Positions 1-64,000 of a stretch of 64,000 nt of DNA are shown piece after piece; positions within the stretch are counted from its first letter, which is position 1, and the number at the start of each line of letters is the position of its first letter. The stretch lies in assembly GCF_965363235.1 (NCBI RefSeq), contig NC_134849.1:18936863-19000862 (forward strand). Direction: 5' to 3'. This DNA comes from Mytilus galloprovincialis. Lineage: Eukaryota > Mollusca > Bivalvia > Mytilida > Mytilidae. Both the position numbers and the translations under genes were made by a program. The notes below the pieces were generated by a model. That model was not told the DNA's origin and did not search any database. It worked only from the letters and a program-made list of their open reading frames with translations.

Positions 1-1551
1 CAATCAAAGTTTTTTTTTTTTGCATGCTTTTATAGAAGAGCTGTACTATATAATGCAAATAAGCGTTTAAGTCTTTCGCCAAAAAATACTATCAATTTAT
101 TTTTGTCCTATGTAAACTTCCGTACCATTTCCTTCCATTCATGATCATTAAATTGAACTGTAAAATATTTCTTGGTACCTTCTTAATTCCTTTATAAGTC
201 TTATGTAAACATAATTATGACAATAACTGTTGTGAGCACAAGATTCACTGCACACTTTTAAAGTTCTGCTTCATCAAACATTAAAATGTGAACTTAAGTT
301 TTGAGACTTTTTTAATCGACACGATTGGGATTTTTGTATATGAGAACATGGTTTATCTATTAGTTGATAATGCGGCTTTGAACTAGCTTTCAGTACCTGC
401 GAGCATTCGTTGTTCAATAATGTGTGTCTTTGTGTTATTATTTTATGTGATAAATTGTTGCGTTGGTACACCACTGTAACAATGAAGGAGGAAATGAGGA
501 GGGTTGGTTGGGTGGAAGTGGGGAGGGGTATGCAGAGCGCTAACAAACATGTCTATGCGGCATGGGCTTTGATCATTGTTGAAGCATCAATGTTAGGGCA
601 TTTAATATCTTAATAAAACTATTCTTATTTTAGATACTATATATTGTTATCTGATACTGGACGAAAGATGTTGCCCTTTTATGTAATTGTGTAATACAAG
701 TTACGATCATTTGAAAACACATATTAAACAGCCAAATGGATGCACAAGAGCTAAAATAGGCGTCATAGATCCTATTGACAACAATTATCTGCCCAATTTT
801 ATTGATTTTGTAACATTTGTTTCAAATATGACCAACTTCTTATCCAAAATCACCAGCACCGTATCAGGACCCACCAGCACAGTAATGAGTATCAGGACAT
901 GAATAAATTGAGAAAATGCTAAATTTCAATAAATTGCAGTTTTTTTCACAAAATAGTTTTGTCGTGTGGATTGCGGTATAGAAAGCGGACTCTATGAGCA
1001 TTTCTGTTTTATTTTTTCAGTTCTAGATTTTCTGAAAATGAGCATTTTTGTGTTACGCTTACTGAAACAGTTTAGAGGGTCAACTCTTTAATGGTTTATA
1101 TATGAACCCATAAGAAACAAAATTGAAAAATCTCAACTGTTTTCTTCCATTTTTTATGAGTGAAAACGTCAAAAATCATCATTTTCGTCTTTGTTTACAT
1201 TTTTTCATTGATCACCAGCACCCGTCAGGACCGAATCACCAGCACAGAACGTTCTCTCGCAGGACAACCATACCCACCGTGTATCATCAATGTCTTTCAC
1301 AAGTTCGAAAATCACTTCCGATCATTTATTTTTAAAAGAGTTATGGCTCATGGAAATATGGCTTTCATATCTTGCAAGATTTTTATTATAAACCTATATA
1401 TATATATATATATATATATATCAGCGATGTGTTTGACAATTTCGAAAATAAATATTCTTGACGGGGATGCACTTTAGAAATATTAATTATAATGGAAATC
1501 ACAGTGCATTTGCTTTGAAGCCTTCATTTCCAAAGTAATAATAAGTCTTAT

Positions 1552-1597
1552 CATGGAAGTATTATATTGTCAATATTGTCAATATAATACTTCCATG
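1552..1597. repeat. Inverted repeat, arms CATGGAAGTATTATATTG
   Basis: Left arm CATGGAAGTATTATATTG is mirrored by CAATATAATACTTCCATG around a spacer that itself repeats TCAATATTG. The same arm sequence recurs at 1660-1695. Confidence 0.85.
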
Positions 1598-1659
1598 GTC
1601 TTATCAAGGAGGTTATATAACCTCTTTGGTCATTCAATTAATGCCGGTGTTCCTTGAAT

Positions 1660-1695
1660 CATGGAAGTATTATATTTTAATATAATACTTCCATG
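1660..1695. repeat. Perfect palindrome related to 1552-1597
   Basis: CATGGAAGTATTATAT and its exact reverse complement are separated by TTTA. Two copies of the same hairpin within 150 bp suggest a small foldback family or ends of a short element. Confidence 0.85.
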
Positions 1696-2364
1696 CTTGA
1701 ATAGATAAAATATGTCATAACGAGACCCATTAGACCTCTGCTATCATCAGTTTATTCACCATCATTATCAGTTGCACATCTCTATTTAATATGTAAACGT
1801 GATTTCTCCTTGCGTGCTAATTTAATTTACTTCACCAGTTCAGGAACGTCTTAACATAATGATTAATTTCAAAACCACATAACCAGTGGCATATTTATTA
1901 TGTAAATGATTAAAGATCATAATTATGCTGATTCGTCACATTTACGCATGTTTTACGCCGTTGATAAGACACACGTGCTTCATATTAAAGTGTAATATAA
2001 TGCAAATGAAAGACATTTGGAATTATATTTAATAACAAAATCTTTTCTATTCGCAGGAGAGGTGTAATTTTAAATCAGGGAAAAAGGGGGGGGGGTATTT
2101 CTTAAAGTATTTCTTAAAAGTAAAATAACATTTAAAAATCAAGTAAATCTATTGATGTATTTAGTTTTGTTTATTATTTATTTATTTTTTAAAATTCCTT
2201 TTTTGTTCCAAAGTTTTTTTTTTATTTTTTATTTTGATTATTTCATCCATTCATGAGGGCCTGAATGGGGTTTACTGAATAAAGAATAATTCGCAAAAAG
2301 TGCAGAATTTTATAATATAGAAAAATTGGCATATGTAATAAAGAATTTAGAATAATTGATTGCT

Positions 2365-2645
2365 TTAAGGTGGTACCTAACACTACAGGGAGATAACTCT
2401 GTAAAATCAGCAGAACGTTTTAATGACGTTGTGTTCATGAGGGAATATTAAGCTTCTCAATGATCAAAATAAGTGTTTGTCAAACTGCTATATAACCAGT
2501 GTAATTTTTCTGATTAAACGGTTGGTTCAAATTTTTTGAAATTTTTATATTTTTGTCAAAGGGTCAAAGTAAATAATTTGTCAAAATTTTAAGAAAATTA
2601 AACGAGCCAAATTAATTTTAGTTAAAGTGTTAGGTACCACCTTAA
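2365..2645. mobile_element. TTAA-flanked MITE, copy 1
   Basis: A 281-bp element whose ends, GGTGGTACCTAACACT and AGTGTTAGGTACCACC, are inverted repeats bounded by TTAA on both sides. It is nearly identical to the element at 15378-15659. It has no coding capacity. The TTAA boundaries may be a target-site duplication or part of the inverted repeat. Confidence 0.85.
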
Positions 2646-2680
2646 TATTACGAAAAGAGAAAATGGGCAAAACAATTTAA

Positions 2681-2810
2681 AATCCACTTGACAATCTATC
2701 TTACAATCCACTTGACAATCTATCTTACAATCCACTTGACAATCTATCTTACAATCCACTTAACAATCTATCTTACAATCCACTTAACAATCTATCTTAC
2801 AATCCACTTT
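2681..2810 (+). repeat. 24-bp minisatellite, five units plus a partial
   Basis: The unit AATCCACTTGACAATCTATC plus TTAC is repeated five times; the last two full units carry a G-to-A change (CTTAACA). A partial unit follows. Confidence 0.95.
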
Positions 2811-4682
2811 CAATGGTTAAAGCATGACATATAACATTGCTCCTTATTGAATGGCGTATCATAGTTTGACCTAAAAAGTCTATTTACTCCTAAAGTTTGA
2901 ACGGTGTACATAGACATATATTCTCTGACCCAGTCTGTCAGCAACAACCCTTATATAATGGAGTAGGGGTCTGTTGTCTGTGTGGCAAATGTCTCTGTCC
3001 TTATCCTCGTACCTTCATTTAAGAATTGAATGCAGAAGTAGATTTTGAAATGTGCGCACGGTCAACGCTTTTACAAACCTAATAAAGTTACAAAAAGAAG
3101 CATTCAATGCTTATAATTATATTTTTTAGCTAGGATCACCAAAACACAATTTTGATCAAGCTTTTATTTAATTTACATGTGCAATTTATTGTGGGACCTC
3201 GTACCATCATGAATGATAAATTTTATTGTGTAATGAAGTTGATTAAGCAATAACGCGAAATTGCAGTGTAGCCAATCAGAATAAGGTATTATTAACCTAT
3301 AACTGTACAATGTAACCTATGGGAGTGCAACCCACGTATAAATCTCAATAACTGAAAATTATACCATGGTTTTTTTGTATAAGGTATTCTAAAGAAATAA
3401 AATTTAAGACCTGGCCGCGGCCGCCTGAATTTTTTGAAAGAAACAACAAAGTCAGTGTGGGGCCACTAAGCTAAACTGCCCACTTTGCACCAGCTGAAAT
3501 AAATGATTGCTTAGGGTGGGAATCGAACCCACATACACCAACTCTGTTCTATATTTTAAATGAATCTAGTTTCGCTCCCAGAACAAACAAGTAAAAGTTT
3601 TAAAATATGTTGATTTTCGGTTATTAAATTGTAAACTTTCTATAGGCTCCACTGTACAGCTACATTTACATGAATCACATTTAACCGTTTGTTTGGCAAG
3701 GCGGGTTAGTCTTTAGGCGATGGAGGGGACAGGAAGCACGCCCCTTTTAAAGAACTTTAAATATGGTAAATAAATAACCTATTTAATAGTATTTTCAAAT
3801 GTTGGCGTGCTTTACCCCCACCCCCACTTTAAAAGTGTTTGATCCTCACCCGGTTTATTAAACACTGCTGACATCTAGACTTTTAATGAAGCTACTAGAT
3901 GTTTGACCGTTAAAATTAGATAGCGTTTGTTTACTCTAAACAGGAATATATATGTTAGATATACTGTTCCCAGCCCTAAATGAGCTATCCCGTTTAATTA
4001 ATGTACGCCATGGGCGAGGGGGGATAGAACCTTTATCAGGACTCCGGAATCGGCTGTTTTTAAGATCGGGATTTCGGGATTGACCCTTTCGGGATCCGGG
4101 ATTTCTTTTTTTCGAATTTCGGGACCTCGGGATTTCGTGTTTTTAAGCCCAGGATTGCGGGATCAGGACCCCTCCTACCCTCCCTCATGGGCTTCTGGTT
4201 TCAAAGTTAAACGTGGAATAATTCATACAAACTCTCAGACAGATTCTTGTGAAATTAATTTCCTCAAAATCATTAATTAATATAAAAAAATTAAAGCATT
4301 TCGAACATTTTGAAAACAAATATTAAAATTAAAAAAAAACATACCCTTTGCAGTTCAATTGTTCGTAAGATTGGGATTGCAGCAATCTTCCAAAATATCA
4401 GAAATCTGTACTAGAAGTTTCTTGTGTCCTTATTCAGAACATCTAAATATTTTTTTCGTCACCAATGTAAAGATGCATCCATCGCTGTCGAAAAATCTTT
4501 TCAAACTGATTACCCGCTGTTTCTGAAGCCCGTGCTAGTTTTAAAAAGTAGGCGGAGCCTTAAGTGTAAGGTCCGAAAAGGGTTATTTTACAGATTATTA
4601 CAGATAAAATAATTTCGAAGTAAACAAACAAAAATATATGAAATACACGATTTTAAACAGCGAAAGATGCAATAGGTTAAAA
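2811..4682. other. No gene seen; includes a CGGGATTTCGGGAT-rich repeat
   Basis: No supported exon. At about 4040-4170 there is a run of CGGGATTTC-type motifs of a low-complexity dispersed kind. A NotI-like GCGGCCGC occurs near 3416, unusual in such AT-rich DNA but without visible meaning. Confidence 0.45.
3505..3560 (-). repeat. Possible tRNA-derived SINE fragment (B box)
   Basis: Read on the minus strand this has GTGGGTTCGATTCCCACC, a perfect RNA polymerase III B box. No convincing A box or tRNA fold was found upstream of it, so it is called a SINE fragment rather than a tRNA gene. Confidence 0.35.
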
Positions 4683-4866
4683 CAGATATTTCATATTTTT
4701 TGGAAAGTTTTGTGTTGTTTCGTAAATTATACCATAGTTTTTGTTGAAACCCCTCGGCAACCTCACTCGACTTCGTCTGGTGAGGTTATTGCCGGGGGTT
4801 TCAACAAAAGCTATGGTATAATTTACGAAACACCACAAAACTGTCCAAAAGATATGAAATATCTAT
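4683..4866. repeat. Long foldback palindrome (arms about 80 bp)
   Basis: AGATATTTCATATTTT through CGGCAACCTCAC is mirrored by GTGAGGTTATTGCCG through AAAAGATATGAAATATCT around a loop of about 13 nt (TCGACTTCGTCTG). The arms match with a few mismatches. The structure could extrude as a cruciform or be a foldback MITE. Confidence 0.9.
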
Positions 4867-5190
4867 AACTAATGAAACATATACATCTAATGTAATTATT
4901 TTGCAGTGACAGTTATAATTTCCGGTCACTGATCTTTGTAGACCGATTTTGCTGAACTTTCGGCTATGTGTTATCGTCCTGAATATCCGTGTCATATTTA
5001 AGACAAATACACAAAATGAATCAATACTTTTTGTCATAATAGTATTATTTTGATATATACTTACCGATACAGACTACATCGAATAATATTCATAACCAAT
5101 GAATTTATTGTACAATTGATTTTCTTTGTTGAATATGCATGAGATATTTGTCACTGGACGTAGCTGAAACTCTAACTAATCAATCACAAT

Positions 5191-7062
5191 TCTATGTTAT
5201 AAACGTTTTACTTGTAGGTTCTACTGTTGGTGAATGTGGCTAACTTTTGAGGCGCCACTACCCAGTACCATGGATTGTATGCACTTCAAGATACTTATAA
5301 AAACTCTATGTTATAAACGTTTTACTTGTAGATTTTACTGTTGGTGAATGTGGCTAACTTTTGAGGCGCCACTCCCCAGTACAATGGATTGTATGCACTT
5401 CAAGATACTTATAAAAACTCTATGTTATAAACGTTTTACTTGTAGATTTTACTGTTGGTGAATGTGGCTAACTTTTGAGGCGCCACTCCCCAGTACCATG
5501 GATTGTATGCACTTCAAGATACTTATAAAAACTCTATGTTATAAACGTTTTACTTGTAGATTTTACTGTTGGTGAATGTGGCTAACTTTTGAGGCGCCAC
5601 TCCCCAGTACCATGGATTGTATGCACTTCAAGATACTTATAAAAACTCTTTGTTATATAAAAAAGAAGATGTGGTATGATTGCCAATGCGACAACTAGTA
5701 TAAACGTTTTACTTGTAGATTTTACTGTTGGTGAATGTGGCTAACTTTTGAGGCGCCACTCCCCAGTACCATGGATTGTATGCACTTCAAGATACTTATA
5801 AAAACTCTATGTTATAAACGTTTTACTTGTAGATTTTACTGTTGGTGAATGTGGCTAACTTTTGAGGCGCCACTCCCCAGTACCATGGATTGTATGCACT
5901 TCAAGATACTTATAAAAACTCTATGTTATAAACGTTTTACTTGTAGATTTTACTGTTGGTGAATGTGGCTAACTTTTGAGGCGCCACTCCCCAGTACCAT
6001 GGATTGTATCCATTTCAAGATACTTATAAAAACTCTATGTTATAAACGTTTTACTTGTAGATTTTACTGTTGGTGAATGTGGCTAACTTTTGAGGCGCCA
6101 CTCCCCAGTACCATGGATTGTATGCACTTCAAGATACTTATAAAAACTCTTTGTTATATAAAAAAGAAGATGTGGTATGATTGCCAATGCGACAACTAGT
6201 ATAAACGTTTTACTTGTAGATTTTACTGTTGGTGAATGTGGCTAACTTTTGAGGCGCCACTCCCCAGTACCATGGATTGTATGCACTTCAAGATACTTAT
6301 AAAAACTCTATGTTATAAACGTTTTACTTGTAGATTTTACTGTTGGTGAATGTGGCTAACTTTTGAGGCGCCACTCCCCAGTACCATGGATTGTATGCAC
6401 TTCAAGATACTTATAAAAACTCTATGTTATAAACGTTTTACTTGTAGATTTTACTGTTGGTGAATGTGGCTAACTTTTGAGGCGCCACTCCCCAGTACCA
6501 TGGATTGTATCCATTTCAAGATACTTATAAAAACTCTATGTTATAAACGTTTTACTTGTAGATTTTACTGTTGGTGAATGTGGCTAACTTTTGAGGCGTC
6601 ACTCCCCAGTACCATGGATTGTATGCACTTCAAGATACTTATAAAAACTCTATGTTATAAACGTTTTACTTGTAGATTTTACTGTTGGTGAATGTGGCTA
6701 ACTTTTGAGGCGCCACTCCCCAGTACCATGGATTGTATGCATTTCAAGATACTTATAAAAACTCTATGTTATAAACGTTTTACTTGTAGATTTTACTGTT
6801 GGTGAATGTGGCTAACTTTTGAGGCGCCACTCCCCAGTACCATGGATTGTATGCACTTCAAGATACTTATAAAAACTCTTTGTTATATAAAAAAGAAGAT
6901 GTGGTATGATTGCCAATGCGACAACTAGTATAAACGTTTTACTTGTAGATTTTACTGTTGGTGAATGTGGCTAACTTTTGAGGCGCCACTCCCCAGTACC
7001 ATGGATTGTATGCACTTCAAGATACTTATAAAAACTCTATGTTATAAACGTTTTACTTGTAG
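5191..7062 (+). repeat. Tandem array of 15 partial GPx Sec-exon copies
   Basis: The unit is 114 bp: 27 bp of intron end (TCTATG to the acceptor TTTTACTTGTAG) plus the first 87 bp of the Sec exon. Exon-like parts start at 5218, 5332, 5446, 5560, 5719, 5833, 5947, 6061, 6220, 6334, 6448, 6562, 6676, 6790 and 6949; the functional exon at 7063 is the sixteenth. Each copy keeps the frame through UGA for 29 codons but breaks off after AAAAAC, has no donor, and meets TAA four codons later. Copies 2-15 start ATTTTACTG, while copy 1 and the functional exon start GTTCTACTG. All 15 copies carry AAC for Ser and TAT for Asn. The units are nearly identical, which implies recent expansion or homogenisation. 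Confidence 0.95.
5649..5699 (+). repeat. 45-bp insert in array units, derived from a dispersed mussel repeat
   Basis: The spacer after copies 4, 8 and 14 (near 5649, 6150 and 6879) is 45 bp longer. The extra sequence contains AAGAAGATGTGGTATGATTG, the start of the dispersed repeat seen whole at 48363 and 55010. All three inserts look identical, so one insertion was copied along with neighbouring units. Confidence 0.85.
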
Positions 7063-7188
7063 GTTCTACTGTTGGTGAATGTGGCTAGCTTTTGAGGCGC
7101 CACTCCCCAGTACCATGGATTGAATGCACTTCAAGATACTTATAAAAACTTCCACGTCGTTGGGGTTCCTTGTAATCTGTTTGGCAAG
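7063..7188 (+). CDS. GPX: GPx exon with the selenocysteine codon (functional copy)
   Basis: This 126-nt exon follows the acceptor TTTTACTTGTAG and ends at AAG before the donor GTACGT. It is the only one of 16 copies that continues past the conserved 87 nt into the VPCNLFGK block and reaches a donor. It keeps the family residues Ser before FU (AGC) and Asn in GLNAL (AAT), which the array copies have changed to Asn and Tyr. The in-frame TGA is at 7093-7095. Confidence 0.93.
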
Positions 7189-9058
7189 GTACGTATTTGT
7201 GGTAGAGTGACTCAAGCAAATTTTACTTAGTCAATGTTTCATTATTTAATAAAATAATAAAACGCAAAACTAAGAACGTAAGTCTAAGAATCGCAAAACT
7301 AAGGTTGATGTGGTTCATAAGTGTGTCTTGTTTCTCGTTCTTTATATAGACTAGACCGTTAGTTTTCCTCATTTGAATGATTTTGCACTAGTCGTGTTTG
7401 GAGCCTTTTATAGCTTGCTATATGAGCCAATGCTCCGTATTGAAGATCGTACGTTAACCTATAATGGTTTACTTTTATAAATTGTGACTTGGATGGAGAG
7501 TTGTCTCATTGGCACTCATACCATATCTTATTATATCTATGTACCATTTAGACAGATTTTAGCAAGTTTTGAGTTTAAATGAAATCCTTTAACCGAAACA
7601 AAAATTATGTTGCAAGTAAAGCTATATAATGTCTTCTGGCTAAAAGACAATTGATTCTGGTTAGCGACGTCTTTTTGTAAAGCACTTTACAACTACATGT
7701 GAAATCTTCCTTTTTTTACATCAAAGTGACTACAAGAATAACTAAACAACTTTTTGGTTTATGAAAATTTTGAAGAGAATAAATTTTGGAACTAAATTTT
7801 GGATTTTTTTCTTTCAATATTAAGTTTGTTACTTCCCTTCTAACAAAATGGGGTTTTAATAGTTTATATCATCACGACCCAAAAAAAATGTATTCAAATT
7901 TTAACTTCACATCTCTATATATTGAAGCCTGTACATGCTATTTTTTTTTTTTTTTTTTTTTTTCGAAAAAACGTTTTCAATTTTGTTGTTTTTAATGAAA
8001 AACAATTTTCGCTATTTTTAAAAGTGAAATGACACCTATTTTGTTTACTTTCATAGCAGATGATTTTAAGGAGCGAAAGTTATGGTTCATTTGAATGATT
8101 TACAATTTTTATTTCAGCAAGAGCCAGGAGCAAACGGAACGGAAATTTTAAACATGCTAAAACATGTTCGTCCAGGTTCCGGATTCGTTCCAAACTTCAC
8201 ACTGACACAAAAGACTGATGTCAATGGAGAAAAGGAACATGCATTATTCACATACCTAAAGGTAATTTCTAATTGTGTTGGTTTATGCTTTTCAGCTCAC
8301 CGGGACCGAAGGGCTCCATGTTAGCTTATGCCATCACTTGGCGTCCGTCGTCTGTCGTCGTCAAAAACTATTTTAATAATCTTCTCTTCTGAAACTACCG
8401 AGCCAATTTACTTCTAACTTTAACAGAATGTTTCTTAATGTATCTAGTTTATAAATTGTATCCAAAGTTTTGATCCACCAACAAACTTGGCTGCAAAGTC
8501 ATTGGTTGTCGTGGTCTCGGAGTTTATTTTCTATGGAGAAATTAATGTATGAATGTACAATGTATGCTCTGTACTTTCCTACTTTTTGTTAGTAGTACCA
8601 TTATAGGTAAAATTGCATGCTCTATATGAGGATAACGAAATAACCTACTTTGTTTGCTGATTTGTGTAATGTATCCACGGTTAAAATATAAGTTCAGTCA
8701 TTATAATTACAAACAAATATGTAACAAAAAAACACAAAAAGGAATTTTCCGTTTTGAATTTTCCTCAGAGTTCGGTTTTTTTTCTTTTTTTTTTCATACA
8801 AATCATGTCTGTATATTTTAGGCTTACTGTCCACCAGTAGATGACATATTTTATACAGAAACATCTGGAATTTATTACAAGCCTTACCATAACAGTGATG
8901 TCAGATGGAACTTTGAAAAATTCCTTATCAATAAAGAAGGGAAAGCCGTAATGAGATACCCAACGCGTCTGGTACCATCCGCGTTAGAAAAAGATATAGA
9001 AGATTTGTTAGAGGAGGGATTACAAACAAACTCATATGGTGGAGGACCGGGGCGTTGA
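7063..9058 (+). CDS. GPX: Selenocysteine glutathione peroxidase, 3' part of gene (three exons)
   Basis: Glutathione peroxidases reduce hydrogen peroxide and lipid hydroperoxides with glutathione, using a selenocysteine. The exons 7063-7188, 8118-8261 and 8822-9058 join in phase 0 at GT/AG sites and give 168 residues. Exon 1 holds the active-site strand VNVASFUGATPQY, with U encoded by TGA at 7093-7095, then VPCNLFGK. Exon 2 opens with QEPG, supplying the catalytic Gln, followed by the family block [11 protein letters not shown]. Exon 3 has VRWNFEKFL, with catalytic Trp-Asn at 8906-8911. The tetrad Sec/Gln/Trp/Asn is therefore complete. The C-terminal extension and the QEPG form resemble the GPx3/5/6 group, which is often secreted; subtype is inferred. 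The N-terminal exon or exons (signal peptide, first strand, about 50 residues) were not found and may lie before the window. A SECIS hairpin in the 3' UTR supports UGA decoding. A gene caller that reads TGA as stop would miss this gene. Confidence 0.93.
7475..7540 (-). repeat. Fragment of dispersed family C (reverse)
   Basis: GAGAGTTGTCTCATTGGCAC followed by TCATACCATATCTT is the reverse complement of the family start seen at 48363. Other reverse pieces lie near 16715-16805, 46045-46115, 48740-48815, 51850-51945 and 59385-59440. Confidence 0.8.
8118..8261 (+). CDS. GPX: GPx exon with catalytic Gln and VRPG block
   Basis: The acceptor TTTATTTCAG precedes CAA GAG CCA GGA (QEPG). The exon is 48 codons, phase 0 at both ends, with donor GTAATT. 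It carries [12 protein letters not shown] and [11 protein letters not shown], both highly characteristic of the family. Confidence 0.94.
8290..8560 (+). repeat. Dispersed repeat family G (intronic copy)
   Basis: This lies inside a GPx intron. It contains AGCTTATGCCATCACTTGGC followed by CGTCCGTCGTC runs, a sequence I recall as a common bivalve repeat. The same family lies in reverse at 31835-32060 and 40040-40275. Confidence 0.75.
8822..9058 (+). CDS. GPX: GPx terminal exon with WNFEKFL and stop
   Basis: The acceptor TATATTTTAG precedes GCT TAC TGT. The exon encodes 78 residues and then TGA at 9056-9058, which is the true stop and distinct from the recoded TGA in the Sec exon. It holds the catalytic Trp-Asn pair and an acidic C-terminal tail ending in a Gly-rich stretch. 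Confidence 0.93.
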   Translation, partial: AYCPPVDDIFYTETSGIYYKPYHNSDVRWNFEKFLINKEGKAVMRYPTRLVPSALEKDIEDLLEEGLQTNSYGGGPGR

Positions 9059-9567
9059 CTAGTAAATTGGACTTTATTTTCGGCTTTATGGCTTTTTATA
9101 TGCAAAATATTGTAAGGCGCAAACCATTTTCTTATTTAGGGAAAAGATAAGCAAAATTAGTTTATTTACTGTTTTATTTATTTGGATTGGATGAGGTGGG
9201 GTGGTAGGTTGAAGGAATGAAATATCCTTCCCTGGTAAAAAAAATGGTTTGTGCCCAAAACTAGCGTTCGCAATACTAATAGCATTGAAGGTTTTTTAAT
9301 GATTCATTTTAACAAATATTTAATTTCATTTATTGCCAACGAATATTACTATATAATTGTTTAAAATAATTGACATGTATCGTACTGATATAAATTAAAT
9401 TTAAGTCTTATTTATTTTATGATGTAATTTTTACAGTTTATGATTAATTTGCCAGAAATAGAGGGAACTCTATGGTGAATTTTGAATGAATCAATGATAA
9501 AATGGTATTTGCATTCTATCATTTTTGTATTTGGTTCTTGTAAAAAGCAATGAATAAAACAAATAAA
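9059..9567 (+). other. GPx 3' UTR with poly(A) signals
   Basis: AT-rich untranslated sequence after the GPx stop codon. It contains the SECIS and ends with two AATAAA signals at 9553-9558 and 9562-9567. The extent of the UTR is inferred from those signals. Confidence 0.6.
9434..9493 (+). promoter_or_regulatory. SECIS element (form 2 type) in GPx 3' UTR
   Basis: A SECIS recruits SBP2 and the Sec elongation factor so that UGA is read as selenocysteine. The non-Watson-Crick quartet is ATGAT at 9440-9444 opposite TTGAA at 9482-9486, giving G-A and A-G tandem pairs. Helix II pairs AATTTGCC (9446-9453) with GGTGAATT (9474-9481). An apical internal loop carries the unpaired adenines (AGAA, 9454-9457). 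An extra 6-bp helix, ATAGAG/CTCTAT, with a GGAA tetraloop (9458-9473) defines form 2. Lower helix I pairs GTTTA with TGAAT. The element lies about 380 nt after the stop, a normal distance. The fold was drawn by eye. Confidence 0.87.
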
Positions 9568-10205
9568 ACAACAGTTTAGTTTAATAGTGTTTTTTTTTTA
9601 TGGTAAACAAGAGATTACTACAGAGTATCCATCAGTAGTTCCTTCACTTAAAATAACATATTCAGTTCAAACACATGTCACTATAATAAATAATTCAGCT
9701 AGTTAGAGCTGGGAATAGTGTGTCAATAAAAAATGTTCAAGGTTAAAGAGATTGATTAATGTTGGTGTTAAGGTATACTACTTCCCAAATCATAGTACGT
9801 CCTACCTGTTGCAAACGAAAAAGGGTTGGAAAAAATATTCCCTCAAGTGAATTTGACAGTTGTAGGAAGTAAATCCTACATTTAATTGCAGTAAAAAAAA
9901 TCTGGGTCAGACATATATTTTGGGTGTTTCAAAGCACCATTATTTTATTATTTGGTGTTTCTATAGAATATTTTGGAAGATTTACACAGGTAAGAAAGAG
10001 GTGAAATTTTGTCTTTAGTATTGGACAGGATGAAGTATACTCATTCCAAAAATTTCTTAATTTGAAACAAAAATAGTTCTGAGTTTTGTTTTGCAAAGTG
10101 CAAATTTAACAATGGGGGTAAAACACCGTAAACCCCCTTTCAGCACACTTGACTAAAATATCTGTGGCAAGTTTGATGACTATAGTAGAGGGAATACACA
10201 AAAAG
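9568..10205. other. No gene seen
   Basis: AT-rich intergenic sequence between the GPx poly(A) signals and a dispersed repeat. No exon, tandem repeat or terminal inverted repeat was recognised. Confidence 0.5.
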
Positions 10206-10560
10206 TAAATAAAAAAGAAGATGTGGTATGATTTGATGAACGAAAAACAAATATGTAACACATAAACAAACTACAACCACTGAATTACAGGCTCCTGACT
10301 TGGGACAGGCACATACATAAATAATGTGACGGGGTTAAACATGTTAGCGGGATCCCAACCCTCCCCCTAACGGCCTGAGACAGTGGTATTACAATACAAC
10401 ATAAGAACGAACTATAAAAATCAGTTGAAAATGCATCAGATGGACAAAAATACAAGTGGACGTGGCCGGGTACTTATACATCCCAACACAAAAAGACACA
10501 ATGAACAGATCTGAGAGTACTCGCAGTTATCTGATAGCTAGTTCAAAGCCACTAACAACT
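10206..10560 (+). repeat. Dispersed family C, internally deleted copy
   Basis: It starts AAAAAAGAAGATGTGGTATG, then jumps directly to the later block ATGAACGAAAAACAAATATG, so the middle is missing relative to 48363-48640. It continues through GGGATCCCAACCCTCC and the CGTGGCCGGGTAC block. Confidence 0.8.
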
Positions 10561-11159
10561 AATAAAAGAATCATGCATCTAAGACTAAACTATCAATCCG
10601 TACACATCCAACATCCAATGTGTACTATTTACCTTTGACAGAAAACTTTTTTTAAGTAAACCCTTATCAATTCCTGTTAAAAATTGTCCCAAAAGTTGAC
10701 AATTCTGAGATGCAATGTTTAATTTGAATAAACAAAATTCAAAGGTTTCCATATTTATTTTAAACTGTTTTAGTGGAGACATGTGTAGTTATATTATTCT
10801 TGAAAGAAAAAAATATGTCAAAAGCAACAAAAGAACAGAATAGACTGTGTTGGTGTTGTTTGCTTTCTTTGTCTTTATATAAATAAAATTATCTACTTCC
10901 TCCCTCTCAGACCTTTCAGCTCTTTAACTTTTAACTATCTCAACGTTACATTTTTTTATTTCTATTTCATCCTTTAGTTGACTTTAATTCAATTTTGAAT
11001 TTTTTAACTGTAAAATTACTTTTGTTTGTGATTCTATACAGAACTTTGAGATGAGATTCAATGTTCAATGAAATAAATACGAATTAAGATAAAAAGAATG
11101 ACAGAAGAACATTATCAAATGAAAGTCAACAGGGAGAACGATCGTCCACAATACAAAAA

Positions 11160-11404
11160 AATAAAATCACAAAAATACTAATACTGAACTCTAAGGAAAA
11201 TTCAAAACGAAAAGTCCCTAATCAAATGGCAAAATCATAAGCTCAGACACATAAAACGAATAGATAAAACTGTCATATTCCTGACTTGGTACAGACATTT
11301 TCTTATGTAGAAAATCGTGGATTAAACCTGGTTTTATAGCTAGCTAAACCTCTCAATTGTATGACAGTCGCATAAAACTCCGTCATATTGATAACGATGT
11401 GTGA
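11160..11404 (-). repeat. Dispersed family A copy (reverse)
   Basis: This has the family core TGTCATATTCCTGACTTGG and TATAGCTAGCTAAACCTCTC in reverse orientation. Further copies are at 13560-13800, 14090-14360, 14990-15250, 34575-34815, 51545-51812, 55638-55860 and 59850-59965. At least eight copies in 64 kb make it one of the most abundant families here. Confidence 0.85.
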
Positions 11405-11579
11405 AAAAAAAACTTAAATAAAAAGAGTCCGCTAAAGACTGAAATGGTGAACAGTTCTTTCTTCAGACGTAATGTATTATAAGATCATAGAATTCTAAAA
11501 ATACGTTTTGTGAAATAAACAAGGATAGATTGAGCATAAAATTTCTGTATTTTTCAAATATTTTACAAGAAAGTATGAA

Positions 11580-11738
11580 TTATGAGGTTTTATATACATC
11601 AATGGAGAAACCGAGCCAGGTAACCGAGTTATCACTGGTAAATTTAACGAAGAGACCATTGTCCTTCGACCAAATGTCGTCGGGCGGATGTTGACCAGTG
11701 AAATTGTATAATTCTGCTCCACCTTCTCTGTCATAAAT
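11580..11738 (-). CDS. Exon 4: CUB domain, second half, and stop
   Basis: 159 nt after the acceptor TTTATTTTTCAG. It opens IYDREGG, directly completing the DFLK-IYD motif of exon 3, and continues GLFVKFTSDNSV and GFSIDVYK before TAA at 11582-11580. Confidence 0.85.
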   Translation of the reverse strand: MYDREGGAELYNFTGQHPPDDIWSKDNGLFVKFTSDNSVTWLGFSIDVYKTS

Positions 11739-14700
11739 CTGAAAAATAAATAAGACACGACTTAACCCGAATAATCCAGTCGTTATATTCAGACTCACTA
11801 TCGAGATAGTCACGCCTCAGTGATTCCCTATATAAGCAACCAATTTTTTTTCTCAAAAGGGGGCCCTGGCCCCCTGCCCCCCCCCCCTAAATCCGCCTCT
11901 GAGAATGTCTAAAAATTAGCATAGCCTGAGAACACCTAACTCGTTTCTAGCTTGAAAGAAACACTTAAATCCGTTTCTAAGAAATCGTTCAGATGTATTC
12001 GAAATATATCCAAAAAAAATAAATGCGATATTTGTTTCCAACATTAAAAGTTTGGAAAGCATTATATATACCACGCTAGGAAACATGAAACATTTCGACC
12101 AGCCGACTCTAAACGGAACAGCTAGACCGAGAATTGGCGTCTTAAAACTTGTTTAGCCGCGCCACAATTTGTATATTCCTGTCCTAAGTTAGGAGCTTTG
12201 TTATTCATCGTTTGTCGTTTACAAAAGGGTAAAACATGGTACACAGAGGAACAAGTGATCAGTATGCTGGAGTTTCTTATTGACAACATATTTGTTGAAT
12301 TTGGAGGTAGACTTTTTCAACAAATTGTCGGCATTCCTATAGGAATTAACGAACTGCGCGCCTCTCCTTGCTGACTTCTTCTTATTTTCATATGAATCGG
12401 AGTTCCTTCAGACACTTGTCAAAAACAAGAAGATCAAAGAAGCCAGGTTATTTAATTTCACTTTCAGATATATTGATGATGTTCTTTTCATTAACAATCC
12501 GAACTTTTCCGATTGGGTTCCATTAATATATCCAACAGAACTAGAAATTGAAGAGACAACAGACACGGCTTCCTCCGCCTCATTTTTAGACTTATACCTC
12601 GAATTTGACATACACAGTCATCTCAGTACCAGAATCTATGACAAACAAATTTTGATTTTGAAATTATCAATTTTCCCCAACTTAGTAGCAATATACCAAC
12701 TTCACCTGCATATGGAATAAACATTTCCAACTTATTCGGTATTCAAGAGCCTGCAACTCCAACTCAGACTTTGTAAAACGTCACCAGTGTCTGAGCAGAA
12801 AGTTGATGAACCAGGGGTATATGTCAAGGAACGTCTCGTCCTTTTTCTAAAGTTCATCGGAAGGTACCAAGAACTTGTTGATAAATATTCCGTATCAACT
12901 TCACAAATAATACACGATGGTCTTGAAGTATAGATTTTGCGTACTGACGTTGTTTATCATCTTAATAACGTGTTATATTATTCTTTTATTTGTCTTTATT
13001 AATATTATTTTACTGTTAAAACTGTTTTTTGAGATATCCATTTGACGTAACTCTGTGCTTATGTATCCCATCATACTTTGAACGGCAAAATTATTTTATG
13101 ATGTGACTCTGTACCAATGTATCTTGACACAATTATTTTACTAATATTACTTTTACTGTTAAGTCTGTTTTTTGTGATAAACATTTGATGTCATACTTTG
13201 AATCACACTATTATTTTATAATTTTTATTTACTATTATTACTTTAATTTACTGTTAAGTCTGTTTTTGTTATATCGATTTTACGTGACTGTATTTATGTA
13301 TCCCGTCATACTTTGAACGACAACATTATTTTATCTCTACCTGTGCGAATTTTAAACACGCAATTTTACACCAGTACTTAAAACCTTCCATCCTTTATGG
13401 GTGCATTTTACATAGATAAATAAAATCGTATATTATATAAGCAAAATGAGGATGTTAGTTTTTATGCAAGCCTTTTTGTGCTTCTTCGTTACATTTGTTG
13501 GTTTTATAGTGATTAAGATGATAACACAATGTTGACTGCTGTACCCCTATTTTTGACATTTTTAACTATTGTGTCTGTTTGTTTTGTTCACGCAGCGGTG
13601 ACAATATTATGGAATTTGATGCGACTGTCATACAAGTGAGAGGTTTAGCTAGCTATAAAACTAGGCTCAATTCACCATTTTCTACATAAGAAAATGCCTG
13701 TTCCAAGTCAGGAATATGACAGTTGTAATCCATTCGTTTGATGTGTTTGAGCTTTTGATTTTGCCATTTGATTAAGACTTATGTCTAGAATTGATTATAA
13801 GGGTCGGTTGGAAACAAACCTTTACGACAAATTTAAAAGAGAGGATTTCAGCTTCCAAATTGTGTGAATTTTCATTTGTAAACCAAGAGTTCCAAATGAA
13901 AATTGAAGTTGAAATCACCACTTTGTAAATTTTACGGACGCCATCACGAGTTGGTTGACCGCTATGGAATATCCGTTTAACAGATGATATCGGATATGTT
14001 CCTTATGTCGTAACTACAATCCCGTTCCCTTTTCACGAATGTGACCTACCGAATTAGACTATTTACCCCTATTTGTGACATTTTTACCTATTGTTTTTGT
14101 TTGTTTAGTTCACACATCGTTGTCAATATAATGGAATTTGATGCGACTGTCATAGAAGTGAGAGGTTTAGCTAGCTTTAAAACCAGGTTCAATCCACCAT
14201 TTTCTACATAAGAAAATGCCTGTAACAAGTCAGGAATATGACAGTTGTTATCCATTCGTTTGATGTGTTTTTTGATTTTTTTGATTTTGTCATTTGATTG
14301 GGGACTTTCCTTTTTGAATTTTCGTTGGAGTTCAGTATTTTTGTGATTTTACTTTTTTCTGTTTATCATATTGGTTTTCCATTCATTTTTTTGTACATGA
14401 ATCCGTTAGTTTTCTCGTTTGAATTGATTTACATTTATCATTCGGGGCCTTTTATAGATGCCAGAAGAAATTAAATCATATTTCTTAACATCAATTTCCC
14501 TTGGTGTGTAAAAATAATATTTATCGATTAAATTATAAACAGAAGTCTTGAACAAACTGATGATAATTACATAAAAAGTCGATGAATGCATGGTTCAATA
14601 GAGATTAAACAGAAAAGTTATACACTTAAAAGTGTCAACAAGAAACGAACAAGACCCTAATATGTAGACACTAGATATATTTTGCTTACTTCTATCGTTG

Positions 14701-17700
14701 GATTATTGTCTCATTGAAGTAGCCTATACTTCCCCTGCATATCATACATTCGATTGCACTGATTTTGAGTATTATACATTTTAATTATTTTCAGTATACC
14801 TTTAAGAAATCGAAATTTGTCTCCAGGTTAAATGCTGTAAATTTCAAAACCAGTTTGAAATTACTTTCGACAACAAAACTCCAAGTTTTCACTTCGTCGT
14901 TTGGATACTGCCCTGGGTAATCTGTTGAAGTTATAGTTTCCATAAAAAATACTGAAAAAAATACAGACACAATGTACATGTTTACCAACTATGTCTGTTT
15001 GTATTGTTCACTCATAGTTGTCAATATAATGGAGTTTGATGCAACTGTCATACAAGTGAGATGTTTGGATGGCTATGGAAACAGGTTTAATCCACCTTTT
15101 TCTACATAACTAAGGAAAAGCCTGTACCAATTCAGGGATGGGACAGCTATATTCCATTATAATTCATTTGATGTCTGAGTTATTGATTTTGCCATTTAAT
15201 AAGGGACTTTCAGTAAATAATCATTGGATTTCCGTATTTTTATTGATTTACTTTTACATATTTCACCATGATATAATTAGAAAAGGCAGTATACATATTT
15301 ATAAATGGTTGACTAGGGATAAAGAGGTGTGGTCCCGGTTACCTGCACGGAATGCCTTAATAGGCAGCCACGACACGTTAAGGTGCTACCTAACACTACA
15401 GGGAGATAACTCTGTAAAATCAGCCAAACATTTTAATAACGTTGTGTTGTAAAGGGAATATTTAAGCTTCTCAATGACCAAAATAAGTGTTTGTCAAACT
15501 GCTATATAACCAGTGTAATTTTTCTGATTAAACGGTTGGTTCAAAATTTTTGAAATTTTTATATTTTTGTTAAAAGGTCAAAGTAAATACTTTGTTAAAA
15601 TTTTATGAAAATTAAACGAGCCAAATTAATTTTAGTGAAAGTGTTAGCTACCACCTTAAAATGGCGTTGTTTAATCCAAAACTTGTTTTTGGCACGCTAC
15701 ATCATACATTATATCGTAGAGACCCCTAAATTACCAGTATGCATTGTTTCTGTCGAAACGTCAGTTTTAGTCCAATTTTTTCTATTATTATTCTTATACA
15801 TTCGAGTATGCGACATACAAGTAATTTACATGGGACACAATCCCCTATCCAGATGTTTGTGTGTCAAGGGATTCACATCATCATTGGCAGCTTTTGGTTT
15901 AATAAATACTGAGAGTACAATACGATTTTGGAATATGATTAGGGCCTAAATTTTCCTTAATCTTTTCAGTCCAAAAATAACAAAGTCATCGTAATTTGAC
16001 TTTATATAAATATTATATTTTGTTGTGATAACTTCGGAGCATATAGTTATCTATTTTGAAAGTGACGTCTTTGTTTAACCAAGCAGTTAGATTAAAAAAA
16101 ACGACAAATTTTTGAACCAAATTATGGCCTTGTTGATATTTTTAAAAGTTAACATTTACGGCCATATTTGGTGAAAAATAAACTCTTTCCTTCCTTTCTA
16201 CTACTAGCATTTTGAAGTACCTGTGTGTTTTGTGATATTCTAAATTTACAGGATATAAATGAAATACAATATTGCATGCAAATAATATTATCAACTTACC
16301 AAATGGTATACAGATTGCTTTATTTTGATTGGATACTGTACATCTCATGTTTTGAGAGCAAGGATTTGGCAAACATGTAGTATTGTTCTGAAATATAATT
16401 TAATTACTATTACCCGTTATAAAAAAAGAACTATTAGCCAGTTCTCTTAATATAAAATCAAGGTTTTTAAAGCTAGTTTGTATGTTGATGTTAAGCGCCA
16501 CTTTAAGCATCCGTATATACAATTTCGTGTCAATTTTTATTTGTGGTAGAAGTTGGTGTACTTGACTCCTGCAGTTAACTGGCAATACCTGTTGAAAAAG
16601 GTTGAGGCCGAAAGTACCCCACAACGAGTTGTGTACTCACATTTGTCATTTGTGGGGGTCGCTTTTTTTCAACTTAGTAAATATAAGGTTTGTGTTTGAA
16701 TTTGTTCATTGTTAAAGGCCGTACGATTACCTATAGTTGTTAACTTCTACCACATCTGGTTTCTGGTTGAGAGTTGTCTCAGTGGCAATCATACACATCT
16801 TCTTAATTTTTCATACGTGTAGATTTGATCGGATTTTATACTGTATACCTATATTTATTTTTATATTTACTTTAATGGTCCATATACTTTAGAGTTAGAG
16901 TTCATTCATGGTTATGGTTAGGTTAGGACCTGTTCTATAGATAAGGATAAAGTTCTGGAGTTATAGCTAGTGTTAGGCTTAGGTATGGGTTAGGGTAAGG
17001 TTTAGGTTTAAGGATAGTTTAGAATAGCTGTATATGGGCTGGAACCCCTAAAGTAAAAGAAGGCCGAAGTTTGTATGTATTGTATCAATGGTTGTAGAAT
17101 ATAATTCCCTAGCAACCCTTTAGGATATAAATGTTCATTTGAAATGAATAAATACAACATATGATTTATTGAATCACATAAAGCAACATTCTGTCAATCT
17201 TTCATATACAGTGAAACCTGACTAAAACCGAACCCTTTCGGGACTTGAGATTTTGTTCGGTTTTGGCAAGTATTCGGTTTGATCAGGTTCACAATGCATA
17301 AAATGAGATATGATTGGTCTTCAGAACAAGTTTGGATTAGACAGGTTTCCGGTTTATTCAGGTTTCGGTTTGATCAGGTTTCACTGTACAACATAATCTG
17401 TTTTTAACTTAATTCTATTGTGTAAACAAAAGGCGAAACGATTAAATTATTTTAAGATGAGGATGTTGCAGCTGCTGATGATGCATCGTACTGATCTCGT
17501 AAAACCTCATCTAAACGATTAATCTTCCAACGATAGTATCATGCTTTAATTAAGTATGTGTTTTGTTTGAATTTTGTAAGAAACTAATTAATTGCCTTGA
17601 ATTATTTATGTACGATATTAAGCTATTAGTATTACGTTGTATGACGCAGAGTTTTTTTCTGTATTCACCAAACAAAACATTCTTGTAAATGAGTGAAACA

Positions 17701-20700
17701 GAATTTTGTCATTTTTCTAGAACAACAATATTTCCATAAAATTTTATGCGTGTCTGTAAAAAACGTCCACTAGGTGTGCCAGTTACAAACAGTTTAGTGA
17801 GAGACAATCAATCAATCTAAAATATAGAACTAACAATGTGAACCAATTACAGACTCTCTGCCAACGCTTACAAGGACCTAACAACGCTCATTTTCTTTCT
17901 GTTCTGACAACAGATAAGTCAACAATATATTAAAAAAAAAGTACTACAGAAACCTTTTAAACCATTCCTTTTTAAAAAGAAGACGTGGTATGAATGCCAA
18001 TAAGACAATAGTTATCAAAGGAAGTCCTTTTCACAAAAAAATCTTAAGTGTAAAATTTATCGTAAGTCTTTTAACAGTTCTTAATAATTCAACTAAATAT
18101 TTTTATCGTAAGACTAATTTTACACTTCAGATTTTTGGTGAAAATGACTACAGATTATAACTTAATACGCTAGACGCGCGTTTCGTCCACATCAGACTCA
18201 TCAGTGACGCTCAGATAAAAATAGTTATAAAGCCAAACAAGTAAAAAGTTGAAGAACATTGAGGACCCAAAATTCGAAAAAAAATTGTGCCAAATACGGC
18301 TAAGGTAATCTATTCCTAGGATGAGAAAATCATTAGTTTTTCGAAAAAAAAAACATTTTGTATCAGAAAATTTATAAAATGACCATACAAATAATATTTA
18401 TGTCAACACCGAAGTGCTGATTACTGGGATGGTGATACCCTCGGGGACAAAAAGTCCACTAGCAGTGGTATCGACCCAGTGGTGCAAATAGTTATCAAAG
18501 GTACCAGGATTATAATTTAATACGCCAGACGCGCGTTTTGTCTACACAAGACTTATCAATGTCGCTCAGATCAAAAAAGTTGTTAAGCCAAACAAATACA
18601 AAGTTAAAGAGCATTGAGGACCCAAAATTCCAAAACACTGTGCCAAATACGGCTAAGGTAATCTATTCCTGGGATAAGAAAATCCTTATTATTTCGGAAA
18701 AATCAAAGTTTTGTATCAGAAAATTTATAAAAATGACCATATAAATGATATTCATGTCAACACCAAAGTGCTTATTACTGGGCTTGTGATACCCTCGGGG
18801 ACAAAAATTCCACCAACAGTGGCATCTACCTAGTTGTGTTAATAGTTATCAACGGTACCAGGAATATAACTTAATACGCCAGACGCGCGTTTCGTCTACA
18901 TAAGACTCATCAGTGACGCCTAGATCAAAATAGTTGTAAAGCCAAACAAGTACAAAGTTGAAGATCATTGAGGACCCAAAATTCCCAAAAATTGTGCCAA
19001 ATACAGCTAAAGTTATTTTTTCATGGGATAATAAAATCCTTAGTTTTTCGAAATATCAAAGTTTTGTATCAGGAAATTTATAAAAATGACCATATAAATG
19101 ATATTCATGTCAACACCGAAGTGCTGACTACTGGGCTGGTGATACCCTCGGTAACGAAACGTCCACCATCAGTGGCATCGACCAAGTGGTGTAAGTAGTT
19201 ATCACTCTGTATCCAGTCAAAAAAGTTAACAATTAAAAGGCAACGCACAGTCTTCAATACGGCTTACACGAACAGCAAGCTAGCATATAAAGAGACTGGT
19301 GAAAAACATACCAAACGGGAAATTTAACGGCATAATCTATATAAAAACGAGATACGAAAAATCCTATGAATCCACACCATTTAACAACAGGTTTCTGACT
19401 TAGGACAGGTCCAAAAAATGCAGCCGGGTTTAAAACATTTAACAGGCGCAAACATTTACCCTAACCTGAGACAGCACTGTAACATAACAACATAAAAAAG
19501 CAAATTTTTAATTAAGAAATAATTCATGGAAGCCATAGATTGTTGGAAATTTACACCTGGCCTGGGCCGTGATATTCGAATTTTATCCTGAGCGTTAGCG
19601 AGGGATAAAATCAACGAATATCACGGCCCAGGCTATGTGTAAATTTCCAACAATCTATGGTTTCCATGAATTATTTCGAGTCTAATAGGACAAATACGGT
19701 CATTAAAAAACTGAAGCGAGGGTGGGTATGCTGTGTGTGTGGCTTTTTTACTCCCTGTTAGATAAAGCTCAAATATCTTTATAAATATGTAGCTTGCGTA
19801 GGTTATTTCGTGAATAACTGCTAGAAAAAAACTTTTTAATTCTTTAAATTCTCAAACCCAACATTTGCCATTTTTAATTTACATGTTTTGTTCGTAAGCT
19901 TCCGTCAAATCCAAAGTTGACATTTCGTAACTAAGGAGCCTCCATGTTGACTTGCTAAAATGAGTTAATATGCAAATAATGCAATAGAATAGAAAATAAA
20001 ACAAAACCTACCTCAAAAATCAGTTTTAATACAATATCATACGAATTCCGATGGTTCACGTAAAAGAAAACTTTCAACTTTAGCGGTTTCATTTGTATGA
20101 CGTCATGTTTTGAAATGACTTAAATGCGCCAAAAAGATTAATAGACTTTCGCGGAATTTTATTTAATTTTTATTTTGTTGATTTCACCGAGCTCTTGTGC
20201 ATTACTTCTTTTTATTATGCATACGAATAAGAATAAAAGTTATTTTGTCTTTTTTAATTGCACTTTTTAAAACAATAAAATCGGCAAAGGGTCTGCAAAT
20301 AGGTTCCAATACATATAGATTTACGTGGGAAGTATATTATAACAGCCATTATTATGTAAATCTCTGAGTCTGCTCTAAGTATATTTTATCGAGAATTTTA
20401 TCACAGTGTTGTTTACAAAGCTAAAGAAGCACGTCATATTAGAATATCAATTGAAATGGCTTTAACTCAATAGAAAGGACATTAAAAAAAAAAAAAAAAA
20501 CCAAGTATACATAGTAAAATAAACCAAAAAATTTGATCTATGACACAATATATACGATATTTTCTAATTTTTCTAATTTGATATAACAAATTATCAATCT
20601 GGATCTCTCAAACCAATATATTTTTTTGAAAGCCAATATGATGGCAAGACCACCCGATTACATAACCGAAATAACTGCATTGTTAAAAAAGCACTATACA

Positions 20701-21147
20701 CGTCAGTAAATTTCAACAATACACAAATTATGATAATTATATATTTTGTTTGCACATGTTACCCAGAAAGATAAATGAACTGCAATAATAACGTTATCAA
20801 ATTGGAACTTAAACACCTACCGTCCTCCAAGAAGACACAGCAGTATACATCGAACCAGATTTTACAGATCTGTCGTCCGCTGACGTGTTCATGCGCAATA
20901 ATTCACAAGCTAATTGTTGTCGATCAAAATTAATTCCATTACATCCATACGAACTTTTACATTTATTAACACACATTGTTGGTCCAATATTACTTATTAT
21001 GCTCATTACTTCTCCTTTCATGTAAGTGTTTCCTTCAAATTGTCCTGCAGTCACACTGCTACCACTAAACGCGGCAAAAAATCGGATGTAGACTCCAAAA
21101 TTCAAAAATATTTTAACAGGACACAAAAATGGACTGTCAACCGACAT
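11580..21147 (-). CDS. Secreted PAN/Apple-EGF-like-CUB protein (four exons)
   Basis: Minus-strand exons 21147-20821, 16387-16300, 14951-14800 and 11738-11580 join with matching phases (0, 1, 0) into 241 residues and TAA. Residues 1-34 could be a signal peptide, but an Arg sits in the hydrophobic stretch. Residues 35-107 form a PAN/Apple module (CVNKC, GCNGINFD, ACELL), a fold for protein or sugar binding. Residues 110-139 form an EGF-like half-module with four spaced Cys. About 140-241 form a CUB domain (ITSTDYPGQYPN, DFLK, then IYDREGG and WLGFSIDVYK at the end). The CUB lacks all the usual cysteines (KTWSF and ELYNFTG where Cys is expected). It probably acts outside the cell in adhesion or recognition; ligand unknown. 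The start is uncertain: a short exon near 23,900 could lie upstream. Confidence 0.75.
12225..12935 (+). pseudogene. Penelope-like reverse transcriptase fragment, decayed
   Basis: Across several frames the stretch reads as reverse transcriptase: WYTEEQVISMLEFLIDN, a VGIPIGIN-like turn, CAPLLADFFLFSYESEF, then RYIDDVLFINNP (the YIDD catalytic box) and ETTDTASSASFLDLYLE. Frameshifts occur near 12350 and 12645, and stops follow. Penelope-like assignment rests on family resemblance recalled from bivalve elements; other RT classes remain possible. It lies inside intron 3 of the minus-strand PAN-CUB gene. Confidence 0.75.
12985..13345 (+). repeat. Three degenerate tandem units after the RT fragment
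   Basis: Blocks beginning TACTGTTAAGTCTGTTTTT occur near 13011, 13155 and 13248. Blocks with GTATCCCATCATACTTTGAA occur near 13064 and 13302. These are probably the 3' region of the same retroelement. Confidence 0.7.
13560..13800 (+). repeat. Dispersed family A copy
   Basis: It contains the core GCGACTGTCATACAAGTGAG and TTCTACATAAGAAAATGCC, in forward orientation. Confidence 0.85.
13930..14070 (+). repeat. Dispersed family B copy
   Basis: It carries ACGGACGCCATCACGAGTTG and GATATCGGATATGTTCCTTA. Other copies are at 29285-29640, 36735-36850, 54195-54250 and 59970-60375; reverse pieces lie at 33290-33350 and 48830-48990. Confidence 0.85.
14090..14360 (+). repeat. Dispersed family A copy
   Basis: A second forward copy only 300 bp after the previous one, with the family B block between them. 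Confidence 0.85.
14800..14951 (-). CDS. Exon 3: CUB domain, first half
   Basis: 152 nt after the acceptor TTTTTTTCAG, ending at AAG before GTATAC. It encodes ITSTDYPGQYPND, an aromatic-rich core and FNLETNFDFLK, the classic CUB progression up to the LKIYD turn. Confidence 0.85.
14990..15250 (+). repeat. Dispersed family A copy, more diverged
   Basis: A forward copy with several substitutions (GAGATGTTTGGATGGC). It lies just upstream, in gene sense, of CUB exon 3 within the intron. Confidence 0.8.
15378..15659. mobile_element. TTAA-flanked MITE, copy 2
   Basis: A 282-bp copy of the element at 2365-2645, with TTAA at both ends and the same inverted termini apart from single changes (GGTGCTACC, AGCTACCACC). 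It lies in the intron between PAN-CUB exons 2 and 3. Confidence 0.85.
16300..16387 (-). CDS. Exon 2: EGF-like cysteine module
   Basis: 88 nt between ATATTTCAG and GTAAGT, in phase 0 and out phase 1. The Cys spacing, TCLPNPCSQNMRCTVSN and then AIC, matches the first half of an EGF module; the second half is not obvious. Confidence 0.75.
16905..17025 (+). repeat. TTAGG-rich degenerate repeat
   Basis: Loose repetition of GGTTAGG, TTAGGCTTAGG and GGGTTAGGG motifs. It resembles telomere-type sequence but is irregular, so an interstitial telomere tract is unlikely. Confidence 0.5.
17207..17388. mobile_element. Tc1/mariner-like MITE
   Basis: A 182-bp element bounded by TACAGTGAAACCTGA and TCAGGTTTCACTGTA, with further inverted matches inside (AAAACCGAA, TTCGGTTTGA). 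The terminal TA fits a TA target-site duplication typical of Tc1/mariner. It has no coding capacity. Confidence 0.85.
18153..19207 (+). repeat. Three tandem units of dispersed family D (about 353 bp each)
   Basis: Units start near 18153, 18508 and 18861. Each has AATACGCCAGACGCGCGTTT, then ACTCATCAGTGACGCTC, ATTGAGGACCCAAAATTC, GTGCCAAATACGGCTAAGG and a terminal GTGGTGTAAATAGTTATCA. Single or partial copies lie at 22600-22720, 28660-28940, 30000-30150 (reverse), 37195-37290, 56805-57000, 59550-59625 and 60565-60870. Confidence 0.9.
19215..19500 (+). repeat. Dispersed family C-related fragment
   Basis: It contains GCAACGCACAGTCTTCAATA, then CAACAGGTTTCTGACTTAGGA and a CTAACCTGAGACAGCACTG end, matching the 3' part of family C at 10260-10390 in diverged form. 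Confidence 0.6.
19512..19680. repeat. Long foldback palindrome (arms about 75 bp)
   Basis: AAATAATTCATGGAAGCC through GATATTCG and TTTTATCC is mirrored by GGATAAAATCAACGAATATC through GGTTTCCATGAATTATTT, with a loop around TGAGCGTTAGCGA. Mismatches are few. The architecture is like 4683-4866, but the sequence is unrelated. Confidence 0.9.
20821..21147 (-). CDS. Exon 1: N-terminus and PAN/Apple domain
   Basis: 109 codons from ATG at 21147 to the donor GTAGGT. An in-frame TAA lies about 30 nt upstream of the ATG with no clear acceptor between, so this ATG is the likely start. An acceptor inside the exon (after GACTGCAG) cannot be excluded. Confidence 0.7.
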
Positions 21148-21159
21148 TATGTTTAAGTT

Positions 21160-23860
21160 TATTATGTTTTTTTTTTTACTTTATAGCTCATAAAATGCTT
21201 CTGACGCAAATATTAAAACTGTTACTTATTAATTGTTCATGCTGGTTTTATTTACTGTAACAATTCGATCACTGTCATGCACATAATGCCCTATGGTAAA
21301 AATACCCATTAACGCCATTTTATTCTTAGTTTTTGTTTGTCATTTAACTGGTTTTTACTTTATTAAACCATTCAACTGACGCACAATATAACTGTTAATA
21401 GCCATGTCTGAATATAGAATTTAGTACATGGTGCAGAACGACCTTTTAATCAGTAACGGATCTAGGATTTCCGAAAAGAGGGCCCACTAACTTAAACGTT
21501 GCCCTTCATTTTAATCCGCTCATGCGTTTTAACTCCTGGGAGCATCACAAATCATAATTTAAAATGGAAGTTAGAACTGATATAAAGTATCAAAAATGAT
21601 TCTGGAAACTATAATATTAAATATCCACTTACAAAGTGAAAACGGTACTATTTATTCTGCCATAGACTACTATTTTCTAAATACCACTTTTTATAATAAA
21701 AACCTGAATAAAACAGTTATGTGTGGTGTTAGTAATTAAAGCCAAATAGTATCATGACCAACTTCCAACGGAGCTTGTTTATGTTATCCATGCCAACCGT
21801 CATTTTACACCAAATTTAAGATAATTTGGAAGTCTTTTCGAATAATTCTCTAGAAAATATTTCAATAGGTTTCAAAATTTATCTTGTAAATATACACACT
21901 GCAGTTATTCATAGATAAATAAAAAAATATATATTGTACTCTTACATCAAATCACAGCGCTCATAATTTGACTTCCTTCAACTGCCTTGTGTACATAAAA
22001 GGCCAACCTAATGCAAGGAAAATGTAATAGTACCATTTTCCCTACAAAAAATCCTTTATAGTGCTGGTCATCATCGGAATAATTTTTGTAATCGATTTAA
22101 TGTGGTGACAGGTTTTTTTTTAGAAAGAAGTTTTTTTTGTAAAACGTTTTTCGTTGAATGATAAAGAGGTATACAATTTCTCTTAAATTTATTCCACACT
22201 TTGGTTATATTCCAAAATTCATTCAATCATTTCTGAAATTTACAGTACTTCAGCTTTATATGTACTCCTTGAAGTTGTAAAACAATTATTCGAATCCGAA
22301 ACCAAACACCTGAAATATTATAAATGTTTACATATTTGTTTGAATTTTGCTTGAATCGAGCATCACGAAGGATGTCATTTATGGATCAGTTACTGATTAC
22401 ATTTTAAGTACCCATACGTTTATCCCCCGTTTTGTGACAGAAGGGTTCTATTGCTAAATATCTGGTTGTGTGTTATGAATAATTGTTTGTCTTCTTTTTT
22501 TGGCTTTAGTGTTATTCATCTTAAGTTATCATGGTACATATATTAGCCCTTGGTATATGTCCCTTGTTACCTTAATAAATAAACTCATCATAGATACCAG
22601 GATTGAAATTTTATATTTACGCCAGACGCGCGTTTCGTCTACAAAAGACTCATCAGTGACGCTCGAATAAAAAAAGGTTCAAAAGACCAAATAAAGTACG
22701 AAGTTGAAGAGCATTGCAATAAGGGTATAGCTCAATGTTTTGTAGGTCATCGCTACAAAAGCATAGTCTTAAAAGACCAATTTTTGTCTTAATTTGCATG
22801 ATTTTCTACTCTACATTCTCCAAAAGAATGACTTGTGTCTTGATTTTTTAACAAATTCTCATTTATATTAAATATGCATTAAATTTACTCGACACATTCT
22901 AAACGTTCTTCACATTTCTTGACAAATTCTTGACATTTGAATACTGTCTTGAAATTTCTCAACAGATTCTCGACATTCTTATTTTTCCTCAGTATCGCTT
23001 GACATATTCTGAACATTTTGAATTGTGTCTTAAATTTACTTGACAATTCTGAGTTTTACAAATCATGACCATTATACGTGATATAACTTTATCTTTATTT
23101 ATCTTTATATGATATACTGTTGTTACACTTGTTACAACAAAAAACAAAAGATGAGCATGTGAAAGAATCGAAAATTTGGGTATATAAATATTTATTACCG
23201 TACAAATATGGCTATGCAATCTAAAGTATTAACAATACAAATATGGGTATGTTGATATAAAACAATTTAAATTTTGTTTTTTTGTTTTTTTTAAAATGAT
23301 TACGAACATAAATTCCTAAAACTTATGAATAATTGCTATATAAACCAATCATACTGTGGACCTATTTCATTCTATATGCATAATATTCAATGTAATATGG
23401 TAAATAATTATTGTACCAAAATGTTTCTTCATGATTAACAGAAGAACATTTGTGTAATGTCATCTGTTGCAGTATATATAAAGTTTTACACGTGGACATG
23501 ATTTCCCCCATAAAATTAAGGTATTCCTAACCCCAGGGTGCATGTATCTGTAATATGGAAAATTACTGCTTTACCTGTAATCAACCATGCAAATTATCAG
23601 TTGACTGACCAAGCCACTACAATTTAAAAAGTTTATTGATAGATGAACATGAAATCATCATTTAATTATACAAAAAATGAATTAAAATAGATTTTCTTCA
23701 TAAAAATTATGAACTGAAATATTTTAACATAATAACAAATTGAATAATTTCGCAAAGATTAAAAGAAAATTATTAACTCAGTCTCCGGGAATAATAGAAA
23801 ATTTTATTTATAAAGGGTCCCATCAATGATTTCTATATTTTGTTCAATGATTTCTTGAAA
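21160..23860. other. No gene seen; AT-rich with a CTTGACA-type degenerate repeat
   Basis: There is a partial family D copy at 22600-22720. At 22830-23050 motifs such as TTCTTGACAAATTCT, TCTCGACATTCTT and GCTTGACATATTC recur loosely. No exon was recognised. Confidence 0.45.
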
Positions 23861-23872
23861 AAAAAACTCACC

Positions 23873-23908
23873 TTAAGAGCTGGAACAAGGAATCTAAGTG
23901 ATGACATA
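23873..23908 (-). CDS. Possible short first coding exon, doubtful
   Basis: On the minus strand, ATG opens 12 codons (MSSLRFLVPALK) that end exactly at a strong donor GTGAGT. It could begin a signal peptide of a minus-strand gene. Its phase 0 end does not match any acceptor I can place in the PAN exon at 21147-20821, so linkage would need an intermediate exon. Confidence 0.2.
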
Positions 23909-24599
23909 ATTGAAAGGCGATGGTGATGGATTTGCCATGTACTAAGGATGGATAGATACCAACAGTATACGCTCAGTTGCACTGACATGGGAATCAGAGG
24001 TAAAAAGGAAAGTTTGACGTCCCAAAACCACCTGGAGAGACTGTAGAGACAGAACGAACTTTGCGTAGTTAATTTCCGCAAAGGAAAAATGTATGCAGCA
24101 AATTTGAAACACGTTAGTGTTGACCTGTTCCATGTTTCAAGGAGCCGTGACGCAGAAAACGATCACACACAACTGACCCAAAGGACAAGGTGCATAAAAG
24201 CAATAGTGTTTGTATTATATATGGGCAGAGCTGCGAGGGCGATAGTAAAACGTTCAATATTGTATGTGTCAATTGGTCAGAAACAGATGGAAGGCGCTAT
24301 CTTGGTAGGTGGTCATCTTGGTTTACGCGATTTTTTAATTTTTTTTTTTACTATTATGATGTTTGTTTGAACGGTCTCCACAACGGCTGCTTTCATGGCC
24401 AAGTTGATCAACTGGACAGCCCGCAAACCACGACGAGGTGTTGCTGGTAGGTCAATCATTGACTCATTAGTAGATGACTGCAAATTTCACTAAAACTTCG
24501 ATTCACATAGAACCTCGGACGTCTGTGGAGCATATGAAACTCACCGATCCACAATTGGTTTCAGAGTGACGCGGGTTTACTGTACGGGAGCCTCCTAAC

Positions 24600-24998
24600 T
24601 AGTTTGTCTTTGAATCGTTTGTGTATTTGTGGTAGCTGACGGATAATCAGGAGCTGGTCCATACCGTTCTTTGAGCTGTAAGGACCGAAACGTGATTCTG
24701 AATGTGAATGATGAAGTACGATGTTTGATTGCTTGCTTTATTGTACATTTTGACACAAACCGCTTAATAGACGTAAATTTTTCCATGTGTGAATCTCATT
24801 TTGCCAGTCGTCAGGGTACAGGATAACATTTATATACTCATTATCTATAGTGCATACAGTGTCTTTTACAAAACATTTTAACTTAAGTCCGTAAAGTATT
24901 GACTTTACATCGTTCGGGAACTTGTCATTGAGATGTTTGGTGATGCTTCCAATCAGAGGGATAAAAATGTTGATCCGATAATGAATGATTTCAACCAT
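24600..24998 (-). pseudogene. hAT-like transposase fragment, tentative
   Basis: The minus-strand reading contains HYRINIFIPLIGSITKHL, a long DKFPNDVKSILYGLKL helix and NEIHTWKNL. This resembles the helical region of hAT/DUF4371-type transposases, where a YYR...FIP...L...F pattern precedes a W-containing segment. Stops follow near 24738. The match is weak and made from memory. Confidence 0.35.
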
Positions 24999-25517
24999 TT
25001 AATTTCTTTTCTGTTTTTCTGTTTTACTTTTTTTGTCAGCCCGCAAAAGGAGACAACTGCCAAAATGCCTCCATGTAATGTACGGCCGAATACTGTAGTG
25101 TTTCGTTCATCGAAAAAAAAAGATCATTAAAATAATGACATATTTAACCTACATTCATACCATTGATAAACCGGTGATTAAAGTGAAAATAATATGGTTT
25201 AAAAAATGCAATGAAGACAAAACAACCCCTAACAAAACAGGAATAATAATAAAAAAAAAAAAGAAAAAAAACCAAATTGTTCTTATACAGTTATTTCAAG
25301 TAAATGAATAATAATATAAAAAAAATGAAAACATAACTACAGGAAAAAACGCTGATGCATGAATTTGTTGTGATTAAGGAATGGGATTTTTATATGTTGA
25401 AGGTCGTTAGTTACTATAAATGTAACATATTTTTTTTTATGTTTGTTTACATCATGATCCCAACAAATTATGTATGAGGACATAAAAACTGTCAATTTAA
25501 TAATTATTTGTTCATAA

Positions 25518-26307
25518 TATATATGTTCCAGACCATACGAGTATTTGGACCGTACGCGTACGGTCCGGACCGTATACGTATACTCGTACGGTCCGACCAT
25601 ACGCGTACGGTCGGACCGTATGAGTATACGCGTACGGTCCAGCTGACCATACATGTTTTGGGATCATATGGGTTAAATGTTAACAAACATTTATCAAAAT
25701 CTTTATTTTTAGTTATACAAATTGTTATTATTACAATTAGATGGAGAAAGTGAATAAGCGAACAATTAACATTAAATATTAAATTTTGTTTAATTATATA
25801 TCCGTAAATCCTATTTTGTTACTCTGGCCCAAGATGACACTTGCTTCCACAAGGAACGTCATATATTTTTAACATTAACATGTTTTGTTCATGCATGTTC
25901 CTTTGCATATGCATTTTTGTAAAGTTCCTAAATATTCTAAAACAATTGTCCTCCCACGTTATGTTTACTTCCGATAACTTCAATGTCAATGAGCATACCG
26001 GGCTGTAATTAATGAATTACTGACATGCTAAGTACAGGAGATTAACAGATTAAATAAGCCTGATTTTTTACAAATAGTTAAAATATTAAGCTTTTATTTC
26101 AATAACTATTCAACTTTTTATGTAAATTTTAGATAAAAGTTATGTTGATCTGTTATATACATTTGTATCTAATAAACTTGACCAAATTCTTAATATTAGT
26201 CAGACCGTACGCGTACGGTCCGACCGTATGCGTATATTGAAAAAGTACGCATACGGTCCAGACCGTACGCGTACGGTCCAAATACTCGTACGGTCTGGAA
26301 CATATAT
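25518..26307. mobile_element. 790-bp element with nested-palindrome ends
   Basis: Both ends read inward ATATATGTTCCAGACC, TACGAGTATTTGG, then GACCGTACGCGTACGGTC, giving inverted termini of about 60 bp with three or four mismatches. Inside each end the 18-bp palindrome GACCGTACGCGTACGGTC and variants recur several times (25540-25645 and 26202-26300). The interior is AT-rich with no long ORF. No target-site duplication is certain. It is best called a non-autonomous DNA transposon of unknown superfamily. Confidence 0.75.
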
Positions 26308-26365
26308 GGGAATTAAAAAGAATAATCTAGTGTTGCGTTTCTAAAGTCGGTCAGTAAATTATATA

Positions 26366-26444
<79 letters not shown>
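26366..26444. repeat. (TA)n microsatellite
   Basis: About 78 bp of uninterrupted TA after a short AT-rich lead. It abuts the tail of the SINE that follows, on the minus strand, and may be its tail expansion. Confidence 0.95.
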
Positions 26445-26446
<2 letters not shown>

Positions 26447-26600
26447 TCTGAAAATTACACCAAACAGTGTTAGAGTTAGATTTTCTACTGACAAATTTTT
26501 GTCCGTCCCTCAGCGGGATTCGAACTCACACCTTTGATACACTACAGCACCAATCGCTTAGCCTCATGTCCAGCGCTCTAGACCACTCGACCACATCCGC
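26445..26600 (-). mobile_element. tRNA-derived SINE
   Basis: Minus strand: GTGGTCGAGTGGTCTAGAGC (A box region, 26575-26594), then GTGTGAGTTCGAATCCC (B box, 26515-26532), then an unrelated body ending CAGACTTATA and an AT tail. The spacing suggests a Leu/Ser-type tRNA ancestor with a long variable arm. The acceptor and T stems do not pair properly, so it is not a working tRNA gene. Confidence 0.75.
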
Positions 26601-27020
26601 TATATAAAAATATAACTTCAATAGTCGTAGTGTTACCTTGTCACGGAAGGTGAATCTAGAGATAGACATGAGACACGTGTTTTTTAAGCGTGTGTAGATG
26701 TTATATTATTATTTTCATACACAGTGTATTTATTATTTATCAGCAATCTAACTCAACAATTTTTATATATCATATAGGATCATGATTCATTTCATTATAC
26801 AGTCACTAGAAATAAGTATATCATACAAACAAGTCTAAACAAGTGACAAACCATACAATATACATGTCCACTGGATCTAAGAGTGATATAGATACAAGGT
26901 TAATGTAAATATTTATATAAGTCTGAAAATTACACCAAACAGTGTTTCATGTCTATCTCTAGATTCACCTTCCGTGACAAGGTAACACTACGACTATTGA
27001 AGTTATATTTTTATATAGCG
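26598..27020. repeat. 73-bp inverted repeat flanking about 280 bp
   Basis: 26598-26670 and 26948-27020 are reverse complements (CGCTATATAAAAATATAAC to GATAGACATG and back). The left arm directly adjoins the SINE head. The right arm directly follows a second fragment of the SINE tail (about 26913-26947, TATAAGTCTGAAAATTACAC). Confidence 0.9.
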
Positions 27021-27324
27021 AATGTAACTTTAACACACTAATGAGTGTTATAAAATTAGTTGTTATATTTTATGTATTATTCACGCAATATTTCGCTAAA
27101 CAAATTAGCTTCATCGGGCGTGTGCATCTATCTAAGTGAAATCGGATGCATGACAAAAAAAATCTTTGTAGCTTGAGCTACACAAAATTCGTGTAATAGT
27201 TTTAACATATTGATTGATGGTCTAGATAAAACATATTTTTGCCGTTTATTGTACATAACAATTTTAAAATCTAAACAAATAGTTGTTTAAAGTTAAATAG
27301 AATGAAATTCATGATTTATTCCTT

Positions 27325-27540
27325 TGGTTTTGGGTAGAACTGTTTTTCAACCCTCTCATTAAGTCCACCAGGTTCAAGAGTACGTATCTGATGCATCCAG
27401 AACCTTTCTCTTTGTTTTCTCCTTTCGGAGTCCCAATTTTGGTTTACCTCAATTATTTGAAAGGTGATATTCTCAAAAGTATGTCCTGTTCTTAAGAGGT
27501 GTCTCGTAAATGGACAGTTTCTTCCTTTTGTATAGAACGA
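27325..27540 (-). pseudogene. Penelope-like element C-terminal (GIY-YIG region) fragment
   Basis: The minus strand reads CPFTRHLLRTGHTFENI, then NWDSERRKQRERFWMHQ and IRTLEPGGLNERVEKQF, matching the end of Penelope-like endonuclease domains (R...E.FW...LRT..P.GLN). Upstream RT sequence is missing, so it is an isolated fragment. Confidence 0.65.
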
Positions 27541-28190
27541 TCAGTGATTGTTAAGTCTGATGTTGAATTTAGCATGTTTAGTTTATGTTTAAGATATGTG
27601 TCATTCAGTTTTATATGTTGATACGGAATTGTACAAGTTGTGCCCGGAAACGCCGTTTTGTTTACTTTCTCTCTCTGTTATTAATCTACGTAAGTCAATG
27701 TATCTTAACAGTGTGATTGAACAAACAATACAGTATAAACTGAACATACTTTCCCAAACTGAGGGATGAATCAGGCGTAGAACAATATGAAATAGTTTTA
27801 CCAAAAGGTAAAAATGAATGTTTTAAAAACAATTTAAATTTTGTATTCACTGCATGGTAAAAGACCTGAAAGCACAAATGCCCTACGTTTTTTTAAGGAT
27901 AGCAAAAAAAGTAAACGGTCATGATACATATTCAAATTCATTTTTGAATAGAATAATAAAAGTACTTCAGTTAACTGTGTATGGAGAATTTGTAGCAGTG
28001 TTAGAAAGTTGTGGAAATTCTAAAAAGGCCATCCTTATCCCTTATGGGCAAGGAAATACTACCGTACTACCTTAACGTTAGACGTGTAATTGTTCATGAG
28101 CTATTTCCAACCCAAAACTTAAGTTAACAGACGATGCCCATATCATCACATGATGGAGGCTATGAAAAATATCCCAGAAAACAAGATTCA
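27541..28190. other. Unassigned, probably decayed element sequence
   Basis: The + strand has an open stretch of 73 codons at 27854-28075 with no recognised motif. Its surroundings have AT-rich, stop-rich frames. It lacks a counterpart in the second duplication unit, so it is likely inserted material. Confidence 0.35.
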
Positions 28191-28659
28191 TTTAGGTTAA
28201 AAATGTTTAGGAGAAATGTATTTCATAGACATGCTAGTTGATTTCAAATCAAGATATAATGTATCTTCCTTTTGAAAAAGCAAATTAACTGTCGCGTTCT
28301 TTAAAATATAAACTGGATAGGTACTGCTACTAATAATGATTATATGAAGACTCGCCTGTCAATTTACCACGATTTTGGACTTGGGTCTTTATCTAAGACC
28401 TTCTCTTTTAGATACTACATGCTGAATAGTATCTAAATGACATTTTAATCAAGGAAGTGTTTAAACTGTGTGGACAAGTACTAGAAAAAGTTTTAGTCAT
28501 ATTACTACATTAAATATGAAAGAATATTTAAAACAATTGTTTGATGTCTAAACATTCGTGCTTTAAGTGACTAAAATATTCTCTTAAATACTTGCTACGA
28601 TTGATAACAAAAACAAAATAAACGAAAACAATTGAAACAAACATTTATAATAACATTAA

Positions 28660-28940
28660 CGGTACCAATTTTCCTGCACCAGATGCGCATTTCGACAATA
28701 CGTGTCTCTTCAGTGATGCTAGTTGCCTAAATATTTGAAAAACCAAAGCTTATATAAAAGATGAAGAGCTATAATCCAAAAGGTCCAAAAAGTGTAGCCA
28801 AATCCGTGAAAGGAATCAGAACTTTGCATGAGGGAGATACATTCCTTAATTTATAATAATTTCTAACATTTTGTAACAGTAAATTTTAATAACACAACAA
28901 ATCCGTATTTTGATGCCAGTACCAAAGTACTGCCTACTGG
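28660..28940 (+). repeat. Dispersed family D, diverged copy
   Basis: It contains CACCAGATGCGCATTTCGAC, CTCTTCAGTGATGCTAG and GTACTGCCTACTGGGCTG, a variant of the family seen at 18153. The copy at 56805-57000 is the same subfamily. Confidence 0.75.
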
Positions 28941-29284
28941 GCTGAAGAAACACATATTATACTTTAGCAAATTGCGTATACTATTGTAACTGAACCAATA
29001 TTGAAGACATTTGTATGTTTATGTATAGCTATTGATAGAGGTAAGCTTTTGAAAATAGTTCAAAACCTTGTGGAGAAAAGAAAAAAAATCGTTTCATCAA
29101 AGCTTCATCTTATTAAAACATTATGATTTTGATCCGATAGTGGTTAACTCTAGAGGCTGACTTAATACAGGAACTTCTACAGAAGAAAGATAAGCAGTTA
29201 GAAATATATCCTTTAACACTACTTTAATTTCCGCTATAGAAATTTCCTTTAACTTCACTTTCCTCTATAGATATAGATTCCGTT

Positions 29285-29640
29285 ATGGAATAACCGTTTC
29301 ACAGATGTTCTTCGTGTCGTAGCTACAACCTCATTTCCTTTTCACGAATTAGTCTATTTACCGGATTTTGAATAACATGAGCAAGACGACGGGTGCCACA
29401 TGTGGAGCAGGATCTGCTTACCCTTCAGGAGTAGATGGAATCGCCCCAGTGTTTAGTGGTTCGTGTTGCTTAGTCTTTAGTTTTCTATGTTGTGTCTTTT
29501 GTTCTATTATTTGTCTGTTTATCTTTTTTTTTAGCCATGGCGTTGTCAGTTTGTTTTCGATCTATGAGTTTGACTGTCCCTTTGGTATCGTTCGCCCCTA
29601 CTTTACTCCTATTTTGCCTACAACTACATTATATCAATTA
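29285..29640 (+). repeat. Dispersed family B copy
   Basis: It carries GTGCCACATGTGGAGCAGG, CTGCTTACCCTTC, TTTAGTTTTCTATGTTG and TATGAGTTTGACTGTCCC in the usual order. A 94-codon open frame over it is a chance product of the repeat. Confidence 0.85.
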
Positions 29641-30519
29641 TCTTTCAGTTAGGTAAACAAACAAAAAAGATATAATTTTGTAATACGCAAATATTGACAT
29701 AGTTTGTTCCAACTATATAATTATGTAAATACTACCTAAGATTTCTATATATACACTTTTTATATCGGAATGAACATACTAATAAAGTTGTGATACCGAA
29801 TCATTAGAAACCGCCCAGTGACGTAGACAGATTCCTATTTCCACTGAAGCAAACGATCTGAATCTTGGGAGTCAAAGCCTTGGTGCATTTCAAAGATCAC
29901 GATACGGATACTCAATGTATGTTTAATGTCAAAACAACCTGGTAAAACAAATGGCAGCATTTAAACATGAAAATATCGAATCTTATCAGTAGCCGTATTT
30001 TGCTCAACTTTTTAGAATTTTGTGTCCTTAATGCTATTCAACGTTTTACTTTTTTGGCTATTACCTATCTTGATCTGAGCGTCACTTATGAGTCTTATGT
30101 AGACAAAAAGCGCGTCTGGCGTATTACATTATAATCCTGGTACCTTTGATAACTATTATGCAGGTTTGATTGATAGGTTGTTTGTTATTTGCTGAACATC
30201 GGGTGACACAAAATTCACGCAAATAAAACCGAGAATGAAATATGACAAAGAGACAACAAACGGTGCAATGGACAGAAAAGAAGGCCACCAATAGGTAATT
30301 AACACAGCAATAATACATCGCACCAGGAAGCAGGCTTCAGCGTTCCATATTTTAAAAGATATGCTTTGCAGAATAGGTCGATCAGGGTGAAAACAAATTC
30401 CTACTGCACGGGGAGCATGTAAGACAGGAAAAAGTTCATCCACAGCTCAGAATCGGACATTATGTCTACTAGATGATTTTAAAGATCGCTTTTCTACACA
30501 GGTTGTAATGTTCTTACTT

Positions 30520-30710
30520 TTTGATAAAGACAAAAGTAAAAGCTTATTATCCCCCTTTTTATTAAGATAAAAGTAAAGGCTTATTAGCCTCGTTTTGCTT
30601 AAGATGAAAGTAAAGGCTTATTAGCCTCGTTTTGCTGAAGATAAAGGTAAAGGCTTATTAGCCTCGTCTTGATTAAGACAAAATTAAATGCTTATTAGCT
30701 TCGTTTTTAT
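30520..30710 (+). repeat. 37-bp minisatellite, five units
   Basis: Units of TTAAGATAAAAGTAAAGGC plus TTATTAGCCTCGTTTTGC start near 30525, 30562, 30599, 30636 and 30673. The homologous site in duplication unit 2 (near 34463) has a single unit, so the expansion came after duplication. Confidence 0.9.
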
Positions 30711-31834
30711 GAATGCATCATCCTCGTGAGATGTAAATTCTGCCACCGCAAGCAACACATAACATCTTGATTAAGACAAAGACATGTTTAATGATAAGTA
30801 CACGTTGGGTATGCTTCTATGATATATATTAATTTCTAATATAATAAATAAAAAAAAGTAAGCTACCAAAAAGTAGTTGTTTTGCCACTGTTCGAGTTGA
30901 TGTCTCTTTGACACATTCCCCATTTCCATTCTAGATGTCATTCATCCAAAATTTAGCATTTAAAGTCTTAATCGTTTCTACACGGAAACGCGTGGAGTGT
31001 GTTTGAGAAGACTATGCACTGTGGAAGTCTCTTTCTGCTTACTAGAAATATATCATTGGTCGGTACCTTGAATGCAACCTTTTTTGGTACTATCAGGTCT
31101 CTTAGAAGAACAAACATATACTTTTAATAACTTTGACCGTTTGTCTTTGCTTCTAAATCGCAAACATAACCAACACTACGTTCTACACGGTAAAATTGGA
31201 AAAAGATGAAGAAATAATACTGTTACGACTTAATTTTTAAAAAGGAACTTAACTTTGAATCAGCATTTTAAAAATTAACAAACTAGGTGTATAATCTCTA
31301 TTTGAAAGTTATAAATTGTGTGGAACAAGATGGGACATCTTAGACCTACTCTATCGTATTGTAATGATTTAATTATCATTTAAACATACATATCCTTGTT
31401 CCTTGTTTAGACATGATATCAAATTGTCAGGAGTATGATGCAGATAAACCAGTCAACATAAGGAACATTCAGTTAAAGTTTAGAAGTATTAGGCCCAGTA
31501 ATTTCAGAGAAGATTTTGAAATGTTAGCAAACATGATGAACAAATTGTCTATAATGGGCAATGACTCCTTAGAAGGGTCGATTGACAATTTTGGTCAAAA
31601 TAATATTTTTGAAGATCTCATTTTGTTAAACAATTTTGATGTTTACCGTATGTCTTTATCTTCACAAATAATCAGCCAAAAGCAAAAAACTGCAAAGAGT
31701 AAAATTACAAAATACTGAACTCCGATGAGAATTTCCTAAAAATAACTAATTGAGCCGAAGTAACCCAACAAAAAGTTGTTTGGTTCTTTGAAAATGCTTT
31801 AGTTTTTGAGATATAAGCCAACAACTGTATTTGA

Positions 31835-32060
31835 CCCATAGGTTCTATTTTTAGCTCGGACGGCCATGTTTGAAATTGGATCAATACTTCGAATACAATT
31901 TATAATTTTAGTACCATGAGGAACATTCAGTTGAAGTTTGAAGTTATTTCACGAAGACGTTTCAGACGAGAAGATTCCTGAAATAGTCCACGACGTCGAC
32001 AAACGACGTACAACGACGGATGCCAAGTAATGGCATAAGCTCACATGGCCCCGAAAGGTA
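31835..32060 (-). repeat. Dispersed family G copy (reverse)
   Basis: It ends GCCAAGTAATGGCATAAGC then TCACATGGCCCC, preceded by ACGACGTACAACGACGG. It sits at the junction between the two segmental duplication units. Confidence 0.8.
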
Positions 32061-32932
32061 TTACATAACTATAGGAAAAACTGTTAGTAAATGAGTTTAT
32101 TTTGTAAAGATAAAGGAATGGGATTTTAATATTTTCATAGGGATTTTTATGAATTGTTGAAGGGCGTTGGTTACTGTAATTGTAATATTTGTAAATGCAT
32201 TTTTTTACACCAAGATCCGAACGAATACTGAAAATTTAAATTATATTTGAGAGCATTAAATCTGTCAATCTAAATGATTAATTATTTGTTTTTAAAGGAA
32301 AACATTCGGTAGTTTACCCCCTACTGTGAAAAAACAACCAGGAAAAAAAGAATAAATAAGGTTAAACACGAGAAAGATATTTAATAGACAAGCTAGTTTA
32401 TTTCAAATCAATTTAAAATTTATAATCTCAATGTCATTATCCTCTTTTAAAATCAAATGAACTGTTGTCTCCTTTAAAAAATAAAGTTGAAAGACACTGC
32501 TACTAAATAATGATTATCAAATGACCTTTTGTTTCTCTAAAAAATAAAGCTGAAAGGCACTGCTACTAAAGAATGATTAAATAAAGACCCGACTGTCAAT
32601 TTGTCACGACACTATGGACTTGGGTCTTTATTTAAAATCTTCTCGCTTAGTTACTGCATGCTGGACCGTATCTAAATGACTTTTTAATCAAGGAAGTGTG
32701 TGGACGAATTTAGGTTGATAGCAGAAAAAGAGTAAGTTTTACTACTACATAAATTATGAAAGAATGTATGAAACAATGGCTTTATGTCTAATCATTCGTG
32801 CTTTTAGGGGCTACATTTATCTTCTCAAGTACTTGGTACAGTTGATAACAAATGCAAATTGAACGAAAACAACATCTATAAATACAAGTTTCATTTTAGT
32901 GAACTGCCCATACAAATGAAACTGATCAAATA

Positions 32933-32972
32933 ATGAAGACATTTGTATTGTTATGTTTAGTTATTGAAAGAG
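32933..32972 (+). CDS. Exon 1: signal peptide
   Basis: 40 nt from ATG to donor GTAAGA, phase 1. It encodes a hydrophobic MKTFVLLCLVIE run. The 40-nt length is conserved exactly in the duplicate at 29001-29040. Confidence 0.7.
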
Positions 32973-35900
32973 GTAAGATTTTTAATAATAATTCAAACCT
33001 TTGGCTTGTTACGAAAAGAAAACAAATCGGTTCATCAAAACGTCATCTACTAGTAATCAAAGCAATATGATTATTAGCCTATAGCATTGTAATTGTAAAA
33101 ATTATCTTTCAGAAGGGTAAACAAAAAAGGCATAAGTTAAAAAAATGAGCATATATTAATAGACGTGAACTCATATCAAAGAGTTGGACATAACTATTGC
33201 TTCACAGTCAATATTTCTATTTGTTTGAAATTTATTTTTTTAACAGAATGTAATGTGTCGCACGGGATGAAACATTTTGCATTTTCCGCGGGTAAGAGAG
33301 AGGCGAAAGATACCAAAGGGATATTTAAACTCATTCATAAATAAAAAGATCACTTTGCCTTTTATTCTGTCGTTCTATAGTACACAAATGTAACAGGCAT
33401 TACGAACTTCAACCTTCGGGTTTTAGTTTCGAGAAGACAACAAATAATTTGAAAAATAATCTAGTAGAAACCTTGTTATATTTTGAAATGACAAATCGTT
33501 TTGCATTTTCAATCTGATATAAAAAGTTATGACACACAATCATTGAAAAGCACACAATGGCGTAGCTTGATTCTTATTTCCACTGAAACACACGATCTGA
33601 AACTAGGGAGTTTGCTGTCAAAACAACGTCAGAAAATAGATGTCAGCACTTACACACGAATCTTATGCAGGTTTGATTGATTGGTTGTTATTTGTTAAAC
33701 ATCATATCAGGTGACACAGATTCCATGTTAATAAAATTGTGAAAGAAAATGGCGAATTCGAATATGCCAAAGAGTAACATTCAGACCAAAGGGCAGAAAG
33801 AAGAAATCAAATGGACCCTCAACACAGCGTGAAAATCCGTCAACTTTCGAGCATGATTTTTGTACTCAGACTCGAAAATCAACCAATCAAATTGTTGGAT
33901 TTCATGTTTTGAGGATGATTTTTGTGCTCCGAGCACTGAGCAAAGTTTTATGCCTTCAAGGCCTGGTCTTGATAAAACTTTCGAGTAATTTTTTTTATAC
34001 TTATACCTCACAATCAACCAATCAAAACGTTGGACTTCATGTTTCGAGCATTATTTTTGTGCTTCGAGCTTGAACTTCTTGCGGGCTTAAGCGTTACATA
34101 TTTCAATAGAAAGGTTCTACAGATTGGGTCGACCAGGGTGAAAACATGAATACCTGCTGCAAGGAGATTATGGTAGTGAGGAAAAAGCCAATCCAGAATC
34201 AATCGGCAATCCTCGGGTGAATCCGATACTCTCCTTCTATCTGTTAGATGAAGGTACGGAATCGGCCGAGTTATGACGAATGTATCCAGAATCAATCGGT
34301 AATCCTCGGGTGAATCCGATACTCTCCGTCTATCTGTTAGATGGAGGTACGGAATCGGCCGAGTTATGACGAATGCATCTAGAATATAACATTTTGTCTA
34401 CTAGATGATTTTGAAAATTGCTATTCTACATAAGTAGTAATGTTATTACCTTTTGATAAAGACAAAACTAAAGGCTTATTATTCTCGTTTTAATGAATGC
34501 CACATCCTCCTGAGATGCACATTTTGCCACACAAGGGGACACATAACATTTTGGTTAAAGATTTAAAAAGTAAAAACACAAAAATACTGAACTCCGAGGA
34601 AAATTCAAAAAGGAAAGTCCAAAATCAAAAGGCAAAATCAAAAGTCCAAACACATCAAACGAATGGATAACAACTGTCATATTCCTGACTTGGTACAGGC
34701 ATTTTCTAATGTAAAAAATGGTGGATTGAACCTGGTTTTATAGCTAGCTAAACCTCTCACTTATATGACAGTCGCATCAAATTCCATTACATTGTCAACG
34801 ATGTGTGAACAAAACAAACATACTTTTTTTAAGAGTGTCCTCGACTCTGTCCTCCATAATTTAATCAATTTTGATCAACAAACTTTGATCAGCACTATAA
34901 CATGTATAATTGTATGATATTGTAATGATTTATTATTTTAAAGTTTTAGGTACATGCATCCGTGTTCCTTGTTTAGACAAGATATCAAACTGTCACGAAT
35001 ATGATGCAGATTTATGTACCAACGTTTTGTACAAATTATTTAGGGAAGATAACTGTGCAAGGTTCTGTGGAATTTGTGCTGATTATACAAGTAAGCATGT
35101 TTATGTTAGATAAACTACGGTTCGGACAGAAACATTTTATATAATTATGTGTTATGTAATTATTAATATTTGGACATGATGTTATAACAGCAGTTTGATT
35201 CTACCAGTGTATCTTATCCGATAGATGAAAATTCCTAGTGATTTTTCATAAACCAACAAAAAATCACCATTTTTCTGGTCCAATGTAAATATCCATCACT
35301 CAGCATAAGATTCGAAAGAGGGTTTGTTGAAATAGAAATACATGGTATTGGTTTTTTTTTTGGAAAAGGGGGGGGGGTACTTTTTATTAACCAAGACTTG
35401 CATAGTTGATTTATGTAAAACATGGATTAAGTAAACTAGTCTTTTTCATCCATAAGTTTTCACACAAGTGAATCTGGAATAATTAAACTTGTGTATCTGT
35501 ACCGTGAATGTTTATAAACACTAGTGCTTTTGAATCAGGAATGATTACACTCGAATGTGCGTGTGTACCGTGCATGATTATATACAATAGTGCTTTTGAA
35601 TCTGGAAATATTACACTTGTGATTTTGTACCAGGAATGATTACAATAAGTGAGTTTGTACCAGGAATAAATGCACTAGTTATTTCTTTTTATTCCCTTCC
35701 AACATCAAGGGTCCAGTTATTCAGTTTCTTTGTAATAAAATGATAAGAATCACTAAACAAACATGTCACTATACCAACAGAAGTGATCCAGAAATATGCT
35801 TTCCTGGTTTTATCATCTTTTCAGCTGAAATAACTTGTGAGGAATCGACTACTACAAGAAGGCATACATCAACTGATAAAATGACGACAAGAACCACAAT

Positions 35901-38900
35901 AGTTCTACCAGAAACTACAGGTACTATTTTACTCACAGAAACGACGAATAACATCAAAATAAATAATAATAAAAAAAAAAAAATCTCAAAAAATAAAAAA
36001 ATAGTTATAAAAAAATAGCTGAGGCAAATATATGATTGTTCGACACCAGAACCTTTTGAGAAATGTATTTCAACAGTAAAGGCTACAGGTGTGACATACA
36101 AAACCTAAGTTAGTTAAAATGACGCTGCCGTCTGATGATCTCACGATTTTAATACAAACTGGCTTCTCCCAAATACTACTGATGTTAATTTTATGATGAG
36201 ACTTAACAAACTATTTCAGTAGTGTTTGTTTTGATGTTTTTGTTTTCTCAAGCTGCAGTATACAAAAACCAATTGTAGTTACTCCAGCTTACTTCCTGTA
36301 GCAAAAATCACGTGTTTGTCCTGGTTTACAAACCACATGTCGATCATTAATTCCTTGTTCAAATCAGTGGCCTCCTGCCAGGTGATCATGTGTTCATGTG
36401 TTAGGTTTTATGACAAACGGTCTGTATTGTTTTATTACAAACGTTTTCGAGACCGTGAAAATAATAAAGCCACACTGCATGCTGTGTCTTTTCCAAAACC
36501 AGCATTGAATTGCTTTAAATTCCTCTTGAAAAAGGTATCTATGGGAACCCTTTTTTTGTGACATTTGTTTTGCAAAAACAAATCCGTTCTTCGTTTCCAT
36601 TTTTAATAGTTTCAATGATTTATTTTTGTTTCAAAGAGGAGAATACTCGTGATATTCTGGATATCGAATGTTAATCCTCTTATTCCGATACCTGTAGCAT
36701 TTCGAATTTCGAACCTCGATTTTCAAACTTCATATGTGTGACGCATGCCACATTTGGAGTAGGATCTGCTTACCCTTCCATGGCGTTGTCAGTTTATTTT
36801 CGATTTATGAGTTTGACTGTTCCTCTGGTATCTTTCTCCCCTCTTTTAATTTGACGTATTTTGTAATTAAGTGATGATAATTAGTTTGATTCATGTCGCT
36901 ATACCAGCATTAGTTATTGGACTATAGAAATATACTTACTATTTATAATTACCCTTGCAGTTGGAGGAATAAGTCGAAAATCGACTAATAGTAGTGGACG
37001 TCCATCAACCAATATCTTGACGACAAAAAATACAATTATTCCACTTGGAACAACAGGTATTTTTATTTTAATAGATATGTCAAAACTTTTATGCTTAGCT
37101 ATGTGTATTACTTTTACAAATTCTTAAAATCATTATGAAGAACGCTCATTGTCTGACAGTCTACTTGATGCACTGTATTCTAATACTTTGCAATAGTTAT
37201 CAAAGGTACCAGGATTATAATTCAGTATGCCAGATAAGTGACGCTCTTATCAAAATTGTTAAAAAGCCAAACATGTACAAAGTTGGTTCAATCTGAGCAA
37301 ACAGTTCGACATCAGTTTGATGAAAGAACTGTGTTTGATTGTCACTATTGAGAGTGTAAGATAAATATAATATTCTAATAACTGGGACTCGGCAAAATCA
37401 ATGCACATAGTTTAAATTACATTATTATACTTCACGTTAAAATCCCATCGTTTGATTGGCTAATACGAGGGTGTTAATTTACCCTACAATTTGCGTGCTG
37501 TTGTTTTAAAAATATTTTGTTTGTTGTATTTTTTTGTGTGTGTTTTGTATGGTATTTCATTTAGTTCTTCTTTATAGTTGCATCCCGTGTGTCAGAAATA
37601 TGAAAACTCGACGTTTGTGACGTCACATTCCAAACAATTAATAAATAATTTGCGTCACGCCCGAATAACCGTTAATTTCGGACCCATTTTCAGGAGAAAA
37701 AAAATTCTGAAGAAGCTTGCATTAATTAAAACGGAGTTAATGTAAACAAAATAGGAGTAGGGGTGTGATAAAGGGTATGATAAAGGGTGCGCATCAAAGT
37801 TGCGCGATATGAATTAAACAGAAGACTATTTATCAAATATTCAAAACTACTGTATTTACTACTAAATGTATGACAATTTACTCTAACACATGGCTGAGAG
37901 GGTTACATTTTTAAAAATTTTACCCTCTCCTCTAGACCAATCAAAAATCTACAATTGAAAAATGAAAAATGAATCGAATTTACATCAAGTTATTAATACA
38001 TGAAATACATTGCTTAAGTTCTACGTGTTTTTGCTCAGAGTTTATTATTTGACTATCAAAATAAAAAAAAAAACATCTTGCTTAACTTTCGAATTGCAAC
38101 TGCATGTTCCAAACTGCAGAGTCGATTTCCACAGGCTTTATCTGCTTTGGTAGCTACAACTTGAAAAAATGTTGCGTATGTCGCTTGTTTTAAGAACAAA
38201 AGTCGATTCGAGAGAAATTCTTATAGTCTACAATCACATCGCAATCGATTTCAGCTGAGGAATATGTTTTCCTTTGAATATATGAGTATGTGTTTATTAA
38301 ATAGACAACTTTCGAGTTCATGCATTTCCGTCAAAAACTCTGGTTTTAGTGAGCATCATGTGTGCCTTTATGGGCGTCGTCACTCCCGTTCTAATGTCAA
38401 GCGAGTGGTTGGGAAACTATAAAGCTATATTGCACGAATTATTCGGCAAATTGAATTCTAATAATTGTCTTTCAGCACAATTGTCATAAGGGAATAGTGA
38501 TGAAGTTAATACAGAACAAATATATTTTCTAGTTTAACCTGCACAAAGACGATCACTAAGACGCTTGGTGAACGTTTATAGTGAAGGGATACAGACGATA
38601 CCCTCTATCTGACAAATGACATCATAAAGGCACGCATAACTGTCGAGTTTTTTCCGGTGACGGACAAAATCGAAAGTAGTCTATTGTCTGTTCTTTTAGA
38701 ATTTGACTCTATTTTGTACTTTCCCCTGCCCTGCCGACAACTAATTTACATGAAAGACGTTGTTCGCCTTATATTGTTAAATAAAAAGTATTTTAAAACA
38801 TATAGATATTGTTAAGGAGGGGTATTTTTCGCAAATACCCCTCAAGAAATGATTTATCTGTAATAATTACACCGAATGGTAACTTTCAAAAAACGCATTG

Positions 38901-40276
38901 ATGATCGTGACGTTACAAGCATCCAGTCGGATAGAGTATTTTTTGGCAAATACCATGGCAGAGAGAGAGAGAGAGAGAGAGAGTAAAAAAGGCATATCCT
39001 TTTTGCTTATACCCCAGCGGCGTTAAAAAAGGAACGATATTCATTTGATAACAGAAATTGGTGAAAAATATACACTGGCAATCAACCAATCAAAACCCAG
39101 TATTCTTACATGAGGTGTAATTAAATCTTTTATGTTACCTATAACAAAAAATTAAAAGTATACAACTCAGAGCTGAACATAGCGTGTACATAAACACTAT
39201 TGATGGTTGACGACTATGGTGCCCTCTAGAGGGTCAGTTTGATATGTTGTATATTGTGGTTGAGTCGCTGACATGTACGATGCATTCCTTTAATTCGTAT
39301 ATAAAATGTCTTTCAATATTTTATGGATTATAAGTTGAAAGTTTGGACATTTCGAATGTTTCTGTTGTTGCATGTGTGCTACAGATGACAGATTTCTTTG
39401 ACTTAAAGACTTTTCGTTTTTATTTTTAGATTTAGAAGTAGTGGTAAGTGAAATAATATTTATAGGTCAATCATGATGATATGTGTTTTTCTTTACTTTG
39501 TATGTTCAAACTATTATTTCGAGAAGTGAAAGATCGACATGCATTCGAAATCACCAGAAAAGTGCTTCGGGCGGATGGATTTTTTTTAATGTGTTTTCAT
39601 TTTTATACTAGTAAGCTTAAGTGTACACCATATGGAGTTGATATTCTAAGAAATAATAAAATGATAACAATATGCATCATACTCATAATATGTTGGGATT
39701 GCTATTATATTGACTACTTTAACAACGAAAAAAATTGCAAAACCAAACATTAAAACTTATAGTTCAGAACTTAGCTCAGGCATTTTCCGAAGAAAATATT
39801 GGGTTGTGTGTATACGTTACAAATGTTTGTCAAATTTTGGTCAAGTTGACTTATTTGTAGATCGGACTTTGCTGAACATTATTGCTGTTTACAGTTTATC
39901 TGTATCTATAATAATATTCAAAACAATTGAAACACAAAACTGCATTATAACCAAAAACTACCAATTCAGGCACAGCAACCCAACAACAGAATGTCTGACT
40001 TGTCTAAAAATGTCAGGGTAGAAAGATCTTGACCTAATGAACATTTTTACATTGGAAGATTTGCTTCTAATGCTTTGGTTTCAATGATATGAACCAAAAT
40101 CAACATTTTACTCCTAAGTTCTATTTTTAGCCCTGCCGCCAATTTGGTTGGCGGGCCGGGTAATCAGACACATTTTAAAACTAGAAACCCAAATGATGAT
40201 TGTGGCCAAGTTTGACTTAGAAGTTTCAAAGGAGAAGATTTTTGTAAAAGTTAACGACGGATCAGGCCAGGTGAGC

Positions 40277-40310
<34 letters not shown>

Positions 40311-40504
40311 GAAAATGAATTTGTCTGGCAGTTAATCACATTTTATCATTACAGGTAACACATAACAAAATCGAAATGATGACAATAATTATAATCGTAT
40401 GTGTTTGTGGGACGATAGTGATATTAGGAGCAGCTGTTCTCGGCTGGTGGTTTATGTTTCGACCAGCAACCAAAAGGTCTAGACAAAACATTCATCCGAT
40501 ATAG
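32933..40504 (+). CDS. ShKT-domain type I membrane protein with Thr-rich stalk (six exons)
   Basis: Exons 32933-32972, 34977-35090, 35825-35920, 36961-37056, 39430-39443 and 40355-40504 join in phase (1, 1, 1, 1, 0) into 169 residues. Exon 1 gives a short signal peptide start (MKTFVLLCLVIE). Exon 2 is a ShKT module, a small disulfide fold found in secreted enzymes, surface proteins and some ion-channel blockers. It shows CHEYDADLC, then NCARFCGIC: five of the usual six Cys, lacking the third; a Cys early in exon 3 might substitute. Exons 3 and 4, each 96 nt, encode Thr/Ser-rich stalk likely O-glycosylated. Exon 5 is a 14-nt microexon (DLEVV). Exon 6 has a membrane helix (IIIIVCVCGTIVILGAAVL) and a short basic tail. 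Function is unknown; nothing indicates venom use. An extra exon between 1 and 2 is possible because the signal peptide is short. Confidence 0.72.
34193..34378 (+). repeat. 93-bp tandem duplication with internal inverted repeat
   Basis: Two copies (from 34193 and 34286) of CCAGAATCAATCGG through GGCCGAGTTATGACGAATG. Each copy contains complementary parts (CCGATACTCTCC, CATCTAACAG-type) that could form a hairpin. Confidence 0.9.
34575..34815 (-). repeat. Dispersed family A copy (reverse)
   Basis: It contains AACTGTCATATTCCTGACTT and TAGCTAGCTAAACCTCTCAC. It lies within intron 1 of the ShKT gene. Confidence 0.85.
34977..35090 (+). CDS. Exon 2: ShKT module
   Basis: 114 nt between TCCTTGTTTAG and GTAAGC. 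Five cysteines are seen with ShKT-like spacing at both ends; the third canonical Cys, expected around TNVLYKLF, is absent. Confidence 0.78.
35470..35680 (+). repeat. Degenerate tandem repeat in intron 2 of the ShKT gene
   Basis: Loose units of TGTACCGTGAATGATTATA, CACTAGTGCTTTTGAATC and GGAATGATTACACTTG recur about five times. Confidence 0.65.
35825..35920 (+). CDS. Exon 3: Thr-rich stalk
   Basis: 96 nt after ATCTTTTCAG, ending before GTACTA, phase 1 in and out. It is rich in Thr with Arg/Lys spacing and has one Cys near the start (ITCEE). Same size and phase as exon 4, so the two may be duplicates. Confidence 0.7.
36735..36850 (+). repeat. Dispersed family B, internally deleted copy
   Basis: ATGCCACATTTGGAGTAGG and CTGCTTACCCTTCC are joined directly to ATGGCGTTGTCAG and GAGTTTGACTGTTCC, so the central block is missing. 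Confidence 0.8.
36961..37056 (+). CDS. Exon 4: Ser/Thr-rich stalk
   Basis: 96 nt after CCCTTGCAG, ending before GTATTT, phase 1 in and out. It contains STNSSGRPSTN and ends PLGTT, parallel to the PETT end of exon 3. Confidence 0.68.
37057..39429. other. Intron 4 of the ShKT gene
   Basis: A long intron with a partial family D copy (37195-37290), a (GA)n run at about 38961-38983 and a small hairpin AGGGGTATTT/AAATACCCCT near 38817-38843. No other exon is supported here. Confidence 0.5.
39430..39443 (+). CDS. Exon 5: 14-nt microexon
   Basis: TTTTTATTTTTAG precedes ATTTAGAAGTAGTG, followed by the strong donor GTAAGTG. It converts phase 1 to phase 0, exactly what exon 6 needs. Phase agreement is the main support. 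Confidence 0.55.
40040..40275 (-). repeat. Dispersed family G copy (reverse), intron 5
   Basis: It ends GTTAACGACGGATCAGGCC then AGGTGAGCC, the reverse of the family start. It is followed by a long poly(A) run at 40278-40308. Confidence 0.65.
40355..40504 (+). CDS. Exon 6: transmembrane helix, tail and stop
   Basis: 150 nt after TTATCATTACAG in phase 0. It encodes about 21 hydrophobic residues, then WWFMFRPATKRSRQ and TAG. Poly(A) signals follow at 40712-40717 and 40826-40831. Confidence 0.75.
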   Translation, partial: VTHNKIEMMTIIIIVCVCGTIVILGAAVLGWWFMFRPATKRSRQNIHPI

Positions 40505-40839
40505 ACATATAATAAGCAAAGAGACATTTAAGCATAACAAGTTTTTGATTATTTATGATTTTGCATTTTAAAAAAGGTGACACGCGATAGCACACTGCAT
40601 ATATAGTATTAACAATGATGTAAAAGGTTGGAATTCACTCAGCAAATGTTGATATAGAAATATGTTTAAGCCATTATTGTCGTATTAGAAACAAACATGT
40701 GAATGAATTGGAATAAATAATTTGTAAAACACACGATTTTTTTTCTTTTTTCTTTTTTTGTTTTTGTTTATGGTTAGGAACGTGCCTTCAGAATTACTGG
40801 TTTATACCGTATAAAAATTGTGAAAAATAAATCATTACA

Positions 40840-42700
40840 TCAAATGCCAGGGGTGGATCCAAGATTTTAGAAAGGGGGCGAAGTTTTTAAATTTCGCCAA
40901 GCGGAGCGAGTCGAAAAAATTTTGGGACCTTTTTTGGGCTAAAAATAATAAATATAAAGTGTAATATGCACTTTTTAAACGGTTCCTGACGCAGGGCATG
41001 TATATTTTGTAGTTGCTGTAAAGTGTAAGGGTTGGATATTTTCGATGCTGTATTCTCCCCATTATTGTCTATCATCAAATGATACCAGTAGTATGGATCC
41101 AAAGCTATGTTCTAATAAATTTGGTGTGCATGGGACTTATCAGTAAAAAATAGACATGGAAAATTCTCACTGGTTTGTTGCAAGTAATAAGTTCATCATA
41201 ACCTCACAAATTTTGTGTTGTAAACAAGATATACGCCGGGCTATTTGATTAAAATTTAAAATACGACAGTCACGAGTTAAAAAAAAGACACACAAGAAAT
41301 TTTTATCCAAATATTTGGTTGATATATTTCACCCAACAAAATTAAAGGAAATGAGAGTTTTCAAATCAACCAATCGCTAATAATGAGTCTGAAATGACAA
41401 CGAAGTTATGATTGACGGCCGATAAATTGAGACATAAAGGCCACGCCCAGCAGGCAGGTTGCAGTCTGGTCTTGGAAAAAGTATTCAATATATCAGTTCG
41501 GCGAAACAGATATGCCGGCCAGACATGCAAACTCTTTGCCACAAAATAAAATATGCCCGTTTTTATTCATCATGTTCATTGAATGCTTAATAATTCTGTT
41601 GGAAATTTTCGTTTCTAATAACAAAAATGTGGACAAGATTATTGTTTTCAATCCAGATACGACCAGAATTTTTGTTTAAGGCAAAAATCATAGTCAATTT
41701 TTTTCTCTCCAATAGCTAAGACTGTCTCCTCAAATGAATTTGTTCGTATATTAGACATTAAATGTATATAGAGCTCATACTGACTGGGGATCATTATTCA
41801 GCTATGTTATTTTAAAATAGGCCGGGGCGTTTGGGGTTAAACATGTTTTTGTATGTGTTTAATATTGATGCGGAACTTTTTTGTCATGAGAGTGTAATAG
41901 TCTACATGTATATATAGAGAGAGTATTACTTTCTGTTTGGTGGAATAATGAAATAGAAGTCAATACGTTCTTGCTCAATCCTGTGTCGCTTTAAAGGTGT
42001 CATGATTGTCATCCTCAGCAAAAGCAATGTGTTACTGTCATTTGAATATTAAAATGACTGAGCGACGGTTTCTTCGATACACTGGTTAACTCCACCATAG
42101 CGAATCACAGACATATGACTTTGACAATCAGTAGATTCCAGCTAAAAATATCTTTATAATTGAAGAATGTTCGCATAAAAATAAAATAAAGAGTACACGG
42201 GAAATGGCAAAGTTTACGAAGTCTAGTCTGATTAATCATTTTACAAAAAAACAAAAAACAAAAAAAAAAAAGTCCGAGCTTAGGGGGGGGGGGGGGGGCA
42301 CGCCCTCTACGCCCCCCTCGGAATCCGCCACTGAATGCAACTATCTTTATTCGAAAACAAATCTGTGTACAAACAATTTATCTGCAGGTATATTAACACC
42401 TTTGAAATCAAGCTATTCAAGTTCGTCTGTCTTCGTCGATACCGTGGACCTATCTCCATTTCAACATACTTTAATTAAACGGCTAAATTGCGAGGTCTTC
42501 AAATGGTCCTGTTTGCATCTATGACAATCGACAACTTCTTTTTGCTTTCGTCTTGTATTCTAGAGGCGAAAAATGCCCGATGGCACTGATAGTCGCAAGA
42601 CTTGAAGACGAAGCTGACACGACTTGACAAGATGTCACCAATATGACCATACAAATGAAATCAAAGTACTGAAGTACTGAACATCGGATTACCGCAGGTT
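40840..42700. other. No gene seen; repeat-like AT-rich sequence with a poly(G) run
   Basis: 40840-41100 has GGGGTGGATCCAAG and CGCCAAGCGGAGCGAG, probably a dispersed element also glimpsed at 11860-11905 and 42275-42335 (the ATCCGCCACTGA type). A G run of about 17 lies at 42283-42299. Open frames of about 100 codons lack any family motif. Confidence 0.45.
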
Positions 42701-43049
42701 CTTGTGGATGGTCAATTGTACCTGAAACTGGGGTTAATTTACAGATATATTTTTTTCTGATACAAGTTCGTGCTTGGATGATGAATAAATGACAGGAAAT
42801 TCAATCTCACCGTAATAACTTATATTGTAGTGCAAGAAATAAGTATACCTTGGAGAATACACTGGTTTGTTGTTATATATAGTCTAGTGAAAAGCAAGAA
42901 GGTTTTGACTTTATATCAATAAAATACTTAAGCAGTAAATCATTTTTAATAAGTTTTATATTTCACAAGGAGACAACAAGTTTACCAGGCTAAAGTTGGG
43001 GTTTATTATGGATTATCCCCTGGTAGTGTTTATAACTGGGCACTACTTA

Positions 43050-43320
43050 CTTTTATTGATTTAATTTTAAATAAAGGCAACAGTAGTATACCGCTGTTCA
43101 AAACTCATAAATCCATGGACAAAAAACAAAATCGGGGTAACAAACTAAAACCGAGGGAAACGCATTAAATATAAGAGGAGAACAACGACATAACACTAAA
43201 ATGTAACACACATAGACAAAATCCCACGAGAATAACAAATATAACATATATATATAACATCAAAACCAAATACATGAATTTGGGATAGACAAGTACCGTG
43301 ACACGTCTTATCGCAATTAA
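43050..43320 (+). repeat. Dispersed repeat of a type recalled from mussels
   Basis: It contains AAAGGCAACAGTAGTATACC, then ACTAAAACCGAGGGAAACGC and GGAGAACAACGACATAACAC. Only one copy lies in this window, so the family call rests on memory. Confidence 0.45.
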
Positions 43321-43539
43321 CAATTTTCATAATTAATTTAAATTAACCATTCAGTTAAAACATTTCACCTTTCGAGACGCTAATGTTGAAAAATGGGACA
43401 GAAATGAAATATCTTACAAGACATTAACATGTAAAAAATAAATATATATTTCAGCTTACTAAAAATATTTTCATAGTGTTACTTTGACATCATTTCTTAA
43501 AACTAAGTCCCACACATAATTGTTCATTTGATATGTATC

Positions 43540-43660
43540 ATCCTTATGCGATACGAGAAGTTTTCATGTCGCTAAATAGTCTTCTTGTCGCTAAATTTAT
43601 TCTTCTTGTCCGTTCTTGACGCTTCTTGTCGCTAAAATTCTTCTTGTCGGTATTAGCGAG
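43540..43660 (+). repeat. CTTCTTGTCGCTAAA short repeats
   Basis: The motif CTTCTTGTCGCTAAA recurs about four times with variants between 43565 and 43650. Confidence 0.7.
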
Positions 43661-44214
43661 ACCGCTATTTTTAGATTACAGGTAGTCATTTTCACTACAC
43701 GGTATAACCTGTGTAGTTATTTTGATTTTACGATAAATTTATGAATGAACGATAATTTTATGAATAACAAGAGCACCTGACCTCTTTCTTAAACACCAAT
43801 TAAACATATAAAACCGTATTTATTAAGATATAATTCAGTCAAATTTTCTCCAAGCTAAATCAACAACTGAAATGATTCCATATTTTGTCGAAGCATCGTA
43901 CAACCGGAGAAAAGAAATCGCAGGTATGAAAATGCACTTTTTTCACTGGTGTTGAAAACCCAAAACTAATTTGACTAATGTATGCATGACGGAAATTTAA
44001 GCGATAATAAATACATCGGAGTGACCCCAAGGTCATCCTCTGTAAAAATGAACGCAATGTCTTGCGGCAGCTGATAAGCATACCAAATTTTTTACCATGA
44101 CTTACGAAGTTTGCTGCCGAAGTTGAAAATTTCAACCGGTGGTCATACGATGGTTAAATATGACTTCCCATAAGTCCTTATTATATTTTGACTTTCAGGT
44201 CCGAATTTTTATTA

Positions 44215-44600
44215 AATTTTTAGAGGTAATGAGAAGTAAAATTGAGAATAGAAACGGGAAACGTTTTAGAGAGGCAGCAACCCGATTAAAGACCAGAAAA
44301 CAGCCAAAGCCACCAATGAGTTTTAAATCAAGAGAGAAAATCCCGCACCCGGAGATGGACTACAGTTGGTCCGTAAGCATAAATGGTACCAGTTCAAAGA
44401 CAATGGACGCCAAACTAAACTCCCAAGCATATAGATGAACCAAAATTTACCAAAAAACATACAAGACTATAAAAGGCAAGAAATTGCTTGTCTTAGAGAC
44501 TTATGAACCTGTAGACATCAAATTGCAAGGAAACATGTCTGCCAAACATAATACATTCACTTTTCACTGTGAGATGCAGTCTAAATCCTAATCGACCTTA
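44215..44600 (+). repeat. Dispersed family H copy
   Basis: AGAAACGGGAAACGTTTTAG, AAAATCCCGCACCCGGAG and CAAACTAAACTCCCAAG mark this family. Other pieces are at 49305-49560, 53490-53550 and 59765-59850. Confidence 0.75.
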
Positions 44601-45303
44601 AAAGTTTTATCATTTTAATGATTATTTTTCTCATCTTGAAAATGCATGAAATGTTTGCCCCTGGACGTCAGACAAAAATAAATCAATCTACGCTTTATAT
44701 AAGAATGGACCTCGCATGTATATGTATTTTCACAAGGAAAATTGTTACTGACATATAAAGATATATCTTTCTCAGCAGACAATGTACGCATGCTTAATCA
44801 TTATCTAAATGGGATCTGTCATAAATATAAAGAATAGACATGGTTTACCAATTGAAAAATGCTCATATTTAATATTTGAATTAAATGCCTCTGTATTGTT
44901 AAATATATCTGATGTTAGTGTGCATTAAAGATATGGGCGGTTGATGACAATCCACGACAGTAGCCCAGGTCACTGCGCATCTCAATCATTTAATCATGCA
45001 TTGTCTACGTAGGTGATTGAATTTAAATCATTTATTTCATTTATTTGAGGATCACAGTGGGTTTTTTGAATGACAATAAATATCATAAGAAAAGATTTTA
45101 CATGTTGAAATTGATAGAATGTAAATAATTATTTGTCTTTTGAAAACTTTATTCAAAAACTGTCGTCATAAATCATTAATGTTGTTTTCTTGGCAAACAA
45201 ATACACAGTGAATTGTAATTAACTATTTGCAGAAAATGACAATTTAAACCCTGTATGCTTCACCCTTTGAAGTTTTTGTTTTGTTTTCTAACTATCATGA
45301 ATT
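44601..45303 (+). other. Upstream region of the EGF-MAM gene
   Basis: About 700 bp of AT-rich sequence with no repeats recognised. It would hold the promoter and 5' UTR of the gene starting at 45304; no confident TATA or initiator could be assigned. Confidence 0.35.
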
Positions 45304-45793
45304 ATGAGTGCTAAACCGAATAATATTAATTTAAGTGATATAAATGTTGGAATTAGTTCGGTGAACAGAGAAAATGGTAATCAGGAAGACACACTAGGAA
45401 GAAATGAAAGAATTGAGTTGTACAGCAAAGAAAATGTGTATAAAAAGGAGTATCAACACTCAAATCCTGACTCGAGAGAAGGGCAATATGCTTACACAAA
45501 TCCCGTAGCTTATGAAGACTCAGTCTGTGCAAATGAGACCGAAACTGAGCAACCAAAGTCTCAAAACGGAAGTCGCATAGGTGAACATGTATTGAAAGAT
45601 GAAAGAACTTCATCTAACTCGAACTCAAAACTTTACTGTTTCAAAGAATCAATATGTTACAGTTATATGCTCAAAGTAGTTACGGATCGTTGGAAGCTGT
45701 CTATTGCAGTGCTGGCAGTTATATGTATTGTTTTGTTAATCATCATCATTATTTTGATCTCTGTTCTTCAGAAGTCAACAGATAAAGATGGAG
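45304..45793 (+). CDS. Exon 1: cytosolic tail and transmembrane helix
   Basis: 490 nt from ATG to the donor GTAAGA, ending phase 1. The helix (LSIAVLAVICIVLLIIII and on) is flanked by RWK on the N side and a Lys on the C side. Confidence 0.88.
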
Positions 45794-48700
45794 GTAAGAA
45801 AAATAATAGACCCATAGTAATACAACAAGAAAATAGAGGTCAGAAATACCTTATTATCGTCCCATAATACAATTTATTGCATTGGATATATTGGCATTCT
45901 TTTTGCTTATTTTATATTTAATTCCTTATCTTTAAATTTAGTGTTTTCACTGGCAGCTATTTGATCTTGACGGGACATGATATTAACGTGTCTCATGAAT
46001 AATAGGACGATATTCTGCTTTCACTTTTGTTCACACAACCGTTGGTCTTTCCAAATTGTGACTTGATTGGAGAGTTGTCTCGTTGGCACTCATACCACAT
46101 TTTCTTATATCTACTTATGTTGAGCTCTGTATATAGGTTTGTTTTGTTTTGATATGATTTGTCTGTCTCTCTTCGAATTTATTTTTGATTTCAACTTTGA
46201 TATCTTCTGTCTCTCTACAAAGAATAAAAAAGTCTTATAGATTCATTATTATTCGTTTGATTCCAATTTTCGTGGATTTCCTTGTTACTCGAGAACCACA
46301 AATTCCAACGAGTTGCACATTTTCTATAAGAATGTATGCAGACTCTGGCAAAACCATATTATAATCAAATATCCACGAATATGTAAGTTTACCCCAATAT
46401 TCGAAATGAGTATCCACCAAAGAAAAATAAATTCCCTGTATTGTTATATAAATGACCGAGATGTAATGATGTTATTTAAGGAACCAAAATTGAACAACTA
46501 TAACTGTACGGCTCCAACAAAGAGCAAAACCATCCTTCATAGTAAGGTATAAATGGCTGCGAAATGACAAAACTAACGGCCTCATTTTTGTACAGAAATA
46601 ATAAGCAAAACAAATTAAATATGATATACATTAAAAAAATTAACCCACTGAGTTACATGTATCTGACTTGGAACAAGTTACAAGTTTACACATGTTGTGT
46701 TTAATTGTATGAAACTATATTATTGTGTGACATGCTATTTTTTCATGTATTTAGAAATAGGACTTGATGTTAAAAGCATTTGTGAATATGGTGTATGCGC
46801 CAACAATGGAACTTGTTCTGAAAACGAGACCAACTTTAAATGTCAATGCATGAAAGGTTATTATGGAAGGGTATGCGAACGTAAGTAGTCGAAATTGTTA
46901 CAGAAGCCACATTACGAAGAGTTTGTATGCCCCACCTACGATAGTTGAACGGCATTATGTTTCTGGAGCGTATTGAATATTTGGATATTTAATGTAGATT
47001 GCCGTTCACACTAATGTGACAACCTCACTCACAGTCGTCATTGTAAATATCAGATACAAAATTCGTTCATTGTCGGAATATGCAACATTCATTTGTATAA
47101 GCTTTAATTTAAATGCGAAAGAAATGAAATGTTCGCCGAGCTTTCTCCTTTTTCGTAGCGTAATACTAGTACATGTTTTACTTTCCTGCAATGTACAGAA
47201 CAAACTAATGTAAATAGCAAACACTTATAATTCACGCAAAACAACTTGCATCTCTATTTTACCGACGTTATAATCAAACTACGTTTCTAACGTCAATATT
47301 TTCGCGGAGATCGGACTTAACCCTCTTGCTGCCGGAGGGACACATATGTCCAAACCGGCAGTGCCGGAGGGACACATATGTCCATGGATAAATTTATGCA
47401 AGCTTCTCATCAATGCTGTATCTCTTTCAATTAAAATACCGAAGATAAAACAGAGTTATGTTTTCTCCAGTGGGTCCCAAATGTATTGGTCATTATGTCG
47501 TGACGTCATATATCGAATGCCGTCGTTGTTTGGCATGTTACGTCACAGACGTTGTTCTGTCGTATTTTCCGGCATATGAAATGCAACCTTGAAAAACGGT
47601 CGGCAGCAAGAGGGTTAAGCGTATGGAAGCATTGCACTTTAGAGTAGACCATCGTATTTTAGCGCCCCATCGCACTTTAGAGTCCTACACATGTATAATT
47701 TTAAAAGGCGTTTTTCTTGACTCATTTAATTCGTACCATTAATGATTAAACATTTTCGACTCTGTCACAATGAACACACAACTATTATATTTCTCTAAAA
47801 GTAAAGATTAATTGTGAGATTTATCCAATAAAGTATCTTTATATCCGTCCTTTCTAATTGTTAAAATGTGTGACCTGGTCTTTGGTAGGCTGAAAATTAA
47901 CCATACAGAAAACACAAGAAACCTTTTAGTAAAATTGATTTTCGATACATATAAGAATCTATACTAAACGCAAAATGATGAGAACAGCAACATTATTGTC
48001 ATTACCTTGATCATTGAGTAAAGACAAAGAATCAGATTCAATGGACAATTCTTAAATTTCTTAGCTTTGTCAACATCATAATAGTAAAATAGCTGTATGT
48101 GAAATACACATGTAATTTTTTTTTTTTAACACGCTATAAAAAAATTCTGTTCTCTTTCTTTTTTACAGATATGGTATGTAGTAACATCATTTGCTATAAT
48201 GGAGGTTTCTGTGTAATAAATGGTTCTTTTGGAGAATGTTTGTGTCCTCCGGGGTTTTATGGATCACACTGTGAAGGTAACATATAATTGGTTAAACGAA
48301 TACTGGCGCGAAAATATATCAAATCCAGTGCACAGTACGCGTGTTTTCCGAATATTCTTAATATAAAAAAGAAGATGTGGTATGATTGCCAATGAGACAA
48401 CTATCCACAAAAGACAAAAATAACACAGATATTAACAACTATAGGTTACCGTACGGCCTTCAACAATGAGCAAAGCCCATACCGCATAGTGAGCTATAAA
48501 AGGCCCCGATAAGACAATGTAAAACAATTCAAACGAGAAAACTAACGGCCTTATTTATGTAAAAAAAATGAACGAAAAACAAATATGTAACACATAAACA
48601 AACGACAACCACTGAATTACAGGCTACGCTAAAGATTAAAACGTTGTGGTAGCAAAACACTTTAAAGTCTAAGGAGTATCAATGAATATATAGCATATTC

Positions 48701-51700
48701 TGAACAGATTGGATCTGCTATGTAATAAGACATGTAATGTCTATCCATGTTGTTTGGATTTTGATGGATAGTTCATTAGTTGTCTCACTAGCAAACATAT
48801 ATCATATTTTATTTATTTATATGTGGTCTAAAAGAGAGGCGAAAGACACCAGAGGGACAGTCAAACTCATATGTCGAAAATAAACTGACAGCGCCATGGT
48901 GAAAAAGAAAAAGACCAACAGACAAATAATAACATAGAAAATTAATTAAAAGACTAAGCAACACGAACCCCTCTAAAACAGGTCTCAGGTACTCGGGAAT
49001 AGTAAGTATACCCGAGGGAGTTACATGTTTTTTTTAAATACAATTAAGTTCAGAGAAATAGAATCATTGACGGCAATATCCAAAGACTTCATTATTTTTT
49101 TTTAAATTGTTACAAATATCCTAAATAAAAGCATCAAAATAATGGTTAAAAAGTTTATTTTTTTATTTTTAGGAACACCTTGTTCGAACGTCACATGTAA
49201 AAATGGCGGAATTTGTTATTCCGTCGACGGGAAATTTAACTGCTCCTGTCCTGATGGTACTAGCGGAAAATACTGTGAACGTAAGAATGTTGGAGATCTT
49301 TTTAAAATAAAATTTAGAATGGAAACGAGAAATGTGTCAAAGAGAAAAACACCCCGACCAAAAAGTAGAAAAACAGCTTAGCCCCCCCCCCCCCCTCCCA
49401 CACGTGAGAGCTAGAAAATTTCTCACCCGGAGGCGAGATTCAGTTGGCTCCTGGACAATAATATAGACTAGTTCAGCGAAAAAGACTGCCATGTTAATTT
49501 TCGAAACCTATAAATGAACCACAATAAACGATAAACATATAAGACTAACGCAAGTCAGTATGTATATCGAGAAATAAGGAGATGTGGTATCATTGCAAAT
49601 GAGACCACTATTCACCAAATTTCACGTAAAGTGGATGTTAGCAATTATAAGTAACCGGTATAGCCTTCAACAATACGAAAATAATCAGTAGATTTGTTAT
49701 AAATGGCACGATATGAAAGATTTGAAACAATTCAATTGAGAAAAACAAACAGCCTGATAGACCATGTTTGTAACAAAACAATTAACGCAAAAAAAATATG
49801 ACTGTCACGAATGAACGACAACCACTAAATTGCGGGTACTTATTTTGTGATAGGCTCATATAGAATACGGTGGGGTAAAAGTGTTTTGCTGAAGCCAAAA
49901 CCTTCCCCTAGACATGTGACAGTTTGTCTTTAATTTATGTTGTTGTCTTTTTTGATTGATATATTCAACTAGCAGTCAAATAAGCGGTATAATATTTTAG
50001 CTATAAATAATAACAATGAATTAAACTTTTTGTTTTCCAAATTCAATTATAGATACACCTTGCGATAGACCTGAGGTCCGCTGTCTGAATGGAGGTTCAT
50101 GCCTATTCTCATCAAACACCTCTACATGTGCGTGTAGCTACCGGTACTTCGGGGAAGCGTGTGAGAAATATTGTCAATACGGTAAGATTCTTCAAACCGA
50201 ACAGGAAACAATAATATCGGGATCTTATATTATTATGGTCGAACTTGCTTGTATCTAAAGTGATATTTAGTTTAAATGCTGTGCAAAAGCGGATTTCCAG
50301 TAAATGGCCAATAGTACTTATCAAACGTAAGGGTTTTGTCTTACTCTTAGAATATTTGTCGGACTACATTGCACTTAGCGATACAGGTTAAAACAAATCG
50401 TCAATATACCCAAAGTCCACTACATTGGCAACGATGTACGATTGATTGCTTGTTAGTGTTTTAACGCCACTTTTATGCGCCACATTTGGGCTATTTCGTG
50501 GCGGCCACTTTTTATTGGTGGCAAGAATGTGCGAACAAAAAAAAAACCAGACGTAAGAGGCATAAAGGTTAACAACAGGGACACAGCAGCCACAATTGTG
50601 CCACCATCTTAATTATATAAAAAAAAATATATATTAACAAACATTAACTATGCCAAAAACACAAAATGACGGGATGTATAAAAACAGAGCCACGCCATAT
50701 GTAAGAAAGAAACACAAAATGAAAAGGTACATAGACCAAGCATATCAGAAAAAATGATAGACAATCAAATAGAAATTATTATGGAACGATAACACAATGA
50801 CGGGATGTACACGTACAGAGCCACGTCACATGTAAGAAAGAAACTCAAGCAGGCATACAGACAAAACAAATTAGCAAAACAGAAAGACAAGAATACCAAA
50901 ATTATCATAGAACAATGACACAATAACGAGATGTACAAGTACAGAGCCACAGCAAATTGATACCACCAAAATAGACTAAACAACGAATATTTGTTAGTTA
51001 CTTTGTCATTTGGTTTCTTGTGGATAGTTGATAAAAGAATACAATAACACGTTATAGTTAATGTTTTATATTTTCTAAAAAAAAAGGAAAAGACTATTCT
51101 TTAGAAGTATACTGTCAATTGTATTTACGTATACGTAGGTTTTTTTCTAAAACAATTTTATAAAACAGTGTTTTGTTTCTGTTCTAATTTTGCAATGATA
51201 ATAATTTAGTATTATTGTTTATACATTTTAAGGAGCACAGTACTACAGCTGCACATTCGAAGAACATGAAGACGGATGTTTTCTACAAAATGATTTATCT
51301 GATAATTTCAACTGGACTAGAAATACGGTATATAGTCAAAATGAAAGTTTATTAATATATGAATTATACTATAATTGAACAGGTCATCACATTGAACGAC
51401 AAATTTATGTGACGTATAAAATTTTCTGACGTCAGACACACAAATAAATGAATGTGTTTGTAGATAGATTTTTGTGTTTTGTAAAAATGTTCATTTTAAA
51501 ATTGTTATACGATGATGACTGATGTACCCGTATTTTGACTATTTTATTTTAATGTCTGTTTAGCTAACGCATCAATGTAAATATAACGGAATTTGATTAG
51601 ACTGTCATCAAAGTGAGAGGGTTAGCGCTATAGAACCAGGTTTAATCCACCATTTTCTACATTTGAAAATGCCTGTACCAATTCAGGATTATGACAGTTC

Positions 51701-54677
51701 TTGTCCATTCGTTTTTGATGCGTTTTGTTATTTGATTTTGCCATGTGATTATGGACTTTCCGAATTGATGTTCCTCCAAGTTCAGTATTTTTGTGATTTT
51801 ACTTTTTTCTCTTGCTGTTCGGTGTGAGCACTTTGAGGCTCAGTGATGAAGGTCGTACTTTGACCTATAATGGTTTACTTTTACAAATTGTGACTTTAAT
51901 GGAGATTTGTTTCATTGGCACTCATGTCACATATTCCTTTATCTACCCGGTAGCGATCTGAGGGAGAGAAGAAGGTGGTTTTTTGGGGGGGGGGGGGGGT
52001 GGGCAAGTGTTGGAACCCCTCTTTTAGACCATCAATGCGTATATAATTATATGCCTTGAATTTTTTTATGAATTTCTATCGACACTCCTCCGGAACATTA
52101 ACCATAACTATAAAAATTCCCATACATAATAACATCCTTCACTCTTCAGTTCCTTGTTCCGATAGCATCTGAAAATTTCCCCTGACCTCTGAACCAACAA
52201 TTCGATTACGTGTGAAAAAAAATTGTTAACAAGATATTTGTAAATAACTGATAACATGAGATGTCGTTGACAAAAAAAAAAAAAAAATACAAATAGAAAA
52301 AAAGATTTAAATTAAATATCTTATTTATAAATAACAAATGGAGGTAGGGTAGAGCCTTTGTAGCTCGCTGTTCGATGAGAGCAAAAACACACAGTGTTGA
52401 AGGTTGTAATTTGACGTTCTAATTTCTAATAACTTCAAATATATGTTATAAAACAGGGTACAACACCAAGTAAATATACAGGTCCGTCATCGGCCTTTGA
52501 AGGGACGTATTATCTGTATATAGAGGCATCTCCTCCGGTCCAGGAAAAAAACATTGCTAGGTTAATATCTAGCCAATCGTTGTCAAGTAAGTTTAAAATA
52601 TTTCTAACTTTAAAGATCAAAAGAATCTTTTCAAAAGTGTACCTCGAAGGAATTGAAAAGATTTTTTTTCATCACAGAAAAATTAAACTTTTTACAATAT
52701 TCATAAGCAGATCTTCGTGACCTAATTGCATGCAAAGTTTCATAAAAGTTTGTGAAATCACGAAGTTAAGTACCCGTAACCTTGAAGGACATACATTTTG
52801 CTTTCAAGTGTAAGTTCTATGTTTATGTGAATGAATTTCTTTCATAAAATATTCTAAGCTCCAACCTGATGCAGACTAATTTAATATTTCTATTCCATTT
52901 TACACCAATGTTTAAGAAAAACTTTTATTGCAACGGACTAATACTCGTATACAAACAAATTCATATCTGATCTCATTCACTAAAACATTTACATAGAAGT
53001 TCTCTAAATTCAAAATAAAATTACCCATAATTCCTCAGACAATGATTTAAAAATGTCGTGTAAATTATACAGTTTGATGGAATTTTCTATTATTTTGATT
53101 TCAGGTATTTTTTAGTAATAGACCTTAAAATGTTTCGTTTCTTATTCAATCTTGGCTTTCTAATATTCATATTCGAGCGATTCTGGTGAAGCCGGTAAAT
53201 CCAGAACTGCGCGTCCGAAACTTGCAATTTATAAAGTGTGGATTCATTTTTTATAAACTGCGTCGACATTGAAAATATACACGAGGTGATGTGCGTATAC
53301 TTATTTATTTTAGCATGCTTAAGGTGTTTAAAGTTTAGCTACCATATGTACGGTACAGCTGTAGGATCTCTTAATATTTACCATGGGGATCAGAAGTTGT
53401 GGACACAATCTGGTAGTCATGGTGATATGTGGAATACATTATCACTAGAAGTAGATGGCGCAATGGACAAACGTGTAAGTTAAATTTAGAATTGAACGGG
53501 AAATGTTTCAAAGAGACAACAAGCCGACCAAAAAGCTGAAAACTGCACAAGGAACCAAAGGGTTTACACTTTTAAAAGGAGGGATACACTTTTAAATTTG
53601 GAATTCTGTTTGAATACTATATATTTTATTGAGTTTTGAAAACAACTTTTTTTGTAAAAGGGAGTAATTCCGTTCCGGCTCCTTTTAGTCATATAACTAG
53701 TACTGATGCATCCCCTGTTTTGGTTACGAACGTTCAACTAAAAAACCTCCATAAATGGTGTAACCAAGCTCTTGACTATATCAACCAACGTAATTAGTGA
53801 GAAAAAAAAACTGTGTCATATTCCTGACTAAAGTCAACATGGTAAAGTGAATAAACTTAAAACGCCTTGAACGCACGAAATCTATAAAGCGTTATTTCAT
53901 TTAAAAAAAAACTTTATTACTTAAAAGATCTACAGGTCCGGCAGTAGTTTCATTGCGTTGTACACATTTGCAGTGTAAGGTGTTTCGAGTTCAAATACGT
54001 CTATAATGTTTAGTCGCTTTTTGATTTGTCTCAAACTTGTAGTTTTACTCCCTAGTTTTTGACACAGATTTGTATATTGGTTAACACGAAATTGTGCGTA
54101 CGACTGTTGATGTTAGACAAATAGTTTTTTAATAAATACATCATCAAAACGAAGTTTCCTAAATGCAAAAATGCAATAGTTTAGTATCTAGACAAACATA
54201 CGAGGTGTGGAGCAGGATCTGCTAGCCCTTTCGGAGCACATGCGTTTGAACGCGGTCTTTGGTATGGGTTCGATTTGCTCAATCGTTTCAATGTAGTATC
54301 TTATAGATGTGTTCGTCTTCTCGTCGTTTTTGCATTTTGTCATGATATTGACTTTTTTATTTTTTTCTCAATTTATAAGTTTTAAACGTCCACGTGGTAT
54401 TATCTGCCTCCTATGTAAGTAATGCGATTCATGTATTTGCTGTAGTAGATTATAACGAACTCATTCAGAATGCGATATTTTTGTAGCGTCCATTATTTAC
54501 AGAAACGTAACATTACTTTGATTTGAAACCACAATAAATATATCATTAAATTATTTTTATACAGTTTCTAATTCTAATTTTTATTTGCAGATCATATTTG
54601 AAGCAGTTCGCGGAAGTGGTGTCAGTGGAGATATAGCTTTAGATGATATACACTTTAGTCCAGGGGGTTGTAAATAA
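45304..54677 (+). CDS. Type II membrane protein with four EGF domains and a MAM domain (nine exons)
   Basis: Exons 45304-45793, 46755-46880, 48169-48276, 49173-49280, 50053-50181, 51233-51327, 52457-52586, 53314-53474 and 54591-54677 join in phase (1,1,1,1,1,0,1,0) to 477 residues. Residues 1-131 are polar, Asn/Glu/Ser-rich and cytosolic, with Tyr motifs (YTNPVAYED). Residues 132-155 are a single very hydrophobic helix after RWK, with no N-terminal signal peptide, so topology is type II. Four EGF modules follow, one per exon in symmetrical 1-1 phase. Exons 6-9 form a MAM domain: CTFEEHEDGC, NFNWTRN, TGPSSAFEG, YHMYGTAVGSLN and GDIALDDIHF all fit, ending at a terminal Cys. MAM and EGF modules mediate adhesion and receptor interactions. 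This order on a type II anchor is unusual. Ligand unknown. Confidence 0.88.
46490..46690 (+). repeat. Dispersed family C fragment, intron 1
   Basis: It contains TAACTGTACGGCTCCAACAA, AACTAACGGCCTCATTTTTG and CACTGAGTTACATG, diverged from the consensus. Confidence 0.65.
46755..46880 (+). CDS. Exon 2: EGF domain 1
   Basis: 126 nt. The six-Cys pattern is ICEYGVC, NNGTC, FKCQC and YYGRVC. Acceptor TGTATTTAG, donor GTAAGT. Confidence 0.9.
47317..47618. mobile_element. piggyBac-type MITE
   Basis: TTAA flanks a 294-bp body whose ends, CCCTCTTGCTGCCG and CGGCAGCAAGAGGG, are perfect inverted repeats. A TTAA target with termini beginning CCC is the piggyBac signature. Near the left end, GCCGGAGGGACACATATGTC is directly repeated. 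It has no transposase. It lies in intron 2 of the EGF-MAM gene. Confidence 0.88.
48169..48276 (+). CDS. Exon 3: EGF domain 2
   Basis: 108 nt. The pattern is VCSNIIC, YNGGFC, GECLCPPGFYGSHC. Acceptor CTTTTTTACAG, donor GTAACA. Confidence 0.9.
48363..48640 (+). repeat. Dispersed family C copy
   Basis: It runs from AAAAAAGAAGATGTGGTATG through GGTTACCGTACGGCCTTC, GGCCCCGATAAGACAATG and ACAACCACTGAATTACAGG. This is a clean reference copy for the family. Intron 3. Confidence 0.9.
48830..48990 (-). repeat. Dispersed family B copy (reverse)
   Basis: It contains AGAGGGACAGTCAAACTC and CTAAGCAACACGAACCCC, the reverse of the blocks at 29450-29580. Confidence 0.75.
49173..49280 (+). CDS. Exon 4: EGF domain 3
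   Basis: 108 nt. The pattern is PCSNVTC, KNGGIC, FNCSCPDGTSGKYC. Acceptor TTTATTTTTAG, donor GTAAGA. Same length as exon 3, consistent with module duplication. Confidence 0.92.
49305..49560 (+). repeat. Dispersed family H copy with poly(C) run
   Basis: It starts in the intron right after EGF exon 3 (GGAAACGAGAAATGTGTCAA), then a C run at 49382-49395 and CTCACCCGGAGGCGAG. Confidence 0.7.
49575..49905 (+). repeat. Dispersed family C copy, diverged
   Basis: It starts AAGGAGATGTGGTATC and continues with TAGCCTTCAACAATACG and GAACGACAACCACTAAATTG. Many substitutions mark an older insertion. Confidence 0.75.
50053..50181 (+). CDS. Exon 5: EGF domain 4
   Basis: 129 nt. The pattern is PCDRPEVRC, LNGGSC, TCACSYRYFGEAC, followed by an extra Cys (KYCQY) before the MAM domain. 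Donor GTAAGA. Confidence 0.9.
50655..50970 (+). repeat. 130-bp tandem repeat, about 2.5 units
   Basis: CACAAAATGACGGGATGTA near 50660, 50791 and (diverged) 50917 starts each unit; each also has ACAGAGCCACG and CATATGTAAGAAAGAAAC. A related single unit lies near 55950-56065. Confidence 0.8.
51233..51327 (+). CDS. Exon 6: MAM domain start
   Basis: 95 nt. It encodes YYSCTFEEHEDGCFLQN and DNFNWTRNT, the family opening with two Cys and the F.W.R signature. Donor GTATAT is weaker than the others. Confidence 0.85.
51545..51812 (+). repeat. Dispersed family A copy
   Basis: It contains TAGACTGTCATCAAAGTGAG and GCCTGTACCAATTCAGG. It lies in intron 6 of the EGF-MAM gene. Confidence 0.8.
52457..52586 (+). 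CDS. Exon 7: MAM domain core
   Basis: 130 nt. It encodes GTTPSKYTGPSSAFEGTYY and YLYIEASPPVQ, matching the G(T)TPS..TGPS signature and central strands. Donor GTAAGT. Confidence 0.88.
53314..53474 (+). CDS. Exon 8: MAM domain core
   Basis: 161 nt. It encodes CLKFSYHMYG then AVGSLNIYHGDQKLWTQSG and WNTLSLEV, the conserved C..F.YHM.G..G.L.V block. Donor GTAAGT. Confidence 0.9.
54195..54250 (+). repeat. Dispersed family B fragment
   Basis: GAGGTGTGGAGCAGGATCTG then GCTAGCCCTTTCGGAGCAC, a short piece within intron 8. Confidence 0.7.
54591..54677 (+). CDS. Exon 9: MAM domain end and stop
   Basis: 87 nt after TTTTATTTGCAG. It encodes IIFEAVRGSG, GDIALDDIHFSPGGC and TAA. A poly(A) signal AATAAA lies at 54767-54772. 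Confidence 0.9.
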   Translation: MIFEAVRGSGVSGDIALDDIHFSPGGCK

Positions 54678-55009
54678 AGTATAACAGTACTCCAGTCTTT
54701 AATTGTCTAAACGTATGCTGTTTTCTTTCCAGTCGTGTGTCGAATTACACCACTTTTATCATATAAAATAAAGCCTAATCCGGCAACGAATTTCACTTTA
54801 TTTGATTAAATGGCGCCACAATCTTTTTTTTTAAAACTCATTTAGAATTAATAATTTGGTAAAATGACAAGAATGCATTTTTCTTCCTCATATGGTCGAT
54901 AGTTGTCTTGTTTTATTGTCAATAAATTGGAGAACATTTGTTTAGAGTCTACACATTTCTAAACAAAACAAATAAAATAGAAGAAAGTAAACACACAGTT
55001 TAACTATAA

Positions 55010-55440
55010 AAAAGGAGCTGTGGTATGATTGCCAATGAGCAACTCTCTACAAGAGACCAAAATGACATAGAAATTAATAATTATAGGTCACCATTCGGCC
55101 GTCAACAATGAGCAAAGCCTATACCGCATAGTCGGCTATAAAAGGTCCCGAAATAATGAAAATGTAAAACAATTCAAACGAGAAAACTAACGGCCTCAGT
55201 TTATGTACAAAAAATGAACGAATATCAAATCTGTAACACATAAACAAACGACAACCACTGAATTACAGGCTCCTGACTTGGGACACGAACATACATACAG
55301 AATGTGGCGGGTTTAAACATGTTTGCGGGATTTCGACCCTCCCCTAACCTTGAACAGTGGTATATGAGTACAGCATTCGAACGAACTATAAAATATAGTT
55401 AAAATTAGATGGACAAAAATACAAGTGGTCGTATTTCTTT
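55010..55440 (+). repeat. Dispersed family C, full-length copy
   Basis: It runs from AAAAAAGGAGCTGTGGTATG to the ACAAAAATACAAGTGGTCG block, the longest uninterrupted copy in the window (about 430 bp). Confidence 0.88.
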
Positions 55441-55637
55441 TTGGTTTAAAGATGAAGTTTATCAAACTAAATTAGACTTGTTGTTAAAAAATAAAATCAT
55501 TTCAGTTAGATAGAGATGTTATGTCTTAACATTATCGTTTACTGTTTACTAATTTGTGACCACAATTTTATATGTTTCAAGATTTATAGCAGTTGAGTTA
55601 AAGGATAGACAAAAAAGGCTTTTCTTAGTCAGACTCA

Positions 55638-55860
55638 GTAGAAATTAAAATTACAAAAATACTGAACTCCGAGAAAAAATCAAAATGGAAAGTGCTTAAC
55701 CAAATGACAATATCAAACATCACACACATGAAATTATGTACAAGCATGTTCTTATGAAAAATATTGGATAAAATATGGTTTTATAGCTAGGTTAACCTCT
55801 CACTTGGATGACAGTCGCATAAAATTCGATGATATTGACAACGATGTGTGAATAAAACCA
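55638..55860 (-). repeat. Dispersed family A copy (reverse)
   Basis: It contains AATACTGAACTCCGAGAAA, TATAGCTAGGTTAACCTCTC and TTGACAACGATGTGTGAA. Confidence 0.8.
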
Positions 55861-56139
55861 TCTGACAGAGTAGGTAAATATGTCAAACATAGGGTACAAC
55901 AGTCAACATTGTGTTATAATCTTAATCAGAATATAAACAAACAAATATGTAACAAAGAAGCACAAAAAGGCATATAGAATGGGGACATACGCAACAATTA
56001 AAGACGGGAATACAATACATTACCTTAGCACATAACACATTGACGGGAGGTATAATAACAGACTATTGTATTCTATAACTAGAAACGTCCTGTTTTCTTT
56101 ATTCAACGAACATAGTAACAAATTAATGGTCCGTGCACT

Positions 56140-57203
56140 TTTGTCGCAAATATGTATGTATACTTTATCATAAAGATATTAATTTCTATAACTAAGTGTA
56201 CAATATCTTTGTAAAGCTAATTTAATTGTATTTAAAAAATTACAAAGAAACATATTCTTCCCTGTTTCATTTTAAGACCAATGTCCTATTCTCCATTATT
56301 CTCCTCTATGTGGGGTTCAATTAAGGAGGTACTTTGTGTATTTAAATTTTGATAAAATATATTTTTAGCCTAATTTAATTGTAGTATAAATCAATATTAG
56401 TATTAAGTCAGTGTCAGAAAAATATCACCTTTTTGTATTCATTACGAAACTGTTGTAAGTCTCGATTAACATTGTGGTTCCCCAGTTTATAATTCCCATA
56501 AAAACAAAAATAATATCTTTCTGAGATGACCGAATATTGTTTATAAGCTTTTTTCAGAACATTAAGAAGTGAACGAATGGTTAGGAGGAAGGTACGTACT
56601 ACATATTTTATAATCGGCATCAGAAATAAATCTACCAAAATGAAATAGACTTAATCGGGTGTTTAATTATGTTTGTTGTTAAATTTTTATACAAAAATAT
56701 TTTCTTAAAAGCGTATTATATACGTCAAATCATGTAGCAACAAGAAGAGTTCTGAATTGTTTTGTCAGAACTTTAGTACTAATAACATAAAGAGTACCAA
56801 TGTTTCTGCACCAAATTCTTATTTCTACATTTTAAAATGTCTCTTCAGTGATGCTCTATGCCGATAGATTTGAAAATCCAAAGTTTATTAAAAATCTGAA
56901 GAACTATGAATAAAAAAAAGAACAAAAGAGTATAGCCACAGCCTGGTACAGAATCAGAGCTTAGCAAAAGGGAGATACATTCCTTGATTTATTTATTTTT
57001 CAAAATTTTGTATGTTTGTTTGCCATGCAGAGATAATAAAGATCGAGTAATGTACAGATTAATACATTCAAATGGTTTAAAATTGGGCATTCGTTTTTGT
57101 ATGTTTACAAAAATATAACTCACTGAAGTAATTGACACCAAATTTTTCTTGAAGAAATGCACTATGAACTCTATAATTTCAGAATCCAGAGAGTAAAAGA
57201 GAA
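56140..57203 (+). other. GPCR upstream region, with a 5' UTR splice acceptor
   Basis: An AG acceptor after a short pyrimidine-containing stretch (CTATAATTTCAG, ending 57182) lies 21 nt before the ATG, suggesting an intron in the 5' UTR. The block 56140-56280 is repeated at 59150-59285. A diverged family D copy lies at 56805-57000. Confidence 0.5.
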
Positions 57204-58421
57204 ATGATGATGTCAAACTCAAGTCACAGCAACATATATCTGGAAGAACTAAACAATGCTAAAGTTCAGTTATTGATACCAAACACTGTACTTGCATTTG
57301 TGTTTCTAGTCACCGGTGTCGTTGGCAATGGTTTGGTCTTGTTCGTTTATAGATTTAAACTCAAATCAAAATCGGATGATAGATATTTTATTCCTTGTTT
57401 ATCTTTGGTTGATATGATAGCTTGTAGCATTGGAGCAACATATGCGATTTCTATGAACTTTAATCCTTTTAATTTTCGAAGTGATTTAATATGTAAATTA
57501 GTTTGGTTTTTACATCAATCAATTTCCTTTAGCTCGGCTCTGTTGCTATTGGCAATTGCTGTGCAACGGTATATCAAGGTCAGTCGACTAGTAAATTCTT
57601 CCATGAGCCTGCGCAGTAAACGAATGACTATTATATCAATCTTGATTGGATCAACAGTTATATCAGTACCCTGTTTGGTTTTGTACGGCAAAGATGAGCT
57701 TTTATTGAAAAACGAAAACAGAACAATTACGGGATACAATTGCGGAGCTGTGCCAAATGTGAATCAAACTTTTCTGTTTAGTTATTCCGTTATATTACTA
57801 TTGATGTGTTTGTCTGGGATTTTTGCAGTCATCATATTATATTCATTGATACTTCGTACAATATTCAAACATGAATCGTTCAGGAAGAGAAGTTTCAAAA
57901 GACCAAATAAACACTCTTTAAACGACAATGAACAACATAATTCAGGAAATACAATTCAAACAGAGATATCAAATATTACAGATGATGATTACTCTGTCGA
58001 CAAATTTGAACCCAACACCACACAGATTGATTCAACGACGATAAACAATCAACAAGGCACCATGCAAGGAGGACCAGTTATTAAGCGGAAAAACTCTACT
58101 GTTCCGTTTGTAATCCAAACAAGACGAAAATCGAAATTTTTTAGAAATGTCTCCCGTTTCACGCACAAACATCGATTCTCTGTTATGTTCTTCCTTATAA
58201 CAATACTATTTTGTATTTCTTATCTTCCTAGAATTGCACTGATGATCATAGAATCTGTTATAGCTAATTTCTGGGACAATTTGACGGATCCGGAATACGT
58301 CATAGCTTTATGTTTTTATAGAGGACATCTTCTCAATACTGTTGTAAATCCTATAATATATTTGATTTTTGATACGGACTTTAGGTCATCATGTCAACGA
58401 CTATGTTGTAGTAATGAATGA
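57204..58421 (+). CDS. Rhodopsin-family (class A) G protein-coupled receptor, single coding exon
   Basis: 405 residues with seven membrane helices at about 23-49, 60-83, 96-123, 141-162, 190-218, 326-349 and 366-389. Class A marks are GNGLVLF in helix 1, LSLVDMIA in helix 2 (Asp 70), a C97-C180 disulfide pair, FCISYLP in helix 6 and NPIIY at 382-386 in helix 7. DRY at the end of helix 3 is QRY (121-123). That loses the acidic residue of the ionic lock and may raise basal activity. N-glycosylation sites lie near the N-terminus. The third intracellular loop is long (about 219-325), basic at both ends. CC near 400-401 could be palmitoylated. It most resembles peptide-type orphan receptors expanded in molluscs, but no ligand can be named. 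Codons 1-3 are all ATG, so the exact start is ambiguous. Confidence 0.92.
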   Translation: MMMSNSSHSNIYLEELNNAKVQLLIPNTVLAFVFLVTGVVGNGLVLFVYRFKLKSKSDDRYFIPCLSLVDMIACSIGATYAISMNFNPFNFRSDLICKLVWFLHQSISFSSALLLLAIAVQRYIKVSRLVNSSMSLRSKRMTIISILIGSTVISVPCLVLYGKDELLLKNENRTITGYNCGAVPNVNQTFLFSYSVILLLMCLSGIFAVIILYSLILRTIFKHESFRKRSFKRPNKHSLNDNEQHNSGNTIQTEISNITDDDYSVDKFEPNTTQIDSTTINNQQGTMQGGPVIKRKNSTVPFVIQTRRKSKFFRNVSRFTHKHRFSVMFFLITILFCISYLPRIALMIIESVIANFWDNLTDPEYVIALCFYRGHLLNTVVNPIIYLIFDTDFRSSCQRLCCSNE

Positions 58422-58479
58422 GACTATATAAATCTCGTAAGGATAAAAAAATATATTTCTATAATCTTTTTTTTTGCTG

Positions 58480-58615
58480 TATATCATATGATAGCGTGTA
58501 GCATTGGATCAACATATGCGATTTCTATGAACTTTAATCCATTTAATTTTCGAAGTGATTTATTATGTAAATTAGTCTAGTTTTGAAATCAATCGATTTC
58601 CTTTTACATCAATCT
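58480..58615 (+). pseudogene. GPCR fragment covering helix 2 to helix 3
   Basis: This matches 57413-57540 closely (GTAGCATTGGATCAACATAT, TTTAATCCATTTAATTTTCG). It is interrupted by TAG and TGA where the intact gene reads Val-Trp-Phe-Leu, and sequence similarity fades in helix 3. Confidence 0.88.
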
Positions 58616-59149
58616 GATTGTTGCTATACTTTGTTTTTCGATTTATTATTTTGTATACTTGTTTTTTGTTAATGTTTGGTATACAGAACAGGCCGCTTTT
58701 TTTTCGCTGTTTTTTTTTGGCTCGGTAATTAGAGATTACTTAATTAGTTTCTTCCTTTCGGAAACGAAGTAAATAAATTATCAATCCGAAAAAATCCTCC
58801 CGCCCCCTTTTTTCTCGTCCAGAATTTCAAAAGTTATTTTTTTTATTCCATTTAATCGTAAGCTAAGGTGAACAAAACAGTTACAGTTTTTCTTTCATTA
58901 TAAAAAAACCCCAAATGATTAAAACCTTTTTTTTTTTTATCTCTTTCAACTTAAAATAAATTTGTATCAGACCACTTTGTCGAGAATTGACAAAGTTAAT
59001 AATTTGCAAAGAAAACAATCCGTGGTAAGAGTGTGAAATAAGTAAAATCGCCAAATGGCAAATAGAATATTACCATGATGGTAAATATTTTTTTCTGTAT
59101 TCAACGGTTCAGATCAAAAAATCCAAATCTTTCTCAATCTGCAATTTTT

Positions 59150-59515
59150 ACGTCCAGTTTGTATGTATACTTTATCATCAAGATATAATTTTCTATAACT
59201 AAGTGTACAATATCTTTATCAAGCTTATTTAATTGTATTTAAAATAATTACAAACAACTATATTCTTCCCTGTTTCATTTGAATGCCGATATCATATCAC
59301 TTAATTGTTTTTACTTTATGTGGGTTTTGCTTAGAGGAAGCTAATTTGTTTTATATGTATGTTTACATTCTAAATAAGCTTCGATGTGATGGAGAGTTGT
59401 CTCATTGGCACTCACACTACATCTTCCTATATCTATTGATGTTTCTACGAATACATCTTCTTAAAACTGTTGTAAATCCTGTCATATATTTAGTTTTTTG
59501 ATACCGACTTAGGGT
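59150..59515 (+). pseudogene. Second GPCR remnant: upstream block plus helix 7
   Basis: 59150-59285 repeats the upstream block of the intact GPCR. 59450-59515 repeats helix 7 (HLLKTVVNPVIYLVF) and then TGA. The receptor body between them is gone and a reverse family C fragment (59385-59440) sits in its place. Confidence 0.85.
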
Positions 59516-59764
59516 CAACATGGGATCATAAGAATAAACTGAAATTAGATACCAGAATAAAAAATGTGTACGCTAGACGAGCGTTTCTTCTACATAAGAC
59601 TCATAAGAGACGCTCAAACAAAAAAAGTATCAAACATCTCCCATTGACTGTAAATATATTTCTTAAAAATCAGAAGTTTACCTATATCATACTTTGGAGT
59701 AAGTGTGCAGCCACATTTCTATTATCAATCAAAACATATGGTGATGCGGATTGTTTTGCTCATT

Positions 59765-59965
59765 CAAATGAAATGGAGAATGGAAATTGGGAATATGTCA
59801 AAGAGACAACATCCTTATCAAAGAGCAGACAACAGACGAAAAGCAGAATTGTAGAACAAAACGGAAAGTTCCTAATCAAATGACAAAATCCAAAGCTCAA
59901 ACACATCAAACGAATAGATAACACCTGTCATATTCCAGACTTGGTACAGGCATTTTCTTATGTAG
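59765..59965. repeat. Junction of family H and reverse family A fragments
   Basis: AATGGAAATTGGGAATATG and AGAGACAACATCC belong to family H. GAATAGATAACACCTGTC and ACTTGGTACAGGC follow from family A reversed. Confidence 0.7.
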
Positions 59966-59969
59966 GTCA

Positions 59970-60375
59970 TCATCCATTCGTAAATTTTACGGACGCCATC
60001 ACGAGTTGGTTAACCGTTATGGAATAACCGTTTGACAAATGATATCGGATATGTTCCTTACGTCGTAACTACAATCCCCTTCCCTTTCATGAATGTGACC
60101 TACCGAATTAGACTACTAGTATTTACAGGATTTGTTATCACATAAGCAACACGACGGTAGCCACATGAGGAGCAGGATCTGCTTACCCTTCCGGAGCACC
60201 TGAGATCACCCCTAGTTTTTGGTGGGGTTCATGATGTTTATTCTTTAGTTTTGTTGTATTATGTGTACTATTGTTTGTCTGGTTTTTTTTTTTCATTTTG
60301 AGCCATGACGTTGTCAATTTGTTTTAGATTTATGAGTTTGACTGTCCCTTTGGTATTTTTTGTCTCTCTTTTATG
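59970..60375 (+). repeat. Dispersed family B, full-length copy
   Basis: It runs from TTTTACGGACGCCATCACG through CCGGAGCACCTGAGATCAC to GAGTTTGACTGTCCCTTTG, the most complete copy in the window. Confidence 0.88.
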
Positions 60376-60564
60376 TATTCCATCTGATATCAAGATATCC
60401 AATACATATATTATCCTCCAATCAGTAGAGAGCGCGCTGGCAACAATAATGTTATCTAAAAAGCTGTCTCACAAATAAACAGTTTTATATGCCATATATG
60501 CATTGTTACTTTTCATTGTGCGAAGTATGTTAAAAGAGGGAAAATGTTAATAAGCTCACAATAG

Positions 60565-60870
60565 ATACCAAAATTTAAATTTTGTATTTGCTGTACAAGC
60601 TTTTCGTCTACTGAACACTCATCGGTGACACTTGACTTATAAAAGGATAACAAAACAAAATAAAATACGAGCATTGAGGACCAAAAATTTCTTTTAATAC
60701 AGCTAAGGTACATGTAATCTATTCATGAGGTAAAAAGCGTAAGTATTTCAAAAATCAAAAGTCAATTTGTGATTATGACCATATCAATGATAATTCATGT
60801 CAACAGGGAAGTGCTGACTTCTTGATTATTGATACCCACGCGGAATAAAACAACACCAGCAGTGCCATCG
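60565..60870 (+). repeat. Dispersed family D, diverged copy
   Basis: It contains ACACTCATCGGTGACACTTG, GCATTGAGGACC and AAGTGCTGACTTCTTG in the family order. Confidence 0.75.
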
Positions 60871-61069
60871 ACCTTAAAAATAGACAAACTTGTAGACGTG
60901 ATAAAGTGGTTGTCGTTTGTAAGCCGTTACCGGTTTTCGTTTATGTTTTGCACATAAATAAGACTGTATTTTTTTCTTGTTCTACTGGATCATTTTTGGT
61001 TAACTTTGGACATGGTAGATCATTTTAAAGCTGACAATACTTAATACGTTTTACTCATTATGTAGGCCG

Positions 61070-61260
61070 CCCGGTGGTCTTTAGATGGTAACTGCTACTA
61101 GTATATGAGAAATGTGTTCAAATGTTGGAATCCCGATACCGTGCGTTTTTCATCGAATAAGACCAATCGATATAGACTTATCACCGATGTGTTTACTTGC
61201 ACGAGCAACACATGACTCACTTGTGCAGGATCAGCAGGATTTACTTAACAAAATTGACAA
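61070..61260 (+). mobile_element. tRNA-derived SINE-like element
   Basis: The head GCCGCCCGGTGGTCTTTAG with ATGGTAACTGC resembles a tRNA A box. GTTGGAATCCCGATACC about 50 nt later resembles a degenerate B box. The body (TAGACTTATCACCGATG, ACACATGACTCACTTGTG) follows. Assignment is from pattern only. Confidence 0.5.
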
Positions 61261-62767
61261 TGTATATTTAATACTTTAATATTTTTTAGGGTGTGACATA
61301 AAGTAAGTATAGATGTGTTAATGTTCTGTTTTTTTTTTGTTTTTTTTTTTTGTGATGTGTGTATGTTGGAATTTTTTTTTCGTGCGTTTTTTGTTTGCTA
61401 CAGCTTAATATTTTTATTTTAGTGCTTTCCAGCATGTAATGTCGGTAAAACAGGAATGTTTTTCTACCTCACTAAAATAGCCAAGATAGGATACTAGGTT
61501 AAACTATGTATGTCATATATACATATTATATAGTCTCCAAATTTTAAAGCTTAACGATAATTTTTTTTTCTCACGCTTAAATGACTGGTTGTAAGGTCAG
61601 TACTCACCAGATAATATAAACCGTAAACCAGTTAAATTTACACAAAATTCATCACTAGAAGCCTTGTTCTAATGAAACTTTATGGGACAGAATTTTTTTG
61701 CTGTTATCCTGTCTCAAATAATATCATGATAGAAAGGTGAGATTATTACAAATGACTTGAATGAATAAGTGTAGCTGACTTAACAAATAGTACTAATAAT
61801 TGAAAATTTATTGCGAAATTTTATATTTTATTTCTTTTAAAAGAGAATCAATCCTGTAGCCCTATCAAACATGCTTTATGTTTTCTACTAGTGCTTACTG
61901 CTTACTGCTTAGCTTATATTAATATGATTTTTATTTGTGTTGATTTGCCTGAAGCTGAATTTGTGCATGACTGAAGCTTAATTTGTACATGTCAAGAGCT
62001 TTTAGATTAGCTGCTATTAATTATTAGTTACATATTATACATGCTTTCCTGTGCTCATGGTGTAAATATCATGAAGTGTATTAAGAAAAAAATAAACACT
62101 TGCAAACCTGAAAATGTTAACACTACATAAACAATATAAACAAAACAAATCTATTGATTTCATTGAAAATCAAACATTTGTTTTGTCTGTTTGTACACGT
62201 TGAAAGCAAAAACTAAATATACACATATTTATTGTCTTCATTAACCCACTATTTCTTTCGGTCCGACTCATTTGAATTGAAATGAAATAAAAAGTTACTT
62301 AAATCAACCAAAACAGTGTATATTTAATGCATTTAGATTTTGATATGAAAACACATTATATAATGGAGATAATTTTTATTATAATTTAAATTAAATAGAT
62401 TTATCTCCCTTTGTACATAGTATTTCTGTATTAAAAAATATTTGAACACAAGTGGATAGGTTACTCTTCAATACAATAGTAATTTGTTTTTAATTATTAT
62501 TAGATGTTTGATATTTACACTATGATCTCAAATTTTTTTTTGTTTTTTTTATTATTTATGTTTGTTTTTCATTTTGACACATTATTACTTATTGTATGGA
62601 AACTATGATGTATTTAGGATACAGCAGGAAATTAAGGTAGAGGAGATCAGACATTTCAGAGTTACATTATCACTTACTTATATAAAACACTATCGGAGAA
62701 GACGGTCGCAATACTCTCATCAAATCTCAAGTATTTATTATTCAGCTATAAAAATAAAATTGAATAA
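61261..62767. other. No host gene seen; possible 5' part of the LINE
   Basis: AT-rich sequence with homopolymer T runs and short direct repeats (CTTACTGCTTACTGCTTAG near 61898, TGAAGCTTAATTTGTACATG type near 61952-62000). It could include the 5' UTR or a decayed ORF1 of the LINE that follows. No ORF1 motif was recognised. Confidence 0.4.
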
Positions 62768-63826
62768 ATGAGTGATAGTGGTATAAAAATTGTTTCATAC
62801 AACTGTCAAGGTTTAAATTCAAAGGAGAAGAGGAGAGATGTTTTTGATTATCCTAAAGCAAAAAATTGCCACATATATTGTTTACAAGATACACATTTTT
62901 CAGAAAAAGAAGAAATATCAATAAAAAATCTATGGGGAGGAGACTGTATTTTCAATTCTTTTGCAACAAACAAAAGAGGGGTAGCAATATTTTTTACCAA
63001 AAACTTTGAATACAAGATATATAGGTTAAAAAAAGATGATCAAGGAAATCTGTTAGGAATTGATATTGAAATTGAAGGAAAAAGAATAACTTTGATATGC
63101 TTATATGGTCCAAATAAAGATTCACCTGAATTTTATTCTAGAGTAAGTGATACAATAGAAGACTTGAACAAGCAATCAGTTTTAATAACTGGAGATTACA
63201 ATTTAGTCCAAAACCAAAATCTTGATACTTATAATTACCAAAATGTATATAACCCAAAAGCCAAAGAGAAAGTTTTAAATATAATAGAAAATTATGATTT
63301 AACAGATCCCTATAGGGAATTGTACCCTGAACTAAAAAAATTTACATGGAGAAAAAATAATCCCATTAAACAACCAAGATTGGATTTCTTTTTAATATCG
63401 CAAGGCCTTAATCAACATGTTCATGATATACACATTCTCAACAGTTATAGATCCGATCACTCCCCAATAATGTTACATTTAAAGAGGAATAACTTTATAA
63501 TTGGTAAAGGTCTATGGAAATTTAACAATTCACTTTTACATGACATTGAATATTCAGCTGCTGTTAAAGAGAATATAAATAAAGTTAAAGAACAATACGC
63601 ATCACTAGTATACAAGAGAGAAACATTAGAAAAGATAAATGATTTAGAAATTCAATTTACTATAAACGATCAACTCTTTCTAGAAACTTTATTAACAGAA
63701 ATTAGAGGAAAATCAATTTCATATGCTTCTTTTAGGAAGAAACAAAAAGATAAAAAAGAAAGAATACTATCAGAAGATATTAAAAAAACTAGAAGAACAA
63801 ATATTGACAGAAGAAATATTTATTGA
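62768..63826 (+). mobile_element. L1/Tx1-like LINE ORF2: endonuclease domain
   Basis: 352 codons of an APE-type endonuclease that nicks target DNA for LINE retrotransposition. Catalytic motifs are present: SYNCQGLN (10-17), LQDTH (39-43; the usual ETH is DTH), CLYGPN (111-116), TGDYN (141-145), RLDFFL (204-209) and YRSDHS (227-232). A run of seven A at 63782-63788 puts the reading one base out and causes the stop at 63826. In the next frame the protein continues to the window end with WIEEGEKPSNFFLNLE, the linker before the reverse transcriptase in this clade. The RT itself lies beyond the window. One apparent frameshift is the only defect seen, so this is a young insertion or a sequencing error at a homopolymer. 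Confidence 0.9.
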
Positions 63827-64000
63827 AACTGAAAAAAAGAAAACTGATCTAAAAGTATTAAGACAAGAAAAGATGAGGGGGTCCTACATCAGATCCAAAA
63901 TCCAATGGATAGAAGAAGGAGAAAAACCTTCAAACTTTTTTCTAAATTTAGAAACTAAACATTTTATAAATAAAACTATTCCAAAATTAGTCAATGAAAA
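63827..64000 (+). pseudogene. Continuation of the LINE ORF2 after the frameshift
   Basis: In the frame restored after 63788, coding continues without a stop to the window edge. It is rich in Lys/Glu and holds the motif GEKPSNFFLNLE near 63918-63953. It is cut by the window end. Confidence 0.8.

Follow-up and report, generated by a model that had tools for sequence, protein, structure and literature searches.

The selenocysteine (Sec) exon of what looks like a real GPx3/6-like selenoprotein gene in the mussel Mytilus galloprovincialis is preceded by 15 truncated tandem copies of its own beginning. Because copy 16 alone makes a definable exon, our preferred reading, which we consider probable, is that the array is a young minisatellite that arose by partial exon duplication and is spliced out unused as intron. 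The array itself is a real and unusual arrangement, which we describe here within a window of 64,000 nucleotides, the whole stretch of DNA that was analyzed.

Layout of the array

A comparison of the window with copy 16 as the query returned 16 acceptors across 5218-7063, with the first exon base at 5218, 5332, 5446, 5560, 5719, 5833, 5947 and 6061 in copies 1-8 and at 6220, 6334, 6448, 6562, 6676, 6790, 6949 and 7063 in copies 9-16; 12 of the spacings are 114 bp and three are 159 bp. Tandem Repeats Finder reports a period of 114 in four stretches within 5191-7150, in agreement with the acceptor positions, and units 1-15 match the copy-16 query at 94.8-97.4% identity over 108-115 bp (E ≤1.75e-47 each), which excludes chance by a wide margin. 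Tandem units of tens of bp at high identity characterize a minisatellite, and the array, with 16 copies at a period of 114, shows this feature.

Each of the 15 fragment copies (5191..7035, + strand) joins the final 27 bp of the intron to 87 nt (29 codons) from the start of the Sec exon and stops there, without the last 39 nt. Copy 16 has a 3' splice site (7036..7062, + strand) with a branch-like TATAAAC, a pyrimidine tract and TAG, followed by the complete 126-nt active-site exon (7063..7188, + strand) with its in-frame UGA (Sec), and it alone reaches the donor AAG/GTACGT (7186-7194). The last 20 bp of the intron piece, TATAAACGTTTTACTTGTAG, are identical in all 16 copies, and the first 7 of its 27 bases are altered in copies 5, 9 and 15 by a 45-bp insert upstream. 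The lengths of the units and of the insert are all divisible by three, so every acceptor is in the same phase.

The 45-bp insert is a piece of a dispersed repeat that stands after copies 4, 8 and 14, in the spacers at 5647..5718, 6148..6219 and 6877..6948 (all + strand), and it accounts for the 159-bp spacings. The core of this repeat occurs at 10 sites in the window at ≤3 mismatches, three of them within the array, with 0.00 expected from 100 shuffles; the other seven cores lie at 7507-7529, 17980-18002, 46081-46103, 48372-48394, 49579-49601, 55015-55037 and 59403-59425. An exact-pattern scan of viral contigs, where animal DNA is not expected, gave 0 matches for the exon and 0 for the insert.

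The initial annotation had described 16 tandem copies with only the last one complete, and the acceptor positions, Tandem Repeats Finder and the single donor-bearing copy bear this out. Its coordinates and description were right, with the insert as the sole omission: the 114-bp unit that it gave holds for 12 of 15 spacings but not for the three of 159 bp, and the 27-bp intron end that it placed in every unit is kept over its last 20 bp throughout but not over its first 7 bases in the three copies that follow an insert.

Five more tandem arrays are present in the window, with units of 37-354 bp in 2 to 5 copies, a context that we count in favor of the minisatellite reading.

Other features of the window include a 354-bp unit in three tandem copies with 86% matches (18153-19204), and a minus-strand open frame with a 31-residue repeat (34017-34397), without a Pfam match, that overlaps a 93-bp tandem repeat (34191-34385, 2.1 copies). 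An inverted repeat ~330 bp upstream of the array (4684-4864), with two 70-nt arms that are 94% complementary and 41 nt between them, resembles a small mobile element of hairpin type, and a reading frame with an endonuclease domain (62768-63823; Exo_endo_phos, 31.3 bits) is probably a LINE-type retroelement. Additionally, an uninterrupted reading frame at 57177-58418 has a rhodopsin-family 7tm_1 receptor domain (85.8 bits).

The host glutathione peroxidase gene

Downstream of copy 16, the next GPx exon (8118..8261, + strand, 48 codons) matches Pfam GSHPx at 33.9 bits (cut-off 27), and the last GPx coding exon (8822..9058, + strand) closes with a stop TGA at 9056-9058; taken alone, 8822-9055 matches no Pfam family. 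The 168-aa product of copy 16 and the two downstream exons is 92% identical to the protein P0001 over 100% of the query, the closest among the matches listed. Of the relatives that carry a name, within the 120 listed of 1291 homologues, the best-scoring belong to the molluscs Nucella and Batillaria, and no mussel is among the molluscs named. The in-frame UGA of copy 16 lies within NVASFUG, as in GPx selenoproteins, and its position is presumably the catalytic position of the family. P0001 and P0002 have Trp at the UGA position, probably a TGA translated as Trp by their source, and P0123 terminates where the UGA is expected. The two further exons, the match to P0001 and the in-frame UGA together support the earlier identification of the repeated sequence as the Sec exon of a GPx gene.

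The 3' UTR contains a SECIS-like hairpin ~380 nt past the stop codon (9436..9491, + strand; of form II), with the quartet ATGA at 9440, AA at 9456 and GA ending at 9485, and the sequence also shows AATAAA polyadenylation-type signals at two sites, 9553-9558 and 9562-9567 (+ strand). The hairpin was first noticed by eye, then folded and then examined by a rule scan. It folds at -15.2 kcal/mol (z -3.21, with 2 of 200 shuffles equally good) and, with wider flanks, gives z -2.10 (5 of 200). The rule for SECIS features, composed after the site had been spotted by eye, picked out one site in the 3' UTR, two elsewhere on the window's + strand and none on the - strand, and 33 of 1000 UTR surrogates also satisfied it. 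Rfam gave 0 matches in the whole window at gathering cut-offs and, in 9000-10600 at E up to 5, five weak matches, none of them SECIS. The hairpin is likely a real SECIS element and, absent from the earlier description, it extends the GPx selenoprotein identification on good but not conclusive grounds.

Searches for exon 1 in the window gave no credible match, either with the 120 listed of 1291 homologues (weak matches outside 5000-9100 only, best E 0.021) or with P0123 (best E 0.58); exon 1 therefore probably lies before the start of the window, which would make the intron longer than 5.2 kb. P0124 terminates in ...YRGKVSN, as expected for exon 1 running into its intron, and its V-S-N would be compatible with a GTNAGYAAY-type donor. 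Together, P0123 and P0124 place the exon boundary at GK/V, the point to which the acceptors of the array would be spliced.

Splice sites and reading frames

The fragments retain the branch-like site, the pyrimidine tract and AG, and the identity of the 20 bp across all copies supports the earlier statement that copies 1-15 carry acceptor-like 3' splice sites. Splice sites were scored with a profile, the acceptors in four of the 16 copies. Those at 5218 and 7063 score 2.29 each and those at 5332 and 5719 score 1.29, the lower score of the inner acceptors (2 of 14 scored) being due to +1 A, and the acceptors of the downstream exons score 4.04 and 2.87. Among the 3116 AGs, a score of 2.29 ranks 233, 1.29 ranks 393, 4.04 ranks 102 and 2.87 ranks 179; the acceptors of the array are thus acceptable without being strong, and this holds for the true one of copy 16 as well. 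Among the donors, scored likewise, that of copy 16 scores 5.12 bits and the next real donor 4.39, and the best site in the array scores 1.19 and is present in copy 16 too. The Asn-to-Tyr change of the fragments was also considered as a useful donor and rejected, ATT/GTATGC (13 copies) scoring -1.17 bits.

Joining exon 1 to copies 1, 2, 4 or 15, the four of 15 fragments that were read, would lead to a stop at codon 33 or 40, upstream of two junctions, and copy 16 contains no stop apart from the UGA. Under exon definition, the choice of an acceptor is favored by a paired downstream donor, and copy 16 would be favored in this way because the fragments lack an adequate donor and those read stop early. 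The array was also considered as a repeat protein, which we rejected: the copies read have stops in the GPx frame, and in the standard code the ATG TGG frame is interrupted at 37-40 aa. Under code 4 one frame of the array stays open (5699-6196); its translation matched none of the 7996 candidate proteins scored, at E up to 10.

The same splice signals would suit a decoy array, in which the 15 acceptors would at times engage the exon 1 donor or tie up spliceosome components and array length would tune GPx output, the products being unproductive, with an early stop before two downstream junctions, and likely degraded. We consider this unlikely, although it accords with the retained branch-like site, pyrimidine tract and AG, with the 20 bp shared without change by all 16 copies, with the early stops in the fragments read, and with an acceptor in copy 1 that scores as that of copy 16 and is transcribed earlier. 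However, no donor above 1.19 bits is available to define a fragment exon, the inner acceptors are weaker where scored, and a search for proteins in which exon 1 is joined to fragment-type sequence gave two proteins, neither of the fragment type, within a visible range of ~51-163 aa and a set covering few mussel-like transcripts. Similarly, three of the four close relatives aligned cross from exon 1 to the active-site exon, and these read NVASF (P0001 and P0123) or NVAGF (P0002, 73% identical); the fragment-type NVANF occurs in none of the three, and since their source organisms may not carry the array, the support for the minisatellite reading is weak.

Precedents from other genes bear on the decoy reading. 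According to the accessible part of the report on human ABCA7, the length of an intronic VNTR correlates with skipping of exon 19 and inversely with expression (PMC5954066). Like the GPx array, that VNTR is a minisatellite in an intron of a protein-coding gene, and a splicing effect is conceivable here; unlike it, as far as the accessible text describes it, the GPx unit comprises a 3' splice site and part of the adjoining coding exon with its Sec codon. The part of a study of INS intron 1 that is available describes two pseudoacceptor sites in a silencer (PMC4081105), which resemble the GPx array as extra AG acceptors able to compete, whereas the array presents 15 near-identical copies of the authentic site. 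A splicing brake set by repeat number, in which 15 copies of the gene's 3' splice site would rival the real exon and divert part of the transcripts to an early stop and decay, so that GPx output would follow the array length of the individual, is likewise unlikely in our estimation, if anything slightly more so.

Tandem exon duplication also underlies mutually exclusive exons of the Dscam type. The GPx array resembles these in having tandem exon copies in one gene and in the same phase, and the Sec codon is common to every copy, but we regard it as extremely improbable that the copies are alternative coding exons of which one is chosen at a time. Unlike those of Dscam-type arrays, 15 of the 16 copies are truncated, lacking the last 39 nt and an adequate donor, and the four fragments read end in stops. 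The array was accordingly rejected as a mutually exclusive exon array, in which each copy combines an acceptor, a donor and in-frame coding.

History of the copies and its implications

At the two sites where copy 16 codes for Ser and Asn, every one of the 15 fragments codes for Asn and Tyr instead, just as the initial annotation had stated. In the relatives, the Ser site is occupied by Thr in 34, Ser in 14, Gly in 2 and Tyr in 2 of 52 matched sequences (68 of 120 unmatched) and by Asn in none, and the Asn site by Asn in 72, Ser in 1 and Leu in 1 of 74 matched (46 of 120 unmatched) and by Tyr in none. Moreover, 8 of the 9 variable exon sites are nonsynonymous, where random changes of all kinds would give 77% and transitions on their own 62%, a share that would fit unconstrained fragments, although this concerns a small number of sites in non-independent copies. 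These observations make the proposed protein-level constraint on copy 16 alone plausible, but the 15-of-15 agreement amounts to about one observation, because both sites most likely changed before the fragments multiplied and their history is thus a common one. The intron piece has 0 point changes in 27 sites outside the insert and the exon piece 9 in 87, which resembles upkeep of the acceptor and is not significant (Fisher p 0.11), chance giving the same about 1 time in 9.

The exon fragment of copy 1 (5218..5304, + strand), which has a private Pro-to-Thr change, differs from copy 16 at three exon sites, the two being alike ahead of exon position 26, and the inner copies differ from copy 16 at four to six. 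Copy 1 combines the Asn and Tyr changes with G1 and C4 as in copy 16; it therefore looks nearest to the first duplicate, and the inner copies would descend from a later one. Another explanation of this pattern would be conversion by copy 16. Among the inner copies 37 of 91 pairs are identical, 9 of the 16 exon pieces are one sequence, and identical blocks extend over 585 bases at offset 501 and 323 bases at offset 729. The block duplications look recent, and given these long identical blocks, copy number would be expected to vary between individuals. Such blocks are also places where assemblers err, and the array could be an artefact in which the real copy number is far smaller or two haplotypes were joined. 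We hold this to be quite improbable, as the ordered private and shared substitutions and the three inserts would not be produced by erroneous copying of one unit; the copy number alone may be off.

In the minisatellite reading, 114 bp across an intron-exon boundary, comprising 27 bp of the intron end together with 87 nt from the Sec exon in a GPx3/6-like selenoprotein gene, would have been duplicated in tandem. The incomplete upstream copy, freed from coding, would then have acquired the two amino-acid changes, and the changed copy would have multiplied as a minisatellite through block duplications. The pre-mRNA would carry the 15 fragments at the end of a long intron, with acceptor-like sites and no adequate donor, and exon definition would pick copy 16, the sole acceptor with a strong donor 126 nt downstream. 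The array would be removed as intron and be nearly neutral, apart at most from leaky splicing into a fragment, which would lead to an early stop. Points against this reading are the identity of the 20 acceptor bases in all 16 copies, the equal scores (2.29) of the acceptors of copies 1 and 16 and the common phase of all acceptors. The initial annotation had left decoy, truncation and neutral options unranked; the donors, the stops and the identical blocks favor the neutral one, with a small share of the probability left to the others.

The host gene resembles other GPx3/6-like selenoprotein genes in its UGA within NVASFUG, its homologous exons and the SECIS-like hairpin in its 3' UTR, and differs from them in the array; we know of no other GPx gene in which exon fragments form an array. 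Literature on such arrays and on mussel GPx, covered in part and with few subscription papers, yielded no array of Sec-exon fragments. The array illustrates how a minisatellite can arise from the edge of a coding exon, and both RNA-seq aligners and gene predictors are liable to be misled by it; the available part of the EASTR report describes how short-read aligners can create false junctions between repeats (PMC10632439). It also offers a natural test of acceptor choice among 16 near-identical sites, in which exon definition predicts that the donor-paired one wins. If output falls with copy number, variation in a selenium-dependent antioxidant enzyme would be tied to a minisatellite.
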